Shown here: piece by piece, positions 1 through 64,000 of the stretch
How positions within the stretch are numbered: position 1 is the stretch's first letter
Layout of the letters: each line of letters starts with the position of its first letter
NCBI RefSeq assembly: GCF_001644645.1
Contig: NZ_CP011390.1
Location: forward strand, 3,902,001 to 3,966,000
Length of the DNA: 64,000 bases
Direction: 5' to 3'
DNA from: Flavisolibacter tropicus
GTDB taxonomy: Bacteria > Bacteroidota > Bacteroidia > Chitinophagales > Chitinophagaceae
Program-made: the position numbers and the translations under genes
The notes under the pieces: generated by a model
Told to the model about the DNA's origin: nothing
Database searches by the model: none
What the model saw: the letters and a program-made list of their open reading frames with translations, nothing else

Positions 1-726
1 CTGCTCTACCGGAACCTGCAAAAGCAACGCAAGCTGGCAGTTATTAAAAACGAATTTATCAGCAATATCACCCATGAGCTGAAAACGCCCATTGCTACGG
101 TAAGCGTGGCCATAGAAGCGCTGCGCAGCTTTAACAGCAGTATGGACGCTCAGAAGACAAAAGAGTACCTGGACATATCGGCCAATGAGCTGCAGCGCCT
201 TTCCCTGCTGGTAGATAAAGTGCTGAAGTTATCCATGTTTGAGAACAAGGAAATTGATCTAAAGTACGAGCCCTTGGATATGCGCCTGCTGATGGAAGAA
301 GTAACCGCCTCCCTGCGCCTGCAGTTTGAAAAATACAAAGCCAAAGTAGATATAGTAGCCGAAGGCGATACGAGTTTGGAGGGCGACCGGCTGCACTTGG
401 TGAGCGTTATTTATAACCTGATAGACAATGCCCTGAAGTATAGCAACGGCAATCCACAGATAGACATTCGTCTGAAAGGAGAGGAGCGCACCGTAACCTT
501 GTTTGTCCGTGACTCCGGCATAGGTATTCCTGCTGAATACCGCGATAAGGTGTTTGAAAAGTTCTTCCGCGTGCCTACGGGCAACGTACACAACGCCAAA
601 GGGTATGGACTGGGGCTGAGTTATGTGTCTCATGTTATTCAAAAGCACCATGGCATAATTAAGGTAACCTCTGATGAAGGCAGCGGCAGTACCTTTATTG
701 TATCCTTACCAAAACACAAAGCATGA
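1..726 (+). CDS. Sensor histidine kinase, 3' part
   Basis: The gene is cut by the left window edge, and the open frame runs from base 1. It encodes the transmitter part of a two-component sensor kinase, which autophosphorylates on a histidine and passes the phosphate to the regulator encoded next. The H-box NITHELKTP has its histidine codon at 73-75. The N-box NLIDNALKYS, the G1 box DSGIGIP and the G2 box GYGLGLS follow in the normal order of a HisKA plus HATPase_c kinase. The sensor and membrane part would lie to the left, so the stimulus cannot be read. The stop overlaps the start of the regulator by 4 bases (ATGA), which implies translational coupling. Confidence 0.95.
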   Translation: MLYRNLQKQRKLAVIKNEFISNITHELKTPIATVSVAIEALRSFNSSMDAQKTKEYLDISANELQRLSLLVDKVLKLSMFENKEIDLKYEPLDMRLLMEEVTASLRLQFEKYKAKVDIVAEGDTSLEGDRLHLVSVIYNLIDNALKYSNGNPQIDIRLKGEERTVTLFVRDSGIGIPAEYRDKVFEKFFRVPTGNVHNAKGYGLGLSYVSHVIQKHHGIIKVTSDEGSGSTFIVSLPKHKA

Positions 727-1409
727 ACAAACCCAAAGTACTCTACGTAGAAGATGAGGTCTTTCTGGCCAAAATTGTTAGTGAAACCCTGGAAAGACGG
801 GGGTTTGATGTAGTAATGGAAAGCGATGGCGGTCAGGCCATACAGCGATTCCATGAAAGTAACCCCGATGTATGTGTATTGGATATCATGCTACCTAATA
901 AGGATGGCTTTGATATAGCCGACGAAATACGCGAGCTAAACAGCGAGGTTCCTATCATATTCTTAAGCGCCAAATCGGCCGCCGAAGATGTGGTGAACGG
1001 CTTTAAGCTAGGAGCCAACGACTACATTCGCAAGCCCTTTAGCATGGAAGAGCTCATAGTGCGCATAGAACACGTACTCAAACGCATCCCGATTACTAAA
1101 GAAGGGGATGCAGATGAAATAAAGCTGGGGCAGTATATTTATAATAACCGCCGACAGACCCTTACCAGCGATGAGGAAGAACGTAAACTCTCTTACCGCG
1201 AAAGCGAACTGCTGCGCCTGCTCTATCAAAATAAGGACTCCATTGTGGAACGAAGGGACATCCTAAACCTGCTCTGGGGCAGCGATTCTTTTTTTAACAG
1301 CCGCAACCTGGATGTGTATATCACTAAGCTGCGTAACTATCTAAAGCAAGACCCCTCCCTCCAGATTATTACTATTAAAGGCGTAGGCTACCGGTTTGTG
1401 GTGGAATAA
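723..1409 (+). CDS. OmpR-family response regulator
   Basis: This 228-aa protein has a receiver domain (about residues 4-118) and a winged-helix DNA-binding domain (about 132-227). Visible receiver residues are the acidic pair E10/D11, the phospho-acceptor D54 in CVLDIMLP and the lysine in IRKPF. The C-terminal part ends with the wing motif ITIKGVGYRF typical of OmpR/PhoB. It is the partner of the overlapping kinase and should act as a cytoplasmic transcription factor. No target operator is evident here. A terminator-like hairpin lies about 80 bases downstream, so the pair is the end of its operon. Confidence 0.95.
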   Translation: MNKPKVLYVEDEVFLAKIVSETLERRGFDVVMESDGGQAIQRFHESNPDVCVLDIMLPNKDGFDIADEIRELNSEVPIIFLSAKSAAEDVVNGFKLGANDYIRKPFSMEELIVRIEHVLKRIPITKEGDADEIKLGQYIYNNRRQTLTSDEEERKLSYRESELLRLLYQNKDSIVERRDILNLLWGSDSFFNSRNLDVYITKLRNYLKQDPSLQIITIKGVGYRFVVE

Positions 1410-1487
1410 ACAAGGCCAAGCCCACCCCCAGCCCCTAAAGGGGAGAAGGCCAACGCACAAAAGATTAATCTTTCTTCTAATACTTTA

Positions 1488-1514
1488 GCACTTCATTTAA
1501 TGGAGTGCTTTTTA
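1488..1514 (+). terminator. Terminator-like hairpin after the two-component operon
   Basis: GCACTTCATT pairs with AATGGAGTGC (one G-T wobble) and is followed by TTTTTAT. Closely similar AGCACTC/GAGTGCT hairpins occur at 7666-7693 and 56642-56670, so this is one member of a repeated terminator family. Confidence 0.6.
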
Positions 1515-1529
1515 TATTGGGGGAACCCA

Positions 1530-2150
1530 ATTCCAAATCCTTCTTTCTTCCTTCATAATTCCTTGTTCATTATTCCTCTGTCCCTTCACCACTCCTCCTA
1601 CGTTCCTTCATGGCTCCTCCTCTGTGCCTTCATAGTTACTCCGTATAGAAGCCTACCTAACTCCGTATGAAAGCCATAGTAACTCCGTATCTCACCCGTA
1701 CCTTGGCCCTATCTCGGCCGATCCCTCGGCCCCTACCTCACCCGTGCCCGCCCCGTATGTCGTCATCCGCTCACCGCAGTAAACCCATAGAAATAGTAAA
1801 GAAAAGTATAATAAGAAAGACTGAAAACGCCTTAAAGAGAAGAGCCTAAAGATACAAAACTGCCCCTGTAGAGTAAGTCCTTTCTTTACTTGTACCTTGA
1901 ACATTGACAATTGAGCATTGAACATTTCCTCCTCTCATCACTCATTATTCATCATTCTTGTTCCTTGTTCAATATTCCCTTCCTCATTTTCTCCTTTCCT
2001 CTGTACGAACCCTTTCTCTGCGCCCTCCGCGCCTCTGCGTGAAACAATACAGCGCAAAGCGCTCCTCTATGACACCCAATTTCAAACCTCAAATTTCAAA
2101 TCTCAAATTCTTCTAACATTGCATTTGCAATTTGTTTCGTTACTTGCCGC
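1530..2150. repeat. Intergenic mosaic of degenerate word-like repeats
   Basis: The 744-base gap between the regulator and the next gene holds no convincing gene. It is built of short modules that recur across the window: CTCATCACTCATTATTCATC, TTGTTCCTTGTTCAATATT, and a GCGCCTCTGCGTGAAAC phrase near 2028. Bases 1934-1976 are an almost perfect reverse complement of 7541-7584 (one indel), and the similarity continues with gaps through 1885-1933 versus 7585-7648. The short open frames here (for example 1667-1849) have Pro/Ser-rich, repeat-derived translations and are not credible genes. Confidence 0.8.
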
Positions 2151-2153
2151 TGC

Positions 2154-2882
2154 GTGAAATCGTTACTCCTAAAACTAGCCTTCCTTTTTATTAATATCAT
2201 AGCGGTACAATCGCTCTATGCACAATATAAAGTGCAAGGCACTATTTATGATAGCTCACGCACCTATCCCCTGGAAGCAGTATCCGTAATGAGTACCAGC
2301 GGTAAGGGTACCATCACCAATGCTACCGGTTTTTACCAGATAGATGTTAGCGAAAAGGACTCTATCTGGTTTTCCTACCTGGGCAAGCCAACTATTAAAT
2401 ACCCGGTAGCCAAAATGCTGGACCCCCATCAGTTTGACCTGGCCCTGCGTGTGCCGGTAAATGTATTGAAGGAAGTAACCGTAAGGCCGCGCAACTACCG
2501 CCTTGACTCCCTACAGAACCGGCAAGACTATGCGAAGGTCTTTAACTACCAAAAACCTAACCTAGGCACCATGACCTCCATAGGTGCCGGCGGGGTGGGC
2601 TTCGACATTGACGAGATCATTCGCGCCTTCCAGTTTCGAAAGAACAAATCCATGATGCGCTTTCAGCAGCGCCTGATTCAGCAAGAGCAGGATAAATATG
2701 TGGATCATCGCTTTAATAAGGCGCTGGTGCGCCGCCTGACAGGGCTTGACGGCGAGAAGCTGGATCAATTTATGACCGCTTACCGCCCTTCCTATGAGTT
2801 TGCGGTGCTTACCAACGACTACGATTTTCAATCCTATATCAAAGAGTCTTCTAAAAAGTTCAAGTCTGGCACTCCCTTCTAA
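2154..2882 (+). CDS. Secreted protein with N-terminal CarboxypepD_reg-like domain
   Basis: This 242-aa protein starts at a GTG, because no ATG precedes the signal peptide (hydrophobic residues about 4-22, cleavage near LYAQ). Residues about 24-100 look like the transthyretin-like carboxypeptidase-regulatory domain found on many Bacteroidota surface proteins (VQGTIYDSSRTYPLEAVSV, then ITNATGFYQIDV). The rest is charged, of unknown function, and ends in Phe. The GTG start lies inside the repeat word TGCGTGAAAT, also seen at about 2034 and 56722, so the repeat may have replaced the original start region. The last 29 bases recur at 5769-5797. Confidence 0.8.
   Translation: MKSLLLKLAFLFINIIAVQSLYAQYKVQGTIYDSSRTYPLEAVSVMSTSGKGTITNATGFYQIDVSEKDSIWFSYLGKPTIKYPVAKMLDPHQFDLALRVPVNVLKEVTVRPRNYRLDSLQNRQDYAKVFNYQKPNLGTMTSIGAGGVGFDIDEIIRAFQFRKNKSMMRFQQRLIQQEQDKYVDHRFNKALVRRLTGLDGEKLDQFMTAYRPSYEFAVLTNDYDFQSYIKESSKKFKSGTPF
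2854..2882 (+). repeat. Left copy of 29-bp direct repeat (gene 3' end)
   Basis: These bases are the last codons and stop of the CarboxypepD_reg-like gene. They match 5769-5797 at 26 of 29 positions, and both copies encode KFKSG followed by two residues, Phe and a stop. Between the copies lie about 2.9 kb of genes of unknown function. Confidence 0.8.
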
Positions 2883-3088
2883 CGGTAAAGCCACTTTACT
2901 TGATGTCATATACATAAAAGCCTTTTTCTTATAAGGGCAATAGTCTTATATAACGTTTTTATCTTTTTCGATTGATTATTCAAATCCGGCAGTTGGTACA
3001 AAGAAAAAAGGTGGTTTATCGGCAGACTATATGCTAACAGGCATATTCAATCTATTTTATAGTTGATTCACTCACTAAAACCTTATAT

Positions 3089-4150
3089 ATGAAACGAACC
3101 CGTACCTTGGCCTGCTTGGCCTTGTTTTGTAGCATTAGCTTTATAGCCTGTAAAAAGACAGTCGATAAGCAAGAAACAACTGCTGTTCAAAAAGTTTCCT
3201 CGTATGAAGATCCGCTGATTGCTGAGGCACGGCTTTTTTTTCAAAAGGAAGTAGCTGCCAAAACCAATACGCTTTCCAGGAACGCAACTATGCGCCAAAA
3301 GCTTAAAAAGACCCCGCTTTGGGAAAAATCCTACATTGCCTTGCATGAGGAAGGTGATGTGGTAACGGTGCCGCTGGATTATCAGGGAGGCCTTTCTTAT
3401 ACAACTTCCTTTGGCGACAACAAGAAGCGCTCCGTACAAGGACAAGCCAAACTACTACTCTACAAGGGTAAGGACGGTGGGTGGAAGGCTGAAGTAGCAA
3501 CTTATATTTCGGACCAAATCTATAGCAAAGGCAAATCGGCAACGTTTTCCGGTGTTGTGCTGGTAGAGGATTGGGCCGGCCGTACGATCAACAACTTTCT
3601 ATTTAAAGAAGGGAAAAGCTACCGGTTTAAAAATACCACCGCTAAAAGCGTAGAACCCGGCGGTGAGGTACAAACAGCTACCGGCAATTGCTACATTATA
3701 AACTGGTATCTATGTACTGTAGATGAAGATGGTAACACACTGGGTTGTGAATACCAGTACTCAGAACGGGTGGGTTGTGATGTTAGCGGTGATGATCCCA
3801 ATGGCGGCGATGGAGCCAGCGGGGGCAGTGAGGTTTATAACGAATATGAAATGGCTGTTACCGAAATGTGGACTGTATACTCTTTTGATGTAGGAGGAGG
3901 GCAAGTGTACTCTACAGAGAGGCTGAAGGGCAAGCGAGTAGCTTCGGAGTTTCAGGGAGGGCATTTTACCGGGGGGCGCCATATAAGTGATGAGTGCAAT
4001 CGGTGGGGCGGGTTGTGGACCTCCAGTTATACCGATTTTAATTATGGTACAACGGCTGCTACAATGCGTATCCGAGGTACTTGGGTTGAAGGTGATACAA
4101 GGCGTACAATTGAAAATGTAAAAGCCTGGTCTTTTTCAGAAGTGTTTTAG
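3089..4150 (+). CDS. Lipoprotein of unknown function
   Basis: This 353-aa protein begins with a lipoprotein signal peptide whose lipobox SFIAC places the anchored Cys near residue 21. The mature protein is polar, with Tyr/Gly/Trp-rich stretches and several cysteines in the middle (GNCYI, YLCTVD, GCEYQ, RVGCD). A Gly/Asp/Ser-rich spacer, DPNGGDGASGGSE, separates it from a C-terminal region. I do not recognise the family. It stands alone between a 200-base leader and a strong terminator, so it is probably a single-gene transcript. It lies inside the block bounded by the 29-bp direct repeat, which fits accessory DNA. Confidence 0.75.
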   Translation: MKRTRTLACLALFCSISFIACKKTVDKQETTAVQKVSSYEDPLIAEARLFFQKEVAAKTNTLSRNATMRQKLKKTPLWEKSYIALHEEGDVVTVPLDYQGGLSYTTSFGDNKKRSVQGQAKLLLYKGKDGGWKAEVATYISDQIYSKGKSATFSGVVLVEDWAGRTINNFLFKEGKSYRFKNTTAKSVEPGGEVQTATGNCYIINWYLCTVDEDGNTLGCEYQYSERVGCDVSGDDPNGGDGASGGSEVYNEYEMAVTEMWTVYSFDVGGGQVYSTERLKGKRVASEFQGGHFTGGRHISDECNRWGGLWTSSYTDFNYGTTAATMRIRGTWVEGDTRRTIENVKAWSFSEVF

Positions 4151-4157
4151 CCAACTG

Positions 4158-4203
4158 AAAATGGCTACTTTGAGAAGTAAAATATCTTTAAAGTAGCCAT
4201 TTC
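4158..4203 (+). terminator. Strong hairpin terminator
   Basis: AAATGGCTACTTT (4159-4171) pairs perfectly with AAAGTAGCCATTT (4190-4202) around an 18-base loop, directly after the lipoprotein stop. The A-rich and T-rich flanks allow action in both directions. Confidence 0.8.
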
Positions 4204-4236
4204 ATTCCCGTTTACAAACATCTCAATGCCACGCTT

Positions 4237-4971
4237 ATGCGCTTAATGCCTATTGTCTTACTCATTGCCTTATCAGGTCTTTCCCTATGCAGCTTCCAAC
4301 AAAAACAGCCGCCCTGTTGTGGGGCACTTCAGTTAACCAGCACCATGTACGACACAGTAAGCAGCCAGCTTATCCCATTGTTTTCCGGCCACACTAAAGT
4401 CTGGTACCAGGATAGTCTAGCCATTGAAGAAATCACCATTATTCGCATCACTACCGACACCGCAGACCGCCAAACGGTAGAGAATGTGCTTTCTCACTAT
4501 ATTTTTATCGATCTGCGCTCCCGATCTTTTGACTACTACCATACCTTTTCCGACACCGCCCGACCCTTTAAGCAGTACCGTGATAACAACCCTATGCTAC
4601 TGGATGACGGCTGGATTTATTTTAACGAGCACAGCCTACAGTATGATGGGCCGTATACAGCCTTAGAAGATACACTCATAAATAATACTCCTTACAAACG
4701 CATCCGCTTTCCTAGGTTAAAAGGGAAGACACCTTTTGAGACCACCTGTTATTTTCAGAGTGATCGCCCCTTGGGTTTATTTAGTTTGGATAAAACCTTT
4801 AGTACTCAACAAGGATGTCCTCTAACACGTGTAGAGGATATACCAGTGGGTAAAAGCAATCCTCGGTCATTTGAAATTAATTTCTTAGCAGATACCTTGA
4901 CAGAACAGGAACTTAAGGTCTTTGCCGCCTGGGAGAAAAATGCAAAACTTAAACCCAAAAAGAAAAAGTAA
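4237..4971 (+). CDS. Secreted protein of unknown function, intact paralogue
   Basis: This 244-aa protein has an N-terminal hydrophobic signal (MRLMPIVLLIALSGLSLCSF), probably for export. It contains the phrases TKVWYQDSL and HYIFIDLRSRSFDYYHTF, a central DDGWIYF, and a Lys-rich tail (KPKKKK). I do not recognise a named family. The immediately downstream locus (5004-5743) encodes a diverged, broken copy, and matching phrases occur in the same order along the whole length. The pair therefore arose by tandem duplication, with this copy still open. Start choice: ATG 4237, with ATG 4246 an equally good alternative. Confidence 0.75.
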   Translation: MRLMPIVLLIALSGLSLCSFQQKQPPCCGALQLTSTMYDTVSSQLIPLFSGHTKVWYQDSLAIEEITIIRITTDTADRQTVENVLSHYIFIDLRSRSFDYYHTFSDTARPFKQYRDNNPMLLDDGWIYFNEHSLQYDGPYTALEDTLINNTPYKRIRFPRLKGKTPFETTCYFQSDRPLGLFSLDKTFSTQQGCPLTRVEDIPVGKSNPRSFEINFLADTLTEQELKVFAAWEKNAKLKPKKKK

Positions 4972-5003
4972 TTGCTGCTATAAAATACTATAAAGTAATA
5001 GAA

Positions 5004-5743
5004 ATGCCATTTGTCTTTTTCTTTATAATCTCATGTTTGAGCAAGGCTTATGATACTCATAAATCTTGCTCAAATTGCGGTACCATATCAGTAAAATCCA
5101 GATACTATGACTCGTTAACAAATAGCTATAAGCTAACTGATAAACATAGAGATTTAAAAGTTTGGTACAAGGATAGCCTAATAATACAGGAAGCTCAAAC
5201 AGTTAATATAGAAACAGATATAAATGGTATAGAAAAGTCTGAAGTGACTGTAGACCATTATACCTTTATAGACCTTCGTTCCCGGTCTTTTTATATCTAT
5301 AATACATTCAAAGCTGATGCTCCGCTTATCAAGAAGTTTGCACAATCGGATACAGAATCTGTAGGCGGAGGCTGGAATTTCTATGACTCCTCTCGAATAA
5401 TGTGAAATGCAGATTGTATAGAAAATATTTCAGATACACTTATCAATGGGGTAAACTTTAAATGGGTAAAAGGAGTCAAACATTACAACGATCATAATGG
5501 TACTACAAGAACAACCTATTATCGGGCGAATCTACGATGTGATAAAAAAACACCATTTTTCATATGGATAAAACATTTGACAAAAATATGGGGTGTCCGA
5601 TGGTCTGGTTTGAATACATGATTTTAAATAAACAGTCTTGGACAGCGTTTCAAATAGACTATTTAGCTACCGAGCTTACAAAGGAGGAAATGCAGGTGTT
5701 TGAGGCTTTGGAACAAAATGCAAGGTTAAACCCAGTAAAATAG
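5004..5743 (+). pseudogene. Decayed tandem paralogue of the 4237-4971 gene
   Basis: The open part (5004-5402) matches the upstream gene: DLKVWYKDSLIIQE, HYTFIDLRSRSFYIYNTF and GGGWNFYDSS align with its neighbour. An in-frame TGA at 5403-5405 then interrupts the frame, but homology continues in the same frame (SDTLING for DTLINN). After the A7 tract at 5544-5550 homology jumps to the -1 frame (MDKTFDKNMGCP for LDKTF...GCP, then LTKEEMQVFEALEQNARLNP) and ends at TAG 5741-5743. One extra A would restore that junction exactly. With two separate lesions this copy is most simply a pseudogene. The region is visibly more A+T-rich than its neighbours. Confidence 0.85.
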
Positions 5744-5768
5744 CAATAGATCATATTATTTGCCTGCC

Positions 5769-5797
5769 AAAAGTTCAAGTCCGGCAGTGCCTTCTAA
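5769..5797 (+). repeat. Right copy of 29-bp direct repeat
   Basis: This orphan copy of the CarboxypepD_reg-like gene's 3' end encodes QKFKSG-S-A-F-stop. It lies between the pseudogene and the dipeptidase and has no coding region attached. It matches 2854-2882 at 26 of 29 bases, with no obvious similarity on either side. It may be an insertion-duplication scar, an attachment-site-like repeat, or the stump of a deleted tandem copy. Confidence 0.8.
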
Positions 5798-5813
5798 TGC
5801 TTAACTTGTAGGC

Positions 5814-6983
5814 ATGTTTATTCGTACTTGCTTGTTACTCTGTATAGCCACTTCCAGCTATGCCCAGTCTTATCAAAAGTTGCATCAAAAAGCCCTGGTG
5901 GTAGATACCCACAACGATATTCTCTCGGCTATTATGAAGGGCTTAAACATTGAAAACGACCTGACCGGCCAAACCCACTCCGACATTGCACGGTGGAAAA
6001 AGGGAGGGGTAGATGTGCAGGTGTTTTCTGTTTTCTGCGATGAACGCTATGGAAAGGGAACTGCTTTTGCTTACGCCAACCGCGAGATCGATTCATTGTA
6101 TGCGATAGTAAAACGCAACCCTAAGACACTGATGTTGACCACTTCTCCTACCGAATTACAAAAGGCCGTAAGCCAGGGTAAAATGGCCTGCATGATTGGG
6201 GTAGAAGGCGGGCATATGATTGAAGACAATCTTACTTACTTGGATAGTCTCTATAAGCGTGGCGCCCGCTACCTGACACTTACCTGGAACAACTCTACCT
6301 CTTGGGCCACATCTGCAAAAGATGAAACAGCTGGCACCGTCACCAATGCCAAGAAGGGACTGAATGATTTTGGTAAGCAGGTGGTGCGCCGTATGAATGA
6401 GCTGGGCATGATGGTAGATGTAAGCCATATCGGTGAACAAACTTTTTGGGATGTAATAGCAACCACTACCAAACCAGTAATTGCTTCACACAGCTGTGTA
6501 TATGCTATTTGCCCGCACTCGCGCAATTTAAAAGACGACCAGATCAAGGCCATTGGTAAAAATGGTGGCGTGATACAATTGAACTTCTACTCCGGTTTCC
6601 TGGATAGTAATTATATGAAGCGAAAAGATGCTTTCCTGGCCAGCCGCAGTAATGAGCGCGACTCATTAAAAGCAGCCGGCATGACCAGCTATAGTATTGA
6701 TGAATGGATTAGTAAGAAATATCCGCAAGAGGCTGAAGCGCTGCGTCCTACTATGTCGCAACTGTTGGATCATATAGATTATATTGTACGTCTTATTGGT
6801 GTTGATGGCGTAGGCTTGGGTTCCGACTTTGATGGAATTGAATCAACCCCTCAACACTTGGATGATGTAACGACCTTCCCCTTGATCACTAAAGCGTTAT
6901 TGGAAAGAGGGTATAGCGAGAAGGATGTAAAAAAGATCCTAGGTGAAAACTTTCTACGTGTATTTAAAGCAAACAGCAAATAA
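5814..6983 (+). CDS. Membrane dipeptidase, peptidase family M19
   Basis: This 389-aa protein has an N-terminal export signal cleaved near SYAQS. M19 (renal dipeptidase-like) enzymes are zinc hydrolases that cleave dipeptides, often with a D-residue at the C-terminal side. Expected metal-site motifs are in order: VDTHNDIL near the N-terminus, GVEGGHMIE, VDVSHIGE, ASHSCVYA and GSDFDGIE. Length and motif order are normal for the family. It is followed after 11 bases by the next gene on the same strand, so the two are probably cotranscribed. In this organism it should act in the periplasm on peptide scavenging. Family assignment is firm; the substrate is not visible. Confidence 0.93.
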   Translation: MFIRTCLLLCIATSSYAQSYQKLHQKALVVDTHNDILSAIMKGLNIENDLTGQTHSDIARWKKGGVDVQVFSVFCDERYGKGTAFAYANREIDSLYAIVKRNPKTLMLTTSPTELQKAVSQGKMACMIGVEGGHMIEDNLTYLDSLYKRGARYLTLTWNNSTSWATSAKDETAGTVTNAKKGLNDFGKQVVRRMNELGMMVDVSHIGEQTFWDVIATTTKPVIASHSCVYAICPHSRNLKDDQIKAIGKNGGVIQLNFYSGFLDSNYMKRKDAFLASRSNERDSLKAAGMTSYSIDEWISKKYPQEAEALRPTMSQLLDHIDYIVRLIGVDGVGLGSDFDGIESTPQHLDDVTTFPLITKALLERGYSEKDVKKILGENFLRVFKANSK

Positions 6984-6994
6984 TTGATAGCATC

Positions 6995-7540
6995 ATGGAA
7001 CAACTGACTTTAGGCATTGGCACCCGGTTACAACATACTCAATTTGGTCCAGGTGTAGTGGTAGGTGTACGTTACGCCACTTATTTGATTTCTTTTATCA
7101 ATCATGGTATTAAGGAAGTAGATAAGAACGATGAGCGACTGGAAGAGATCATTCCGGAAAATGTAACAGAAGAAATTGAAACGCATTCTGATGTAGAGCG
7201 TTCCTTGTTAAAGATATTGCGGTTGTGGAATGGCGTTAGTGATGTAGTGCCGCTGGGAGAGCGCTGGCAGCACGGCACCTTAATATTACAACCTGCTGAC
7301 AAATCCCTAAAGCCCAAAGAGTTGCCCATTGAAGACTTCTTCCACAAGATTGTAATGCTGCGCGACCGCCTGCGTGTAATGGAGCAACAGATTAACGCCC
7401 ACAAAAAACTAAGTGATGAAGACAAGGTGAACCTGCAGCAATACATCACCCGCATCTACGGCAGCCTCACCACCTTCAACGTGTTATTCAAAAACAAAGA
7501 GCAGTGGTTTGTAGGGGAGAAGGGTAGTAAGGAGGAGTAG
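6995..7540 (+). CDS. Protein with PcrA-tail-like Tudor domain, unknown function
   Basis: In this 181-aa cytoplasmic protein, residues about 6-45 (GTRLQHTQFGPGVVVGV, then YLISFINHGIKEV) resemble the small Tudor-like beta-barrel at the C-terminus of UvrD/PcrA helicases, whose signature is HxxFGxGxV. Here it stands alone, followed by a charged helical region (residues about 60-175) with coiled-coil character. It has neither signal peptide nor membrane segment. It starts 11 bases after the dipeptidase. In PcrA this barrel contacts RNA polymerase, so a link to transcription or nucleic acid is a guess only. No named family recognised. Confidence 0.7.
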   Translation: MEQLTLGIGTRLQHTQFGPGVVVGVRYATYLISFINHGIKEVDKNDERLEEIIPENVTEEIETHSDVERSLLKILRLWNGVSDVVPLGERWQHGTLILQPADKSLKPKELPIEDFFHKIVMLRDRLRVMEQQINAHKKLSDEDKVNLQQYITRIYGSLTTFNVLFKNKEQWFVGEKGSKEE

Positions 7541-7660
7541 AATATTGAACAAGGAACAAGGAATGATGAATAATGAGTGATGAGTAAGGAGTAAGAAGAG
7601 AGGAAATGTTTAATGCTCAATTTTCAATACTCAAGGTACAAGGAAGAGTAAAGATTTTAT
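7541..7660. repeat. Inverted copy of the intergenic word mosaic
   Basis: This starts one base after the stop codon of the upstream gene. Bases 7541-7584 are the reverse complement of 1934-1976 with one indel, and the remainder matches 1885-1933 more loosely. Together with the hairpin that follows, it makes a stop-codon/word-repeat/terminator arrangement also seen at 56527-56670. Confidence 0.8.
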
Positions 7661-7665
7661 AAAGG

Positions 7666-7693
7666 AAAAAGCACTCAACTAAAGAGTGCTTTT
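7666..7693 (+). terminator. Hairpin terminator of the AGCACTC/GAGTGCT family
   Basis: AAAAAGCACTC pairs with GAGTGCTTTT around a 7-base loop. It follows the dipeptidase/Tudor operon and is closely similar in sequence to the hairpin at 56642-56670. Confidence 0.75.
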
Positions 7694-7800
7694 GTACTTT
7701 ATAAGAAGTTGTTTGGAAACGTAAGATTATTGACAAGGCACAAGTCAGTTGGGCAGCTCTTAGTACAAAAGCAGCCATTAGTAAGAAAGAACAAAAATGA

Positions 7801-8115
7801 TTAAGGCGTTATCGCCACTTTACTTTCTACCACATTGTAGGTCTTCAATACTGGTTTAGCCGTGTACATATCTTTCAGACTATCTACTAACTGGCGGTAC
7901 GTGCCGCTGGCTTCATAGGCTTCGGCATCAGCGGCTGTTTGCCACTCAGTGAGCGAAACATATTCAGGGTTTTCACCTTTTACGGGTTCAAGTAGGCGTA
8001 TGCCCACATTTCCTTTTTGTGCTTTTACCACAGGTGTGATTTTGTCGATATAGATGCGCTTCATTTTTTCAGCATCTTTTGACTGAATAGTAAGGAACGT
8101 CAGGCGAACAAACAT
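7801..8115 (-). CDS. ABM-fold (antibiotic biosynthesis monooxygenase-like) protein
   Basis: This 104-aa cytoplasmic protein starts MFVRLTFLTIQ and contains the pattern of the dimeric ferredoxin-like ABM domain: a first strand, a helix (DAEKMKRIYIDKITPVV), strands around NVGIRLLEP and YVSLTEWQTAADAEAYE, and a final helix and strand. Members include small quinol or heme-type monooxygenases and many proteins of unknown function. No catalytic residue can be assigned. It is monocistronic on the minus strand, facing the dipeptidase operon, with the shared terminator between them. Confidence is high for the fold, low for the reaction. Confidence 0.75.
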   Translation of the reverse strand: MFVRLTFLTIQSKDAEKMKRIYIDKITPVVKAQKGNVGIRLLEPVKGENPEYVSLTEWQTAADAEAYEASGTYRQLVDSLKDMYTAKPVLKTYNVVESKVAITP

Positions 8116-8276
8116 AAAGCCTCCTTTTTAAAGATGAAGAAAAGTTGTTTGGAGGGTGGAAGAAATAAGTGATTTTCAGTGCAGGTAAGATCTGCAGTGC
8201 AGGAATTAAAAGCTAAGGTAAAGGTATAAAATTTACAGGCGTCACCTTAATATATCTAAGTAGATCGTTACTGCCA

Positions 8277-8320
8277 AGTCCTTGAGCGTGGAGAGACCCC
8301 TGTAGTAAGCAATAATCGCC
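8277..8320. repeat. Left member of repeat pair flanking the YdeI-like gene
   Basis: It contains CTTGAGCGTGGAGAGACCCC and GCAATAATCGC. The same two elements, in the same orientation and order, recur at 8941-9004 as CTTCAGCGTGTAGAGACCCC and GCAATAATCGG, on the other side of the 8362-8844 gene. Confidence 0.5.
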
Positions 8321-8361
8321 CTCCTCTGCTCTGTGTGAAACTCTTTTTCTATCAGTTGTGC

Positions 8362-8844
8362 TTAAGGATGGTCCCGCCCAATAAACCTACCTTGGCCTAA
8401 TAAGAAATGAATAGCTCGGGTTACATTTCGGTCTATACTTGCTTCTGTTTTCAAAGCTGATATATACCGGATAATTTCTTTTTGTTTGGAAGCCGGAAGG
8501 CTATCAAATACTTTTTTGGCATCTGGACTATCTTCAAGTGCTTTTATAAGTTTGGGATGTGCTTCAATCGTTCTGTCGGACGGGTCAAATTCTATAACAA
8601 CAGCAATGGTTTCACCAATTCGTTTGGGTGAATGCTTAAGCATAGTAGTGTTTATATACAAACGCCAGTGACCATCATACCTTACCAAAGTTTGTTTAAA
8701 GGTTTGTCCATTGATAGTCCCACGTATGGGAATATGACCTTTGTCTTTCCCGGCTTCCTTGAAAATTGATTCCAATATACTGTCTGGTACAAAAACAAAT
8801 GGATTGATGCCTATTATGTCAATAGCTGCTTTAAAACTGCGCAT
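8362..8844 (-). CDS. DUF1905 / YdeI-OmpD-associated family protein
   Basis: In this 160-aa cytoplasmic protein, the N-terminal half (residues about 3-85: AAIDIIGINPFVFVP, IPIRGTINGQTFKQTLV, WRLYINTTMLK) fits the DUF1905 beta-barrel. The C-terminal half (ALEDSPDAKKVFDSLPASKQ, then EIIRYISALKTEASIDRNV) fits the YdeI/OmpD-associated helical module, annotated elsewhere in connection with bacteriocin protection. The biochemical role is unknown. The gene stands alone and is flanked by a pair of related noncoding repeats, as are other small genes of this window, which suggests a recently acquired single-gene unit. Confidence 0.75.
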   Translation of the reverse strand: MRSFKAAIDIIGINPFVFVPDSILESIFKEAGKDKGHIPIRGTINGQTFKQTLVRYDGHWRLYINTTMLKHSPKRIGETIAVVIEFDPSDRTIEAHPKLIKALEDSPDAKKVFDSLPASKQKEIIRYISALKTEASIDRNVTRAIHFLLGQGRFIGRDHP

Positions 8845-9380
8845 TAGTTTATCTGATTCGCTTTTCTGTTTTAGTATCGTTTACGACTAACACGTAAATA
8901 TCCGTCTCGTATAACATTGAGGGTACTGGCTTCATTAAATGTCCCGGCCTTCAGCGTGTAGAGACCCCGCTTGTGCTGGAATGCATGTTATCGCAATAAT
9001 CGGCATTTCAGTTAAATAATCCAATTCAACAAATTTCTCAAAAAAGAAATAAGCCATGTTTAAGTAACAACAAATTGTGTATCAGCCAACTAACGCTTTC
9101 AGTAGGCCGAAGTTCTCCAAAGAAGTAGGTAGTAAAAAGTATGGTTGGTTAGCGTTATATCATGCAGGCTTATGCGGTTTTTTTCTGATATGTGCGTTTT
9201 TCTGCAGGAATTTATACCTTTAACAAATTGTTGAGTTGATATAAAAAGAAGATTTTATATCAAAAAGGGTAAAAAGCCCTAAGGAAAAACCATTGCTAAT
9301 TATAAAAAGATTGCTTGCTGCCAGTTAAAATGCCCATGCTGCTTTGGGGTTTTAATAGCTGCATCTCTCACAGCCATTAT
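8845..9380. other. Gene-free spacer upstream of the PUL regulator
   Basis: This is 536 bases without a gene. Bases 8941-9004 hold the right member of the repeat pair that flanks the YdeI-like gene. ATAACAT at about 8909 and ATGTTAT at about 8985 could pair around it. The remainder, from about 9050, is A+T-rich leader DNA of the DeoR gene. I see no clear operator or promoter consensus. Confidence 0.4.
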
Positions 9381-10130
9381 ATGTTTAAAAAAGAAAGGCA
9401 GGCGAATATTCTTCGTCAGGTGAACTTGCATAATAAGGTAATCATTGCCAACTTATGCAATGATATGGGTGTATCAGAAGATACGATCCGTAGAGATTTG
9501 CAGGAGTTAGCCGATGCTGGAAAAATCATCAAAGTGCACGGCGGTGCCTTGTCTACTGCATTCAGCGGCTTACAGTTTAAACCAGAGAACGTTTACTCTC
9601 AATCACAAAAAAATAGCATCGCTTTAAAAGCCATTAACCTTATAAAAGATCACATGTATGTGGTCACTAGCGGGGGAACCACCATATTAGAAATGGTGCA
9701 TAACCTGCCTGCCAACTTACAAGCAACAATTATTACAGGAAGTATACCGGTTATCAATGCCTGTGTTTCTTATCCTGGCCTGAATGTCATTGTTATTGGC
9801 GACACCTTATCCAAGGATTCAAAAATCACTGTAGGAGCTAGTGCCGTCAATCAAATTCGTGAGCTAAACGCAGACCTGTGCTTCTTAGGCACCAACGCCA
9901 TTGATGTAGAACATGGTGTAACAGATAACGATCGGGATGTAGTACAGGTGAAGAAGGCAATGGTTGCTTCCGCATCTAAAGTGGTATGTATGACCATATC
10001 CGAAAAATTACAAACATACCAGCCCATGCTGGTGTGTGGATTAAATAAAATTGATTACCTCATTACAGAACTGGAGCCAAACCACCCGTCACTCCAACCT
10101 TTTGTAGATGCAGGTATTACTGTTTTGTAA
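9381..10130 (+). CDS. DeoR-family transcriptional regulator
   Basis: This is a 249-aa protein if started at ATG 9381 (MFKKERQANIL). The frame is open 66 bases further up, but that extension reads unlike the family. Residues about 6-60 form the DeoR helix-turn-helix (VIIANLCNDMGVSEDTIRRD, then LQELADAGK and VHGGAL). The rest is the DeoRC sugar-phosphate-sensing domain (TSGGTTILEMVHNLP, ITGSIPVINAC, GTNAIDVEHGVT). DeoR proteins are usually repressors released by a phosphosugar. It lies only 22 bases before susC, on the same strand, so it probably heads and autoregulates this operon. That fits a locus for sugar or aminosugar use. Confidence 0.9.
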   Translation: MFKKERQANILRQVNLHNKVIIANLCNDMGVSEDTIRRDLQELADAGKIIKVHGGALSTAFSGLQFKPENVYSQSQKNSIALKAINLIKDHMYVVTSGGTTILEMVHNLPANLQATIITGSIPVINACVSYPGLNVIVIGDTLSKDSKITVGASAVNQIRELNADLCFLGTNAIDVEHGVTDNDRDVVQVKKAMVASASKVVCMTISEKLQTYQPMLVCGLNKIDYLITELEPNHPSLQPFVDAGITVL

Positions 10131-10152
10131 ACAAATAAAATAACCAAGAAGA

Positions 10153-13100
10153 ATGAGAAGACTTATCTGTTTAGGAGTATCTCTACTGGTATTGTTATTT
10201 TTTGCGCCGGAGATATCGGCACAAACAAGAACGATAACCGGTACTGTATCGTCTGCCGATGGCAAAGCTTTACAAGGAGTAACCGTTACTGTTAGGAATA
10301 CAACAAGAATGGCTATGACCGGTGAAGCTGGTAATTATTCTATTAGCGCCAGTTCTGGTGAATCCCTTTTATTTACATATGTGGGATATAAAAACGAGAC
10401 TGTGGTTGTCGGTAGCTCAAACATAATTAATGTGACAATGGCTCCGGGAGCAGGTACCATGGATGAAGTAGTTGTTATTGGTTATGGTACCCAAAAGAAA
10501 GGGAATGTAACCGGCTCCGTTGTGAATGTAAATATGGAGGCTCTTGAGAACAGGCCAATTGCTGATGCCGGACGTGGTCTGCAAGGTGTGGTTCCTGGTC
10601 TTTCCGTAAGAGTGCCTAGTGGAGAGGTAGGTTCTGATCCGCTTATGCGAATCCGTGGCTTTATCGGTTCTGTACAAGGATCTGGTGAACCGTTGATTTT
10701 AGTAGATAACGTGGAAGTGCCCAGCATTCAAATGGTAAATCCCAACGACATTGAATCCATTACTGTTTTAAAAGATGCTGCTTCCAGTTCTATCTATGGT
10801 GCTAAGGCAGCGTTTGGTGTAATATTAATTACAACCAAGAAGGGTTCTAAGACAGAGGGCGTTAACCTTGCCTACTCCAATAACTTTTCTTGGCAGATGC
10901 CTTTTAAAGAAATTGAAATAGCCGGTATCGATGGCTTGCAATACACCTTGGACGCACATAAAAACATGAAGCAAAGCGGCCCTGCGGGTGGTTTCTGGCG
11001 TATCAGCGATGAAAGCCTGGCTAAAGCAAGAGAGTGGCAGGAGAAATACGGCAACAGCGTGAAATGGAATGATCCGGTTGTTTATGGCCGTGACTGGTAT
11101 TTCGACGGAACAGATAAATATGGTGTTCGAATTTTTGATCCGGTAAAAGCCATGGTGAAAGATCGTGCGTTTACCCAAAACCACAATATATCGTTAAACG
11201 GACGATCAAAAGGAACAAAATACAATGCCAGCTTCGGCTACTTGGGTCAGGAAGGCATGATGAAGCCAGCACAGTATGATGACTTTACCCGCTATACTGG
11301 TAACCTAGGTCTTTCTACCAAGGTAACAGATGCCGTTACTATTAGAGGTAGCATATTATTCTCTGATCGCACAAAGCGCTATCCTAATTCTACCACCGGC
11401 TTTACAGCAGATCCATGGTTATATCTTTATCGCTGGAGCCGCTTGTTCCCAACCGGCGCATTGGAGAATGGAGAGTTTGTGCGTGACCCCTATTGGGATA
11501 CCAAAAATGCACATACAGCCACACTTGGGCAGCGATATAACAATCTGAATCTTGGAACTACCATCGACATCATGAAAAACTGGAGTTTGGTAGCAGATTA
11601 TACATATGACACCCGCTATGAAATTCAAAGTTCCTCTCTTCCATCTATTACGGCCCGTGAGCCATGGTATACACCAGTAGCTTGGAAAGATGCAAGTGGT
11701 AACCAGATTTATGTAGATGATGCAGGTAACATTACAGAGAGCGGTGGGGTAGCCGCTTACAGATTCCCACTGGTGAACTATATTACTAAAGAGCAAAGTA
11801 ATATCTATAAATACACATGGGAAGCACAACGGCATACAGTGAATGCTTACTCTACGTATAATCTGAATTTAAATAGCGCGAACCAGTTTAAGTTTACTTT
11901 AGGTACCAATCTGGTGGCTAATAAATGGAACAACCACTGGAGTAGAAAAACCAATTTACTTGATAACGAAAAACCGGAATTCAACTTTGCTGTAGGAACC
12001 GAAACAACGGGTGGAAACAGGAACTGGGATGGACAGGTTGGTTATTTTGGAAGAGTTAACTATGCTTTTGATAATAAATACTTGTTAGAAGGAAACCTTC
12101 GCTACGATGCCACCTCTAAATTCCCTGAGCATCTGCGTTGGAGATGGTACCCCTCTTTTTCTGCAGGATGGGTATTGTCGAACGAAGACTTCATGGATTT
12201 CGTGAAGCCGGTTATGAGCTATGCCAAATTCCGTGGTTCATGGGGATCAATTGGAGATCAGTCAGTTCCTAACAACCTTTACCTTCCTTCAATGACAATT
12301 GGTAAAAACTCCTGGTTGAACAGTGCAGGAGAACAGTTTTTCCAATTAAGTACACCGGATGCCATTTCAGCAGGGATTACCTGGCAGGATATTGTCACGC
12401 TGAACTTAGGTGCTGATCTGCGTTTCTTGAATAATAAGTTTGGGGTATCCTTTGACTGGTTTGAAAGACAAACCAAGAATATGATCATCTCTGGTGAGGC
12501 GCTTCCTGCTACTTACGGTACCTCTGCTCCGCAAGGCAATTTTGGTAACTTAAGAACGAGAGGTTGGGAAGTGGCATTAGACTTCAAACACCGTTTTCAA
12601 AATGGATTGGGTATCAATGTAACTGCCAACGTATCTGATGCGGTAACCGATATTACCAAAGCAGCTGATTGGAATACGCCGTACGAAAACAGGATAATCG
12701 ATAATACGTTTACTACTGGCAAAAGATATGGTGATGTGTATGGTTATGTAACTGACCGCTTATACCAAAAGGGCGACTTCGTATATGATGCCAGTGGCAA
12801 CTTCGTGCAGGAAACCATTATCTGGCAGGGCACTGCAAAACGCACCAACAAGTTAGCCGGTAACAACCCTGTTTACCAAACCTATTTTGAAGATGGCAAC
12901 CAGATATTGTTGATCGCTCCCGGCGATGTAAAGTTTGTAGACGTGAATGGAGATGGCTACATCACACCTGGTAAGGGAACTTTTGGTGATCCAGGCGACA
13001 GGGTAGTTATTGGTAACGTATTACCTCGATATGAATATGGCGGACGCATTGACCTGAATTATAAATCATTCGACCTATCCATCATGGGTCAGGGTGTAGG

Positions 13101-13554
13101 CAAAAGAGCTATGTGGGGAGCTGGCCAACTGGCAATTCCCGGATATCACGTAAAAGATGGTGCTATGCCACAGGCTATTGCTGAAGATTACTGGAGAGAA
13201 GACCGTACAGATGCTTTTTATCCAAGAGCATGGAACTTAAACGGTGCGAACTCCGGCTTTGTAATGGTGCCGCAAACACGCTACATGTTGAATATGGCGT
13301 ACTTCAGAATCAAGAACATCACTTTTGGATATAATGTTTCGCCAAAGGTTTTGGACCGGGTACGCTTGAAACAAGCGCGCGTGTATGTATCACTGGAGAA
13401 CATGATCACGTTTGATAAATTACGCGGTCTGCCTATTGATCCAGAAGCTATTTCCGGCTACTCTATGCTGGCAGGTAACTACAACCTGGGCCGCACCGGT
13501 ACAAGTAACCCAACCTTTAAAATTGCTTCTGTTGGGCTGAACATTTCATTATAA
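10153..13554 (+). CDS. SusC/RagA-type TonB-linked outer-membrane transporter
   Basis: This 1133-aa protein has a signal peptide (residues 1-23, ending ISAQT) and a carboxypeptidase-regulatory-like domain (about 27-100, ITGTVSSADGKALQGVTVTV). The TonB-box/plug transition is DEVVVIGYGTQKK, and the plug carries SIYGAKAAFGVILITTKKG. A long beta-barrel follows to a C-terminal aromatic-rich strand. It imports oligosaccharide or glycopeptide ligands across the outer membrane with its SusD partner, 18 bases downstream. The length is usual for the family. Substrate cannot be read from the sequence; the neighbouring GHL10 glycosidase and DeoR regulator suggest a glycan. Confidence 0.97.
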   Translation: MRRLICLGVSLLVLLFFAPEISAQTRTITGTVSSADGKALQGVTVTVRNTTRMAMTGEAGNYSISASSGESLLFTYVGYKNETVVVGSSNIINVTMAPGAGTMDEVVVIGYGTQKKGNVTGSVVNVNMEALENRPIADAGRGLQGVVPGLSVRVPSGEVGSDPLMRIRGFIGSVQGSGEPLILVDNVEVPSIQMVNPNDIESITVLKDAASSSIYGAKAAFGVILITTKKGSKTEGVNLAYSNNFSWQMPFKEIEIAGIDGLQYTLDAHKNMKQSGPAGGFWRISDESLAKAREWQEKYGNSVKWNDPVVYGRDWYFDGTDKYGVRIFDPVKAMVKDRAFTQNHNISLNGRSKGTKYNASFGYLGQEGMMKPAQYDDFTRYTGNLGLSTKVTDAVTIRGSILFSDRTKRYPNSTTGFTADPWLYLYRWSRLFPTGALENGEFVRDPYWDTKNAHTATLGQRYNNLNLGTTIDIMKNWSLVADYTYDTRYEIQSSSLPSITAREPWYTPVAWKDASGNQIYVDDAGNITESGGVAAYRFPLVNYITKEQSNIYKYTWEAQRHTVNAYSTYNLNLNSANQFKFTLGTNLVANKWNNHWSRKTNLLDNEKPEFNFAVGTETTGGNRNWDGQVGYFGRVNYAFDNKYLLEGNLRYDATSKFPEHLRWRWYPSFSAGWVLSNEDFMDFVKPVMSYAKFRGSWGSIGDQSVPNNLYLPSMTIGKNSWLNSAGEQFFQLSTPDAISAGITWQDIVTLNLGADLRFLNNKFGVSFDWFERQTKNMIISGEALPATYGTSAPQGNFGNLRTRGWEVALDFKHRFQNGLGINVTANVSDAVTDITKAADWNTPYENRIIDNTFTTGKRYGDVYGYVTDRLYQKGDFVYDASGNFVQETIIWQGTAKRTNKLAGNNPVYQTYFEDGNQILLIAPGDVKFVDVNGDGYITPGKGTFGDPGDRVVIGNVLPRYEYGGRIDLNYKSFDLSIMGQGVGKRAMWGAGQLAIPGYHVKDGAMPQAIAEDYWREDRTDAFYPRAWNLNGANSGFVMVPQTRYMLNMAYFRIKNITFGYNVSPKVLDRVRLKQARVYVSLENMITFDKLRGLPIDPEAISGYSMLAGNYNLGRTGTSNPTFKIASVGLNISL

Positions 13555-13572
13555 TATTTAACTAGTACAATC

Positions 13573-15369
13573 ATGAAATATATATATTCCTTTATAATAG
13601 CGTGTATTATCACAACCGGTTTTGGTTGTAAGAAGATACTGGACAGACCCCCGCTTACCGAGCTGAATGATGAAACGGCCTGGACAAGTGAAGGCAATCT
13701 GAAACTCTATGCCAATAAATATTATCCCTCTTTTTTCCCGGGTTATGGATTAGGCTTTGATTATACCGAGTCAGCCCTGATGGGGTATCAGTTTAGCGAT
13801 GATGTTTTCTTATTGGGCAACCAAAGCAACTTCACTCGTGCTGTACCAAACAGCAGTATTTGGAGCATGTCGCAGATTCGCTCTATCAATATCATGCTGG
13901 ATAGAATAGAGAGCAGAATGAAAGAGATCTTATCTTCTGAGGCTTATAATCATTGGGTAGGTATTGGCCGCTTTTTCAGAGGGTTAGAATATGCCGATCT
14001 GGCTACTCGTTTTGGTGATGTTCCTTATTACGACCATGTACCAAGCGATGTTGATAAGGATGATTTGTATAAACCTCGTACTCCTCGCAACGATGTAATG
14101 AATGCGGTGTATGAAGATTTAAAATTTGCCCTGAGCAATGTACGGCTGAATGATGGTGATCAGTATGTGAACCGCTATGTAGTAGCAGGCTTTACATCCC
14201 GGGTAGCGCTGCGTGAAGGCGCCTGGCAGAAGTATTATTACCATAATAACGAGCAGGCAAGAAAGTTCTTCCAACTGGCAGAAGAAGCTGCCAATATGAT
14301 CATTAGCAGCGGTAAGTATGATATCGTGACCGATTTTAGAACCCTGTTCACTTCTAATACATTAGCAGGTAATAAGGATGTTGTTTTCTACAGGCATTAC
14401 GATCCAGCGGTAAATATTTTACACGCGGTGGCCTCTAACAACAACCTGTCTGAATCGGTTGCTTTTGGTCCTACAACAGACCTTATCAAATCTTTCATTT
14501 GTGTGGATGGTAATGCCTGGCAGAATTCTACAGAAGCTGCTGCCAACGATTTTACTTTATCCAAAATGATTCAAACCCGTGATTCCCGCTTTGAGGCAAC
14601 ATTTTATACAACCAAGCCTACCAACAAAAACCGGGCTTCTTATTGGTATATCAATAAGTTTTTGCCTAGAAGCGTTGCGGCTACCGTAGAAGCTGGTGGT
14701 GCTCCACCTGCAGAATTTACCAGCAGTAAAAATCAAACCGATTATCCTGTATTTCGCTATGCAGAAGCCCTGTTAAACTGGGTAGAGGCTAAAGCCGAGT
14801 TGGGTACCGCCAGTCAGGGAGATATTGATAAATCGATCAACAAGATCAGAAACAGGCCACTGGCGCAGGAGGCTATTGACAAAGGGGTTAAGAAAACCGC
14901 TTCATTGAATTTAGCAACTTTGCCAAATGATCCTAAACGTGACCCTGGTGTTGATGCATTATTGTGGGAAATCAGAAGAGAGCGCCGAATGGAATTTGCG
15001 TTTGAGTATGGCCGCTATGAGGACTTAAAACGCTGGGGCAAATTAGCATATATGGATACCGATGCGAACAAGGATTTGTTGTCTGGCGGTTGGGTGAACT
15101 TTCCAACAGAATTGCCTGGAGAATTAGTCGATGCCAAAAAAGGCCAGATAGGTGTTGTAACTATGGCTGGTACAGTAGTTAATTATGATGGAGCGAATGG
15201 TGCACAAATGAAAGGTTTTTTCCGCAGCCCGACTACAAACGGCCGCTTGCCTTTCTTAAACTTGGGCAATGTAAATCCCTACCTGAGCCCCGTAGGAAGA
15301 GTGCAGATGGATGATTATAAAGCCAAAGGCTATGTGCTGCAGCAAACAGCTGGCTGGCCCCAGGAATAA
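13573..15369 (+). CDS. SusD/RagB-type surface glycan-binding lipoprotein
   Basis: This 598-aa lipoprotein has a lipobox (TTGFGC) with the anchored Cys at residue 19. It shows the family layout: an N-terminal helical region with TPR-like repeats (WVGIGRFFRGLEYADLATRF, then DVPYYD), a middle DYPVFRYAEALLNWVEAKAE, and the C-terminal IRRERRMEFAFEYGRYEDL box. SusD proteins cap the SusC barrel and present the ligand. The product is predicted to be exported to the outer leaflet of the outer membrane. It follows susC by 18 bases and is followed by another lipoprotein gene, all one operon. Confidence 0.97.
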   Translation: MKYIYSFIIACIITTGFGCKKILDRPPLTELNDETAWTSEGNLKLYANKYYPSFFPGYGLGFDYTESALMGYQFSDDVFLLGNQSNFTRAVPNSSIWSMSQIRSINIMLDRIESRMKEILSSEAYNHWVGIGRFFRGLEYADLATRFGDVPYYDHVPSDVDKDDLYKPRTPRNDVMNAVYEDLKFALSNVRLNDGDQYVNRYVVAGFTSRVALREGAWQKYYYHNNEQARKFFQLAEEAANMIISSGKYDIVTDFRTLFTSNTLAGNKDVVFYRHYDPAVNILHAVASNNNLSESVAFGPTTDLIKSFICVDGNAWQNSTEAAANDFTLSKMIQTRDSRFEATFYTTKPTNKNRASYWYINKFLPRSVAATVEAGGAPPAEFTSSKNQTDYPVFRYAEALLNWVEAKAELGTASQGDIDKSINKIRNRPLAQEAIDKGVKKTASLNLATLPNDPKRDPGVDALLWEIRRERRMEFAFEYGRYEDLKRWGKLAYMDTDANKDLLSGGWVNFPTELPGELVDAKKGQIGVVTMAGTVVNYDGANGAQMKGFFRSPTTNGRLPFLNLGNVNPYLSPVGRVQMDDYKAKGYVLQQTAGWPQE

Positions 15370-15408
15370 TAAGCATCAGTTAAATCCTTAAAACGTAAAA
15401 ATTAAAAA

Positions 15409-16833
15409 ATGGTAAACTATATAAAAAAGTATTGGATCATAGTAGCTTCTATGATGCTGGTATTTATCACATCCTGTACAAAGGATTATCCAAAGAATGT
15501 GGATTCACCCGATGAAGTGGTACTAAAATCCATTAAGATTGTAAATGCTGGTGCAGCTGGAAATACGGTGGTACAGGGTATGATAGATGAAGACAAAAAA
15601 ACTGTCTCCTTCCCGCGACTGGATGTATTAACGGATTTTAGCAAGATCCGTTTTGAGGCTGAAATGTCGAATGGAGCCACGCTTGACCAGTCGTCATACG
15701 CATTTGATTTTGGCGATGGGGAATCTGTTAAGGCAAAGGTGGTTAAAGTGGTCAACAACAAGCGATTTCGTGAATACATGGTAACACTGAGGAAATTGGT
15801 GCCAGTATTTGGTGCCGATTTCTCAAAAGCGGAAATATATGACTACACAAATAATCCATTGGGTAATCCGATTTATCCTGGCTTTGTTTCGCTTAACACT
15901 AGGGGAACTGGTTTTGATGGGCAGCGTGTATTGATTGTGACAAGGGCTACAGGTGGGTCACACTTGTTAGACGTGAGTGAGCTTAAACAAAATAAGGTTT
16001 CACCTATTAAGCTCAATCTTACAGGTGTAGTAGGCGGAACCTTGGATGTGAATGTAGGTGCACAAGTAAAAGGACATACTTATATCGCTAACTTATCTGG
16101 TGGGTTGACTTCACCTTTTAGAATCTATCATTGGACAGATCCCAGCGCTGCGCCTCAGGTAATTGCTGACTTGAATATAGCTTCTATTCCAGGAGCCGGC
16201 ACACGTCATGGTGATAATATGTCAGTAAACCTTGATGAAAATGGTAACGGATTCATGTATTTTGGTGATAATGCAGTTTCTAAAATCCTGCGCTTAACTG
16301 TTACCAACTATACTACCATTTCAGGTCCAACTGTATTACCCAATGCCAGTGGTTCATCGTATGTGATGTCGTTTAATCGAGTGGGTAATACTGGCGATTA
16401 CATTTATACTGGTTATGATGCACCAATTCGCGTAGCAAACGAATCGGCGGTAATCTCTTATACTTTACCTACTAGCGCGGCTGTCCCTAACAGAGGTTGT
16501 GATGCTCGTGTGGTTACCTTTAATGGAGAGCGTTATTTAATTATGACAACTGCCGCTAGAGGGGCACAGGACGCTACGGTATTGTATGTATATGATATTA
16601 CCAAAGGCAGCACAATTACAGAGGCGTTGCAACTGTTTGATGCCAAAGTTGATAAGGCCGCAATATTCCAGTATTCGCTTTTTGGTACTGTTAACACCAC
16701 TCCATCTACTCAAACTGGTTGGTATGTGACCAAAGATGCAGAAGGCAAAGATGACAAACTCACTTTGTATACTGCTTCTGCCGATGCGGGCTTTGTAATA
16801 ATAGATTTCCCAAAAAAGAAGATGGACGATTAA
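15409..16833 (+). CDS. PUL surface lipoprotein (DUF4623/DUF5018-like)
   Basis: This 474-aa lipoprotein has its anchored Cys in ITSCTK (residue about 23). The N-terminal part (about 35-130) resembles the Ig-like DUF5018 domain found behind SusD proteins (VVLKSIKIVNAGA, then YAFDFGDGESV and REYMVTLRKL). Residues about 135-465 look like a beta-propeller, with repeats such as GFVSLNTRGTGFDGQRVLIV, GDNMSVNLDENGNGFMYFGD and TLYTASADAGFVIIDFPK, which I tentatively place in DUF4623. The position third after SusCD is typical of a surface glycan-binding protein. No enzyme motif is seen. Function is inferred from context only. Confidence 0.75.
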   Translation: MVNYIKKYWIIVASMMLVFITSCTKDYPKNVDSPDEVVLKSIKIVNAGAAGNTVVQGMIDEDKKTVSFPRLDVLTDFSKIRFEAEMSNGATLDQSSYAFDFGDGESVKAKVVKVVNNKRFREYMVTLRKLVPVFGADFSKAEIYDYTNNPLGNPIYPGFVSLNTRGTGFDGQRVLIVTRATGGSHLLDVSELKQNKVSPIKLNLTGVVGGTLDVNVGAQVKGHTYIANLSGGLTSPFRIYHWTDPSAAPQVIADLNIASIPGAGTRHGDNMSVNLDENGNGFMYFGDNAVSKILRLTVTNYTTISGPTVLPNASGSSYVMSFNRVGNTGDYIYTGYDAPIRVANESAVISYTLPTSAAVPNRGCDARVVTFNGERYLIMTTAARGAQDATVLYVYDITKGSTITEALQLFDAKVDKAAIFQYSLFGTVNTTPSTQTGWYVTKDAEGKDDKLTLYTASADAGFVIIDFPKKKMDD

Positions 16834-16840
16834 TAGTCTT

Positions 16841-16875
16841 AACCCGTGCAGTAAATTATCTGCACGGGTTTTTAC
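16841..16875 (+). terminator. Hairpin within the PUL
   Basis: AACCCGTGCA pairs perfectly with TGCACGGGTT around a 10-base loop and is followed by TTTA. It lies between the DUF4623-like gene and the GHL10 gene. It could attenuate or end the susCD transcript, lowering expression of the glycosidase relative to the transporter. Confidence 0.7.
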
Positions 16876-16911
16876 TTTCTGTCTTGGGATACTTTAATGA
16901 GATTAATGATT

Positions 16912-18362
16912 ATGAAAAATATATTTCGTTGCGCTGTTGTGGCAGTACTGGCTTTTGTTCTTCATGCCTGTAGTAAGGATAAGCCTGATACACCCACACC
17001 TAATCCGCCCGGAGAAGAGCCGGCACTGCTATATCCAAAAAAGAAATGCGAGCTGCTTGGATGGCTACTGTTTTTGGCCTCGACTGGCCGGAAGGAAAGT
17101 ATACAGTTGATGCACAAAAAAAGCATTACACCGATTATTTAGACAAGTTTAAAGAGCTAAATATGAATGCGGTCTTTGTGCAGGTAAAGGGAATGGGGGA
17201 TGCTTTTTACAGCTCTCCTTACGAGCCTTGGAGTGCAGCCATCACAGGAGCCAGAGGTACTGACCCAAGCTATGATGTACTTAAGTTTATGATAGACGAA
17301 GCGCATGCTCGGGGTATGGAGTTTCATGCATGGATGAATCCTTATCGTATTGCTACGCGAGCAGGAACAAGTACATCTTATCCTGCACTCCATTCATCCG
17401 TAAAACCGGAATGGGTGGTTAGTCATGAAAAGATCCAGATCTATAACCCGGCTGTTCCAGAGGTAAGACAACGCCTTGCGGATATTGTAAAAGATGTGAT
17501 CACCAAGTACAATGTGGATGGAATACATTTCGATGATTATTTCTATCCAGATCCATCATCAGCCGGACAAATGGTGGCTGATGATGCCGACTATCAGAAA
17601 TACGGCGCAGGGTATTCATCAAAAGAGGACTTTAGAAGAGGAAATGTAGATCAAGCTATTAAAGGAGTGCACGATGTTATCGTGGCCACAAAGCCGGAAG
17701 TAGTATTTTCTATTTCTCCAGCACCAGATCCGGATTATAACTTCAAAACATTGTTTGCAGACGTTAAAAAATGGTGTGAACAAGGATGGCTGGATGTGGT
17801 GATTCCGCAATTGTACCAGGAAATAGGAAATGCGTCTAATGATTTTCAGGCACGTTTAAACTGGTGGTCTCAATATAACTATAAAGCAACCTTAATGGTG
17901 GGGCATGGTTATTACAAATTCGGAGACGGTACTTCACCTTCTGCTTTTCAATCTACTACCGAATTAGGCAAGCAATTCGACATGACCAGGAAGAATAAAA
18001 AAGTAGTAGGCAATCTTTTGTATAGCGCCAAATACATTCCGCTGAATAAAATTGGAATTACGACCAAGCTCGCGGAACTGTTTAAGTCTCCATCTGTGAT
18101 ACCTTTTTTAGGACGCAATGTAGCAGCTGCTCCGGCCGAAGCCGCAAGCGTAAGAATAGAAGGCAGCACCCTAAAATGGAGTACAACAGGTAATGTGCGA
18201 TCTGTTGTTTATTATTTTGCTGATCTCACTAAGGAAGCAGTGGTTGTTGCTATTACAGATAAAAATGAATTATCGATTACTTCTGCTGGCAACTATAGCG
18301 TTTCTACCATTAATGTAGATAACCAGGAAAGCAAACCTTCCAATACGGTAAAGAAAAATTAA
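16912..18362 (+). pseudogene. GHL10-family glycosidase lipoprotein with frame break at A AAA AAG
   Basis: Two frames together encode one lipoprotein. The first (from ATG 16912, MKNIFRC...) gives a signal peptide with lipobox VLHAC and a Pro-rich linker. The second carries the glycosidase domain: MRAAWMATVFGLDWPEGKY, AVFVQVKGMGDAFY, ARGMEFHAWMNPYRI, IHFDDYFYP and VIPQLYQEIGN. This is the glycosyl-hydrolase-like GHL10 (DUF187) fold, which includes E. coli DigH, acting on denuded peptidoglycan glycans. The frames join by a -1 step at A6G (17037-17043), exactly A AAA AAG in phase. The joined product reads YPKKEMRAAW, the normal family sequence. It could be a one-base deletion, a sequencing error, or a gene expressed by -1 frameshifting or transcript slippage. 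Confidence 0.85.
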
Positions 18363-18387
18363 GCTAACAAACCGATAAGCTTTATTG

Positions 18388-18428
18388 AAAACCTGCATGG
18401 GCCTAAGCCCTGCAGGTTTTATTTTTTT
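18388..18428 (+). terminator. Terminator at the end of the PUL
   Basis: AAAACCTGCA pairs with TGCAGGTTTT, extended by GGGC/GCCC inside, followed by ATTTTTTT. It is a strong intrinsic terminator directly after the glycosidase gene. Confidence 0.85.
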
Positions 18429-18664
18429 ATAAGAAAGATATTTTTATCGTTTGTTCCGCTAAGCTGTAAAGAACAAAACTTTAGTAAAGAAGCAGTAGAA
18501 AAAAGCTTGCTTGTGCGCTAAGCAATAGCCCTTCCCTTTGTACCCTCCTTTTCTCCATTTCTCTGTGCCCCACTGTGTTCTCCGTGTCTCCTATGTTTGT
18601 AACGGATCGTTTACTGTTTGTTGAGACAGGAGTTGATCTAGCCCTAGATTTGGTTTTAAAAAGT

Positions 18665-18830
18665 GAAAAAGGAGTGAGAGCCTTTGGTGTCTAAACAACT
18701 GTTGAAGTATGTTCTCACGGAGAAATGGCCTCACTCTTTTTTATCTCTTCGAGTTTGAACAGAATCTAAGGAATAGTGCTATAGGTCTATATCCAGAATA
18801 TCCAGCCAGGAGACAAAACGAAGGGAGATT
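18665..18830 (+). ncRNA. Candidate IS110 bridge RNA
   Basis: It lies between the inferred left end and the transposase gene, where IS110-group bridge RNAs are encoded. First loop: stem 18672-18682 with 18727-18736 (GAGTGAG-A-GCC/GGC-CTCACTC), holding GTGTCT (18687-18692), identical to left flank plus core (18584-18589), and CACGGAG (18716-18722), complementary to CTCCGTG and with one G-T wobble to right flank CTCTGTG (20005-20011). Second loop: stem ATCTCTTCG (18743-18751) with CGAAGGGAGAT (18819-18829, GG bulge), holding ACAGAATCT (18759-18767), identical to the element's right end (19998-20006), and ATAGG (18781-18785), complementary to left-end CCTAT (18590-18594). Target loop before donor loop is the IS621 order. 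The donor-side right guide does not extend through the core. Confidence 0.75.
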
Positions 18831-18850
18831 TTTCACTTTCCCCTATTTAA

Positions 18851-19903
18851 ATGCAGTGGTCTATGAGAAAAATTGTAAAGCAGGTAGCGGGCATTGATGT
18901 CGCTGCCAAAGAGCTGGTTGTAACCTTGGGACGGATGTATGATGACTGGACGCCCGAGACCTATGCCAGCAAGTCCTTTGCCAACAATCAAAAAGGCTTT
19001 CTAAGCCTGGTTTTGTGGGTAAAGAAGCTGACCGGTGCGGTTGAAGCCGTGCGTTATGTCATGGAGGCGACCGGGGTCTATCATGAGGCGCTGGCTTATT
19101 TTCTGGAGGCCCAGGGTCACCCGCTCACCATTGTGTTACCCAGCAAGATCAGCAACTATTTTAAAACACTTGACGTCAAATCGGTTACCGATACCACCGC
19201 CGCCGAAGCCATTGCCCGGTTTGGATTGGAACGGAAACTCGATAACTGGAAAAAGCCCAACGCCGTGTTCAAAAAGCTCCGGCAGTTAACCCGTGAGCGC
19301 GATCAGGTTGTTGAGGCCCGCACCGTGGCCAAGAATCAACTGCATGCCGAGGCCGCTGAAGCGGAACCTGGCCCAAACACAGTGGCCCGGTTGAAAAAAC
19401 AAATTGCCTTTTTCAATAAGCAGGAAAAAGAAATCAAAGAAGAGATCAGGGCCCTGGTAAAAGCCGACCCACAGGTCAGCCAGGCTGTTGACATCATGAG
19501 CACCCTGCCCGGCGTGGGTTCCTTAACCGCCGCCATTGTGCTGGCCGAGACCAATGGTTTTGAACTGGTCCGCAATAAACGGCAATTAAGCAGCTACGCC
19601 GGCCTGGATGTAAAAGAAAAGCAATCGGGCACTTCCGTCAAAGGCAAGCCCCGGATCTCCAAAAAGGGAAACAAGCAATTGCGAAAAGCCATGCACCTGC
19701 CGGCACTGGCGGCCATACGCCACGCCCCACGATTTAAAGCCGTCTATGCCAGGCTGGTCGCAAGGCATGGCATAAAAATGAAGGCAGCCGTAGCGGTACA
19801 AAGAAAACTGTTAGAGATCATGTATGTGATGTATAAAACCAAGACGCCTTACCAGAAAGAGTATGTACCCAAAATAGCCGAAGAAAATCAGGCGGCCGCC
19901 TAA
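18851..19903 (+). CDS. IS110-family transposase (DEDD/Tnp_20 type)
   Basis: This 350-aa protein could also start at ATG 18863. The N-terminal RuvC-like domain shows D16 in VAGIDVAAKE, E72 in VMEATGVYHE and D114 in SVTDTTAAEA. The fourth acid of the usual DxxD pair appears to be Ala here, which may be a subgroup trait or a misreading on my part. A long charged helical segment (about residues 135-210) follows. The C-terminal Tnp domain has LPGVGSLTAAIVLAE, SSYAGLDVKEKQSG and KKGNKQLRKAMH, containing the conserved region with the catalytic serine. The protein uses a bridge RNA to pair donor and target. Codon use is richer in G+C than neighbouring genes, fitting transfer. Confidence 0.95.
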   Translation: MQWSMRKIVKQVAGIDVAAKELVVTLGRMYDDWTPETYASKSFANNQKGFLSLVLWVKKLTGAVEAVRYVMEATGVYHEALAYFLEAQGHPLTIVLPSKISNYFKTLDVKSVTDTTAAEAIARFGLERKLDNWKKPNAVFKKLRQLTRERDQVVEARTVAKNQLHAEAAEAEPGPNTVARLKKQIAFFNKQEKEIKEEIRALVKADPQVSQAVDIMSTLPGVGSLTAAIVLAETNGFELVRNKRQLSSYAGLDVKEKQSGTSVKGKPRISKKGNKQLRKAMHLPALAAIRHAPRFKAVYARLVARHGIKMKAAVAVQRKLLEIMYVMYKTKTPYQKEYVPKIAEENQAAA

Positions 19904-19936
19904 AAAACTGGGGTGGTCATAAACAGACCACCCCAA
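19903..19936 (-). terminator. Hairpin shielding the transposase from antisense read-through
   Basis: TGGGGTGGTC (19909-19918) pairs perfectly with GACCACCCCA (19926-19935). The T-run (TTTTTTA on the minus strand) lies on the transposase side. It therefore terminates transcripts coming from the minus-strand gene at 20067-21632. Confidence 0.75.
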
Positions 19937-20066
19937 ACAGGCTGGCTTAAAGCCGCCTAAAACACAAAAATAAATGAATTAACTATTGGTATTTAACACA
20001 GAATCTCTGTGGTTCAATTCTGCGCCTTTCGGCGCCATCTGCGGGCTACCATTCAGCGCAAAGCAC

Positions 20067-21632
20067 TTATTTCTTTGACCGCTCACGCAAGCGGTAATCC
20101 TGTATCAACGGCGGGTTATCCGGCATCAGCGTAAAGTACACTTCAATATCAGTGTTCGTTCCTTCAATTATAAAGCTACCACGCAGTTGGTTCTCCGGCA
20201 CTATTTCTCCTACACGAACAATATTGCCCGCCTTGGCAAACAAGGCACTCGCCTCTTTCCGAAGGGAGTCAATCGGAAAGTCCTTAAAGAAGTTTCCAGA
20301 GAAAAGGCCACTTTGCTCGGCTCCCTTCCAATTAGGTAACAGTTTTGCCAACTGCTCTTTGCGCTCTTTTAATACGGGAGACGCAATTAATTGGCGCGGT
20401 TTCAATTGCGCTAAAGAGATCAACGTATCTAGTACCCGTATGTTCAGTGTAGCTGTAGGGGCATAGGTTACATTGGCAAAGCAAACTACACCTACGCCAT
20501 AATCTGGTAAGATCGTCCAGTTGCTGCCAAAGCCGGGCAAGCCACCGCTATGTCCTACCTGCACACGCCCTTCACAGTCCTTGGTCCAGCGCAGGCCAAA
20601 GGCATAGCCTGCCACCGTAGGACAGCTGCGCCCACTGGGATATTTATACGCTGCATTCAACGCACCCACCACTCCGGGCTGTTGCATCTCGCGTAGTGAG
20701 CTGCGCTTCAATACAACACTTTCTTTAGCAGTACGTGCCGGCCAGGCGCTCATATGCAGGGCCATGTATTTACTAAAGTCTTCCAGTGTGGTGATCACTC
20801 CGCCCATAGCGCCATAGGCGCCATCATGTAGCAAAGGCTCGTCTCTCCAGGCGCCGTTGATCCAGCGGTGGCCTTTCGCCAGTTGTCCTGCTGGTACCTT
20901 GGTATACTCCCAATAGGTGTGATCCATGCCTAAGGGCTTCCAGATATTTTCTGTTATGTATTGTTGATAGGTTTTTCCTGAAACGTTTGCTACAATCTTT
21001 CCCAGTAAAGCAAAACCCAGGTTACTGTATTCATACTGCAAGCCCGGCCCACTGGAAAACGCTGGATCTCTTTTTACTACATCTAACAACTCTTGGTCGG
21101 TAGCTGCCAGCTGGCGATCTGCCCATGGATCATCTTGCGGAAAGCCGCCCATATGATTGAGTAAATGACGGATGGTAATAACCGGTGCATCACTAGTGGG
21201 GTAGGTGATCTTCTTTAATTCAGGGATATACTTGGCTGCGGGTTCATCCAGTTGCAACTTGCCTTTATCACGCAGCTGCATAATGGCCATGGCCGTAAAG
21301 CTCTTGCTCATGGAAGCAATACGGAAATCGGTTTGTGTAGTTACTGGTGTCTTCGTTGTTATATCCGTAATTCCAGCCGTACCGGTGTACAGCAGTTGTC
21401 CGTCTACTACTACACCATATACCATACCCGGGAAGTGATTGTTCGTTGCATGTTCTTTATACAATTGATCAATCACTGCTTGTGTGGCCTTTATCTTTTC
21501 AATACGCTTAGCATCAGTAAATACCGGCGGCTGATAGCTATTGTGCACAGCTAAAGGTTGGGCCGACTGGGCATAAGAAGTAGTGGTGCCAATAGCAACA
21601 AAACCGAGGAGTAAAAAAGTAGAAAAACGCAT
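20067..21632 (-). CDS. Serine hydrolase of the beta-lactamase class C / PBP4* fold
   Basis: This 521-aa protein has a signal peptide (MRFSTFLLLGFVAIGTTTSY, cleavage after YAQS). The catalytic SxxK is in RIASMSKSFTAMA and the YxN motif is YEYSNLGFALLG. A Gly-rich third-motif region (VGHSGGLPGFGSNW) follows. These define the PF00144 family, which includes D-aminopeptidases, esterases and class C beta-lactamases. An extra C-terminal domain of about 130 residues makes it longer than a simple beta-lactamase. It acts in the periplasm. Together with the D-amino-acid deacylase divergent from it, a role in D-amino-acid peptide turnover is plausible but not shown. Confidence 0.9.
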   Translation of the reverse strand: MRFSTFLLLGFVAIGTTTSYAQSAQPLAVHNSYQPPVFTDAKRIEKIKATQAVIDQLYKEHATNNHFPGMVYGVVVDGQLLYTGTAGITDITTKTPVTTQTDFRIASMSKSFTAMAIMQLRDKGKLQLDEPAAKYIPELKKITYPTSDAPVITIRHLLNHMGGFPQDDPWADRQLAATDQELLDVVKRDPAFSSGPGLQYEYSNLGFALLGKIVANVSGKTYQQYITENIWKPLGMDHTYWEYTKVPAGQLAKGHRWINGAWRDEPLLHDGAYGAMGGVITTLEDFSKYMALHMSAWPARTAKESVVLKRSSLREMQQPGVVGALNAAYKYPSGRSCPTVAGYAFGLRWTKDCEGRVQVGHSGGLPGFGSNWTILPDYGVGVVCFANVTYAPTATLNIRVLDTLISLAQLKPRQLIASPVLKERKEQLAKLLPNWKGAEQSGLFSGNFFKDFPIDSLRKEASALFAKAGNIVRVGEIVPENQLRGSFIIEGTNTDIEVYFTLMPDNPPLIQDYRLRERSKK

Positions 21633-21739
21633 GGCCTAATTTAATTCATATTGACTAAGCGCATCTGAATTTTAATCCCTGGGCGTAGTCTTTACTGTCA
21701 AGCCTTATCGTGGATAGTTCCTGCTTGTGCTATTAGTAA

Positions 21740-21930
21740 TAACTATTCCCTCCCTTATCAACTTGTTAACCTATCAACGAAAATCAGCCATCAGCTATCC
21801 TCATATCAGCCATTCCCTCCGTGCCCCTCCCTGCCCCCGCGTCTCCGTGGTTCCTCTCTCTCCGCGCCTCCGGCGCGCTCCGCTTGTAGCGTGCAGCGCG
21901 CAGCTTGTAGCTTTCCCCTTTCACGATCTT
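21740..21930. repeat. Word-mosaic repeat in a divergent promoter region
   Basis: The 373-base gap between divergent genes contains the modules CGCGTCTCCGTGGTTCCTC and CTCTCCGCGCCTCCGGCGCG, followed by GCTTGTAGCGTGCAGCGCG. The first carries TCTCCGTGG, the segment complementary to the bridge-RNA candidate's CACGGAG guide. The last resembles the 41161-41236 module. Confidence 0.75.
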
Positions 21931-21971
21931 AACGCCTATCAACAAAATGCTTTTCTATTTATGTAAACGTA

Positions 21972-22001
21972 TTGGAAGTAAGAACGCAAGTAATAACTTT
22001 A
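21972..22001 (+). promoter_or_regulatory. Candidate promoter of the D-aminoacylase gene
   Basis: TTG at 21972-21974 and TAACTTTA at 21994-22001 (near the Bacteroidota TAnnTTTG) are 19 bases apart. They lie immediately before the ATG at 22006, implying a very short leader. Confidence 0.4.
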
Positions 22002-22005
22002 GAAT

Positions 22006-23601
22006 ATGAAAACCTTCTTCTCACTGGCCGTATCGCTGGCTGTATCCCTGGCCGCTACTGCCCAAAACAAAGTTGACGTCCTCATTACCAATGGGCGTAT
22101 ACTGGATGGTACCGGTAATTCCTGGTTCTATGGTAACATAGCCATTAAAGACGGAAAGATCCAGCGCATTGGAAATACGGGTGCTATTGCTGCTACTAAA
22201 ACAATTGATGCTAAGGGCATGATCGTTGCCCCCGGCTTTATTGACGTGCATACCCACATTGAAGGAGATGAGTTTAAGAACCCAACGGCCAATAATTTTA
22301 TATTGGACGGTGTAACCACTGTTGTTACCGGCAACTGCGGCAGTTCTAATGTCAATATCAAAAAGTATCTATGGCAGATCGACTCGCTGCATCCATCAAT
22401 AAATGTGGCTACACTCATTGGTCACAACGATGTACGCAAGGCTGTACTAGGCCGCGCCAACCGCGACCCGAATGAACAGGAAATGCAACAGATGGAAAAA
22501 CTGGTGCAACAGGCTATGTTGGATGGTGCTGTTGGCTTAAGCACGGGATTGATCTATATCCCTGGCACTTATTCCAAAACCGAAGAAGTAGTACGCCTGG
22601 CTAAAGTGGCGTCGCAATACAAAGGCTTGTATGCCTCACACATGCGCAACGAAGGTGATAAAGTAACCGAGGCTATTGATGAAGCCATTCATATTGGTCG
22701 TGTTGCCAATATGCCGGTGGAGATCTCTCACTTTAAACTAAGCGGTCAGCAAAACTGGGGACGGAGTAAGGAAACCATTCCTATGATCATCAAAGCCCGT
22801 GAAGAAGGCATTGACGTAACCATTGACCAATACCCTTATGGCGCTAGTAGTACTTCATTAAGTACAATGATACCCGACGAGATCCTGGCCGATGGTCAAG
22901 ACTCTATCGTAGCCCGCCTGCAGCGTCCAGAGATACGCAAATATGTGATCAACGATATGTTGAAAAGCCTGAAACGCAGAGGGCTCAAGCATTTCAGTTA
23001 CCCGGTAGTAGCTTACCATCGTGCCGATACCGCGCTTAATGGTAAAAGCATTGAAGAAGTAAACCTGCTGAAAGGTCGTAAGCACAAAGCCAAAGAAGAA
23101 GCGCAAACCATTGTTGACATGATGATAGCCGGTGGTGCCAGCATGGTGTTCCATGGCATGGGTGATGAAGATATTGAGCGCATCATGCAATATCCCTTTA
23201 ACATGTTTGCCTCCGATGCTGCTATTCGTGTATATGGTGAAGGTGCTCCCCACCCACGTGGATATGGTACCAATGCCCGCGTGTTAGCGAAATATGTACG
23301 CGAGAAAAAAGTGATCTCTTTGGAAGATGCTGTCCGCCGTATGACGTCGCTGCCTGCTCAAAAGTTCAACTTAAAGGATCGCGGTTTATTGCGCGAAGGC
23401 TTTGCTGCTGATATTGTCATTTTCAACGAAAAAGAAGTACAGGACCAGTCTACTTACGAAAAGCCACATGCCTATTCTACTGGCTTCAACTATGTATTGG
23501 TAAACGGACAGGTAGTAGTTGAAAACGGCCAACACATAGGCACACGCAGTGGTAAGGCACTGATGGGCCCTGGAAAAGACGTAGTAATGAATAGTCTATA
23601 G
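22006..23601 (+). CDS. N-acyl-D-amino-acid deacylase (amidohydrolase family)
   Basis: This 531-aa protein has a short export signal (LAVSLAATAQ). Metal-site motifs of D-aminoacylase-type amidohydrolases appear in order: PGFIDVHTHIEGDE (HxH), GNCGSSNV, ASHMRNEGD, VEISHFKLSG, QYPYGASSTSLSTMIP, FASDAAIRVYGEG and HPRGYGTNARVL. Such enzymes remove the acyl group from N-acyl-D-amino acids. The export signal suggests periplasmic action on D-amino-acid derivatives from peptidoglycan or food peptides. It is divergent from the serine hydrolase gene. Length and motif set are complete. Confidence 0.92.
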   Translation: MKTFFSLAVSLAVSLAATAQNKVDVLITNGRILDGTGNSWFYGNIAIKDGKIQRIGNTGAIAATKTIDAKGMIVAPGFIDVHTHIEGDEFKNPTANNFILDGVTTVVTGNCGSSNVNIKKYLWQIDSLHPSINVATLIGHNDVRKAVLGRANRDPNEQEMQQMEKLVQQAMLDGAVGLSTGLIYIPGTYSKTEEVVRLAKVASQYKGLYASHMRNEGDKVTEAIDEAIHIGRVANMPVEISHFKLSGQQNWGRSKETIPMIIKAREEGIDVTIDQYPYGASSTSLSTMIPDEILADGQDSIVARLQRPEIRKYVINDMLKSLKRRGLKHFSYPVVAYHRADTALNGKSIEEVNLLKGRKHKAKEEAQTIVDMMIAGGASMVFHGMGDEDIERIMQYPFNMFASDAAIRVYGEGAPHPRGYGTNARVLAKYVREKKVISLEDAVRRMTSLPAQKFNLKDRGLLREGFAADIVIFNEKEVQDQSTYEKPHAYSTGFNYVLVNGQVVVENGQHIGTRSGKALMGPGKDVVMNSL

Positions 23602-23607
23602 TAAACT

Positions 23608-23675
23608 AAAGATGACAGATGATAGTTGACAGCGCTGTATTAAGCCTCCGTCATCTATCATCTGTCAACTAACAA
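23608..23675. repeat. Hairpin-forming TGACAGATGATAG word repeat
   Basis: GATGACAGATGATAGTTGAC (23611-23630) is partly complementary to GTCATCTATCATCTGTCAAC (about 23650-23669), giving a long imperfect stem after the deacylase stop. Related copies are at 24771-24852 and 31165-31260. Confidence 0.7.
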
Positions 23676-23707
23676 CACATATACTCACTGCTTTTAAAAT
23701 CCTACTT

Positions 23708-24769
23708 ATGAAACGACTGCTGCTAATTACTTGTTCCTTTTTTTCTTTGACAACCTTTTCTCAAAAGGTCTTTTTTACTTCGCCTCAAACATTTGACGCA
23801 AGTACCCTTAATGTTTTTTATGCCTCTGTTTGCCAGCAGGGTAATTTAGTGTTATTTAATGCGCCCGACTACCGCTTGTACGCCTTTGATAAAAAATCAG
23901 GCACTGAAAAGTGGAATCAGTATCTAAAGTGGAAGTCAAACCAGGCACCCTTCATTGTCAGTAACCGTATATGGGTAAAAATGGGCGATCATGTAGTGCA
24001 GCTGGATGCCGCCACTGGTGAAAAACAAAAGGACCTGGTCTTTGCGTCTGTAGAGACAGAGCCTGTTGCAAAAAATGGATTGCTATACTTTACCGGTATC
24101 TATGACGGCGGCTGCTTGTTTGCCTATGAGCCACAAAAAGATACCATTGTGTGGAAGCGTTTCATTGCACACGGCACCTCACAAACTCCTTATTACCTGA
24201 AAGATAAAATTGTAGCCAATGTAGAAGGAAACCGTTGGTTGGAATTCAATTATTCTGGAAAAACGAAAGATGCCAGGTGTGAAGTTGAAGAAGGTCAATT
24301 CCTCTCCGAATCGCCTTGTGCAAAAGAGTTTTATGCACTTACCCATGATGGCAACCCTATAACTGGTAAACTGGCAAAAGAGCTTTCAGTTGATGGTAAT
24401 ACCATTCAAGACTATGTTACCACCTCAAGAAATACATTTCTAATTAATAATGAGCAGCTGACAGTATTGGGTAATAAGTTGAAAAAGACAGTTGCGGTAG
24501 ATCTTCTTTCTCTTTCCGATTCATTGGTTGAGTTCAATACAGATTCTTTATCCCACCCCGATGAAAGTCTGACAAAGATTTTGAAAGCCGATGATACGCA
24601 TGTGTGGATAGCCTTCTACCATCATCTGCTTATTTATAATCACGCACAAAAAAAGTTAGAGCGCTTGATAAACCTCTCCACCTGGGAGCCCCACCAGATT
24701 GTAGCTGATAATAACAACCTCTGGATCATTTCCCGAAAGGACGGGCGATTGTATGGTGTGAGTATTTGA
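23708..24769 (+). CDS. Secreted PQQ-like beta-propeller protein
   Basis: This 353-aa protein has a signal peptide (MKRLLLITCSFFSLTTFSQK). Blades carry the PQQ/BamB-like pattern: GNLVLFNAPDYRLYAFDKKS, GTEKWNQYLKWKS, IWVKMGDHVVQLDAATGEKQ and LFAYEPQKDTIVWKRF. It is probably a periplasmic or surface propeller. No catalytic residues are visible, and it lacks the lipobox expected of BamB itself. It sits alone between two word-repeat hairpins. Function unknown. Confidence 0.75.
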   Translation: MKRLLLITCSFFSLTTFSQKVFFTSPQTFDASTLNVFYASVCQQGNLVLFNAPDYRLYAFDKKSGTEKWNQYLKWKSNQAPFIVSNRIWVKMGDHVVQLDAATGEKQKDLVFASVETEPVAKNGLLYFTGIYDGGCLFAYEPQKDTIVWKRFIAHGTSQTPYYLKDKIVANVEGNRWLEFNYSGKTKDARCEVEEGQFLSESPCAKEFYALTHDGNPITGKLAKELSVDGNTIQDYVTTSRNTFLINNEQLTVLGNKLKKTVAVDLLSLSDSLVEFNTDSLSHPDESLTKILKADDTHVWIAFYHHLLIYNHAQKKLERLINLSTWEPHQIVADNNNLWIISRKDGRLYGVSI

Positions 24770-24770
24770 T

Positions 24771-24852
24771 AGAAGTTTGTTGACAGTTGATAGAGGGCGG
24801 ACGACTGTAGGACGGCAACTGCTGTCATCTATCATCCGCCAACTGTCCTCTT
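24771..24852. repeat. Second TGACAGTTGATAG hairpin repeat
   Basis: TTGACAGTTGATAGAGGGCGG faces CTATCATCCGCCAACTGTCC in an imperfect stem immediately after the propeller gene. It is the same family as 23608-23675. Confidence 0.7.
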
Positions 24853-24867
24853 ATCATCAAGATAAAG

Positions 24868-24906
24868 AAAGGGGTTATGGAATAGTAATTTCATAACCCC
24901 TTTTGC
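24868..24906. terminator. Bidirectional terminator between convergent genes
   Basis: AAAGGGGTTATG pairs with CATAACCCCTTTT around a short loop, placed between the plus-strand propeller gene and the minus-strand NTF2-like gene. Confidence 0.85.
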
Positions 24907-24929
24907 GTATAAGCAATTGGTATGGCTGC

Positions 24930-25337
24930 TTATGCGTTCAACTGCTGTATTAGCACGTTGAGCAACATATAAATTCTAGCTTCTTTTATCAAGCCGTTCT
25001 CTAAATCATAGCACACAGTGAACGGTACGTTTACTTCTTTGTTGGTTGCAGCAATGCCTGCAATTTCTCCAATATGTGTTCCTCTAAACATCGCTTCAAT
25101 CATCGCTTTGTTTTCGGTAACTACTAAATTGGTGATCTCAGCCCTGGCATTAAAAGCTACATGGTACATATAATGCAGCATAGCACCTACTTCTGTTCGC
25201 CCCTTATGCTCTTCGCCTGTAGCCATGTTTTTGAATACACCATCTTCAGCTACAAACTTTACATCGTGCGTTTGAACATACTCCTGCATGTTCTGTTGTG
25301 TCATAGACGACACCGTTTTTTCCAACATTTCTTCCAT
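24930..25337 (-). CDS. NTF2/SnoaL-like protein
   Basis: This 135-aa protein has no signal peptide. The pattern of an N-terminal helix, then EYVQTHDVKFVAEDGVFKN, a helix KGRTEVGAMLHYMYHVAF, and a curved sheet (AEITNLVVTENKAMIEAMFR, then VNVPFTVCYDLENGLIKEAR) fits the cone-shaped NTF2-like fold of SnoaL and ketosteroid-isomerase relatives. The specific reaction, if any, is not evident. It is monocistronic. Confidence 0.75.
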   Translation of the reverse strand: MEEMLEKTVSSMTQQNMQEYVQTHDVKFVAEDGVFKNMATGEEHKGRTEVGAMLHYMYHVAFNARAEITNLVVTENKAMIEAMFRGTHIGEIAGIAATNKEVNVPFTVCYDLENGLIKEARIYMLLNVLIQQLNA

Positions 25338-25680
25338 TACATATGATTTAGGGTATTAACAAACAATCTTGTTATCAAAAGGGAGGGGGAGAAAGAAGGC
25401 TATTTATAGGAATGGAAGCGATAGGTGTATGAACTAGTAAGATAGGAAATTAAAAAGGAAAAAACCAATGCTGGGCGCATTTTTCTATTGAGTATTTTTT
25501 AGTCATCAATAACAGCTAAGCTATATACATGGTAAACTTAACTGTAATGATCATTTGCCAAAGGCATGAAAGAAAAAATGACTGAACCATCCAACAGATA
25601 TCTTTGATGCTATGTTATTAATTCTGAGTAACTGATTTAGTAAAGATGTTTAATTAGGGGCCTAACCTGTATGGTAATGC
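25338..25680. other. Gene-free A+T-rich spacer
   Basis: The 343 bases between the NTF2-like and AI-2E-type genes show no open frame of interest, no word repeats and no clear terminator. The part near 25340 should hold the promoter of the NTF2-like gene; I see no strong consensus. Confidence 0.4.
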
Positions 25681-26799
25681 CTATGAATGGGTGCCTCGCT
25701 TATACTGTACCATAGTAAGAGCTTTTCGCCTGGCCTTGGCCCACATGGAGCCTTCTAGCCGCGTAGGCACTTCATCGCCCAGCAACTTACCCCAGGGTTT
25801 TAATTCGTCAATCCGGTCAAAAACGATCTTTAATATTCCAATAAAAGGAATAGACAGAAACATTCCGGATATACCCCATAAAGCGCCAGCCAGCAGTACG
25901 CCTACAATGGAGATTAATGCATTGATCTTTACTTTGGACGATACAATCCAGGGAATTAAAAAATGGTTATCAATAAACTGAATGATCAAGTAAGCGATAA
26001 TAATACCCAACTGGGTATGGTAACCGTTCTTGGTAATAGTAGCCATTAACACAGGCAGGGCAATGGCAATGATACCACCTATATAGGGCAGTACATTTAG
26101 GATAGCGCCAATTACCCCCAACAATACGGCATACTTCACGCCTAAAATAAGCAAGGCTATAGCGTTTAGTGTAGCCACAATGATTCCTTCAATCAATAGG
26201 CCCACCATATAACTCTGAACCGCCGTTTTGGTTTGCTGAAGTACTATGCTGACTTCTCCCGCATTTTTTTCTGCAAACACCTCATACAAAAAGTTCAGTA
26301 GAAGATTCTTGTAATACAAAAACAGAAAACTATATACCGGCACCAGGAAAATAAGTGTCAATGAGCCTACAACAGTAGTCAGCGAATGACCTAAGAAAGC
26401 CTGCAGTCCATTTTCGGCTTCATGCAGCAATTGCTGTTGTTTGGCGGAACTTAGGCCCAACTTATTGGTAGCCATCTGCTGGGCCGAGATAAAAAGGTCT
26501 ACAGATTTCTGCTTCAATACAGGTAGTTCATTGCTAAACCCTGTTAGTTGTGAAGAAAGAAAGTAGATCAGTCCCACCATGAAAACAATCGCTAGCAGTA
26601 AACTGATAATGATGGCGACAACTTTGGGAAATTTCTGTTTTTCAAAACGGTTGACCAAGGGGTTTAATAAAACGGATAGCAATAAAGCAAAGGCAAGGGG
26701 AATAAGGATTTCCCGTAAACTGGCAAGAACATATACCAGTAACACCAAACCCAATAAAATAATTGTGCTCCTGATATAAAAGGGATGTTTGGTTTGCAT
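25681..26799 (-). CDS. AI-2E family transporter (YdiK/TqsA-type permease)
   Basis: This 372-aa inner-membrane protein shows the family pattern: two N-terminal membrane segments (IILLGLVLLVYVLASL, then LIPLAFALLLSVLLNPLV), a third (VVAIIISLLLAIVFMVGLIY), a soluble helical stretch (about 85-140), and five more C-terminal segments with the typical GVKYAVLLGVIGAILNVLPY and FIDNHFLIPWIVSSKVKINA. Family members export autoinducer-2 or other small solutes, or act as antiporters; the substrate is not predictable. It is monocistronic with a 240-base gap upstream. Confidence 0.9.
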   Translation of the reverse strand: MQTKHPFYIRSTIILLGLVLLVYVLASLREILIPLAFALLLSVLLNPLVNRFEKQKFPKVVAIIISLLLAIVFMVGLIYFLSSQLTGFSNELPVLKQKSVDLFISAQQMATNKLGLSSAKQQQLLHEAENGLQAFLGHSLTTVVGSLTLIFLVPVYSFLFLYYKNLLLNFLYEVFAEKNAGEVSIVLQQTKTAVQSYMVGLLIEGIIVATLNAIALLILGVKYAVLLGVIGAILNVLPYIGGIIAIALPVLMATITKNGYHTQLGIIIAYLIIQFIDNHFLIPWIVSSKVKINALISIVGVLLAGALWGISGMFLSIPFIGILKIVFDRIDELKPWGKLLGDEVPTRLEGSMWAKARRKALTMVQYKRGTHS

Positions 26800-27043
26800 A
26801 ACCCACCGTATTTACAAACAGCCTGTTGCTGCCTGGCTATATACAGGATGTGCAATTATTATGCTATTCAGTAATAATCGATTATAAAGGTTAAAGGAAG
26901 AGGTACAACTGCTGGCCTCTGAAAAGAGGGCTGTCATATAAATTGTTAATTGTACAGCCGTTTTAAAAAGGCAGAATAAAAAAATGGGATCTTTCCAACA
27001 ATTACTTAAGTAGTAACGTCATTACCTGTAAACGAACTGATTT

Positions 27044-27898
27044 ATGAGATTTGCCTTTTTGAAGACTAACCTATGCTTATTACTCCTGCTCTTTTTTTCT
27101 ATAGCCGCTACAGCGCAAACCTATACCGATGTGGTACACCTGAAAAACGGTACTATAGTTAGGGGTATCATTATTGAGCAGGTGCCAGGCAAAACGATAA
27201 AAGTTCAAACCGCAGATGCGCTGAAAGTAGAGATCAATTACAGCGATATTGAAAAGATAAGTAAAGAAACATCTATTAGTTCCAAAGAAACCACTATTAC
27301 ACCCGGTACTGCTTATAATCCATCTACTACACCTGGCTCTCCTAAAGCCAGCTTTAAAAAATACTTTTTCACAGCTGGTGCAGGCTTCTTTTCGGGCGAT
27401 GGTATTGGTTACACTGGCCGTATATCTGTAGGATTGCAATTGGATAAACACTTTGACATGCAAGCTTTCTTCCAACTTTCTGAGGCAGATAGAGGTTTAA
27501 CCAGGGGTGCCAAACAGGAAAAGTATAACCGACTGTCCATGCAGAATTTTGGTATCAAGGGGAGCTTTGCTCTTGCTACTACATCTTCTGTGCGCCCTTA
27601 TTTTAGCATTGGTACTGGCTACTGCCGCACTCCTTTTACCACTTCCGGTAGAGCATTCGATGAGGAATTTGGAATGAGCATAGGAGGCTATGGTTATTAC
27701 AGGAGCTTTTTCATCAATCCCGCCTTTGGCCTAAGCATTCCCGTTGGAAAGAACAATAGCTTCTTTACAGAACTTAATTACAATTACCACGCCTGGAAAG
27801 AGATACACAATTTTATAGGCAATCCGCTGCCAGCTAATTATCCCCAACCGTATTCAAGTGCTCAATTTGCTAGCCTATTGGTAGGCGTTAAATTCTAA
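27044..27898 (+). CDS. Outer-membrane beta-barrel protein with SH3-like N-terminal module
   Basis: This 284-aa protein has a signal peptide (ending SIAATAQT). Residues about 27-75 are a small beta-module common in Bacteroidota (DVVHLKNGTIVRGIIIEQVP, then KVQTADALKVEINYSDIEKI). A low-complexity Thr/Ser linker leads to a barrel domain with alternating strands and a final strand ending LLVGVKF. It is followed after 3 bases by an ECF sigma gene, so it shares an operon with a surface-signalling regulator. Its ligand is unknown. Confidence 0.8.
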   Translation: MRFAFLKTNLCLLLLLFFSIAATAQTYTDVVHLKNGTIVRGIIIEQVPGKTIKVQTADALKVEINYSDIEKISKETSISSKETTITPGTAYNPSTTPGSPKASFKKYFFTAGAGFFSGDGIGYTGRISVGLQLDKHFDMQAFFQLSEADRGLTRGAKQEKYNRLSMQNFGIKGSFALATTSSVRPYFSIGTGYCRTPFTTSGRAFDEEFGMSIGGYGYYRSFFINPAFGLSIPVGKNNSFFTELNYNYHAWKEIHNFIGNPLPANYPQPYSSAQFASLLVGVKF

Positions 27899-27901
27899 GT
27901 C

Positions 27902-28486
27902 ATGTGTGAAGAAGCACTGATCAAAGGTTGTATTCAACAAGACAAGCGCTGCCAGGAAAGCTTGTATAAGCAGTACTACGCTGATATGCTGCGGGTGTGC
28001 CTGCGTTATGCAAAAAGCCAGGAAGAAGCCTTGGATATCTTAAACCGGGGCTTTTTAAAAGTCTTTACGCATATAGCTACTTATAAACAATCAGGAGCCT
28101 TGGGCGCTTGGATACGCCGCATAATGGTGAATACGTCGATTGACTATTACCGTGGAAAGAGTGCTTTGGAAAATGTAGTGCCGCTAAACAAAGATGCAGC
28201 AGACGACCTGCAACAAGCCTTTATTCAGCCAGAGATCTACGCCCGTTTTTCATCCAATGATATCCTATTGCTCTTACAATCATTACCTACCAACTACCGC
28301 TTGGTGTTTTCCCTATATGCGGTAGAAGGCTACAGCTATGGAGAGATTGCCAACTTAATGAACCTTAAAGAAACCACCTGCCGTTGGTACCTGATGGAAG
28401 CCCGAAAACTACTACAACAAAGAATGAAACAGTTGCTTTTGCTCACCCCTCAAACAAACAGCTATGACCAGGCCGCCGCTTCATAA
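27902..28486 (+). CDS. ECF-type RNA polymerase sigma factor
   Basis: This 194-aa protein has region 2 (YADMLRVCLRYAKSQEEALD, then ILNRGFLKVFTHI, with GAWIRRIMVNTSIDYYR) and region 4 (SLPTNYRLVFSLYAVEGYSY, then GEIANLMNLKETTCRWYLME). It resembles the sigma factors paired with membrane anti-sigma-like proteins in Bacteroidota. The next gene begins one base after its stop and encodes a single-pass membrane protein, a probable regulator of its activity. Its targets are not visible here. Confidence 0.93.
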   Translation: MCEEALIKGCIQQDKRCQESLYKQYYADMLRVCLRYAKSQEEALDILNRGFLKVFTHIATYKQSGALGAWIRRIMVNTSIDYYRGKSALENVVPLNKDAADDLQQAFIQPEIYARFSSNDILLLLQSLPTNYRLVFSLYAVEGYSYGEIANLMNLKETTCRWYLMEARKLLQQRMKQLLLLTPQTNSYDQAAAS

Positions 28487-28487
28487 T

Positions 28488-28997
28488 ATGGATTCATTGT
28501 TTCAGCAAAAGCTGGAAGAGCTGCCTGTTGATGTGTCGCAACAGCAAGCACAATGGACGGCGTTAAGCCAGGCTATGCACAGGCCATCCGGTTTGCGCGC
28601 CCAACTACGCAAGCCTTGGGTGAAGGGGCTATACATGACGGTAGTTGCCTTGGTGCCCTTTGGTATATTTTATTTGTCTAAACCATCACAACTCATAGAA
28701 AGTAAAGCCGATGCCTATACGCCTGGCAGCGTGACGAAAAGCTTAATGTTTTTAAATAAAGAAGAGTGGTCTACCCAAACTAACGATGTTCATAGTAACA
28801 GGCAAAGCTTGTTGCAGGCAGAAACAAAAGAAGCCAACCGTGCTGTACTACCAACCGCTATTTCAACTGAAAAGGAAAAACAGTTGGTAACAAACGAGCC
28901 GTCGGCTAAGCAAAAAGACAGTATGCGTACAGCGCCTTCCAAACAGGAAAAACCTGCCACCAAAAAAACGGACAGTACCTACATCTATTGGCAATAA
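28488..28997 (+). CDS. Single-pass membrane protein, possible anti-sigma partner
   Basis: This 169-aa protein is read from ATG 28488, directly after the sigma stop. The same frame is open a little further up but would overlap the sigma gene. It has a cytoplasmic N-terminus (MDSLFQQKLEELPVDVSQQQ, then WTALSQAM), one membrane segment (GLYMTVVALVPFGIFYL) and a polar, Lys/Thr/Ser-rich periplasmic tail of about 110 residues. The N-terminal pattern of a small helical segment before one membrane span is common for proteins encoded behind ECF sigma genes in this phylum. No zinc-binding HxxxCxxC motif is seen. Anti-sigma function is inferred from position. Confidence 0.7.
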   Translation: MDSLFQQKLEELPVDVSQQQAQWTALSQAMHRPSGLRAQLRKPWVKGLYMTVVALVPFGIFYLSKPSQLIESKADAYTPGSVTKSLMFLNKEEWSTQTNDVHSNRQSLLQAETKEANRAVLPTAISTEKEKQLVTNEPSAKQKDSMRTAPSKQEKPATKKTDSTYIYWQ

Positions 28998-29003
28998 GGC
29001 TGC

Positions 29004-31007
29004 TTAGTATTGGAGCAGCTTTTGAATGGTTTCTTCCAGTCGCGACTTGGCTAAGAAGTTTTGCTCCAACTCTAAGTTGAAAGGCACTGCCGTATCTAGC
29101 GAGGCGCACCGCATGATCGGCGCGTCCAGGTAGGTAAAGCAATGCTCGGCAATCCAGGCACTGATCTCGCCACCTAGGCCACCTACTAAGGTATCTTCAT
29201 GCAGCAGCAATACTTTACCGGTGCGTTGTACGGCTGCTTTAATAGCATCGTAGTCGAGCGGCAACAGGCTTCGCAGGTCTAAGATGTCGATAGAAATTTC
29301 AGGATGTGAGGCTGCATAATCTTCTGCCCAGTGCACACCACTACCATAAGTAATGATGCTGATATCATCGCCACTGCGTACATGGCGCGCCTTACCAATC
29401 TCCACTTCATAATAGGCTTCTGGCACTGGACCACTGATGCTTCTATACAGCGCTTTGTGTTCAAAGAATAATACAGGGTTAGGATCGTTGATTGCTGCAA
29501 TGAGAAGCCCCTTGGCATCTGCAGGGGTAGAAGGGTACACTACTTTCAAGCCGGGCACATGTGTAAACCAGGCTTCATTGCTTTGGCTATGAAACGGGCC
29601 GGCACCCACACCACCGCCGGTAGGCATGCGCACCACCACATCGGCATTCTGTCCCCAGCGGTAGTGGATCTTGGCCAGATTGTTTACAATCTGGTTAAAA
29701 CCCACGGTTACAAAATCGGCAAACTGCATTTCCATCATGCTCTTAAAGCCTTCCAGGCTTAAGCCCAGGGCCGCACCCACAATAGCACTTTCGCAAAGCG
29801 GTGTATTGCGCACACGCTTTTTTCCAAACTCCTCTACAAAACCCTCTGTTATTTTAAACGCACCACCATACTCTGCAATGTCTTGTCCCATCAGGATCAA
29901 ATTGGAATGTTGCTTCATGCTTTGATGAAGACCTTCTTTTATAGCATCTATAAGGCGAAGTTCTCTGGAAGCTTCACGCTGTACGCTATACGCTTCACGC
30001 CCTTCTTGCAGCGTGTAGCGTGCAGCGTATGGCGCGTACATGTCGGTTAATTCATCCTCCGTCTTCACCACCATTGGCTTGCTGTCAAAGCCAATGCGCA
30101 ATTCTTCTTCTATCTGCTGACGCATAGACTCGCGCACCTGGCGTATAGTCTCTTCCGCTAGTACGCCCTGTTCCATCAGCCAATGTTCATAGTTGGCAAT
30201 TGGATCTTTAGCCGCCCATTCTTCAAATAATTCTTTAGGAACATACTTGGTACCACTGGCCTCTTCATGGCCACGCATGCGAAAGGTCATGCACTCTATC
30301 AAGTAAGGCTTTTGTTCGCGAATGCAATATTCACGTACGCCTTTGATCGTATCATAAACCTGCAGTATGTTGTTACCATCAATGACTATGCTCTCCATAC
30401 CGTAGCCCTTGGCCCGTTCGGCCAGCTGGCTGCAACGGTACTGCTCGTTTACAGGTGTGCTTAGGCCATAACCGTTGTTTTCAATAATAAAGATCACCGG
30501 CAGGTCCCACACGGCAGCGGTGTTCAGCGCTTCATGAAAATCGCCCTCGCTGGTACCGCCATCACCGGTAAAGGTCAGCGACACTTTGTTTTCTTCACGC
30601 AACTTATAAGCTAATGCTACACCATCGGCAATAGCCAGCTGAGGACCTAAATGCGAGATCATACCACAGATATGGTGCTCGGGGCTGCCAAAGTGAAAGC
30701 TGCGTTCGCGGCCCTTGCTGTAGCCATCTTGTGCACCTTGCCATTGTTTGAATAGTTTGCTCAAAGGCATATTACGCGAGGTAAACACGCCCAGGTTGCG
30801 GTGCAGCGGCATGATCCATTCATCGGGCTGCAGGGCCAGGGTGGCACCTACCGAAATGGCTTCCTGCCCAATACCACTAAACCATTTGGAGATGCGGCCC
30901 TGGCGCAGGAGCACCAGCATTTTTTCTTCAATCAATCGAGGCCACAACAGCTGTTGATAAAGATGTACCAGTTGGTCGTTCGTAAGATCGTTGCGCTGAA
31001 AATACAT
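29004..31007 (-). CDS. Fused E1 alpha/beta subunit of a 2-oxoacid dehydrogenase
   Basis: This 667-aa protein is read from ATG 31007; the frame can be opened at TTG 31025 but the ATG is preferred. E1 decarboxylates pyruvate or branched-chain 2-oxoacids with thiamine diphosphate and passes the acyl group to E2. The alpha half (about 1-320) has the ThDP motif TGDGGTSEGDFHEALNTAAV to ENNGYG. The beta half (about 350-667) has GQDIAEYGGAFKITEGF and CESAIVGAALG. Residues about 326-347, between the halves, are encoded by a copy of the intergenic word repeat (29968-30030). Bases 29968-30000 match the reverse complement of 41204-41236 at 31 of 33. No E2 or E3 gene is nearby. Confidence 0.92.
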   Translation of the reverse strand: MYFQRNDLTNDQLVHLYQQLLWPRLIEEKMLVLLRQGRISKWFSGIGQEAISVGATLALQPDEWIMPLHRNLGVFTSRNMPLSKLFKQWQGAQDGYSKGRERSFHFGSPEHHICGMISHLGPQLAIADGVALAYKLREENKVSLTFTGDGGTSEGDFHEALNTAAVWDLPVIFIIENNGYGLSTPVNEQYRCSQLAERAKGYGMESIVIDGNNILQVYDTIKGVREYCIREQKPYLIECMTFRMRGHEEASGTKYVPKELFEEWAAKDPIANYEHWLMEQGVLAEETIRQVRESMRQQIEEELRIGFDSKPMVVKTEDELTDMYAPYAARYTLQEGREAYSVQREASRELRLIDAIKEGLHQSMKQHSNLILMGQDIAEYGGAFKITEGFVEEFGKKRVRNTPLCESAIVGAALGLSLEGFKSMMEMQFADFVTVGFNQIVNNLAKIHYRWGQNADVVVRMPTGGGVGAGPFHSQSNEAWFTHVPGLKVVYPSTPADAKGLLIAAINDPNPVLFFEHKALYRSISGPVPEAYYEVEIGKARHVRSGDDISIITYGSGVHWAEDYAASHPEISIDILDLRSLLPLDYDAIKAAVQRTGKVLLLHEDTLVGGLGGEISAWIAEHCFTYLDAPIMRCASLDTAVPFNLELEQNFLAKSRLEETIQKLLQY

Positions 31008-31025
31008 AGTGCCGGTTTGAGTCAA

Positions 31026-31519
31026 ACGTTAACTACAAACTTAGAGATAAAGGGGCAATGGCTGATGGCTGATTTTGGGATTTCTGATTTTAGTAATGCT
31101 AATTGCTTTGGCTGAACCTGTTTAGGGTTAATCGTTGCATTAAAGAAAACCAGCGTAAAGGCCAGTTTGATGGCAGTTGACGGTTGGTAGTTGACAGATG
31201 AAAGTAGCGTACTGTCAGCTGCCATCTGTCCTCTGTCAACTGTCATCCGTCAACTATCCCCTTAATACGCCCTACGTTATTGAAAACGGTATTATACGCA
31301 GGTATGCTATTGTTCTGGTTTTGGTTTGGTATTGTTCGGGCTTTATTCGGGCCGGCTTCGGAAAGTTCCGAACAATGCTAAAAGAAATCTCGAAGAAAGG
31401 TGAAACAAAGTGGTAGAGAAAAGGCATTAGAAAGTGTAGTAATGGTAATAGAGAAATGCCTGTCTCAAATTTACGAAATAGTCGTTTTGCCAGGACAAAA
31501 TTGCTTTGCTTTTTCCCGC
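31026..31519. repeat. Gene-free spacer with TGACAG-type hairpin repeat
   Basis: Bases 31165-31260 are built of CAGTTGACGG, GGTAGTTGACAGATG, CTGTCAGCTGCCATCTGTCC and CTGTCAACTGTCATCCGTC. The two halves are imperfectly self-complementary. The rest (31260-31519) holds short unconvincing frames and an inverted GGAACTTTC-type tract near 31360. No gene is supported. Confidence 0.65.
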
Positions 31520-32359
31520 TTAATGCGAGAAAGAAATCTCATAGATATGTGGCCACATTTTGCCGGTAACATAAACACTATCATTGGCAGGATTGAAGGC
31601 AATGCCATTCATTTCCAGGGAGCCCGGGTACTTTAGTTTAGCATCCTGAGCCAGGGAGGTGAGATCTAAACGGCCTACAACGGCTCCTGTGGCTGTATCA
31701 ATCTTTACAATAGAATTGGTTGTAAATATATTGGCATAAATAAAGCCATTAATGTATTCCAAATCATTGAGCAGTTTTACGGGTCCATTGTTGTCGGAAA
31801 CCAGTAGCGTTTTTTGTACCTGAAAAGAAGAAGGATCTAAATAGGTTAGAATAGGTGTGCCATCGCTCATGATCAACACCCGACCATTGTTGGTAAGTCC
31901 CCAGCCTTCACGAGAGGGAAAACTGAATTCGCCAATAGGTTTAAAGCTTTTAGCATCGTAGATAAAACCCACTTTAGTAAGATAGGTAAGCTGGTATACT
32001 TTGTTGTTTAAAAAGGTAATGCCTTCTCCAAAATACTTCTTACGATCCAGCTCAACTTTGGGGGAAATGTGTCCGGTGGTTAGATCAACCGTTCCAAAAA
32101 GCGAGCGGGTTTGGGGAAAGCTGGTGTCTGCGCTGGTGCTTTCATATAGTACACCATTGTGCACTAACAAGCCTTCTGTATAGGCACTGGTATCGTGTGG
32201 GTGAATAGTATGTAAGGTATAGTTGATCAGCGGAACAGCATTTGTTTCTTCCATGGACGATTCTGTCGTTTTAGTTGAAGGATTTTCGTTAGAGGTGCAA
32301 CTTATTAGCAACAGTGTAATACAGGTAAGGAATATAATTTTCTTGGTAGCGATCATCAT
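31520..32359 (-). CDS. Glutaminyl-peptide cyclotransferase, lipoprotein form
   Basis: This 279-aa protein has a lipoprotein signal (LLLISCTS) and a five-bladed beta-propeller of the plant/bacterial glutaminyl cyclase family. Diagnostic phrases are HDTSAYTEGLLVHNGVLYES, FGEGITFLNNKVYQLTY, EGWGLTNNGRVLIMSDG, LNDLEYINGFIYANIF and LEMNGIAFNPANDSVYVTGK. The enzyme forms N-terminal pyroglutamate on exported proteins with N-terminal Gln. Bacteroidota carry it on the periplasmic side and use it on signal-peptide-cleaved proteins beginning with Gln; many secreted proteins in this window are predicted to begin with Q after cleavage. Monocistronic. Confidence 0.9.
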   Translation of the reverse strand: MMIATKKIIFLTCITLLLISCTSNENPSTKTTESSMEETNAVPLINYTLHTIHPHDTSAYTEGLLVHNGVLYESTSADTSFPQTRSLFGTVDLTTGHISPKVELDRKKYFGEGITFLNNKVYQLTYLTKVGFIYDAKSFKPIGEFSFPSREGWGLTNNGRVLIMSDGTPILTYLDPSSFQVQKTLLVSDNNGPVKLLNDLEYINGFIYANIFTTNSIVKIDTATGAVVGRLDLTSLAQDAKLKYPGSLEMNGIAFNPANDSVYVTGKMWPHIYEISFSH

Positions 32360-32462
32360 ATGGTTTTCGTAATTATTAAATGTAATAAATACATCAGATG
32401 GACCATAAAGTTTGTTTGCTGCTTATACCTCCTCAAATGCTTTTGGATAGTGAACTGTTTAT

Positions 32463-33628
32463 TTAATTAGGTTTTCCAAATAGTTCATTTAGATCTTGAT
32501 AAAGTTCCCAGTATGGTCTTTCTCCATAAGCTCTTTCTCCGCCATTATACCGGGCAATGACTTTCCCCTCCCGGTTAATTAAATACAGGATGGGAACAAA
32601 ATCGGCAGAATATAGGTTCTTAATAGTGTCGTTATCTAGAATGTGTTGCCATCTTTGCATGCTGTCTTCGGCAATCGCCTTTTTCCAATTTTCTTCTTTG
32701 TCGTTAATTGCGATACTGATGATTTCAAAACCATTGTCGTGGAACTTCTCATAAATAGCTTTTAAATTGGGAGTGAGTCGACGGCAGGGAAAGCACCATG
32801 AACCCCAAAAGTCGAGCAGTACAAAGCTTTTGTTTTGAAACTGTTTTAAGTCAATTATATTTCCATTAATTGTTTTGGCACTAAATTCTGGAGCCAAATG
32901 GTCAAGAGGTACTTTTTTACCTTATTCATGTGCCACAGTATTTTCTTTCCATAACTACTCATTTTAACTGCTGCAGGCATTTGGTTATACAGATCATCAA
33001 CAGGATAAAGTGAAAACTGCTCAACGTCCATGTTCCATTTAATAAGATAAGCTGTAACAAAGGAGCCAGGATTTTGAACAATGAATAAAGAATCTGCTTT
33101 TGCTTTCTCTTTATATAACAATAGCGCTCTTTTTTCCAGGCTTTCTTTTTCCGCAGCAGCTGTATTTGTTCCATTTAGCTTTTTCTGTACCTCAAATAAT
33201 TCCTCAAGCACCTTTCTTTTAGTCAAAGAAAGTCTTTCGTAATCCATCTGAGAGAGGGTTCCGTTCATTTGCAAAGTATTAAAGCTGTTCTTTATAGCCT
33301 TGATGTTCAGGTTGCCTTCTTCCAAGAAGATCTCTGCACGATCAGGACCAAAAGGCATCTCTCTATCAAGAGAGATTTCAGCCATTGTAGGTTCATTAAC
33401 TTTCCCATTGAAGTGAAAGCTACCATTCCGAAGAACGCAACTATCCCAGACTGTCCCAAAATCTTCTGTTGTATATCGCAGGTAAATATTTCCTTTCCTT
33501 AAACCCGTTACCTTTCCAGTCAAGTAAAACTGTTTATAATTACTGCTGTCATTTGAAAGAGCAGTTAGAGGAAACAGGGCGGCAGTAAGTGAAAGCGTAA
33601 AAAGAAATAGAAGTAAAGGTTTCTTCAT
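32463..33628 (-). pseudogene. TlpA-type thioredoxin with DUF4369-like N-terminal domain, frame break at A AAA AAG
   Basis: The upstream frame (33628 to about 32913) encodes a signal peptide, a DUF4369-like beta-domain (LTGKVTGLRKGNIYLRYTT, RNGSFHFNGKVNEPTMAEI) and a helical region. The downstream frame encodes the thioredoxin domain with redox pair WCFPC in LLDFWGSWCFPCRRL. In similar Bacteroidota TlpA proteins these are one chain. They join by a -1 step at GTA AAA AAG (A6G, minus strand, near 32908-32914): -1 reading gives KVKKVPLDHLAPEF, the normal linker. The heptamer A AAA AAG is in phase, exactly as in the GHL10 gene. Alternatives are a lost A in an A7 tract, a sequence error, or slippage-based expression. 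Confidence 0.85.
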
Positions 33629-33705
33629 ATGCAGAAGTTTGGCGCAACCAAAATAATAGTCAAAAAGTAAAGGAAGGCTTAAAGTGAGATCAATGGGAAT
33701 GTTTA

Positions 33706-33765
33706 TAGCTCAAGCCGTGTCCTGCTAACGCAAAAAAGATTGAAGTAGAGACATGGCTGAGACCA
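33706..33765 (+). repeat. Hairpin repeat, GCCGTGTC type, copy 1
   Basis: GCCGTGTC pairs with GACATGGC (one wobble) around a 30-base arm containing CTGCTAACGCAAAAAAGATT. The same layout, GCCGTGTCATGCTGGCGCA and TGTAGAGACACAGCAG, recurs at 33931-33990. Confidence 0.6.
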
Positions 33766-33876
33766 AAATTCAACATATGGGTCAATGCACATGGCTTTCA
33801 TGATCTAAAGCTGGCCTTCCAGGAAAAACTCAGTAAGGCGTTTAAGGAGTCGGAGATAAAGTTGCCGGGGATGTAG
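33766..33876 (+). pseudogene. Possible gene remnant between hairpin repeats
   Basis: The frame from 33769 reads FNIWVNAHGFHDLKLAFQEK, then LSKAFKESEIKLPGM and a stop at 33874. It looks like a C-terminal fragment of a real protein; the helix plus a terminal IKLPG vaguely resembles the end of MscS-type channels. There is no start and nothing upstream. It may be a decayed 3' end stranded between repeats. Weakly supported. Confidence 0.3.
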
Positions 33877-33921
33877 ATAGGAGTGGTTTTTGAATTTAGG
33901 TAAACAGAAAGATATAGGACG

Positions 33922-34000
33922 TTTCTTATAACAAACGCCGTGTCATGCTGGCGCACAATGGCTAGATGTAGAGACACAGCAGGGACCGAGATACTATCTT
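33922..34000 (+). repeat. Hairpin repeat, GCCGTGTC type, copy 2
   Basis: It begins TTATAACAAACGCCGTGTC and contains the complementary GAGACAC. It aligns with 33706-33765 over most of its length. The opening TATAACAAACGCC recalls Vibrio-type attC ends, but a complete attC architecture is not evident. Confidence 0.55.
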
Positions 34001-34007
34001 AGTCGAA

Positions 34008-34535
34008 TTAGTCAATCATGTAAGTAAATCTATGACTTTTAAAGACCGCTTTTAACTTGTTATACTTTGCATAACTCATCGTATGCTCAAAAGGAAAATC
34101 GTGCACATCAAAACCCTTACAGTCAAAACAAAGGTCGATATAGGAAATCTTATTGTCTTTATAGGCTAATATCGTGTGGTGAGGGTCAAAACAGGCAGTA
34201 TAAATAATATCATCGGTGACCTTCTCGTCTAGAATTTGACCCAAGCCTACTGCCTCAATATCTTTTAAGCGAACCCGCTCTTGGATAATACTTGTATTCA
34301 GCCGTCCGCTATCTAAAAGGTTGGCACCTGAAGGGAGCTTTCCTGTTTTTGAATCTGGCGGGCTATCGTCATAAGTTTGATGACTAATAAGGACTATTGA
34401 ATCCGCAGAAGTAATAAAATTATGTGCAATACTTTTCTGGGAATTATGAACAAGAGGTAGTGCTGTTTTTTCTGCTGGGCTATGAGGGTTGCTGCAAGAA
34501 AATAGTAAAAGACTTATAGTAAATACTTTGTGCAT
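34008..34535 (-). CDS. Small lipoprotein of unknown function
   Basis: This 175-aa protein starts MHKVFTISLLLFSCSNPHSP, with a lipobox whose Cys is near residue 14. The mature part is polar and includes a short Cys pair (LCFDCKGFDVHDFPFEHTM). I do not recognise a family. It lies alone on the minus strand between hairpin repeats and the 380-base noncoding repeat block, in a stretch of similarly isolated small genes that look accessory. Confidence 0.6.
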   Translation of the reverse strand: MHKVFTISLLLFSCSNPHSPAEKTALPLVHNSQKSIAHNFITSADSIVLISHQTYDDSPPDSKTGKLPSGANLLDSGRLNTSIIQERVRLKDIEAVGLGQILDEKVTDDIIYTACFDPHHTILAYKDNKISYIDLCFDCKGFDVHDFPFEHTMSYAKYNKLKAVFKSHRFTYMID

Positions 34536-34544
34536 AAGTTTCGG

Positions 34545-34925
34545 TGATACTCAAATATAAGTATGTTTTTGTGGACTTGCCGGATATATGACTTAGTTAC
34601 TATTGCTTCATAACAAGCACTTTACACTTGCGTTTCTTTATTGTCGGAAACACGAAAAGCGCAGTGTGTAAAATGAAAAAATTTCTATGTTAATAGCTTT
34701 GATTGTGATGCGGTTATAAGATGCTGAAACGAGTTCAGCATGACAGTAAAAGTCATTATTGATAACAAACAGGCTTTGGTGTGAGTCTCTGAGATCCTTC
34801 ACTGCGCACAGCATGACAAAGGCAAGAGGCGTTCTGAATGGTGTCAAGTAGTTAGCGTAAGTGTTTATTTCGTTTGTATAGTGCTATTGAGTGTTCAAGT
34901 TGTATCATGCGCCATTGATAAAGTC
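34545..34925. repeat. Copy A of a ~380-bp noncoding direct repeat
   Basis: It aligns collinearly with 36275-36662. Shared runs include TTCTATGTTAATAGCTTTGA, AGATGCTGAAACGAGTT, GACAAAGGCAAGAGGCGTT, GCGTAAGTGTTTATTTCGTT and TGTTCAAGTTGTATCATGCG. Its left part has a stem of ACACTTGCG with CGCAGTGT, and a perfect small hairpin ATGCTGAA/TTCAGCAT lies near 34722. Open frames inside are not credible genes. Confidence 0.85.
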
Positions 34926-34930
34926 TACCC

Positions 34931-35108
34931 CCAAACTGGCGCCAGTATGCGGGGTTGGGTAAGTAGCGTGGGGTACTGGTGCCGCACTGTAGGTAACGTT
35001 TTGGCTTAGTTGTTTTGGGCACTGTTTTGAAAAAGCTACGACCTGCCCTATTCCCCGGCGCCAGTACCCCGCGCGGCCAAGGCCAGGCGGCATACTGGCG
35101 CCAGAATA
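34931..35108. repeat. Large imperfect inverted repeat built on CTGGCGCCAGTA units
   Basis: CTGGCGCCAGTATGC (34936-34950) is the exact reverse complement of 35090-35104. Inside, GGGGTACTGGTGCCG (34970-34984) is the reverse complement, with one mismatch, of 35056-35070. The arms are about 60 bases and could form a long cruciform or hairpin around 35015. It directly adjoins copy A of the 380-base repeat. The rest of the gap up to 35260 shows no gene. Confidence 0.75.
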
Positions 35109-35260
35109 GGTTTCTTAGTTGGCGGTAATATGGAAAGCCCCTGGCTATTTGTAGAGAACGATGAAATTATAGTTCACGCTGTCCTGAGTTTGTAACTCAG
35201 GACAGCGGTCGTTTCTTGATTAAGGAACACTACAGATAGCGGAGGGGAGTAAGGGCTCTG

Positions 35261-35587
35261 TTATTCATTAAAGTCTAGGACTTTCCATTGAAAGCCAATT
35301 CCTGCGCTTGTTATTACCTTCTTCGCCTTTTCTAAAAAGGAGGTTGCCTCGTCAGCCGGTTCGTATTTCAAAGCAGCTTCTATGATTATTTCTTTTCCAG
35401 CTGCAGCGGGATAGTCATTTATAATTTGCCCACTTTCAATGAACTGCAAGTAAGCATTGATCTTGTCTTGAAGCAATTGAAGATGCCAAGCTTCGCTCCA
35501 AGGGTGATGGTCTGAAATGTTTAAAACAACATTCCCTTCGGGTGATGTACTAATAACATCAATAACGCCAGTTTGATTTATACTCAT
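35261..35587 (-). CDS. DUF6572-like small protein
   Basis: This 108-aa cytoplasmic protein reads MSINQTGVIDVISTSPEGNV, then LNISDHHPWSEAWHLQLLQD, KINAYLQFIESGQII and a C-terminal AGIGFQWKVLDFNE. I associate this pattern with DUF6572, small proteins of unknown role often found as isolated accessory genes in Bacteroidota and elsewhere. It lies between the large inverted repeat and a small gene flanked by inverted GGCAGCCC ends. No partner gene is evident. Confidence 0.65.
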   Translation of the reverse strand: MSINQTGVIDVISTSPEGNVVLNISDHHPWSEAWHLQLLQDKINAYLQFIESGQIINDYPAAAGKEIIIEAALKYEPADEATSFLEKAKKVITSAGIGFQWKVLDFNE

Positions 35588-35766
35588 TGAAAGAGAAAAA
35601 GGTTTTTTGAACTGCGCACAACGGATAAAGACTTGTCAATGTGTCGACATTGGTAATGCAGGCAGTCTTAGTAAGTTATTCAAAAGCCCAATAAAGAACA
35701 AATGTCGGGTGAGGATTCTTCAGCTTATGGGCAAGCGCCTGTTATAGGCAGCCCTTCAGTCTTTCG

Positions 35767-36246
35767 TTATTTGTGAATTATAGGAATTGCAAGATGTTCA
35801 GCTGTTCGCACAATCTCTTGAAGTGTATCTACCTGAAGATTGTCCTTGCTCTTGTTTAACTCAAAGACTTCCATCTTTTCTTTCATAATAAAAAGCGTTA
35901 ATGGCTCAAAGATTTGGAGTTTGGATTTCTCTACTAACACTTCCAGCCTTGCTTTGTCAAACGGAAGTCGTATTTGTTTGATGTCTGAAAACAGGGATTT
36001 GAAGAAAAGAACGACTTCTTTTCTGTCAGTGTCAAAGGTTAGTCGTTGAAGGCGTCGTCGGCTCGCCTTGTCGTAAAAGTCTTTCAAAAGCAATAGTCCC
36101 GGAACGATGAGCGAGAATATTGTCAGTTTCTCCGGGAACCACAATAAAACAACAGAATATATAACTGCAATAATTACTATAGTAATAGATGTATCTCTAA
36201 TAAGGTCAGTGACTGTGTAAGTTTTAGTCGTGTCAAATGTGTTCAT
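35767..36246 (-). CDS. Small membrane protein of unknown function flanked by inverted ends
   Basis: This 159-aa protein has an N-terminal polar segment, two membrane spans (TSITIVIIAVIYSVVLLW and LTIFSLIVPGLLLLKDFY), a basic stretch (KASRRRLQRL) and a cytoplasmic beta-rich domain (FDTDRKEVVLFFKSLFSDIK, EVLVEKSKLQIFEPLTLFIM). No family recognised. GTTATAGGCAGCCC (35741-35754) just downstream and GGGCTGCCTGTAAC (about 36269-36282) just upstream are inverted copies with one mismatch, so the gene looks like a discrete inserted unit. Confidence 0.6.
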   Translation of the reverse strand: MNTFDTTKTYTVTDLIRDTSITIVIIAVIYSVVLLWFPEKLTIFSLIVPGLLLLKDFYDKASRRRLQRLTFDTDRKEVVLFFKSLFSDIKQIRLPFDKARLEVLVEKSKLQIFEPLTLFIMKEKMEVFELNKSKDNLQVDTLQEIVRTAEHLAIPIIHK

Positions 36247-36274
36247 CTATGATGAGTGGTTGTTTCTGGGCTGC

Positions 36275-36662
36275 CTGTAACAATCAAATATACTCATGTT
36301 TTTGAGGGCTTGCAGGATTATGGCTTAGTTAGGATTACTTCATAACGATCTTGGCACTTGCGGTCCTTTGTGCTGGCAACCTAAAAACGCAAGTGTGCAG
36401 GATGGAGAATACTTCTATGTTAATAGCTTTGATTGTAATGCGGTTATCAGATGCTGAAACGAGTTACGCCTGACAGCGAAGTGTATGATTAATAGCAAGC
36501 TGGTTGAAGGTGCAAGTGCCCTTCGCCAAGCTCAGGGCGACAAAGGCAAGAGGCGTTATATATGGCGGTCAGGTTACTATTGTGAGCGTAAGTGTTTATT
36601 TCGTTTGTGTCGTGCTATTGAATGTTCAAGTTGTATCATGCGCCAATAATAAAGTCTACACC
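36275..36662. repeat. Copy B of the ~380-bp noncoding direct repeat
   Basis: It is collinear with 34545-34925 and about 1.73 kb away in the same orientation. A stem of CACTTGCG with CGCAAGTG (about 36356-36394) corresponds to the stem in copy A. It also contains the palindromic CCCTTCGCCAAGCTCAGGGC module near 36519, where copy A carries a different module. It ends at the stop region of the glycosyltransferase gene. Confidence 0.85.
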
Positions 36663-37798
36663 TGCTTCCTTAATTCTGTCAACGGATAAAAACTATCACG
36701 CCAGTAAATGCCTCCTTGCTTGATGGTGAGCCAGGTTGATTTAATGATGATATACACCATTACCAGTCCAGAGAAGGGAATTAATAACGCGTGCCACCAT
36801 TTAGCCGCAATACCTTTCTTCAATAGCATAAGTAGTACTTGTGCTATTAAAATAACAACACCCATTAGCTGGTATAGAGATCCGGAAAGAAGAAGTAGGG
36901 GCACAGGCAATACTAAAATAAGAAAGGTGGAGATGGCGGTACCAATCGCCGTACCTACCTGGTAATTGGATACGGAAAACATATTCTTCATTAGCCCGTT
37001 TACAAACTGCTGAAGACTGGTATACCATTCCAATGCAATTTCTTTTTCACCATAAAGAACATCTTGTTTGAAACCTGCGCTCTTGACCCGTTCCCCTAAT
37101 TTCAGATCATCATCTGGCCGTAGCGAGATAACAGAATGTGTACCCGCTTTCTCATAAGCTTCACGCTTTACTAAGTTAAAGGCACCTACGCCTAACGAGG
37201 CTTTAGAAGAAGGATTAGAGATTTCCCAAGGCCGCAGCTTTATATCCAGCATCAGCGCAAACGTGTTCATGACGCCTTTGAACAAAGAAGAGCGAGATGT
37301 TATCTGGGCAAACATCGTTAAATGATCCAGTTGCTTTTGCAACACATAGCGCATCGACTTTTTCAGCGCTCCTTTTTCAAACAGCACATCGGCGTCTGTA
37401 AATAATAACCATTCGTCTGAAGAAGCCTTGTAGCCTTGATATAAGGCATGGTTCTTACCCAGCCAGCCTTGTGGCAACTCTTCAACATTAATGATGTGAA
37501 GACGCGGATGCTTGCTGGCCATTCTGGAGAGGATAGCTGATGTAGTATCGGTTGATCGATCGTTGATGACGATTATGTTGTAATTGGGATAATCCAGTTC
37601 ACACACACTATGCAAGGCATCTTCCACGTCTGCTTCTTCATCTTTTACAGCGATGATCACGGTTACCGCAGGACAGCTTTTTTCATCTAATGGAGTCTGA
37701 TCTTTCAGGTAAACGATCTTACGGCAATTGATGATCAGGTATAGACTTACACCTGTCCAGAAAAGCAACATAATGATTGAGTAGGCAGTTAGTATCAT
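36656..37798 (-). CDS. Family 2 glycosyltransferase, membrane-associated
   Basis: This 380-aa protein has one N-terminal membrane segment (AYSIIMLLFWTGVSLYLII) and a GT-A domain: CPAVTVIIAVKDEEADVEDA, IVINDRSTDTTSAIL, then the nucleotide/metal motif LLFTDADVLFEKG. RPDDDLKLGERVK and a QQFVNGLMKN region follow, near the usual ED and Q/RxxRW positions. Two or three C-terminal membrane segments (about 280-355) end the chain. It transfers a sugar to an unidentified lipid or glycan acceptor at the inner membrane. Its stop lies in copy B of the noncoding repeat. Confidence 0.9.
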   Translation of the reverse strand: MILTAYSIIMLLFWTGVSLYLIINCRKIVYLKDQTPLDEKSCPAVTVIIAVKDEEADVEDALHSVCELDYPNYNIIVINDRSTDTTSAILSRMASKHPRLHIINVEELPQGWLGKNHALYQGYKASSDEWLLFTDADVLFEKGALKKSMRYVLQKQLDHLTMFAQITSRSSLFKGVMNTFALMLDIKLRPWEISNPSSKASLGVGAFNLVKREAYEKAGTHSVISLRPDDDLKLGERVKSAGFKQDVLYGEKEIALEWYTSLQQFVNGLMKNMFSVSNYQVGTAIGTAISTFLILVLPVPLLLLSGSLYQLMGVVILIAQVLLMLLKKGIAAKWWHALLIPFSGLVMVYIIIKSTWLTIKQGGIYWRDSFYPLTELRKQV

Positions 37799-37843
37799 AT
37801 GGCAAAACTATTGCAAGCTTAAAGCACACCATTTGATCTTAGG

Positions 37844-38416
37844 TCAAATAATGGCCACTGCTCTTATACGACTGAGTGTTTCCTGCGTGATACCAAGGTA
37901 GGAAGCTATATGTTTGAGCGGTACACGCTGTATGATTTGAGGAAATGTTTTCAGCAGGATCACATAGCGTTCCTGTGCTGTTTTGAAGCGCTGGTCAATG
38001 ACGTTTTGCTGTAAGCTAATAAGTCCGTTCGTGAGCAGGATGCTATTCAGTTTTTGCATGTCGTGGTGCTTGTCACAAAGCCAGTTGATTTGCTCACGGG
38101 TTAGTACCAGCATGTCAGATGCTTCAAGTGTTTCAATGCATTGAGCACTGGCTTGGCCACCAAAAAAGCTTAACAGCGAGCACATGAACATGTTCTCAAA
38201 CATAAACCAGTCAGTATATTCCTTTCCCTGGTGAAAGTAAAAGGCTCGTGTGGCGCCCTTGAAAATAAAGTACATTTTTGAAGAAAGGGCACCCTCCTGT
38301 ACTATGGTAGCATTTTTGGGAAAATGGGCTTCTGCCAGACATTGATCTATATCTGCTATTGTTTCCTGGCTAAGTGTAGTAATAGATGACAAAGCATTAA
38401 AAAACTGTTGCCGCAT
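37844..38416 (-). CDS. Crp/Fnr-family regulator
   Basis: This 190-aa protein is read from ATG 38416 (MRQQFFNALSS). The longer frame to 38446 would run through a terminator hairpin. It has a cyclic-nucleotide-binding-like domain (CLAEAHFPKNATIVQEGALS, MYFIFKGATRAFYFH) and a C-terminal helix-turn-helix (VPLKHIASYLGITQETLSRI). No Cys cluster for an Fe-S sensor is visible. In Bacteroidota such single regulators usually lie near the gene they control. Here the next gene on the same strand is the glycosyltransferase, 45 bases downstream, a possible target. Confidence 0.88.
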   Translation of the reverse strand: MRQQFFNALSSITTLSQETIADIDQCLAEAHFPKNATIVQEGALSSKMYFIFKGATRAFYFHQGKEYTDWFMFENMFMCSLLSFFGGQASAQCIETLEASDMLVLTREQINWLCDKHHDMQKLNSILLTNGLISLQQNVIDQRFKTAQERYVILLKTFPQIIQRVPLKHIASYLGITQETLSRIRAVAII

Positions 38417-38429
38417 GCCATGAATGTTT

Positions 38430-38466
38430 AAGAAAAGAGCCGACAATAGTATGTCAGCTCTTTATT
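38430..38466 (-). terminator. Terminator after the M16 protease operon
   Basis: AAAGAGCCGACA pairs with TGTCAGCTCTTT (one mismatch) around a short loop, downstream of the M16 genes on the minus strand. It overlaps only the doubtful N-terminal extension of the Crp-like frame. Confidence 0.65.
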
Positions 38467-38488
38467 GATTAAGTACAGTGAATGTTTA

Positions 38489-39778
38489 TTAAATCACTAT
38501 TAATTCATAAAACTTCTCGGGATGCAAATACTTGTTCGCCAGCTCTTGCAACTCCTGTGCACTCACGGTGCGGATGGTGTTGAGCTGGTTATAGAAGTAT
38601 TGCTCATCCAGGCCGTTAAGAATGATATTCTTCCAGCGGTTTAAGATCTGGAAAGGACCATCCAGATCGCCAAGGATACTACCGGCCATATAATTACGTA
38701 CCAGTGATAACTCTTCTTCACCTACCGGCTCATTGCGCAGGCCTTCCATTTCTTTATACACTTCGGCAACAGTTGCTTCCGATACATCTTTTCCTGCTTC
38801 TGTGCTGATCACCCAGGCGCTTTGCTGAATGTGATTTTCCAGGTAACTGTAGATACCGTAGGTATAGCCCTTGTCTTCACGAATGTTATTCATCAGGCGT
38901 GAGCCAAAGAAGCCACCAAACAGGTTGTTCAACACCATTACTTTCAAGAAGTCGGGGTGGTGACGATTAGGAAACGGCGTACCCATACGAATGGCGCCTT
39001 GCACACCATTTGGATCATTGATCACTCTATACTTTTTTTCATCAGCTGGGTGTGAAGGAAGATCTGCTATTGCAATGGGGCTGTTTTGCAGGTCACCGAA
39101 ATTGGCTTCCAGCAATTCAAAAATGTTCTTGGGTAGCTTACCTGCTACAAAGATGATCAGCTTACCATTTTGGTAATATTGTTTGTAAAACTGCTGAAGA
39201 CTTTCACGTGTGATGGCATCAAAATCTTCAAAGCGGCTGTAACGGCCATAAGGATGCTGCTCGCCATACAAGTAGGCATCGATCAAACGGGTAGCCACGA
39301 AGTCGCCTTTCTTCAAGTTTACATTCAGGCGTTGCTTCATGTTTTGTTTGTAGATATCTAACTCCTCTTGCGGGAAGGTGCACTCTGTAATGATCTCGCG
39401 CATTACTGGCAACAACTCTTGCAGGTGTTTGCTTAAGCTATGCAGGGTAATGGTAGATGTTTCATTATAGCAGGCGCGGTTCAGGTAAGAACCATAGTAT
39501 TCAAAATGTTCATTGATCTGGAACGCTGATTTATTTTTAGTGCCGTTCTTCAGCAGGAAATTAGTGCTGGCGGCTTCCAGGTTGTGCTGCTCGTACCAGT
39601 TACCGGCATAGAACACACAATCCAGCATCAGCACTTCCTCAGCGCCCGCATCAATAGCATAAACATCTACACCATTTTTCAATGTGTACTTTTCATAAGG
39701 CTTCAGTGTCAGGTTCAGATGTACAGCATCTTTTATAGCCGGGGCTTTCTTTCTATTTAATGTTTCTGTTGTTGGCAT
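38489..39778 (-). CDS. M16-family peptidase, partner subunit without HxxEH
   Basis: This 429-aa protein has no signal peptide. It has the M16 fold pattern (YTLKNGVDVYAIDAG, VFYAGNWYEQHNLEAA, ADEKKYRVINDPNGVQGAIR, FGGFFGSRLMNNIREDKGYT). At the place of the zinc motif there is no HxxEH, while the distal R/Y pair region (SRLMNNIREDKGYTYGIYSY) is kept. This is the usual division of labour in two-subunit M16 proteases: this chain shapes the chamber and the neighbour is catalytic. It follows its partner by 3 bases in the same operon. Confidence 0.9.
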   Translation of the reverse strand: MPTTETLNRKKAPAIKDAVHLNLTLKPYEKYTLKNGVDVYAIDAGAEEVLMLDCVFYAGNWYEQHNLEAASTNFLLKNGTKNKSAFQINEHFEYYGSYLNRACYNETSTITLHSLSKHLQELLPVMREIITECTFPQEELDIYKQNMKQRLNVNLKKGDFVATRLIDAYLYGEQHPYGRYSRFEDFDAITRESLQQFYKQYYQNGKLIIFVAGKLPKNIFELLEANFGDLQNSPIAIADLPSHPADEKKYRVINDPNGVQGAIRMGTPFPNRHHPDFLKVMVLNNLFGGFFGSRLMNNIREDKGYTYGIYSYLENHIQQSAWVISTEAGKDVSEATVAEVYKEMEGLRNEPVGEEELSLVRNYMAGSILGDLDGPFQILNRWKNIILNGLDEQYFYNQLNTIRTVSAQELQELANKYLHPEKFYELIVI

Positions 39779-39781
39779 GTG

Positions 39782-41020
39782 CTAGTTCTTAGATAAGTAA
39801 TAAAGGGTGCTGCAATTATTTTCGTTGAAGATGGCGTTGCTCTCTTTTAAGATATCATCGGCCGTTACTTTATTGTAGCGATCCAATTCTGTATTCATCA
39901 GCGATGCATCGCCCAATAGTTCATAAAACGCTAAGCTGTTGGCGCGGTTCATAACACTCATATCTTCAAATGCGATCATGCTTTCGGTTTTGTTTTTTAC
40001 CTTTTGCAATTCGGCCTCAGAGATCTTTTCAGTGCGCATCTTTTGTAGTTCTTCCTCAATTGCTTTCTCGGCATCTTCCATCTTTACGCCTTTTACCAGT
40101 TTACCTTCAATGGTTAATAAACCAGCATCTACTGTACCTGAGTGATAGCACTCAATATTAGAAAACAGTTGCTTTTCTTTTACCAGTGCCTGGTACAAAC
40201 GCGAAGAGCCACCACCACTCAATACTTCGGTGATCAGGTCGGCTGCATAATAGCGTGGGTCAAGACGTGAGTAAATATGCCAGCATTTGTATAAGGCATC
40301 CAGCGGTACATCGGCATGTACTTCCAGTTTGCGGCCTACCGTTTGTGGCGGTTCTACAGGCAGGTTGCGGTTATAGCGCTCACCGCTTTCAATAGGACCA
40401 AACCACTTCTCTGCCAGCTCGCGTACGCGTTCTACAGTTACGTTGCCCGCTACTACCAGTATGGCATTGACAGGACGGTAGTGTTTAAAGAAAAAGTCTT
40501 TTACATCCTGCAGTTGTGCGTTTTCAATATGCGACAACTCTTTACCAATGGTCATCCACTGGTAGGGATGTGTTTGATAGGCCAGTGGGCGCATTTTTAG
40601 CCATACATCACCGTAAGGTTTATTGAGGTAATGCTCTTTAAACTCTTCACTCACCACTTTGCGCTGTACGTCCAGGCTCTTTTCTCCAAATGCAAGCGAT
40701 AGCATGCGGTCGCTCTCTAACCAAAAAGCCGTTTCCAGATTCTCGGTAGGCAATTGAATATAATAGTTGGTCAGGTCGTTGGTCGTGTAGGCATTGTTCT
40801 CGCCGCCGGCCATCTGTAAGGGCTCGTCGTACTCGGGCACATTGATAGAGCCACCAAACATTAGGTGCTCAAACAAGTGGGCAAAACCGGTTTTATTGGG
40901 GTCTTCATCTTTTGCACCTACATCATACATCACATTAAATACGGCCATGGGTGTTGAGGTATCTTGATGCACCAATACCCGCAGGCCATTGGGCAATACA
41001 AATCGTTCATAATTTACCAT
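39782..41020 (-). CDS. M16-family zinc peptidase, catalytic subunit
   Basis: This 412-aa protein carries the inverted zinc motif HLFEHLMF (HxxEH) near residue 47 and the downstream glutamate region (ENLETAFWLESDRM). RYYAADLITEVLSGGGSSRL is the equivalent of the substrate-binding region of the partner. There is no signal peptide, so it is cytoplasmic unless exported otherwise. M16 proteases degrade short peptides in a closed chamber. It is first of two genes, with the non-catalytic partner only 3 bases downstream. Confidence 0.95.
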   Translation of the reverse strand: MVNYERFVLPNGLRVLVHQDTSTPMAVFNVMYDVGAKDEDPNKTGFAHLFEHLMFGGSINVPEYDEPLQMAGGENNAYTTNDLTNYYIQLPTENLETAFWLESDRMLSLAFGEKSLDVQRKVVSEEFKEHYLNKPYGDVWLKMRPLAYQTHPYQWMTIGKELSHIENAQLQDVKDFFFKHYRPVNAILVVAGNVTVERVRELAEKWFGPIESGERYNRNLPVEPPQTVGRKLEVHADVPLDALYKCWHIYSRLDPRYYAADLITEVLSGGGSSRLYQALVKEKQLFSNIECYHSGTVDAGLLTIEGKLVKGVKMEDAEKAIEEELQKMRTEKISEAELQKVKNKTESMIAFEDMSVMNRANSLAFYELLGDASLMNTELDRYNKVTADDILKESNAIFNENNCSTLYYLSKN

Positions 41021-41149
41021 ATCACTAATTCAAAGGTTTTAATGGTTTTAGCTGGTTCACACATCCAAGCATGAACTGTAAAACTATTCCAAAAGGTGGA
41101 AAGGGAGAGGAGAAAAGTTATTGCTGAGCTGGGTGCCGTGAATGGTGAG

Positions 41150-41285
41150 TTAAAAGGCTACACGCTGCAAGCTATACGCTGCACGCAGTAGAAGGGCTGT
41201 ATGGCTTGAAGCGTGTAGCGTACAGCGTGAAGCTTCTTTCACGTTTGACGTTTCACGAAATTCACCACTCCCCATTCACCACTCA
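41150..41285. repeat. Word-mosaic repeat with AGCGTGTAGCGTACAGCG modules
   Basis: It contains ACGCTGCAAGCTATACGCTG and, at 41204-41236, a module matching the E1 dehydrogenase linker DNA (29968-30000, reverse complement) at 31 of 33 bases. It then runs into TTTCACGTTTGACGTTTCAC and ATTCACCACTCCCCATTCAC. A matching GTGAAACGTCAAACGTGAAA tract follows mqnC at about 43775. Confidence 0.8.
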
Positions 41286-41290
41286 CGCTA

Positions 41291-42478
41291 TCAATGCTTC
41301 ATGCTTTTGATCTTGAAATCCTTTTGGATGAGTTCAGCGCCACGGCGAATGATCATGCGGATGAGCTTACCTTCCTGTTGCAGGGCTATTTTCATTTGAC
41401 CCAGGCTTTGGTTAAAGCTTTTATCAATGGCTACAACTATATCACCCTCATGGAGTCCCGCAGCTTCTGCCGGAGAGCCTTTAGCCACATCGCCAATCAC
41501 TACTTCGCCGTTGATATCATAAAGCTCAATACCGCTGTACGAATAATCAAACGGCTCGGCATAGTGTTTATTGGGCACCAGGTAAAAATCGCGGCGGCTA
41601 TAGTTTAAAATGATATTAAAGCGGCGGAGCAGGTCGTTGCCAATTAACCCACCCAGGTAGGGGTAGGAGGTAATATTGTTTTCATCATCAAACACATAAA
41701 TGGGCACGTTACGAAACCGGTAAGGCCCCAGCTTGACCTCTTTAATAACGGTCATTTGCATGTCGATCTTGCCTCCTAAACCTTCAGCCTGTTTGGTATA
41801 GTACTTCCGTTTACGTTGCAGCAGGGAGCTGTCTTTGATAAAATCGGTGGAGAGCATCATATTGAGCCCGGCACCCATATCGTATAAAAAACGAGAGTAG
41901 ATGGTGCGCTCGTCCTTTACGCGAGCGGCTTGTACCGGTAGTGTTGTAATAAAAGGTTTGAGCATGTAGCCACCACGGGGGTATTTTATGGCGCCCTGTG
42001 TCCAGAATTCCAGGTAAGAGCTATCGAAATTGATTTTTAGAATATAGCGGCTTAGCACTGAGTAGCCAATAATACCATCGATCCGCTCTCCATAAACACT
42101 GCTTAATAGTTCATAATCATTTATATGGAAGTTCAGGCTGTCAATGGTCAGATCGGGTAAGCGCAGCTGATGGTTGTTCAAAAAGCTAACCTGCCGGATA
42201 CCTCCAATACCACGAATGGTTTTATCGGAGGGAGTAGGTTTTAGGCCAAAATAAGCCGTTGTGGTGGAGTCTAGCGAAATGCCGCCACTACCCGTATCTA
42301 AAATAAAATTGAGGGTATCGGGAAAGGTGCTGAAACAGCCCCGCATCAAAATTACACCACCGGTCAGTTGTTCAAATGGCAGACGGGTCAAAAAGCGGGA
42401 GGGGGTCACAAACTCTTCCTGCGCCGATGCAAACAGCTGTAATAAGGCAAGCAAAAGAGCTAGACTTGTTTTCCTCAT
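41291..42478 (-). CDS. Secreted aspartic protease (retropepsin-like) with C-terminal PDZ domain
   Basis: This 395-aa protein is read from ATG 42478 (MRKTSLALLLALLQLFASAQ), which gives a proper signal peptide; the frame upstream is open to 42511. The first aspartyl motif is FILDTGSGGISLDS and a second aspartate occurs in FLYDMGAGLNMML, giving two lobes in one chain. A C-terminal PDZ domain (about 300-390) contains VAKGSPAEAAGLHEGDIVVA. It is a periplasmic protease family widespread in Bacteroidota, with a proposed role in protein processing. It stands alone, divergent from mqnC. Confidence 0.88.
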   Translation of the reverse strand: MRKTSLALLLALLQLFASAQEEFVTPSRFLTRLPFEQLTGGVILMRGCFSTFPDTLNFILDTGSGGISLDSTTTAYFGLKPTPSDKTIRGIGGIRQVSFLNNHQLRLPDLTIDSLNFHINDYELLSSVYGERIDGIIGYSVLSRYILKINFDSSYLEFWTQGAIKYPRGGYMLKPFITTLPVQAARVKDERTIYSRFLYDMGAGLNMMLSTDFIKDSSLLQRKRKYYTKQAEGLGGKIDMQMTVIKEVKLGPYRFRNVPIYVFDDENNITSYPYLGGLIGNDLLRRFNIILNYSRRDFYLVPNKHYAEPFDYSYSGIELYDINGEVVIGDVAKGSPAEAAGLHEGDIVVAIDKSFNQSLGQMKIALQQEGKLIRMIIRRGAELIQKDFKIKSMKH

Positions 42479-42588
42479 GCTAGTAGATTGGCTTTTATAA
42501 GACAATGGCATTCAAATGGATGTTGCAAATGCCATGATTTGTCTAAAATAAACCATAAGGAAATAGTCCCCAAACCAATCAACACAAA

Positions 42589-42613
42589 TTGCGGTCGCAC
42601 CTTTGTATTTTTG
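42589..42613 (+). promoter_or_regulatory. Candidate promoter of mqnC
   Basis: TATTTTTG (42606-42613) matches the Bacteroidota -7 consensus TAnnTTTG exactly. A TTG lies at 42589-42591. Transcription would begin about 7 bases downstream, at or next to the ATG at 42621, so the mRNA may be leaderless. Confidence 0.55.
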
Positions 42614-42620
42614 CAGCCGT

Positions 42621-43745
42621 ATGCAATTACAAGATTTGTATGATAAGGCACTCAACTTTGCCTTTCTGAGTATAGAAGAAGGAATGTATCTCTTTGAGAA
42701 CGCCCCGCTGACGGAACTGATGTTAGTAGCCGACGAGCTGCGTAAAAAGCAGGTTCCCCACGGTAAAGTGACCTGGCAGATTGACCGTAACGTGAACACC
42801 ACCAACGTATGTATTGCCAACTGTAAGTTCTGTAACTTCTACCGGATACCGGGCCACCCGGAGGCGTATATCACCGATATGCCTACTTACCGGAAGAAGA
42901 TTCAGGAAACCATCAAGTATGGCGGCGATCAGCTACTGTTACAAGGCGGGCACCATCCAGAGCTGGGATTGGATTTTTATACCAATACCTTCCGACTGAT
43001 CAAACAGGAGTTTCCAACCATTAAGTTACACGCCCTGGGACCACCTGAGGTGGCGCATATCTGTAAGCTGGAGAAGATGAGTCACCACGATGTGTTGAAG
43101 GCGCTGAAAGAAGCAGGTATGGATTCGCTGCCCGGAGCTGGTGCTGAAATATTGATAGATCGTGTGCGCCGCCTGATTTCCAAAGGCAAATGCGGATCTG
43201 ATGAATGGCTGGCCATTATGCACGAAGCGCATAAATTAAATATCACTACATCGGCTACCATGATGTTTGGTCACGTGGAGACCATACAGGAGCGTTTTGA
43301 GCACCTGGTTAAAATACGTGATGTACAAGCGCTGAAACCAGAAGGAGCGAAGGGCTTCTTGGCCTTTATCCCTTGGACATTCCAGGATGTGGATACCTTA
43401 CTGACGCGTATCCGCGGTGTGCATAACCTGACAACTCCAGAAGAGTACATCCGTATGATTGCCATCAGCCGCATTATGCTGCCGAATATCAAGAATATCC
43501 AGGCTTCCTGGTTAACAGTTGGAAAGCAAACCGCTCAGATCTGTTTGCACAGCGGTGCCAATGACTTTGGCTCCATCATGATTGAAGAGAACGTGGTAAG
43601 TGCCGCCGGTGCTCCACACCGCTTTACGTACAAGACTATACAGGATGCCATTCGTGAGGCTGGCTTTGAACCACAACTGCGTAACCAGCAGTATGAGTGG
43701 CGCGAGATACCTGTTGCTATTGAAGAGCAGGTGGTGAATTATTAG
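42621..43745 (+). CDS. mqnC: Cyclic dehypoxanthine futalosine synthase (radical SAM)
   Basis: This 374-aa protein is read from ATG 42621; an upstream TTG-initiated reading is less likely because it lies in the promoter. MqnC cyclises dehypoxanthine futalosine in the futalosine route to menaquinone. The radical-SAM cluster motif is CIANCKFCNF (CxxxCxxC). Further MqnC-typical phrases are GGDQLLLQGGHHPELGLDFY, DSLPGAGAEILIDRVRRLIS, TTSATMMFGHVET, NIQASWLTVGKQTAQI and GANDFGSIMIEENVVS. The organism therefore makes menaquinone, the electron carrier feeding the alternative complex III encoded at the right end. No other mqn gene is adjacent. Confidence 0.93.
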   Translation: MQLQDLYDKALNFAFLSIEEGMYLFENAPLTELMLVADELRKKQVPHGKVTWQIDRNVNTTNVCIANCKFCNFYRIPGHPEAYITDMPTYRKKIQETIKYGGDQLLLQGGHHPELGLDFYTNTFRLIKQEFPTIKLHALGPPEVAHICKLEKMSHHDVLKALKEAGMDSLPGAGAEILIDRVRRLISKGKCGSDEWLAIMHEAHKLNITTSATMMFGHVETIQERFEHLVKIRDVQALKPEGAKGFLAFIPWTFQDVDTLLTRIRGVHNLTTPEEYIRMIAISRIMLPNIKNIQASWLTVGKQTAQICLHSGANDFGSIMIEENVVSAAGAPHRFTYKTIQDAIREAGFEPQLRNQQYEWREIPVAIEEQVVNY

Positions 43746-43838
43746 GTGAGTGGTGAATGGTGAGTAGTGAGTTTCGTGAAACGTCAAACGTGAAAGGTTA
43801 GCAGCTTAACTGGCTGTAATTTTATTAGATAAGGTGCT

Positions 43839-43878
43839 ACAATAGCCCTCATTGGAGATCTCCAATGAGGGCTATTGT
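43839..43878 (+). terminator. 40-bp perfect palindrome acting as terminator
   Basis: Bases 43839-43858 and 43859-43878 are exact reverse complements with no spacer (core GGAGATCTCC), followed by TTTAT. It lies about 90 bases after mqnC, beyond a GTGAAACGTCAAACGTGAAA repeat tract. Confidence 0.8.
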
Positions 43879-43973
43879 TTTATAAAGGTGGGTTATTAAT
43901 CACTAAGCGGAATTGTGAGATAATTGATGAAAGGTTAGTGCGCGTCTCTTTACTTTGCAGAAAACGAACTACC

Positions 43974-44426
43974 ATGACCAATATCTTTCAAGTAACAGGT
44001 ATCGCCACCTTCATTAACCGCATTGAAAAGCTGACACCAGAAAGCCAGCCGCAGTGGGGTAAGATGTCTGTTTCACAAATGCTGGCACACTGCAACGTTA
44101 CCTATGAAATGATTTATGATAACAAGCACCCCAAACCCAATGCCTTTACCCGATTCCTGTTGAAGGCCTTTGTAAAGAGTACGGTCGTTGGCGGAAAGCC
44201 CTACAAGCGTAACCTGCACACTGCAACGGCTTTTATAATTAAGGATGAAAAGCAATTTGAAGCAGAGAAAAGCCGTCTTATCAACTATATTGCTCAAACT
44301 CAACAATTAGGAGAAGCCCACTTTGATGGCAAGGAGTCGCTTTCATTTGGAAAGCTTACTAAAACTGAATGGAATACCATGATGAGTAAACACCTCGATC
44401 ACCATCTAACACAGTTCGGTGTATAA
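43974..44426 (+). CDS. DUF1569 (DinB-like) protein
   Basis: This 150-aa protein is read from ATG 43974 (MTNIFQVTGIATF). The frame is open further up but crosses the promoter-like TTTACTTTGCAG. The helical bundle contains WGKMSVSQMLAHCNVTYEMI, FTRFLLKAFVKSTVVGGKPY and a final KHLDHHLTQFG, matching DUF1569 in the DinB/YfiT-like metal-binding superfamily; His residues in AHCN and KHLDHH could bind metal. Activity unknown. Monocistronic, flanked by terminators. Confidence 0.8.
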   Translation: MTNIFQVTGIATFINRIEKLTPESQPQWGKMSVSQMLAHCNVTYEMIYDNKHPKPNAFTRFLLKAFVKSTVVGGKPYKRNLHTATAFIIKDEKQFEAEKSRLINYIAQTQQLGEAHFDGKESLSFGKLTKTEWNTMMSKHLDHHLTQFGV

Positions 44427-44472
44427 TTTGGGGAGTATAATTCCAGATTAGTTTTCATCATACCAGATAAAT

Positions 44473-44505
44473 AAAAGAGGGGCGCTGATTAGCGCCCCTC
44501 TTTTA
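44473..44505. terminator. Bidirectional terminator between convergent genes
   Basis: AAAAGAGGGGCGCT pairs perfectly with AGCGCCCCTCTTTT around GATT. The remaining 235 bases up to the decarboxylase stop hold no gene that I can see. Confidence 0.88.
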
Positions 44506-44740
44506 TTTAGACCAGTCATGTAAGCCAATAAATTAGGAGCTATAGAAACCTGCAAAAAAAATGTTTCTTTTAGCACTGCTCAGTTTGTACTGGTATAATT
44601 TTTTCGGCTTTATTCCAGACTAGGAGTTTTGAACAAAACCAACTTAAAGACACTTACATTCCTTCACAGGCGAGCCTCCTGCACAATTTTTAGCTAATAG
44701 GTGCTCTCTCTTTTGCGGGAGCTCGTCTTTGTGCCCGTGA

Positions 44741-46159
44741 TCAATTAGCCTTAACACTTAGATAAGCGGCTTCCATTTCTGCCCATACCAAGTTTATGTC
44801 TTCACTTGTTGTACGCCAGTTTACCAAGGCGGCACGTATACCGCTAACACCTTTGTAAACAGTGGGCGTCATAAATACTTTGCCGCGACTATTCAGTTCT
44901 GTAAGAAATGCTTTTACGGTTTCTGGTTGGTCCTTAGAGCGGCCTAGTGTAAAGCAAACCGTGTTTAAACGCACGGGTGCTAATAGTTCAAATAGCTCAC
45001 TGCTTTCTATCCTTTTCCCTAACTGGCGCGACAGGTTAATACTGTTCTCTACGATTTGTTGATAGCCATCTTTGCCATAAGCCATTAGTGTAAACCACGC
45101 AGGCAATGCTCGCAGGCGTCTGGAATTTTCAGGCAGAAAGTTCAGGTATGTAAAGTTCTCTAAAGGGTCACCTAAGTAGGGTGCATTAGAATTTTGAAAC
45201 GTCTCTACCTGCAGGTGGCGGTGTTTTTCCTGTATTAAAAAAATAGCACTGTCATAGGGTACATTTAACCATTTGTGACCATCTACTGTAATACTGTCGG
45301 CAGCATCCCAACCAGAGAGTAAGTGTTGGTAATCAGGTGAGCAAGCGGCAAAAGCCCCAAAGGCCGCATCCACATGCCACCAGAAATTATATTTCTTTTT
45401 AAGCGCCGCTATCGCCTGCATATCGTCAAAGTCTACCGTATTAACAGTGCCACCACTGGAAATAACAATACAGGGTTCGCCATTGTATGCCCGTAGCTTT
45501 TCTTCCAGGTCTTGAATATCCATAGCTTCCCGGTTGCCATTAACTACCTTAACCGGTAGGCAGTGATTACTACCCAAGCCTAGCATAGCCAGCGATTTAA
45601 TGGCTGACGAATGCGGTGTTGCCGATAGAATCTTTATACCGGAAGTGACGCCTTCTTTGGCAATATCTATTCCCTTTTGCTTACCAGCCCATTGACGTGC
45701 CACTGCTAGGCAAGTAAAATTGGACATCGTAGCGCCTGTAACAAAGCCACCTAAATAGGTTGCTGGCAATTGAAATAGTTGCAATAGCAGGTTGATGGTT
45801 TCTGATTCAATAAGAGCTGAAAGATCTCCTTGTCCCTTGGTACTTTGTGTGTTTTGATCATAAACACTGGTCAGCCAGTCGCCCATGATAGCAGCGGGAG
45901 TAGAGCCACCTGTCACAAAACCCCAATAGCGGGGTCCAGAGGAGGCAACCATCAAAGATTGGAATCGGTTTTCAAACTCCTGGATAGTATGTAACGCACC
46001 CTGCCCTTGGGATGGTAACGTCGGGTTATTTAGAGAAGGCACCTGGTTGATTGTCGTTGGCCTTTTATGGATATCGCCTAAATAGGCAAGGCTTTGCTCT
46101 TTTGCAGCATTCAATATTTCCGAAAGATTGTCTAAATCCTGTTGCAGTTGCGTGTTCAT
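44741..46159 (-). CDS. PLP-dependent group II decarboxylase-like enzyme
   Basis: This 472-aa protein is read from ATG 46159 (MNTQLQQDLDNL). The pyridoxal-phosphate lysine is in SITVDGHKWLNVPYDS and the cofactor aspartate in WHVDAAFGAFAA. The N-terminal PRYWGFVTGGSTPAA and GGFVTGATMSNFTCLAVARQ follow the aromatic-L-amino-acid/glutamate decarboxylase pattern. Such enzymes remove the carboxyl of an amino acid, giving an amine; some members cleave or transaminate instead. The substrate cannot be read. It stands alone. Confidence 0.88.
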   Translation of the reverse strand: MNTQLQQDLDNLSEILNAAKEQSLAYLGDIHKRPTTINQVPSLNNPTLPSQGQGALHTIQEFENRFQSLMVASSGPRYWGFVTGGSTPAAIMGDWLTSVYDQNTQSTKGQGDLSALIESETINLLLQLFQLPATYLGGFVTGATMSNFTCLAVARQWAGKQKGIDIAKEGVTSGIKILSATPHSSAIKSLAMLGLGSNHCLPVKVVNGNREAMDIQDLEEKLRAYNGEPCIVISSGGTVNTVDFDDMQAIAALKKKYNFWWHVDAAFGAFAACSPDYQHLLSGWDAADSITVDGHKWLNVPYDSAIFLIQEKHRHLQVETFQNSNAPYLGDPLENFTYLNFLPENSRRLRALPAWFTLMAYGKDGYQQIVENSINLSRQLGKRIESSELFELLAPVRLNTVCFTLGRSKDQPETVKAFLTELNSRGKVFMTPTVYKGVSGIRAALVNWRTTSEDINLVWAEMEAAYLSVKAN

Positions 46160-46359
46160 GGTTTTAGTTTTTTTAACACGGAGAAGCATGAATGTATAAC
46201 TTAATCATCTATCCAAGATCTAAAAGTAAAGATGCATAAACTACTAAAATGCTACATCCTTTTATGTAATCATTAGCTTGTAATAATGGATGTATTGTAT
46301 TTGTGGGGCGAAATAATGTAAAGTGGAAGCAATGAATTTTAAAAAAATACCGGCGCAGA

Positions 46360-46824
46360 TTAATTTGTTGAACCTGTTGCTGCTGGCTGCAGGGAAAGCT
46401 TTTGATCCAGAGAAAGCCTGCCTGCACCAGTAAAGACAAGGGATAAGGCCATGCTAATGGCCAATAAAAAGTACTCATATCCTTCTATCTTCTGGTTGCC
46501 AAACCAATTCATGAAGAAATGCTGATAATGTACGGTAGCAATAATGCCAATATTGAGGAATATAAAAGCTAAGCTCCAAACACGGGTGGCCAAGCCCAGA
46601 ATTAGCGCCAGGGAGCCAAAGCATTCGATGATGATAACCGTAAAGCCAATGATCCAGGGAAGACAAACCGTATCTGTGAAATACGCCATCGTGCCTTTAA
46701 AGCCATAGCCGCCAAACCAGCCCATTAATTTTTGTGCACCATGCGCAAAGAAAACAAGACCTAGTATGATACGAAGAAAGAAGGGAGACCATGTATTGGA
46801 TGTATTGAAGAGAAACTTTTTCAT
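46360..46824 (-). CDS. DoxX-family membrane protein
   Basis: This 154-aa protein has four membrane segments: FFLRIILGLVFFAHGAQKLM, VCLPWIIGFTVIIIECFGSL, LALILGLATRVWSLAFIFLN and YEYFLLAISMALSLVF. The first segment with HGAQKLMGWFGGYGF is the DoxX signature. These proteins are linked to redox or detoxification functions. It is third in a Crp regulator / flavodoxin-like / DoxX set on the minus strand, starting 19 bases after the flavodoxin gene. Confidence 0.88.
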   Translation of the reverse strand: MKKFLFNTSNTWSPFFLRIILGLVFFAHGAQKLMGWFGGYGFKGTMAYFTDTVCLPWIIGFTVIIIECFGSLALILGLATRVWSLAFIFLNIGIIATVHYQHFFMNWFGNQKIEGYEYFLLAISMALSLVFTGAGRLSLDQKLSLQPAATGSTN

Positions 46825-46843
46825 TGTTGATTATTTTAAAGGA

Positions 46844-47443
46844 TTAAAGACTGGTTGCAGAATCGAGTTGTAGCAAGCTGTTTTTGGATTGAAGCGTAAC
46901 CTCCATCAGACGTTGCGCAAACAGCTCAATAGTGAGCAAGTCGCCCGGATGTATGGCATCTACGCGTTGCTGACTGTTGTCAGATTGAATCATTAATCCC
47001 ATGTAACTGGCTAATCTGTTTTGTCCGTCGGTCTGCTCATCGTTGATATAACGGGGCAGCACACCAAGGCTTATCCAATGCATGCTATGCTGCGCTGCAA
47101 ATAAGGCAAGCGACTGCAAGGTGTTTAACTTATCACCACCAATAGTAGAAGACACGGTAAAGCCAGCGGCCCATTTGTTTTTCCATAGTTGCTTGTACCA
47201 AAAACTTCCTGTGGTTTCCATGAACGCTTTAAAGCCAGCAGATACGTTTCCAAAATAGGTGGGGCAACCAAAAACGATGGTATCAGATCCGTGTAGTGTG
47301 CTCCAGTTCTGTTTGACATTGGATACATGAATCAAATGCACCACAGTATGGGGCGATTCCAAAGCAGCAGCTAGCATGTGGGCGGCTTGCTCAGTATGGC
47401 CGTGGTTACTGTGATAAATAATAGAGATAATTCCTTTTTGCAT
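46844..47443 (-). CDS. Flavodoxin-fold NAD(P)H-dependent FMN protein, WrbA-like
   Basis: This 199-aa cytoplasmic protein starts with the flavin-phosphate loop IIYHSNHGHTEQAAHML. FGCPTYFGNVSAGFKAFMET and KWAAGFTVSSTIGGDKLNTL follow the pattern of WrbA/NQO-type quinone reductases. It probably reduces quinones with NAD(P)H. It lies between a Crp/Fnr regulator and a DoxX gene, a typical small oxidative or electrophile-response operon. Confidence 0.85.
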   Translation of the reverse strand: MQKGIISIIYHSNHGHTEQAAHMLAAALESPHTVVHLIHVSNVKQNWSTLHGSDTIVFGCPTYFGNVSAGFKAFMETTGSFWYKQLWKNKWAAGFTVSSTIGGDKLNTLQSLALFAAQHSMHWISLGVLPRYINDEQTDGQNRLASYMGLMIQSDNSQQRVDAIHPGDLLTIELFAQRLMEVTLQSKNSLLQLDSATSL

Positions 47444-47525
47444 TAGTTGTATTTTCTAATGCAAATGTGGCCTGTAGGCAAGCCCCATTACAATCAAGTA
47501 GGGTAAGTAATTTAATTAACCTATG

Positions 47526-48116
47526 TTAACTTTTCTTGGCCGGCATGGATTGTTTGCGTAGCCGACTCAGGCTTTGTGGTGTAATGCCCAGGAAAGAAGC
47601 AATCTGGTGATTGGGTACCCGCTGCTCAATGAATGGATAGCGATCAATAAACTCTTGATAGCGCTCTAAGGCAGGCTTGCTCAACGTGGATCCTAATCTG
47701 CGGTTGTAAGCTATAATGGAGTTCTGGTACAGGATCCGAAAATAAATATTCATTTTCGGCACCTTTTCATATAACAGGTCTAAGTCAGACCTAGTGATCC
47801 GAAGTACTTCCGTTTCTTCTAAGCAGTCCACATTATAATTAGAAGGTGTGTTGGAGAGAAAACTATACATGTCACCTGTCCACCAGTCTTCAGGAGTAAA
47901 TTGCAGAATATGTTCCTGGCCTTTATCATCTACTTCGTAGATACGAGCAATGCCTTTTATTACAAAAGACTCGTAGCGACAAACATCACCCTGCTGCAAT
48001 AAGTATTGGTGCTTTCTATATTTTTTATACGAGAATAGAGACTGTAATATTTCTGTTTCCTCTGCATTAAGAACTACTCCCTTTGCAGCCAGGTTGTCAA
48101 ACAGAAGTTTCCACAT
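47526..48116 (-). CDS. Crp/Fnr-family regulator
   Basis: This 196-aa protein has a cyclic-nucleotide-binding-like domain (KYRKHQYLLQQGDVCRYESF, VIKGIARIYEVDDKGQEHIL) and a C-terminal helix-turn-helix (VPNHQIASFLGITPQSLSRL). No ligand can be assigned. It is upstream of the flavodoxin and DoxX genes on the same strand with an 82-base gap that could hold its binding site, so it is the likely regulator of the pair. Confidence 0.9.
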   Translation of the reverse strand: MWKLLFDNLAAKGVVLNAEETEILQSLFSYKKYRKHQYLLQQGDVCRYESFVIKGIARIYEVDDKGQEHILQFTPEDWWTGDMYSFLSNTPSNYNVDCLEETEVLRITRSDLDLLYEKVPKMNIYFRILYQNSIIAYNRRLGSTLSKPALERYQEFIDRYPFIEQRVPNHQIASFLGITPQSLSRLRKQSMPAKKS

Positions 48117-48250
48117 AAGCCACTTGTTTGTTGTAATTAAGTTACGGTACTTAGATGAATAAGGTGGTTAATTGCTTTTATTTAAGAGAATGATAAAGCA
48201 GTATTTAGGATTGTATCATCAGGACAAAAGCAAGCGATGAATAGTATTTG

Positions 48251-48706
48251 TTAACCGCTAATGCTTCTTATCCACTCTTCTGCCATTTGCGGGTCTGTAA
48301 AGAAGCGCTCGCATTCACGGCCAAAGCGTTCATCATATAAGGCTATTTTGGTTTCATCCTGGTGTACATGCACAGCCGCGGTACAGGTAATACCACGTGT
48401 TTGTGTAATAGGTAAGTTGGCTGCTTCTTCAAACAGATCTATATAGCCTACTCTCCAGCCATAGTTGGCCAATGTGCCAGGAATAACTGTACGAAACCGC
48501 TTATGTGCATCAAAGTTGATGGCTTTGAATCCATGGAGATTTACAAACAGCTTAAAGGTACTGTTATCAGGAAGTTCACCTAAGGCCTGTTGCAGCGATT
48601 GATCCCATTGCTCTACATCTTCACGGTTTACATCACCGCTGATGTGAGTGATGATCAGTTTTTCATCTGGGTACCATGTAGTATTGAATTGTTTGGTTGC
48701 AGTCAT
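48251..48706 (-). CDS. SpoIIAA/STAS-like domain protein
   Basis: In this 151-aa cytoplasmic protein, a first strand LIITHISGDVNREDVEQWDQ, a strand FKLFVNLHGFKAINFDAHKR and a helix-strand end (DPQMAEEWI) fit the SpoIIAA-like/STAS fold that is often annotated only as hypothetical. No phospho-serine motif of an anti-anti-sigma factor is obvious. It stands alone. Assignment is by pattern and tentative. Confidence 0.6.
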   Translation of the reverse strand: MTATKQFNTTWYPDEKLIITHISGDVNREDVEQWDQSLQQALGELPDNSTFKLFVNLHGFKAINFDAHKRFRTVIPGTLANYGWRVGYIDLFEEAANLPITQTRGITCTAAVHVHQDETKIALYDERFGRECERFFTDPQMAEEWIRSISG

Positions 48707-48804
48707 TGGTAAGGCGCATTTGTTGGTTGTTACAAATCTAAAAAGGGGATAACATCTCCGTCAATAAACTGTAATCAATTGTTCTTTTTATAACATTTCA
48801 ATAG

Positions 48805-48838
48805 TTTGATGGTAATGCTACAAGCTCTGTTACCTTCG
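48805..48838 (+). promoter_or_regulatory. Candidate promoter of the thioesterase gene
   Basis: TTTG (48805-48808) and TACCTTCG (48831-48838, one off TAnnTTTG) are about 22 bases apart, 20 bases upstream of the ATG. Confidence 0.45.
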
Positions 48839-48858
48839 TACATACTTAAACTGCAATA

Positions 48859-49284
48859 ATGGCTATCTGGTTTCAAACAAGCTCAATTGAAAAGCTTAAA
48901 GAGCGGCATAAGGATACCTTGATTAATCATTTAGATATTCAGTTAACTGAAATTGGTGAAGATTATCTCTGTGGTGAAATGCCGGTAGATCATCGTACGG
49001 TACAACCCATGGGTATTCTACATGGCGGTGCATCAGTAGCACTGGCAGAAACACTGGGAAGCGTGGCTGCCAACCTGGTAGTGGATCGCTCAAAGAAAGC
49101 CTGCGTAGGATTAGAGATCAATGCCAATCACTTAAAATCCGTGCGCAGTGGTAAAGTCATTGGTACGGCACGCCCTATACACATTGGTTCTTCCACACAA
49201 GTTTGGTCAATTGAGATCCGCAACGAAGCAGGCCAGCTTACCTGCATCAGCCGCATTACCATGGCAGTATTGGATCTGAAATGA
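48859..49284 (+). CDS. Hotdog-fold acyl-CoA thioesterase (PaaI/YdiI type)
   Basis: This 141-aa cytoplasmic protein carries the family signature VQPMGILHGGASVALAETLG, whose Gly/His loop and Glu are the active-site region. GLEINANHLKSVRSGKVIGT follows on the long strand. The usual homotetramer hydrolyses aromatic or dihydroxynaphthoyl-like CoA esters. Because mqnC indicates the futalosine route, a menaquinone thioesterase role is unlikely. The next gene starts 30 bases downstream. Confidence 0.9.
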   Translation: MAIWFQTSSIEKLKERHKDTLINHLDIQLTEIGEDYLCGEMPVDHRTVQPMGILHGGASVALAETLGSVAANLVVDRSKKACVGLEINANHLKSVRSGKVIGTARPIHIGSSTQVWSIEIRNEAGQLTCISRITMAVLDLK

Positions 49285-49314
49285 TCAAAAGGCTTTGTAA
49301 CTTGGGTAAAGCCC

Positions 49315-49512
49315 ATGGGAGAAGAGCCCACCATACAAAATGAGTTTCGGAAGCTAGACATTGAGCTTCCCCGCATCCGCAGGGAAAATAGTCTTTTCTG
49401 GTGGTTGGCCGGTATTGCCCTGGCTGTTTGTTTTCTGGCGCTTACGTTGCATTTTTTTATGCTGTATAAAAAGAGGCAACAACAGCCATCTTATAAAGTA
49501 CAGTCACAGTAG
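49315..49512 (+). CDS. Small single-pass membrane protein
   Basis: This 65-aa protein has a charged N-terminus (EFRKLDIELPRIRRE), one membrane span (WWLAGIALAVCFLALTLHFF) and a basic, Gln-rich tail. It lies 30 bases behind the thioesterase and before a terminator, so it is plausible as the last gene of that transcript. No family recognised; it could be specific to close relatives. Confidence 0.5.
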   Translation: MGEEPTIQNEFRKLDIELPRIRRENSLFWWLAGIALAVCFLALTLHFFMLYKKRQQQPSYKVQSQ

Positions 49513-49534
49513 TTCCTACTAAACCTATTGCAGA

Positions 49535-49562
49535 TAAAAGCCCCGTCATACGGGGCTTTGTT
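49535..49562. terminator. Bidirectional terminator between convergent genes
   Basis: AAAAGCCCCGT pairs with ACGGGGCTTT around a short loop, between the small membrane protein (+) and the OmpA-like gene (-). Confidence 0.85.
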
Positions 49563-49564
49563 AT

Positions 49565-50410
49565 TTAATGTGTTCCTGTTGTTGGAGTAGCACTCGTTGG
49601 GCTGGTTGTGGGTGTCTGTTCCAGCAGCCGCATCAGCTCGTCTAGTTTAGGTGCTAAGATGATTTCAGTACGTCGGTTATGCGCTCGTCCTTCTGGTGTT
49701 TCATTGCTGTCTACCGGTTCATACTTGCTGCGTCCACTGGCTGTAACACGAGTGGGATCTACACCATAGGTGCTGGTAAGCAGCCGCACGATAGCGGTAG
49801 AACGCGCTGTACTCAGTGCCCAGTTGTCTTCATAACGTCCTTTAATAGGAATAGAATCAGTGTGTCCTTCAATCAGTACATTAATATCGGGGTTGGTGTT
49901 TAGCGCTTGTGCCAGCTTGCCGAGTGCTTCCTTACCCCTAGGGTTAACCGCAGCACTACCAGATGGGAACAGCAAGCTCTCCTGCAAGCTCACATACACT
50001 TTACCATTTTTTACAGATACGGTTAGCTCTTCGGGTTTGAAGTTGACCAGTGCATTGGTCATTTTTGTTTTCAGGTTCTCAATGGCTTGACGCTGTTGAT
50101 CCATAAGCTGATGCATTTGTCTTAAGCGCTGTTGTTCTTCCTGCAATTGTTGCTGCGTCATATTGGCCAGGCGGCTTAGTTCTGCTGCATTCTTACCTGA
50201 TGCGTCGATCTGGCCAATCAGCCGGTTGTTTTCCGCTTGCGCATCCGATAAGCGCTTATTCAAGTCTGTTACATTGTTGTTCAGTTGGCCTACTTGATCA
50301 GTTAACTGCTGCTCTCTGGCCAGTGATTCTTTATAACGTTTAGATGATACACAGGACGTAAAACAGAAAGCACTAACAGTGATGAGTATTAGAAAGTTTG
50401 ACGGTTTCAT
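49565..50410 (-). CDS. OmpA-family peptidoglycan-binding lipoprotein
   Basis: This 281-aa protein has a lipobox (AFCFTSC, Cys near residue 20). A coiled coil (about 25-115) is rich in Gln, with leucine heptads (LNNNVTDLNKRLSDAQAENN). The OmpA domain (about 125-255) carries the peptidoglycan-binding motif NVLIEGHTDSIP and NWALSTARSTAIVRLL, with GRSKYEPVDSNETPEGRAHN. A Thr/Pro-rich tail ends the chain. It anchors the outer membrane to the wall. Length and order are typical. Confidence 0.93.
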   Translation of the reverse strand: MKPSNFLILITVSAFCFTSCVSSKRYKESLAREQQLTDQVGQLNNNVTDLNKRLSDAQAENNRLIGQIDASGKNAAELSRLANMTQQQLQEEQQRLRQMHQLMDQQRQAIENLKTKMTNALVNFKPEELTVSVKNGKVYVSLQESLLFPSGSAAVNPRGKEALGKLAQALNTNPDINVLIEGHTDSIPIKGRYEDNWALSTARSTAIVRLLTSTYGVDPTRVTASGRSKYEPVDSNETPEGRAHNRRTEIILAPKLDELMRLLEQTPTTSPTSATPTTGTH

Positions 50411-50476
50411 AAGTTGTACTTTTCTATAGGGTGATAAAAAACTATGCCGAAAGCTACAATGCCGTTACTTTACAGC

Positions 50477-50995
50477 ATGCACATCAATTTTGAGTTTAAA
50501 GCACGTACCACGAGGCTACTGGAGTTAGAAGAGCGTTTGCAAACCCATCAACCCCTGTTTAAAGGATTGGACCATCAAATCGATACCTATTTCAATGTAC
50601 TTCATGGCCGTATGAAACTGCGTGAGGGCGCTATTGAAAATGCACTCATTCATTATCAGCGTCAGAACGTAGCTGGAGCTAAACAATCGGATGTTTTGTT
50701 GTATGAACACCAACCACAGCCATCATTAAAGCATGTACTTACGGCAGCACTGGGCGTGAAAGTAGTGGTAGACAAACAACGTAAGATCTATTTTATCGAC
50801 AACGTTAAGTTTCATTTTGATGAAGTAAAAGAACTGGGCACATTCGTAGAGGTAGAAGCTATTGATAGTGATGGCAGCATTGGTATAGAAAAGCTGCAAG
50901 AGCAGTGCCGCTACTACGGACAGCTATTTGAATTAACGGAGAATGATTATGTAGCTGAGTCTTACAGCGACCTGTTGATGAATAAGCTGGCATAA
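50477..50995 (+). CDS. CYTH-domain protein (class IV adenylate cyclase-like)
   Basis: This is a 172-aa protein if read from ATG 50477 (MHINFEFKAR), which follows TTACTTTACAGC; an ATG at 50444 gives 183 aa. The N-terminal ExExK-like motif is NFEFKAR. Acidic and basic strand residues follow (DTYFNVLHGRMKLREG, ENALIHYQRQN, KIYFIDNVKFHFDEVKELGT, FVEVEAID), as in the CyaB/ThTPase tunnel fold. Members hydrolyse or cyclise triphosphates. The exact substrate is unknown. It diverges from the OmpA-like gene with a very short shared promoter region. Confidence 0.82.
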   Translation: MHINFEFKARTTRLLELEERLQTHQPLFKGLDHQIDTYFNVLHGRMKLREGAIENALIHYQRQNVAGAKQSDVLLYEHQPQPSLKHVLTAALGVKVVVDKQRKIYFIDNVKFHFDEVKELGTFVEVEAIDSDGSIGIEKLQEQCRYYGQLFELTENDYVAESYSDLLMNKLA

Positions 50996-51157
50996 AAACG
51001 AATGGCGGCGCTATTTCCCCAGCAACACTTTTTATAATACTGCTTCCAGGTCGGGATCTCAGCCTATTCAGCTGATTTCGTGGCCGTTAAAAAATTAATG
51101 CAGGTTTTGTAGACTATGGCATAGCTTTTTTGCTACCAGCTGTTTAAAACAAGCAAT

Positions 51158-51502
51158 ATGGAGATCAGAAAAAATAATTTCAACGATCCAGATAGAGCGG
51201 AAGAAAGAGATGATGAACGCCTGGAAGGCTTTTCCGCATCCGAAATGGCCGATCGTGGTCCTAAAGATGTCTTGAAAGACCGATCGCAATATGCCGATAC
51301 CGGTGCATCTTCAATTCGCCCTGTAAGTAATGCCAATGGTGATGAAGACGATGAGGAAGAGGAAGAGGACGAGCTAATCGATAATGAGGAAATAGATTTG
51401 GAGGATGATGATTTTGATGAAGAGGACATGGATGATGAAGACCTTGATGATATCGAATTCGAAGAAGATGAAGAAGCCGACGACGAAGATGACAATCTAT
51501 AA
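51158..51502 (+). CDS. Highly acidic low-complexity protein
   Basis: This 114-aa protein has a mixed N-terminal half (MEIRKNNFNDPDRAEERDDE, FSASEMADRGPKDVLKDRSQ). From about residue 62 to the end it is an almost uninterrupted run of Asp and Glu with a few Ile, Leu, Met and Phe. The predicted pI is extremely low. It was probably expanded by GAA/GAT slippage. It ends four bases past the acidic run and is followed by a strong terminator, which supports it being a real gene. Function unknown; an intrinsically disordered acidic protein. Confidence 0.7.
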   Translation: MEIRKNNFNDPDRAEERDDERLEGFSASEMADRGPKDVLKDRSQYADTGASSIRPVSNANGDEDDEEEEEDELIDNEEIDLEDDDFDEEDMDDEDLDDIEFEEDEEADDEDDNL

Positions 51503-51510
51503 AAGCCCTG

Positions 51511-51537
51511 AAGCCCCGCGCCGGCGGGGCTTTTTTA
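51511..51537 (+). terminator. Strong intrinsic terminator
   Basis: AGCCCCGC pairs with GCGGGGCT (loop GCCG) followed by TTTTTTAT, directly after the acidic protein gene. Confidence 0.88.
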
Positions 51538-51693
51538 TGCCTGTTCCAGGAACGCTGCTTTAATTCCAATGGATGTCTTTGTGCCACAGCTTATTAACCA
51601 TACTTTAAGGAGCCAGAGAGGCATGGCATACAACTTCGGCCCTTTTTTCGCATCTATATAGTATGCGGAAAAAACCGCATGCCTATTAGCTAA

Positions 51694-52038
51694 ATGAAAA
51701 GCCTCTTTTTTAAAAACCGCAAAGCGGCTACACAGGTTATTGTAGAGCCTAAACCTTTGCCTTCTTTAGGATTGTGTATCCTGATGGACCTGTTGGGTTG
51801 CGCTTCCTATGGAATTCCCATCTTGGGGGAACTGCTGGACTTGGTATGGGCGCCTATTTCTGCCTTGATCTATATGAAGATGTTTGGCTTTAGAAAAGGC
51901 TTCCTGGGCGGTATGTTCAACTTTTTAGAGGAATTACTGCCAGGGTTTGATATCATTCCTACGTTCACAATTACCTGGTTTATCCAATACGCCAAAAGAA
52001 AGAAAACAACCTACAGTTTTTATCCGGTTACAAAATAA
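51694..52038 (+). CDS. Small membrane protein of unknown function
   Basis: This 114-aa protein has a basic N-terminus, one or two hydrophobic segments (LGLCILMDLLGCASYGIPIL, LLDLVWAPISALIYMKMFGF) and a final IIPTFTITWFIQYA before a Lys-rich end. It has the look of a small inner-membrane protein conserved in Bacteroidota without a named function. Its 3' end overlaps the 3' end of the convergent nagA by 11 bases. Confidence 0.65.
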   Translation: MKSLFFKNRKAATQVIVEPKPLPSLGLCILMDLLGCASYGIPILGELLDLVWAPISALIYMKMFGFRKGFLGGMFNFLEELLPGFDIIPTFTITWFIQYAKRKKTTYSFYPVTK

Positions 52039-53119
52039 CCTGGCTCAAGGTTAAGTCATTATTCAATACTAAAAATTGCGCTGTATAACCCGGCGCAATT
52101 TTCCCATAAATCTCATCGGCGCCAATTACCTGGGCAGGATACAAGCTACACATCCGAATGGCTTCACCCAGCTCTATGCCTACTTTGTTAACCAGGTTTA
52201 ACATGGATTGATGTTGGGTGAGGGCAGACCCACTTAGTGTGCCATTGCACTCGTATTTATCGCCTACCTTCTCATGCTGGTAATAACCTTCTGTAGTTTC
52301 TGTTACCGCATCGGTAATAGTAAACAGGCGATCGCCCATCAACTGTTTGGCAATGCGGATGGCTTCAAAGCTGGCATGGTGCCCATCGGGAATAATACTG
52401 GCCTTTGCCTGAGGGTGTAAAAAGGTAGCGCCCACCAATCCAGGTTCACGGTGCTGTAGTGCACTCATGGCATTGTAGAGGTGAGTAACGGCATGAACAC
52501 CTTTATCAAAGGCGGCAGTGGCTTGTGCAAATGTGGCATTGCTGTGTCCGGCTGAAATGGTAATGCCATACGATTGGATCAGCTGGATTACTTCATCACT
52601 ACAAACCTCTGGTGCCAGGGTGATCATCTTCACAATACCGTTTCCATACTCTAATATTTCTTTTACCTCCTCTACTGTGGGAGGGTGAATAAAGGCTTCT
52701 ACATGGGCGCCGCGTTTAACGGGGTTAAGCCAGGGGCCTTCCAGGTGAAGCCCCCACACGCCAGGGCCGCCTTCCTGCCAGTAGGCGCGTACAGCATCAA
52801 TACATTTAAAAAACACCTCTTTGCTGTTAGTAGCCACAGTAGGCAAACACAACACTGCGCCTCCTTTTAGGCAATAGTCCACTGTTTCAAAAAGCGTTTC
52901 CGGATCGGGATACACTGCCAGCAATCGACCATGTGCGCCATATAATTGGATATCCAGAAAAGCAGGGATAATACTACCATGGTCAAAACGCTGTACAGCG
53001 GCAGGGTCCACACTGTCGGCCGGCAAGAGGGACTGAATACGTCCATCAATTGTTTGGATCACCATATTTTCTAACCATTCTTCTCCTGTAAATACCCGGT
53101 CTGCTGTATAGTATTGCAT
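52028..53119 (-). CDS. nagA: N-acetylglucosamine-6-phosphate deacetylase
   Basis: This 363-aa protein is read from ATG 53119 (MQYYTADRVFTG); ATG at 53134 is also possible. It deacetylates GlcNAc-6-phosphate to glucosamine-6-phosphate in aminosugar catabolism and wall recycling. Motifs in family order: FLDIQLYGAHG, WGLHLEGPWLNPVKRGAH, ISAGHSNATF, AVTHLYNAMSALQHREPG, IPDGHHAS, FTITDAV, and NGTLSGSALTQHQSMLNLV. It may serve the same aminosugar economy as the DeoR/SusCD/GHL10 locus, though 35 kb away. It is preceded by an AsmA-like gene on the same strand. Confidence 0.93.
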   Translation of the reverse strand: MQYYTADRVFTGEEWLENMVIQTIDGRIQSLLPADSVDPAAVQRFDHGSIIPAFLDIQLYGAHGRLLAVYPDPETLFETVDYCLKGGAVLCLPTVATNSKEVFFKCIDAVRAYWQEGGPGVWGLHLEGPWLNPVKRGAHVEAFIHPPTVEEVKEILEYGNGIVKMITLAPEVCSDEVIQLIQSYGITISAGHSNATFAQATAAFDKGVHAVTHLYNAMSALQHREPGLVGATFLHPQAKASIIPDGHHASFEAIRIAKQLMGDRLFTITDAVTETTEGYYQHEKVGDKYECNGTLSGSALTQHQSMLNLVNKVGIELGEAIRMCSLYPAQVIGADEIYGKIAPGYTAQFLVLNNDLTLSQVIL

Positions 53120-53139
53120 TGCCATAGCCCGCAAAAATA

Positions 53140-54831
53140 CTATTCGATCCGTCCCGAATTTACCATAATGGTTTGCATACCCGTAAAGAGAGTTTGCCAG
53201 ATCAGCCCAAAGAACGACTGAGTGGTAATGCGCGCCCGGATCACTGGAACAGCCGTACGTTCCCGCCCATCCGGGCCGGGGTTACTGTCCTTCAGCGTAT
53301 ACTTGTTAACGATCTTGGTCAGAAACTTTTTAATAGACAGCTTTCCTGTTTCTTCATCTTTTTTCTGAAGCACTACATACAGGTTGTTGTAGCGCATAAA
53401 CACACTGCCCCAGGCTTCATTATCATTTCCAGACAGCTGAAAGCGCAGGTACTGCATGTTAAACGATTGCAAGCGGGTATTGGCTAAGGGTATTGCAAGT
53501 GCATTCAATTGGGTGGCATCTACATGCCGGACACTTCCGGTTACATCAAAGCGACCATTCGTAGAGTCCAGGTAAAAAATAAACTCCATATTCAGCGGAC
53601 TGTTCCCTAAAATGCCGCCATAGACTTTGGCTATGCAACGGGGATTGCGCTTTATTAACTGTGGATCGTTGGTGATGTTGCTCATGCTCATATCAATACC
53701 ATTAAGCGTGAGCTTGCCTTCTTCGTGCGTTTTTTCTCCTTTCTCAATATAGGTAAGGTTTGCATTTCTAACCGCCATGCCTTTAATCTGAACGATAGCA
53801 TCCATATTCAGCAGTTGTTGATGTGGGTATTTACCCATTTTACTTTCCAGCAAGGGAGGTTGGGTTTTATCGGTATAGAAGTAAAACTCCGGCTTTTCAA
53901 TAAGCAGGCTATCCGCCGATATTATTTCTCTGCGTACAAATTGGCCCAGTTGAAAATTGGTGAGCTTCGCCCGTTCAAAGGTGATCACATTCATGCTTCT
54001 TTGTACGCCCACCGCTTTATAGAAAGCTTCTTTGTCTTTTAAGGTTGGCTGCACTTTAAAATCTACCAGCTCCAGGATCTTGTTTTTGGAAGAGAAGTTG
54101 ATGGCTTCGGCTTTCATTTTATAGGTAGAGTCGGGCATACGAAACTTAAGGTCACGGAAGCGCATATCAATCTCTTTGGTAAAGCCTATGCGGCTTTCAT
54201 CCTGCGCAGCAATACTATCAATACGGATATCGTTAAATACGGCGTAGCACGTGTCAAACTGCAGCTTCATGGACTCTGCCGTATCGGCGCTTTTGTATAG
54301 CAGCTTGATGCCATCCAGCTTAATTTGGTCCACATCAACCAGCTTTATGGCGGGACGTATGGCTTTCCACAACGGCACTTCACTTTGGTGCTGTGTTTCT
54401 CTTTTAATTTTATGGCGGATCAAACGCACGTTCGCATCCTGGGTAAAGATCTCGTGTATCAATACCTTTTTACTAAACAGCAAGGCAAACACGCCAATAC
54501 CCTTAATATGTGCTTTACCTACATCCAACTGCATAGTGAGCGAGGGTACTGCTTCCTTGGCTAACAGTTCGCGGTAGCGGGCACTGTCTATATCGATCCG
54601 TAGATTTTCCACTTCAACACTACCTCCAAGAAAAGAGGCATCAAGGCCGTCCAACTTGTAGGTGTATAAGCCTTCCGATCCCTGCACGATCAGGGTGCGT
54701 AAGCGCTCATTGATCAGCGGCCCTACAAACCGCTCCGCCACAATCATGAGGAAAACGAAAACAAAAACTAAAAAACCCACCAGATACAGCAAGAAACGCT
54801 GAAACACTTTCCGTGTCACCAGTTTTAGCAT
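53140..54831 (-). CDS. AsmA-like membrane-anchored protein
   Basis: This 563-aa protein is read from ATG 54831 (MLKLVTRKVFQ); the frame further up would add 31 unlikely residues. One N-terminal membrane segment (FLLYLVGFLVFVFVFLMIVA) is followed by a long beta-rich periplasmic region with repeated strand pairs (GSVEVENLRIDIDSARYREL, KAHIKGIGVFALLFSKKVLI, VNRANL-type segments). This is the AsmA/DUF748-like groove-protein layout linked to lipid transport or outer-membrane assembly. The family assignment is by architecture. It is followed closely by nagA. Confidence 0.6.
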   Translation of the reverse strand: MLKLVTRKVFQRFLLYLVGFLVFVFVFLMIVAERFVGPLINERLRTLIVQGSEGLYTYKLDGLDASFLGGSVEVENLRIDIDSARYRELLAKEAVPSLTMQLDVGKAHIKGIGVFALLFSKKVLIHEIFTQDANVRLIRHKIKRETQHQSEVPLWKAIRPAIKLVDVDQIKLDGIKLLYKSADTAESMKLQFDTCYAVFNDIRIDSIAAQDESRIGFTKEIDMRFRDLKFRMPDSTYKMKAEAINFSSKNKILELVDFKVQPTLKDKEAFYKAVGVQRSMNVITFERAKLTNFQLGQFVRREIISADSLLIEKPEFYFYTDKTQPPLLESKMGKYPHQQLLNMDAIVQIKGMAVRNANLTYIEKGEKTHEEGKLTLNGIDMSMSNITNDPQLIKRNPRCIAKVYGGILGNSPLNMEFIFYLDSTNGRFDVTGSVRHVDATQLNALAIPLANTRLQSFNMQYLRFQLSGNDNEAWGSVFMRYNNLYVVLQKKDEETGKLSIKKFLTKIVNKYTLKDSNPGPDGRERTAVPVIRARITTQSFFGLIWQTLFTGMQTIMVNSGRIE

Positions 54832-54929
54832 GTAGCTGTACTCAATAAAAGCATGCCATGGAAGTGGAGGAATGGTTTTCTGGTTACATTCTATCATTCT
54901 CAAATCCCAAACGACAAATTCCAAATTCC

Positions 54930-55150
54930 CCTAATCTATGGTCACTTACAGGGGAGTTACAGAGAAGTTACAAAGGATATCCTCCTCTACTCCTTCACTA
55001 AACCTCCACTATTAACTCATTATTCATCACTCATCACTCATTACTCACCATTGACTCTCGACTATTAACTATCCCTCTGCGCCCTCCGTGTCTTTGTGGC
55101 TCCGTGGTTCCTCTCTTTCCGCGCCTTGGCGCGATCTGCGTAAAAACCCC
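54930..55150. repeat. Word-mosaic repeat upstream of the cupin gene
   Basis: The 374-base gap (to 55298) contains ATTCATCACTCATCACTCAT, CCTCCGTGTCTTTGTGGCTC and CTTTCCGCGCCTTGGCGCG modules. The CCGTGTCTTTGTGG and TCCGTGGTTCC stretches are close to the IS110 target phrase. The rest is A+T-rich leader. Confidence 0.8.
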
Positions 55151-55298
55151 AAAACCCAGCAGTAAGAAATTCTGCCAAGAATTCTTGAAAATGATGGCAG
55201 GCTGCTCTATGTTCTATTGCAGATAGATTTTATATTTATAATCCGGCAGCAATTACTTGCAACCTATTACTTTCTTACACCATTCAAACCAACCATTT

Positions 55299-55850
55299 AT
55301 GGCTTATCCAAACAAAGTCATCCGCAATACAAAGACAGGACAGGACATTCGTTTTATTAAAACAGGAAAAGAAACCAATGGCGAATTGTTGGAAATGGAA
55401 GCCAGCTTCACGCCACACTCTATTGAGCCGGCGGCTCATTACCACCCGCATCAAGCTGAGGATTTTACAGTACTTACCGGCGCTCTTACCGTTCGGCTAA
55501 ATGACAAAGTAACTGTATTGAAGGCCGGTGATACACTGCATATACCCACCAATGCTGTACATGCCATGTGGAACAGCAGCAACCAGAAAACAATTGTAAA
55601 CTGGAAGGTAAAACCAGCACTCAATACCGATCACCTGCTGGAAATGGGTGTAGGTCTGGCTAATGATACGGACACTACGGAGAAAGGCATGCCGGGCGTA
55701 TTACAAATGGCCTTACTGGCTCAGCGCTTTTCCGATGTGTACCGCCTGGCAAAGCCACCATATGTAGTGCAGCGTATTTTGTTTGCACTGCTAACGCCCT
55801 TTGCTTACATGGCCGGTTACCGCAGTGAGTACAAAAAATATATTGACTAA
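55299..55850 (+). CDS. Cupin-domain protein with C-terminal hydrophobic helix
   Basis: This 183-aa protein is read from ATG 55299 (MAYPNKVIRNTKTG). The cupin core has the metal-type first motif PAAHYHPHQAEDFTVLTGAL and second motif HIPTNAVHAMWNSSNQ. After the barrel, a C-terminal region with PYVVQRILFALLTPFAYMAG could associate with membrane. Function unknown; cupins range from dioxygenases to sugar-binding regulators. It is transcribed alone. Confidence 0.85.
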   Translation: MAYPNKVIRNTKTGQDIRFIKTGKETNGELLEMEASFTPHSIEPAAHYHPHQAEDFTVLTGALTVRLNDKVTVLKAGDTLHIPTNAVHAMWNSSNQKTIVNWKVKPALNTDHLLEMGVGLANDTDTTEKGMPGVLQMALLAQRFSDVYRLAKPPYVVQRILFALLTPFAYMAGYRSEYKKYID

Positions 55851-55924
55851 AAGCCGCTTTATTGGAGCGGCTCAATGTTGCAATAGTTGCTGCTAACTGC
55901 TATCGCTATACGAAAAACAATAAC

Positions 55925-56338
55925 TTATGCTATAGCTCGTGTTTGTTTTTGACGCAGGAAAAGAAGTGTTAAGGACAACAGGCAGAGTACACTTTCAATG
56001 GTAAGCCACTGTTTACCAAAATCGCCCAGCGCACCTTCTGAAGCCATGGTCATTAAGCGCGATAGTGCATAGAATCCCCACAGCATCGATAAGAACGCTA
56101 AGCCCTTACCGGCATCTTTAACAGCCATATAGATTAATGAAATAACAATGGTGAGTCCTACACCGCCATATACACCGCGGATAGAACTATAGGCATCATT
56201 GTTAGGAAGTGTTACATGTACAAGATCCATAACAGCCTGTGGGCTAACAATGGCCATAAGGCTTACATATAAAAGACTCAATGCAGAAAAAAGAATAAGA
56301 ACAACAGAAGAAATGCGAATAAATCGATTGGCTTTCAT
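55925..56338 (-). CDS. DUF4345 four-helix membrane protein
   Basis: This 137-aa protein has four membrane segments: ISSVVLILFSALSLLYVSLM, GVYGGVGLTIVISLIYMAV, GKGLAFLSMLWGFYALSRLM and LTIESVLCLLSLTLLFL. This matches DUF4345, a family of unknown role common in Bacteroidota and Proteobacteria. It converges with the cupin gene and has word repeats upstream. Confidence 0.8.
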   Translation of the reverse strand: MKANRFIRISSVVLILFSALSLLYVSLMAIVSPQAVMDLVHVTLPNNDAYSSIRGVYGGVGLTIVISLIYMAVKDAGKGLAFLSMLWGFYALSRLMTMASEGALGDFGKQWLTIESVLCLLSLTLLFLRQKQTRAIA

Positions 56339-56401
56339 TTTCGTTAATTTGAAAGCAAAGCTGTTACAAGCTTAAAAAATAAATCTTGGTGTAGACAAAG
56401 A

Positions 56402-56640
56402 TTTATGTGAGCAGCGGCCCCCTGACCCTCGAAGAGGAGCGCTTCGCACTATATAGTTTCACGCAGAGGCGCAGAGAACGTGGAGGGAAAGGTTTCGCAC
56501 AGAGGAAAGGAGAAAAGGAGGAAGGGAATAATGAACAAGGAACAAGGAATAAGGAAGGAAGAAGTGGAGGAGATGTTCCATGCTCAATAATCAATGATTA
56601 TTCATTAGTAATTATTGATTATTGAAGAAGAATGTAAATA
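56402..56640. repeat. Word-mosaic repeat with AACAAGGAACAAGGAAT module
   Basis: It contains CGCAGAGGCGCAGAGAACG (the reverse of the CTCTGCGCCTCTGCG phrase), then GAACAAGGAACAAGGAATAA and ATGCTCAATAATCAATGATT. The order of modules, ending in the AGCACTC/GAGTGCT hairpin at 56642-56670, repeats that of 7541-7693. Confidence 0.8.
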
Positions 56641-56641
56641 G

Positions 56642-56670
56642 AAAAGCACTCCACTTAAAGGAGTGCTTTT
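56642..56670. terminator. Hairpin of the AGCACTC/GAGTGCT family
   Basis: AAAAGCACTCC pairs with GGAGTGCTTTT around ACTTAAA, followed by CTATTTTG. It is closely related to 7666-7693 and 1488-1508. Confidence 0.75.
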
Positions 56671-56689
56671 CTATTTTGAGTATATCACT

Positions 56690-56882
56690 TCTTAGCGTCT
56701 TTTAATCTTTGCGCCTTTGCGTGAAATCCTTATTTGAACATTCCCTCCTCCCTTCTTCATTCTTCCTTCCTTGTTCATTATTCTCTTTCTTCATCAGCTA
56801 ATTTGCACACCAGCTAATCAGCTAATTAATTCTCTCTCCGCGTCCTCTGCGCGACACCTTTCAGCGCGAAGCGCTCTCCGCC
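56690..56882. repeat. Word-mosaic repeat abutting the response regulator stop
   Basis: It contains GCGTCTTTTAATCTTTGCGC, TTTGCGTGAAATCCTTATTT, TCCTTCCTTGTTCATTATTC and CTCTCCGCGTCCTCTGCGCG. It ends at the response-regulator stop codon, so the repeats act as 3' flanking DNA. Confidence 0.8.
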
Positions 56883-56885
56883 CTC

Positions 56886-57347
56886 TTACACCGTAAACGG
56901 TACAAAACGATTATTAATATAATAGTGACTGTTCAAGGGCGAGCCGGCATTCCAGTCCATAGAAAATATAGATTCTAAAGCGTGTTGCAGATGCTTCACA
57001 CTAAATGGTTTTACCATGTAGAAATCAGCTTTGTGAATATAGGACTGCTGAATATCGCTAAGTTGAGAAGAGCTGGTGTATACTATAACAGGAACCTGCT
57101 GCCATTGTGCATTGCTTTTGATTTCTTCCAGGCAGTCGAAACCATTTTTGCAAGGCATGTTCAGGTCTAAGAAAATAAGATCAGGTGTTTGACGAGATAA
57201 AAATTCAAACAAGGCCTCACCGTCATATACTATTGATATGCGCTTGGAAGCGTCTACCTCTTTTAAAATGCTTTTGAATAAAAAGCCATGATCCTGATCG
57301 TCATCGGCTAATAATATATGGTTAAATACAGGTTTCTTCGACTCCAT
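56886..57347 (-). CDS. Single-domain CheY-like response regulator
   Basis: This 153-aa protein is read from ATG 57347 (MESKKPVFNHILLADDD). The receiver has acidic residues in LLADDDQDHGF, the phospho-acceptor Asp in LIFLDLNMPCKNGFDCLEEI, the T/S residue in VIVYTSSSQ and the Lys in FYMVKPFSVKHL. No output domain follows the receiver. Such Bacteroidota regulators act by protein contacts in phosphorelays. No kinase gene is next to it. Confidence 0.9.
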   Translation of the reverse strand: MESKKPVFNHILLADDDQDHGFLFKSILKEVDASKRISIVYDGEALFEFLSRQTPDLIFLDLNMPCKNGFDCLEEIKSNAQWQQVPVIVYTSSSQLSDIQQSYIHKADFYMVKPFSVKHLQHALESIFSMDWNAGSPLNSHYYINNRFVPFTV

Positions 57348-57356
57348 ACACCGCAA

Positions 57357-57779
57357 TTGTAATAATATAAGCTTTCAAAAACAGCACCAACTCTGTTGAA
57401 AATTACTAGTGGCTATTTAAAGCTTTGGTAAAATTGGCTGTTGTTTGCCAGCCTCAACTGGTAGCAACAGAAGTGAGTATTTCCTCCACCCATTATCTTT
57501 CCCTGTTTGCGGTTAGTTATGCTCGTTAGCCACTACAGTTCATGCAGGCAACACATTAAATAAATACTACAATTAATTTGATATAGAAAGTTTTAGTCAT
57601 TCTACTGGTGACAGATTATAAGCCGTTGGTGGTTTATTCTCTGCAGGTTCTTCCGGTTTTTGTTGCAGGGCATTAACAAAACCTCAACATTTAAACTTCC
57701 AGGAATAAACCACCCAATATCATTTCAGATAGCTTTTTAAGTCCTTAAATGATGTTGGCACCTAGATAAAATCCAACAT
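57357..57779. other. Gene-free region between divergent genes
   Basis: 423 bases without word repeats. It should hold the promoters of the response regulator and the delta-60 repeat protein. I see no strong TAnnTTTG match. No gene is supported. Confidence 0.4.
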
Positions 57780-59720
57780 ATGAAAAACCAAATCAAAATA
57801 GTGTTGCGCTTGCTAGCGGTATGTTCTATTGTCTTTTGTATGCACCACACCGCTTCTTCCCAAACCTATATTAGAAATACAGATTGGAATGGAAATGATA
57901 CAACGGTTTTCGGAAGTGGGCAAAAGGCAGTACGCTGTATCATAACCTTAGAAAACCAGCCCGACCCTGCCAACAATGGCAAAATGATCGTCGTAGGCGA
58001 CTTTGCAAAGTATGATGGTGTATACAGTCCGCATATTGCACGTCTAAATGCCGATGGTTCCATCGATAAAACATTTGGCACCACACCTCTAAATCTGGGC
58101 GGCCAACCGTTGCTAACCGTCGCAGAAGATCCCAAAGGCAACCTGTTGATTGGCGGCATGTTTAAAGAGGTAAATGGACAAGCCATAGGTGGTATAGCCC
58201 GGTTGACCCCTAATGGTAACCTGGACCCCAGCTTTACTATAGGAACCGGCTTTGGGGCTGTTTCGGGTCAAACCTATCCGGAAGTACATAAAATCCTGAT
58301 CAAAAATGACCCAGCTAAGGATGTGGATGATTATGGAATATTGGTGGGTGGCTTATTTAAGTCTTTTAACGGGGTGGATACCGATGGGGGTGTAAAAGGC
58401 GGATTGGTACAGCTGAACTTTAATGGCACCTACAACCGCAGCTTTAAAGTAACCGATGATTGTTGTAGTGGGGGCGGAGTGAGGGATATGGTTTTTGACA
58501 ACGATGGCAATATTGTAGCGGTAGGGGAGTTTGGAGTAGCAGGCGGGGTAACCACAAAAAGAGTAGCCCGTTTACTTCGTAATGGCGGTACGGCTACGCA
58601 GCCAGTAATTTTTGATCCAACGTTCAAACCTCTCAATGCAAAAGTGCCAAACAATGCGGTGAACAGCGTGTTGGTACTACCCGACAATAAAATAATGATT
58701 GGTGGTAAGTTCACCGCCTTTTTAGACTTTGGGCCCGGTGGCGGTGGCAATCCAATGCCGGAGGTAGGAAGCTACTTGGCTCGCCTGAATGCCAACGGCA
58801 CACTTGATATTCCCAGTATTGCTGATCCTGATCCTGATTTTGTACCGCTGGGGCTTACGTCGCCTACGCTGTTTAGCATTTTTGAGCCAGGGGTGCAGGT
58901 TTTAAAGTTAGATCCCATGGGGCGGATATTGGTAGGTGGCCGCTTTGCTAACCCTAAGGGGAATCTTTTCCGATTAGATGCCAGTGGTGTTTTAGATGGT
59001 GATTTTAATATTAATGCTGGCTTCAATGGGCCGGTTTTAGATTTTATCTTCCGTGATATTGTCAATAAGGACGGCGACGTGATTGCCCGGGGCGAGCTTA
59101 TCGCAACAGTTGGCGATTTTAGCAGCTTTGATAATGTTAGCAAACAGCAGAATGTCCTGGAATTAGGAAATGCTACTGTATTGGCTACCAACATGTTAAA
59201 ACTCAATGCTACTAAGGTCAATAATACCGGGGTAAAACTGCAATGGGCAGGAACCAGCGATATACTAACCTATGAATTACAGCGCTCCGGCAATGGTTCC
59301 CAGTTTCAAACAATAGCTACCCGTTCTAATTCTAATGGTATAATAATATATAACGACCAGTCCATACAAGGCTATGCTATCTTATACTACCGGTTACTGG
59401 CCAAAGGGAAGGCGGGGGAGATTCATTTTTCAGATGTGGTGAAACTGTCCTTTACCTCAGCGCAAGCCAGCTTACAGCCGCTTTCAGCTACCTCTTTGAA
59501 GCTAACTTATACAGGCAATGCCCTTTACGGCGATAAATTAATTATACAATCCATTGCTGCAGATGGAAAGCTGATCTGGCAAAAGCAATCCCCGGTAAGA
59601 GGTAATTCTATTAATATAGTGATCTCGCTGCCGGTGCCAATGTCAAATAGTTTCCTTTTAGTAAGAGATGAGCAAGGCGCCCTGCTGTATAAAACGTACT
59701 ACATGGCAACATCCAAATAG
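57780..59720 (+). CDS. Secreted delta-60-repeat beta-propeller protein
   Basis: This 646-aa protein has a signal peptide (ending HTASSQT). The delta-60 repeats run from about residue 40 to 460, as in HIARLNADGSIDKTFG, NLLIGGMFKEVNGQAIGGIA, RLTPNGNLDPSFTI and IMIGGKFTAFLDFGPGG. After them comes a fibronectin-like segment (about 470-545) and a C-terminal region that may be a divergent type IX secretion sorting domain, but I cannot confirm it. It is probably exposed on the cell surface. Monocistronic, ending at a strong terminator. Confidence 0.85.
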   Translation: MKNQIKIVLRLLAVCSIVFCMHHTASSQTYIRNTDWNGNDTTVFGSGQKAVRCIITLENQPDPANNGKMIVVGDFAKYDGVYSPHIARLNADGSIDKTFGTTPLNLGGQPLLTVAEDPKGNLLIGGMFKEVNGQAIGGIARLTPNGNLDPSFTIGTGFGAVSGQTYPEVHKILIKNDPAKDVDDYGILVGGLFKSFNGVDTDGGVKGGLVQLNFNGTYNRSFKVTDDCCSGGGVRDMVFDNDGNIVAVGEFGVAGGVTTKRVARLLRNGGTATQPVIFDPTFKPLNAKVPNNAVNSVLVLPDNKIMIGGKFTAFLDFGPGGGGNPMPEVGSYLARLNANGTLDIPSIADPDPDFVPLGLTSPTLFSIFEPGVQVLKLDPMGRILVGGRFANPKGNLFRLDASGVLDGDFNINAGFNGPVLDFIFRDIVNKDGDVIARGELIATVGDFSSFDNVSKQQNVLELGNATVLATNMLKLNATKVNNTGVKLQWAGTSDILTYELQRSGNGSQFQTIATRSNSNGIIIYNDQSIQGYAILYYRLLAKGKAGEIHFSDVVKLSFTSAQASLQPLSATSLKLTYTGNALYGDKLIIQSIAADGKLIWQKQSPVRGNSINIVISLPVPMSNSFLLVRDEQGALLYKTYYMATSK

Positions 59721-59740
59721 CAAATTCTCATGTGTAGTAC

Positions 59741-59772
59741 AAGGTCCCGCTGTTTTGGCGGGACCTTCTTTT
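59741..59772. terminator. Bidirectional terminator between convergent genes
   Basis: AAGGTCCCGC pairs with GCGGGACCTT around TGTTTTG, followed by CTTTT. It lies between the delta-60 gene and the purN fusion. Confidence 0.88.
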
Positions 59773-59773
59773 A

Positions 59774-60694
59774 TTATTTAGTAGCCGTTTCCTGTTGGGC
59801 AGCCAGGATAACCTGTTCTACAATCAGGGGAAAATGTTGGTGCTCCAACTGATGAATACGGCTGGCCAGCGATTCTGGTGTATCGCCAGGCTCTACCAGG
59901 CAGGTAGCTTGGAAAATCACATCGCCATGGTCATAATGCTCATCTACAAAATGAATGGTGATCCCCGATTCCTTTTCACCAGCGGCAAGGACTGCCGTGT
60001 GTACAAAGGCGCCATACATACCCTTACCGCCATACTTGGGCAATAGAGCAGGATGTATATTAATAATATGTAGACGATAGGCTTCTATCAGGCTTTGTGG
60101 AATCTTCCAAAGGAACCCGGCTAATACAATGAATTGAATACCAGCATTTTGCAGTTCGGGAACATACCCGTCGCCCCTGAAAAAGGGTTCTTTCTCTATT
60201 AATAAGGTAGGTATGCCTTCATTTTCAGCAATAGAAAGAACGCCAGCTCCTGGCTTGTTGCACACAATCAATGCTACTTCAATAGTAGGATGCGTTTTAA
60301 AGTGCTGGATAATTTTATGGGCATTGGTACCTGTACCAGAGGCAAAAATCGCAATTCGATATTTCTCGACTCCCGATTCCCGATTCACGTTTAACTCTTG
60401 TTCTGTTCTCATAATTCTCAGTCTTTGCAATATTTTCTTTTCATACCGCCAGAAAAAGGGAAACTGGCCCAGGGCAAAAGCTATACTTAATAAGATGAGC
60501 TGATAGCCAAGTATAAGAACCAGCAAACGTACGAGGATTTTCCAGCTCCAGTGTGTAGAAGCCGAAAATCCAAGCCAGCCGGTAATACTTTTTGATATAA
60601 AGGCAGTTAGGGTGCCGGTGAGGGCAAAAACGCAAAGAATCCAGAACAATTGAACGGGACGAACGTTCCATTTATGCTGTAACCGCTTCCACAT
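59774..60694 (-). CDS. purN: DUF6787 membrane domain fused to phosphoribosylglycinamide formyltransferase
   Basis: This 306-aa protein is read from ATG 60694 (MWKRLQHKWNV). Residues 1-95 are a small membrane domain (WILCVFALTGTLTAFISKSI, LLVLILGYQLILLSIAFALG, FPFFWRYEKKILQRL) that I place in DUF6787. Residues about 112-306 are a complete PurN: RIAIFASGTGTNAHKIIQHF, VLAGFLWKIPQSLIEAY, IINIHPALLPKYGGKGMYG and HYDHGDVIFQ with the catalytic Asn/His/Asp region. PurN transfers a formyl group to GAR in purine synthesis. No stop separates the parts. The linker DNA (60365-60397) reads TCCCGATTCCCGATTCACG on the plus strand, a self-repeating tract like the intergenic words. An internal ATG at the junction (MRTEQELN) could also give a separate PurN. 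Confidence 0.9.
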   Translation of the reverse strand: MWKRLQHKWNVRPVQLFWILCVFALTGTLTAFISKSITGWLGFSASTHWSWKILVRLLVLILGYQLILLSIAFALGQFPFFWRYEKKILQRLRIMRTEQELNVNRESGVEKYRIAIFASGTGTNAHKIIQHFKTHPTIEVALIVCNKPGAGVLSIAENEGIPTLLIEKEPFFRGDGYVPELQNAGIQFIVLAGFLWKIPQSLIEAYRLHIINIHPALLPKYGGKGMYGAFVHTAVLAAGEKESGITIHFVDEHYDHGDVIFQATCLVEPGDTPESLASRIHQLEHQHFPLIVEQVILAAQQETATK

Positions 60695-60877
60695 GCAGAA
60701 CGAAATTAGCAGCAAAGGGCAAGCAAAAACACTTAGTACCGGTTGGGTTTTTCACACTTGGGTCAACAAATGCACGGCTTACGAAAACATGACAATCCTC
60801 ATTTCGACTGTTCCACGGAGCGGTAAAAAATCGGCTGAAACTCAAGCCTGTAGCGCGTTAAAAAAAATTTAAAGACC

Positions 60878-60910
60878 TTGACGTTTTGTTAGTTTACTGT
60901 CATATTTTTG
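60878..60910 (+). promoter_or_regulatory. Candidate promoter of the alternative complex III operon
   Basis: TTG (60878-60880) and TATTTTTG (60903-60910, exact TAnnTTTG) are 22 bases apart. The ATG at 60955 leaves a leader of about 38 bases. Confidence 0.55.
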
Positions 60911-60954
60911 CACCCGATTCAGGAAATTTTCCACATTTTAGATCCCAAGCATCT

Positions 60955-62217
60955 ATGATTTTGATTAAGTCTTTCGCACAAAAAGTACTACTGCTCGGTT
61001 TTCTTTTCTTCTCATACATTTCTTTAAATGCACAAGAAGGTAAGCAGCTTTTTCAATCGCATTGCCAAACCTGCCACTCGTTAGATAAAAATTTAACAGG
61101 TCCGGCTCTGCGCGGATTTTTGGAAAGAGGTCCTTGGGCTGACAAAGCAAATCTTTATGCATGGATTCACAATCCGGCTGGTTTCATGGCTAAAGATCCT
61201 TATACACAAGGCTTGAAGCAACAGTTTGGTGTGATCATGCAGGCCTTCCCGGATTTAACAACACAGCAGATCGATGCTATTGCCGATTATGTTGCTACTG
61301 CACCTCCTCCAGGTGGTGATAAAACAACAACAACTACTACAGGTGCGCCTGCAGAAGACAACTCTGGTCGTAACGCCATCATCTTTGGTGTTATCTCTAT
61401 AGTATTGGCCATCGTTGCGCTGATCTTAATGCAGGTTAACAACAACCTGAAGAAATTATCTGATGATAAAGAAGGTATCCTGCGCCCTGAGCCAGTTCCT
61501 TTCTGGCGTAATAAAGTATACATCGCTTTGTTAGCGTTAGTATTCTTTATCGTAGGTGGTTACTTTGTAGGTAAGGGTGCTATCAACCTGGGCCGTCAAC
61601 AAAGCTACCAGCCAGACCAACCTATTCACTATTCTCATAAAGTGCATGCCGGTATCAACCAGATCAACTGTTTGTATTGTCATGGTAACGCTTGGGAAAG
61701 CAAACACGCTGCCATTCCTTCTCTGAATATTTGTATGAACTGTCATAAGGCGATCACTACTTATGAAAAAGGTCCAAAGCTTTATGATGAAGAGGGTAAA
61801 GAAATTAATGGTACAGCCGAAATCCAAAAGCTGCATCAATATGCAGGTTACGAGCCTGGTAAACCTTGGGATCCTTCTAAGGCAAAACCAATCGAGTGGG
61901 TTAAAATCCACAACCTGCCTGACCACGTATTTTTCAGCCACGCACAACACGTAAATGCAGGTAAAGTAGCTTGTCAAACTTGTCATGGTAACATTCAGGA
62001 AATGGATGTTGTGTCTCAACAAGCTGAATTAAGCATGGGCTGGTGTATCAACTGTCACCGTCAAACCAAAGTAAACTTCTTTAACGGTAAAGACAGCTCT
62101 GGCAACAAGTTCTACAGCATTTATGAAAAATTCCATAACGATATCGCTAGCGGTAAAATGGATAGCGTAACAGTAAAAGATATCGGTGGTTTAGAGTGCG
62201 TAAAGTGTCACTATTAA
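60955..62217 (+). CDS. actA: ActA-like multiheme cytochrome of alternative complex III
   Basis: This 420-aa protein is read from ATG 60955 (MILIKSFAQK). Six heme motifs are visible: CQTCH near the N-terminus in a class I cytochrome c-like domain, then CLYCH, CMNCH, CQTCH, CINCH and CVKCH in the C-terminal part. Two membrane segments (AIIFGVISIVLAIVALILMQ and KVYIALLALVFFIVGGYFVG) separate the domains. The pentaheme C-terminal part is the ActA pattern. The N-terminal monoheme domain looks like a fused ActE-type cytochrome. The complex oxidises menaquinol and feeds electrons to cytochrome oxidase, replacing bc1. actB follows after 176 bases. Confidence 0.9.
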   Translation: MILIKSFAQKVLLLGFLFFSYISLNAQEGKQLFQSHCQTCHSLDKNLTGPALRGFLERGPWADKANLYAWIHNPAGFMAKDPYTQGLKQQFGVIMQAFPDLTTQQIDAIADYVATAPPPGGDKTTTTTTGAPAEDNSGRNAIIFGVISIVLAIVALILMQVNNNLKKLSDDKEGILRPEPVPFWRNKVYIALLALVFFIVGGYFVGKGAINLGRQQSYQPDQPIHYSHKVHAGINQINCLYCHGNAWESKHAAIPSLNICMNCHKAITTYEKGPKLYDEEGKEINGTAEIQKLHQYAGYEPGKPWDPSKAKPIEWVKIHNLPDHVFFSHAQHVNAGKVACQTCHGNIQEMDVVSQQAELSMGWCINCHRQTKVNFFNGKDSSGNKFYSIYEKFHNDIASGKMDSVTVKDIGGLECVKCHY

Positions 62218-62393
62218 TAATAGCGTGACAGCTGATAGAACGAGTTCTTAATTTATTTGAAACAGTTTAATAGCGTGTATAGTTGTGTCGCCGGCAAACG
62301 TATCCTGTGAAAAGGTTGTTGGAGCACTCTTGCACCATGTTATATTCATCATCATTTTTTAAACCAAAATTCCCCTTTAGGGGATAAGGGTCT

Positions 62394-64000
62394 ATGAGTA
62401 ATAAAAAGTATTGGCAAAATTTCGCTGAGCTGAATGACAACGAACGTTATCAAAAGCTGCAGAAAGATGAATTCAAAGAAGAATTGCCTTTTGAGGATAG
62501 TGATGGAAAAGGGTGGTTGGATGCAAAGGCTCCAAGAAGAGATTTCTTGAAATATTTAGGCTTCAGTACTGCTGCAGCTACATTGGCTTCTTGTGAAATG
62601 CCTGTACGCAAGGCCATTCCTTATACCAATAAGCCAGAAAATGTAGCTCCTGGTGTGGCCAAATACTACGCTACCACGTTTGTACAAGACGGTGAAGTAG
62701 TTCCCGCTTTGGCAAAAGTGAGAGATGGCCGTCCTATTAAAATAGAAGGTAACGACTTGTCCTCGCTAACAAAAGGCGGTACGTCTTCACGTATGCAGGC
62801 TTCTGTTCTGGACTTGTACGATACAAACCGCACGCGTCATCCAAAACGCAAGAACGGTAACCGCTTGGAAGAAGTGGCTACATTCGAAGCATTGGATAGT
62901 CAAATTGCTAACGCATTGGCTGGTTTAGGCGGCGCACCTGTTGTGTTGTTGACCAGTACCATTGTTTCTCCTTCTACTCGTCAGATTGTTACTGACTTTT
63001 TAGCTAAATACCCAGGTAGCCGTCACGTACAATACGATGCGGTTTCTTATAGCGGTATGCTGTTAGCCAATGAAGCTACATTTGGCAAAAGAGCATTACC
63101 ATCTTACCAGTTCGACAGAGCGAAAGTAATTGTGAGCTTAGGTGCTGACTTCTTAGGTACCTGGATCAGCCCGGTAGAATTTGCCCGTCAGTATTCTTAT
63201 GGTCGTAAGATCAATGAGAAGAACCCAACCATGAGCAAACACTACCAGGTAGAAAGCTTTTTAAGCATGACGGGTTCAAGCGCTGATGAACGCTTTGTAC
63301 ACCGCCCATCTGAAACAGGTGCTGTTGCTATGGCCTTGTTAAGTGCATTAGGTGGCACTGCTCCTGCTGCAAACTTTGCAGATGCGAAGCTGAAAGCTGG
63401 TATTCAGAAAATTGCTAACGACTTAAAAGCAAATACTGGTGCGGCATTGGTAGTGTGCGGAAGCAACGATCCAAACGTACAAACAGTAGTAAACGCTATC
63501 AATAGTGCTATTGGTGCCTTTGGTTCTACTATTAACTGGGGTGCTCCATTAAACACGAAGCAGGCTATCGATACCGACATGGTAACGTTGGTAAACGATA
63601 TGAACGCGGGTCGTGTAGGTGCTTTGTTGATGTACGATGTAAACCCTGCGTATGATTACCATACAGCGCAGCAGTTTATCGATGGATTGAAGAAAGTAAA
63701 ACTGTCTGTTTCCTTCAACGAAAAGATGGATGAAACAACAGAACTGGTTAACTATATCGTTCCAACACACCATTACTTAGAGTCTTGGGGTGATGCAGAA
63801 ACTAAGCCAGGCTTTGTTTCTTTCATTCAGCCAACCATCAATCCTTTATTTAAAACACGTCCGTTCCAAACTTCATTATTGAAATGGAGCGGTAACAATA
63901 CAGATTACGATACCTATTTCCGTCAATACTGGACTGGAAAGTTAGGTGGTGAGATGGCATTTGAAAAAGCATTGCAAGATGGTATCATCGAAGGCGGTGC
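62394..64000 (+). CDS. actB: ActB-like iron-sulfur/molybdopterin-type subunit, 5' part
   Basis: The gene runs off the right edge. The first 535 codons begin MSNKKYWQNFAELNDNERYQ. A twin-arginine segment (APRRDFLKYLGFSTAAATLA, Arg48-Arg49) near residue 50 directs export, followed by a Cys at position 67. The region then resembles the molybdopterin oxidoreductase fold without an obvious N-terminal Fe-S cluster in the part seen (AKYYATTFVQDGEVVPALAK, VRDGRPIKIEGNDLSSLTKG, RVGALLMYDVNPAYDY, VSFNEKMDETTELVNYIVPT). ActB is a non-catalytic relative carrying Fe-S clusters in its C-terminal part, which lies outside. A CCCCTTTAGGGG hairpin precedes the start. Confidence 0.88.
   Translation, partial: MSNKKYWQNFAELNDNERYQKLQKDEFKEELPFEDSDGKGWLDAKAPRRDFLKYLGFSTAAATLASCEMPVRKAIPYTNKPENVAPGVAKYYATTFVQDGEVVPALAKVRDGRPIKIEGNDLSSLTKGGTSSRMQASVLDLYDTNRTRHPKRKNGNRLEEVATFEALDSQIANALAGLGGAPVVLLTSTIVSPSTRQIVTDFLAKYPGSRHVQYDAVSYSGMLLANEATFGKRALPSYQFDRAKVIVSLGADFLGTWISPVEFARQYSYGRKINEKNPTMSKHYQVESFLSMTGSSADERFVHRPSETGAVAMALLSALGGTAPAANFADAKLKAGIQKIANDLKANTGAALVVCGSNDPNVQTVVNAINSAIGAFGSTINWGAPLNTKQAIDTDMVTLVNDMNAGRVGALLMYDVNPAYDYHTAQQFIDGLKKVKLSVSFNEKMDETTELVNYIVPTHHYLESWGDAETKPGFVSFIQPTINPLFKTRPFQTSLLKWSGNNTDYDTYFRQYWTGKLGGEMAFEKALQDGIIEGG

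Follow-up and report, generated by a model that had tools for sequence, protein, structure and literature searches.

Among the systems described so far, the one closest to the element analyzed here is IS621, which has a CT core, a long left end with a two-loop RNA in which the target loop precedes the donor loop (PMC11208160), a left guide that reads the bottom strand and a right guide that reads the top strand, insertion into a dispersed extragenic repeat and a Ser-Gly pair in the Tnp domain (PMC11208160, PMC11208158), as well as a sigma70-like promoter rebuilt at the circle junction (PMC11208160). Its active site is formed by D11, E60, D102 and D105 together with S241; recombination was lost when any one of these residues was mutated, and D105 is in contact with a water of the Mg ion that D11 and E60 hold (PMC11208158). 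Repeat targeting by IS110 elements is already known from ISPa11, ISPpu9, ISPpu10 and ISRm19, for which 6/6, 7/7, 7/7 and 4/4 of the listed copies lie in high-copy extragenic repeats (PMC1525189). Covariation of guides and targets across IS110s has likewise been described (PMC11208160), as has one natural re-direction, that of the pair ISEc11/ISXne4, in which the guides changed together with the target (PMC11187229).

Here, we analyzed an IS110-group element located in a stretch of 64,000 nucleotides (hereafter, the window) of the Flavisolibacter tropicus genome (5.94 Mb, single contig), for which a first-pass annotation made from the letters alone had proposed a bridge RNA programmed to the host's own dispersed repeat. 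This proposal is supported by the second copy of the element, its ends and the stems of its predicted RNA, which all agree with it. The element shares the layout of IS621, from the CT core, the order of the two loops and the strands read by the guides to the predicted junction promoter, the insertion into a dispersed extragenic repeat and the Tnp-domain Ser-Gly, but its junction promoter is of the TAnnTTTG type and not sigma70-like, the fourth catalytic Asp, present and needed in IS621 (D105), is absent, the repeat is a different one and the proteins are distant (phmmer E 4.9e-33). While ISPa11, ISPpu9, ISPpu10 and ISRm19 are aimed at the REP palindromes of Pseudomonas and Sinorhizobium (PMC1525189), the clade of the window element is aimed at other Bacteroidota repeats, with guides matched to them, and while ISEc11/ISXne4 is a single pair of the IS1111 type (PMC11187229), this clade holds 49 distinct guide pairs within the IS110 group. 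Taken as a whole, we hold it highly probable that this is an IS110-group bridge-RNA element with an RNA made from a junction promoter, an insertion into the host repeat and a three-acid recombinase.

The coordinates of all features are collected in the table below. The element begins with the CT core followed by CCTATGTT and ends with ACAGAAT followed by CT, the same termini as in its relatives (these words also served as search anchors), and the boundaries that had been proposed earlier agree with both the second copy and the relatives' termini. Its left flank and core read GTGT-CT (18584–18589), its right flank CTGTG. The noncoding left end (18590–18850, 261 bp), in which the covarying RNA lies, is longer than the right end (19904–20004, 101 bp). 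Compared by eye, the ends CTCCTATGTT and ACAGAATCT have only the CT core in common and show no long terminal inverted repeats.

Table. Features of the element and of the host repeat in the window (positions count from the first letter of the window; G000, the window's own genome; R1, repeat model built from 23 copies)
Feature	Position	Strand	Basis
Left half of the interrupted host repeat, the match extending past the core into the element's first bases	18559..18591	+	R1, G000:C1:3920559-3920591
Left target GTGT adjoining the core	18584..18587	+	Sequence
IS110-group element	18588..20006	+	1419 bp including both CT cores; 99.6% second copy, relatives' termini
TATGTTTG, -7 box (TAnnTTTG) of a promoter that would be complete only at the circle junction; start predicted near 18604	18592..18599	+	Exact in 48/57 junctions
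Predicted bridge RNA core: outer stem, target stem-loop, donor stem-loop	18660..18839	+	Two stem-loops covary in 59 sequences
LTG (left target guide + core) TTGGTGTCT	18684..18692	+	Sequence, permutation test
RTG (right target guide) CACGGAG, reverse complement CTCCGTG	18716..18722	+	Sequence, permutation test
LDG (left donor guide) ACAGAATCT, equal to right end 19998-20006	18759..18767	+	Sequence identity
RDG (right donor guide) AGGAG, complement of CTCCT (core + left end)	18808..18812	+	In 57/59 sequences
IS110 recombinase, 350 aa; alternative start Met5 (18863)	18851..19903	+	PF01548 + PF02371
TTG in the right end, -33 part of the junction promoter	19986..19988	+	TTG there in 50/57 junctions
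Right end ACAGAATCT (left donor + core)	19998..20006	+	Sequence, relatives
Right half of the interrupted host repeat, including right target CTGTG 20007-20011	20004..20045	+	R1, G000:C1:3922004-3922045
Intact host-repeat copy	21815..21886	+	R1, G000:C1:3923815-3923886
Intact host-repeat copy	55073..55142	+	R1, G000:C1:3957073-3957142

Relatives were collected as the best 80 of 182 loci found, starting from one protein alignment, and 8 further usable loci were added from a family search, several of them on the same contigs as the first set. The left end CTCCTATGTT was present in 89/90 element loci and right ends read ACAGAATCT in 80, an invariance that is partly by construction, because both words were search anchors. 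Two of the 90 element loci were dropped, L122 (without left end) and L087 (partial RNA only). There were 63 distinct RNA regions, of which 9 without a flank were set aside, leaving 54 (a contig end truncates the right flank in 7 of these); a circle junction was obtained for 57 of the 63. The covariation set of 59 sequences leaves out L113 (not in alignment A2) and L130 (on the wrong strand there), and the protein counts exclude L058 and L073, in which the frame is interrupted by a stop.

The consensus structure of the 59 distinct sequences has 39 pairs, with 97.5% of the cells paired vs. at most 85.4 in 500 shuffles, and 32 pairs with double changes vs. at most 27 in the shuffles (369 such cells vs. 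at most 145); when the structure was slid by 1–3 columns, 44–53% remained paired. Changes on both sides were found in the target stem, the target apical hairpin, the donor stem and the donor apical hairpin, so that the stems, whose covariance across homologues the first-pass annotation had named as a check, are kept in relatives with compensatory changes. The outer stem of the predicted RNA comes from a single-sequence fold, and a 5' leader from ~18604 is possible. No family of Rfam 15 matched up to E = 1 in the window at 18500–20100. The content of the loops was largely as first described: loop 1 carries GTGTCT, identical to the left flank plus core, and CACGGAG, one wobble off the actual right flank, while loop 2 carries ACAGAATCT, identical to the right end. 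The exception is ATAGG (18781–18785), previously taken as the guide for the left end, which sits in the covarying donor apical stem and occurs in 5/59 sequences (window included). We instead take AGGAG as this guide; it lies on the donor loop's 3' side and is present in 57/59. For the donor loop the evidence is identity and complementarity to ends that are nearly invariant and were search anchors; the target loop fits its target by fixed registers in the permutation test below, the left guide in more than one.

Each of the guide matches is short (4–7 nt), and they could in principle be accidental similarities of short words. The 54 distinct RNA regions with both flanks (49 distinct guide pairs, Bacteroidota clade) were compared with 10,000 permutations. 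The right guide matched its own 5-nt flank at 4.72/5 positions (permuted 1.75, z 18.6) and the left guide its own flank at 3.96/7 (permuted 2.09, z 11.7), and 0/10,000 permutations reached the observed match for either guide. The result held with one element per right 5-mer (n = 33; right 4.64 vs. 1.49, left 4.27 vs. 2.03), with one element per guide pair (n = 49; right 4.69 vs. 1.74, left 3.92 vs. 2.10), in the 43 of 49 guide pairs whose right flank is not stopped by a contig end (right 4.67 vs. 1.82, left 3.98 vs. 2.12) and in the 29 with right flanks other than the TGTG/TGCG/CGTG/CGCG/AGCG type (right 4.69 vs. 1.55, left 4.28 vs. 1.84). At registers shifted by 1 or 2 the right-guide match fell to 2.0 or less; flank positions +1 to +5 match the right guide in 91–96%, and the match ends at +6. 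The right guide is perfect in 43/54 regions (66/79 loci) and imperfect in 11/54, with L129 showing no fit. The left guide is looser, with at least 5/7 matches in 25/54 regions in the main register and in 37/54 in the main or next one, as a subset of left guides fits one register nearer the apical hairpin. With the permutations and the register shifts both against it, we give accidental similarity practically no weight, and the earlier judgment that the matches go beyond chance though each is short now extends across the 54 regions.

One other copy of the element was found in the genome (L002, reverse strand, 99.6% identity over 1419 bp), and its outer flanks are unrelated to those of the window copy (0.21 and 0.24 identical). 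The comparison of other copies with the loop-1 guides, suggested at the outset, came out in favor of repeat targeting: this sole other copy carries the same loop 1 and sits in the same repeat. Its target reads CAGTGT-CT-CCGTGG and that of the window copy CCGTGT-CT-CTGTGG; the right guide CACGGAG fits perfectly at L002 and with one G-T wobble at the window copy, and the left guide matches its own flank at 4/7 and 5/7 positions, respectively.

In the window's own genome, model R1 gave 110 matches at E ≤ 0.01 (the 23 model copies included), 102 at E ≤ 1e−4. Four of the 110 are the half-repeats beside the two element copies; the 106 others, of ~72 bp each, amount to ~0.13% of the 5.94 Mb, and both insertions split the repeat at about the same place. 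The first-pass annotation had treated the target phrase as a common intergenic word of the host, of which one part stands, namely a degenerate repeat of ~72 bp whose consensus includes a phrase similar to the one recognized by the guides, and the other does not, namely a fixed exact word: the 16-mer CTCCGTGTCTCCGTGG is absent from the genome as an exact word, and a genome-wide scan for CTCYGTGTCTCYGTGG with at most one mismatch gave 15 sites, one of them at 0 mismatches, reading CTCCGTGTCTCTGTGG. Among the 30 best repeat copies CTCYGTGGTT is found in 22 and GTGTCTCYGTG in just 2, hence the left part of the target phrase is loosely conserved. No ORF of ≥ 110 aa overlaps 23 of these 30 copies, while of 120 control positions in the same loci 25 were free of such an ORF and 95 overlapped one. 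Of the features of a REP, a high-copy extragenic repeat with a palindrome, the analysis covered copy number (106 other matches), position (mostly outside long ORFs in the 30 copies examined) and the stem, which is short (3 model pairs). Among 18 genomes of the genus, R1 detected the repeat in 13, counting the window's own, and did not detect it in the congener G325. An orthologous empty site was looked for in the congeners and no syntenic pair was found; repeat copies of the same genome served instead. The assignment to a Bacteroidota host, made without knowledge of the source, fits, as three genus-group loci share flanks with Paraflavisolibacter and Flavisolibacter contigs (L165 with L045 of Paraflavisolibacter caeni, L166 with L051 and L167 with L046 of Flavisolibacter MAGs). 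Altogether, the matching of the guides to the repeat is strong, and the repeats may be exploited as non-lethal landing sites.

Copy numbers of target words, measured for four words, indicate that other members of the clade are aimed at other repeats. In the congener G325, every one of the 11 left ends of a same-clade element comes after AAGGT; of its 11 right ends, 10 stand before CTATAA and the remaining one before CTGTAG. Left and right ends cannot be paired with each other, because all of them lie at contig ends. Its guides, read by eye as were those in G330, are TTTAGGTCT and TTATAGAG, and AAGGTCTCTATAA occurs 30 times in G325 and 0 times in 7 other genomes. With at most one mismatch, four genomes whose elements target CCCGATAGCTATCGGG have 58, 9, 44 and 11 copies of this word, vs. 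0, 2, 3 and 0 in four other genomes. CTNYGYGGTTAAA was counted 172 times vs. 4 for the reversed control in Mucilaginibacter pedocola, whose 10 loci represent at least 5 copies of one element; in Niabella ginsengisoli the counts were 8 vs. 4, each of the 8 having the form that fits the guide found there, CTATGTGG, and in many of the 31 host genomes, G000 included (2 vs. 4), the word was near the reversed control. The host whose elements target TCATTGCGAGRARCG has 12 copies of this word, but two other genomes have 9 and 13. Not every element aims at an obvious repeat, and several relatives' targets have no known repeat identity. A repeat target common to all IS110s of the own genome was considered and rejected, as L031–L033 and L035–L038 sit elsewhere (L034 and L039 were outside this comparison). 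The counts and guides suggest that the target loop has been rewritten many times in this clade, in several cases to high-copy host repeats.

Upstream of the RNA, the circle junction would form a promoter of the Bacteroidota type, TTG-N20-TATGTTTG, the two boxes being 20 nt apart. The anchor word covers part of TATGTTTG but neither its last two letters nor the TTG. In flavobacteria the sigmaA box is TAnnTTTG, located at −12 to −5 (PMC9723704), and in Bacteroides fragilis TTTG is found near −33 (PMC7366714). Since IS621 rebuilds its sigma70-like promoter at the same place, this appears to be the same junction trick in the promoter language of the host phylum, from which the bridge RNA would be transcribed.

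The recombinase has both domains of the family (PF01548, 80.9 bits, cut-off 29; PF02371, 89.2 bits, cut-off 21.3) and matches NCBIfam NF033542, 'IS110 family RNA-guided transposase' (194.2 bits, cut-off 140). It keeps D16, E72, D114, S259 and G260 and has A117 at the position of the fourth catalytic Asp, where an ungapped HMMER alignment places TDTTA of the window on TDTVD of IS621. The DEDD catalytic tetrad that defines the IS110 group thus fails at one residue, and because of this the element was filed as a divergent variant clade and not as a standard member of the group. The loss is shared: 399 of 414 distinct sequences have no Asp there. This set joins the loci, the window and two outgroups to the best 120 of thousands of hits from each of three protein searches, so that the count describes the nearest homologues. 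The residues at this position were A (321), S (43), C (28), D (15), M (5) and T (2), while the equivalents of D11, E60, D102, S241 and G242 are kept in 413, 413, 414, 414 and 414 of the 414. No acidic position conserved only in the Asp-less sequences was found among the 414. Residue 119, two further on, was considered as a replacement and discarded, being E in 203/414 but Q in 170, and a compensating acid elsewhere was rejected too, since the positions acidic in > 90% of the 399 are also acidic in at least 80% of the 15 with Asp. A quick tree of 124 rows places the 12 rows of the clade that bear Asp (Brumimicrobium type) in one group nested inside the others, which fits both a regain and, with misrooting, the old state, as the two outgroups are distant, Asp-bearing and on very long branches. 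Three distant relatives (25–36% identity) were found on viral contigs.

The elements without the fourth acid are probably active, because three genomes hold copies of 99.6–100% identity that lie within contigs and have unrelated outer flanks (0.19–0.36 identical), with 3 copies each in Niabella ginsengisoli and Flavobacteria bacterium BAL38 and 2 in the window's own genome. In the other four of the seven multicopy genomes the copies were seen only at the ends of contigs, where apparent identity can be an effect of assembly (Mucilaginibacter lappiensis, at least 2; Mucilaginibacter pedocola, at least 5; Pedobacter rhizosphaerae, at least 2, with one left-flank pair 60% alike; Flavobacterium daejeonense, at least 2), and one group in the comparison consisted of four loci without a complete element. 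The matched frame is free of stops in 78/80 genome loci.

From these observations we propose that, upon excision as a circle, the right and left ends would be joined and complete the junction promoter, which would transcribe the bridge RNA. The first loop of this RNA would read the target, with the left guide on the bottom strand and the right guide (5 nt plus core) on the top strand, and the second the element's own joined ends, whereupon the recombinase would insert the circle at the CT core of the dispersed host repeat. Across the clade, the target loop would have been rewritten many times while the ends, the donor loop and the RNA scaffold stayed nearly fixed, and nearly all recombinases examined would work with three acids and a serine, the counterpart of IS621 D105 being small or non-acidic. 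It also seems likely, with less assurance than for the account of the window element, that a clade of RNA-guided bridge recombinases spread through the Bacteroidota recombines with three acids plus serine, lacking the fourth Asp that is held to be essential, and time and again redirects its target loop to repeats dispersed in the current host.

One objection concerns catalysis. Given that the D105 mutation abolishes recombination in IS621 (PMC11208158) and that the own genome has 9 other IS110 transposases, all with Asp at this position (by eye), recombinases without the fourth acid might be inactive and their elements moved in trans by a canonical four-acid IS110 recombinase of the same cell. 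Against this, the other elements compared in the own genome (L031–L033 and L035–L038, as above) sit at other sites. Moreover, the loss spans hundreds of homologues in which the other three acids and the Ser-Gly are kept, the reading frames are almost always open, and near-identical copies within contigs are seen in three genomes; we thus consider movement in trans unlikely.

An explanation by selection is about as improbable in our view. It holds that insertions into genes are purged and that guides match flanks simply by the generic IS110 mechanism, with no favor for repeats, and it draws on the fact that IS110 targeting is by guide anyway, on the position of most of the best repeat copies (23/30) outside long ORFs, and on those relatives whose targets have no known repeat identity. 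It fits poorly with a repeat that makes up so small a share of the genome and yet holds both copies at the same position, with the congener G325, where a single repeat holds every one of an element's 11 left and 11 right ends, and with the guide itself, which matches the repeat. We prefer the reading in which the guides are programmed to the host repeat and a three-acid recombinase would insert the element there; the use of repeats as safe sites may be of benefit to it.

The lost catalytic acid is the most surprising part of the analysis and was absent from the first-pass annotation. A literature search for a clade without the fourth acid, for this Bacteroidota clade or for its repeat words (six words tried) found none in the papers searched, with subscription papers and preprints outside its scope and no claim of absence in print. 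Bridge recombinases are candidate genome-writing tools and every DEDD acid is needed in IS621, so a large natural clade that lacks one of these acids and is seemingly spreading tests the catalytic model and widens the enzyme pool. The junction promoter suggests an adaptation to the sigma factor of the host, and repeat targeting is extended beyond the REP cases. Because the target loop varies together with its target on an almost constant background of scaffold, donor loop and ends, the rules of guide change become measurable, and the clade can be regarded as a natural record of re-programming.

The left donor guide in the bridge RNA reads ACAGA(A/G)T-GT in 58 of the 59 distinct RNA regions of the covariation alignment, as against the CT core at the element ends, and a CT at the core position of this guide (18766-18767 in the window) was found only in the window element and in the other copy of it in the same genome. 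Across the 59 sequences, the donor loop has a nearly fixed mismatch to the element ends at its first core base.

The window element is adjoined by a predicted hydrolase gene, for which no NCBIfam model scored above its cut-off among the best 25 listed.

Gene adjoining the window element (window coordinates)
Feature	Position	Strand
Predicted serine hydrolase, class C beta-lactamase/AmpH-like	20067-21632	minus

A different element of the clade occupies six loci (L185-L188, L193, and L196) in G330, a genome in the genus group of the window host. Its guides, read by eye, are CCGGGGTCT and GGCGAG, and its insertion site carries CCCGGGGT or GCCCAGGT on the left and CGCC on the right; the DNA around these insertions is GC-rich and repeat-like. 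One clade member (L118) lies on a contig of another phylum, Ignavibacteriota (Ignavibacteria MAG GWF2_33_9), and the fourth catalytic position of its recombinase is Cys.

An extra partial left end was present directly upstream of four related elements, the two CTCCTATGTT words being spaced 107 bp apart in L113, L117, and L120 and 99 bp in L115. These partial ends look as if they arose from a further insertion or from slippage at the circle junction.

The left target guide matched the element's own flank at 7/7 positions when its register was moved towards the apical hairpin by +1 (L046, L051, and L052) or by +2 (L069). Judging from these sequence matches, the register between this guide and the core seems to slide from element to element.
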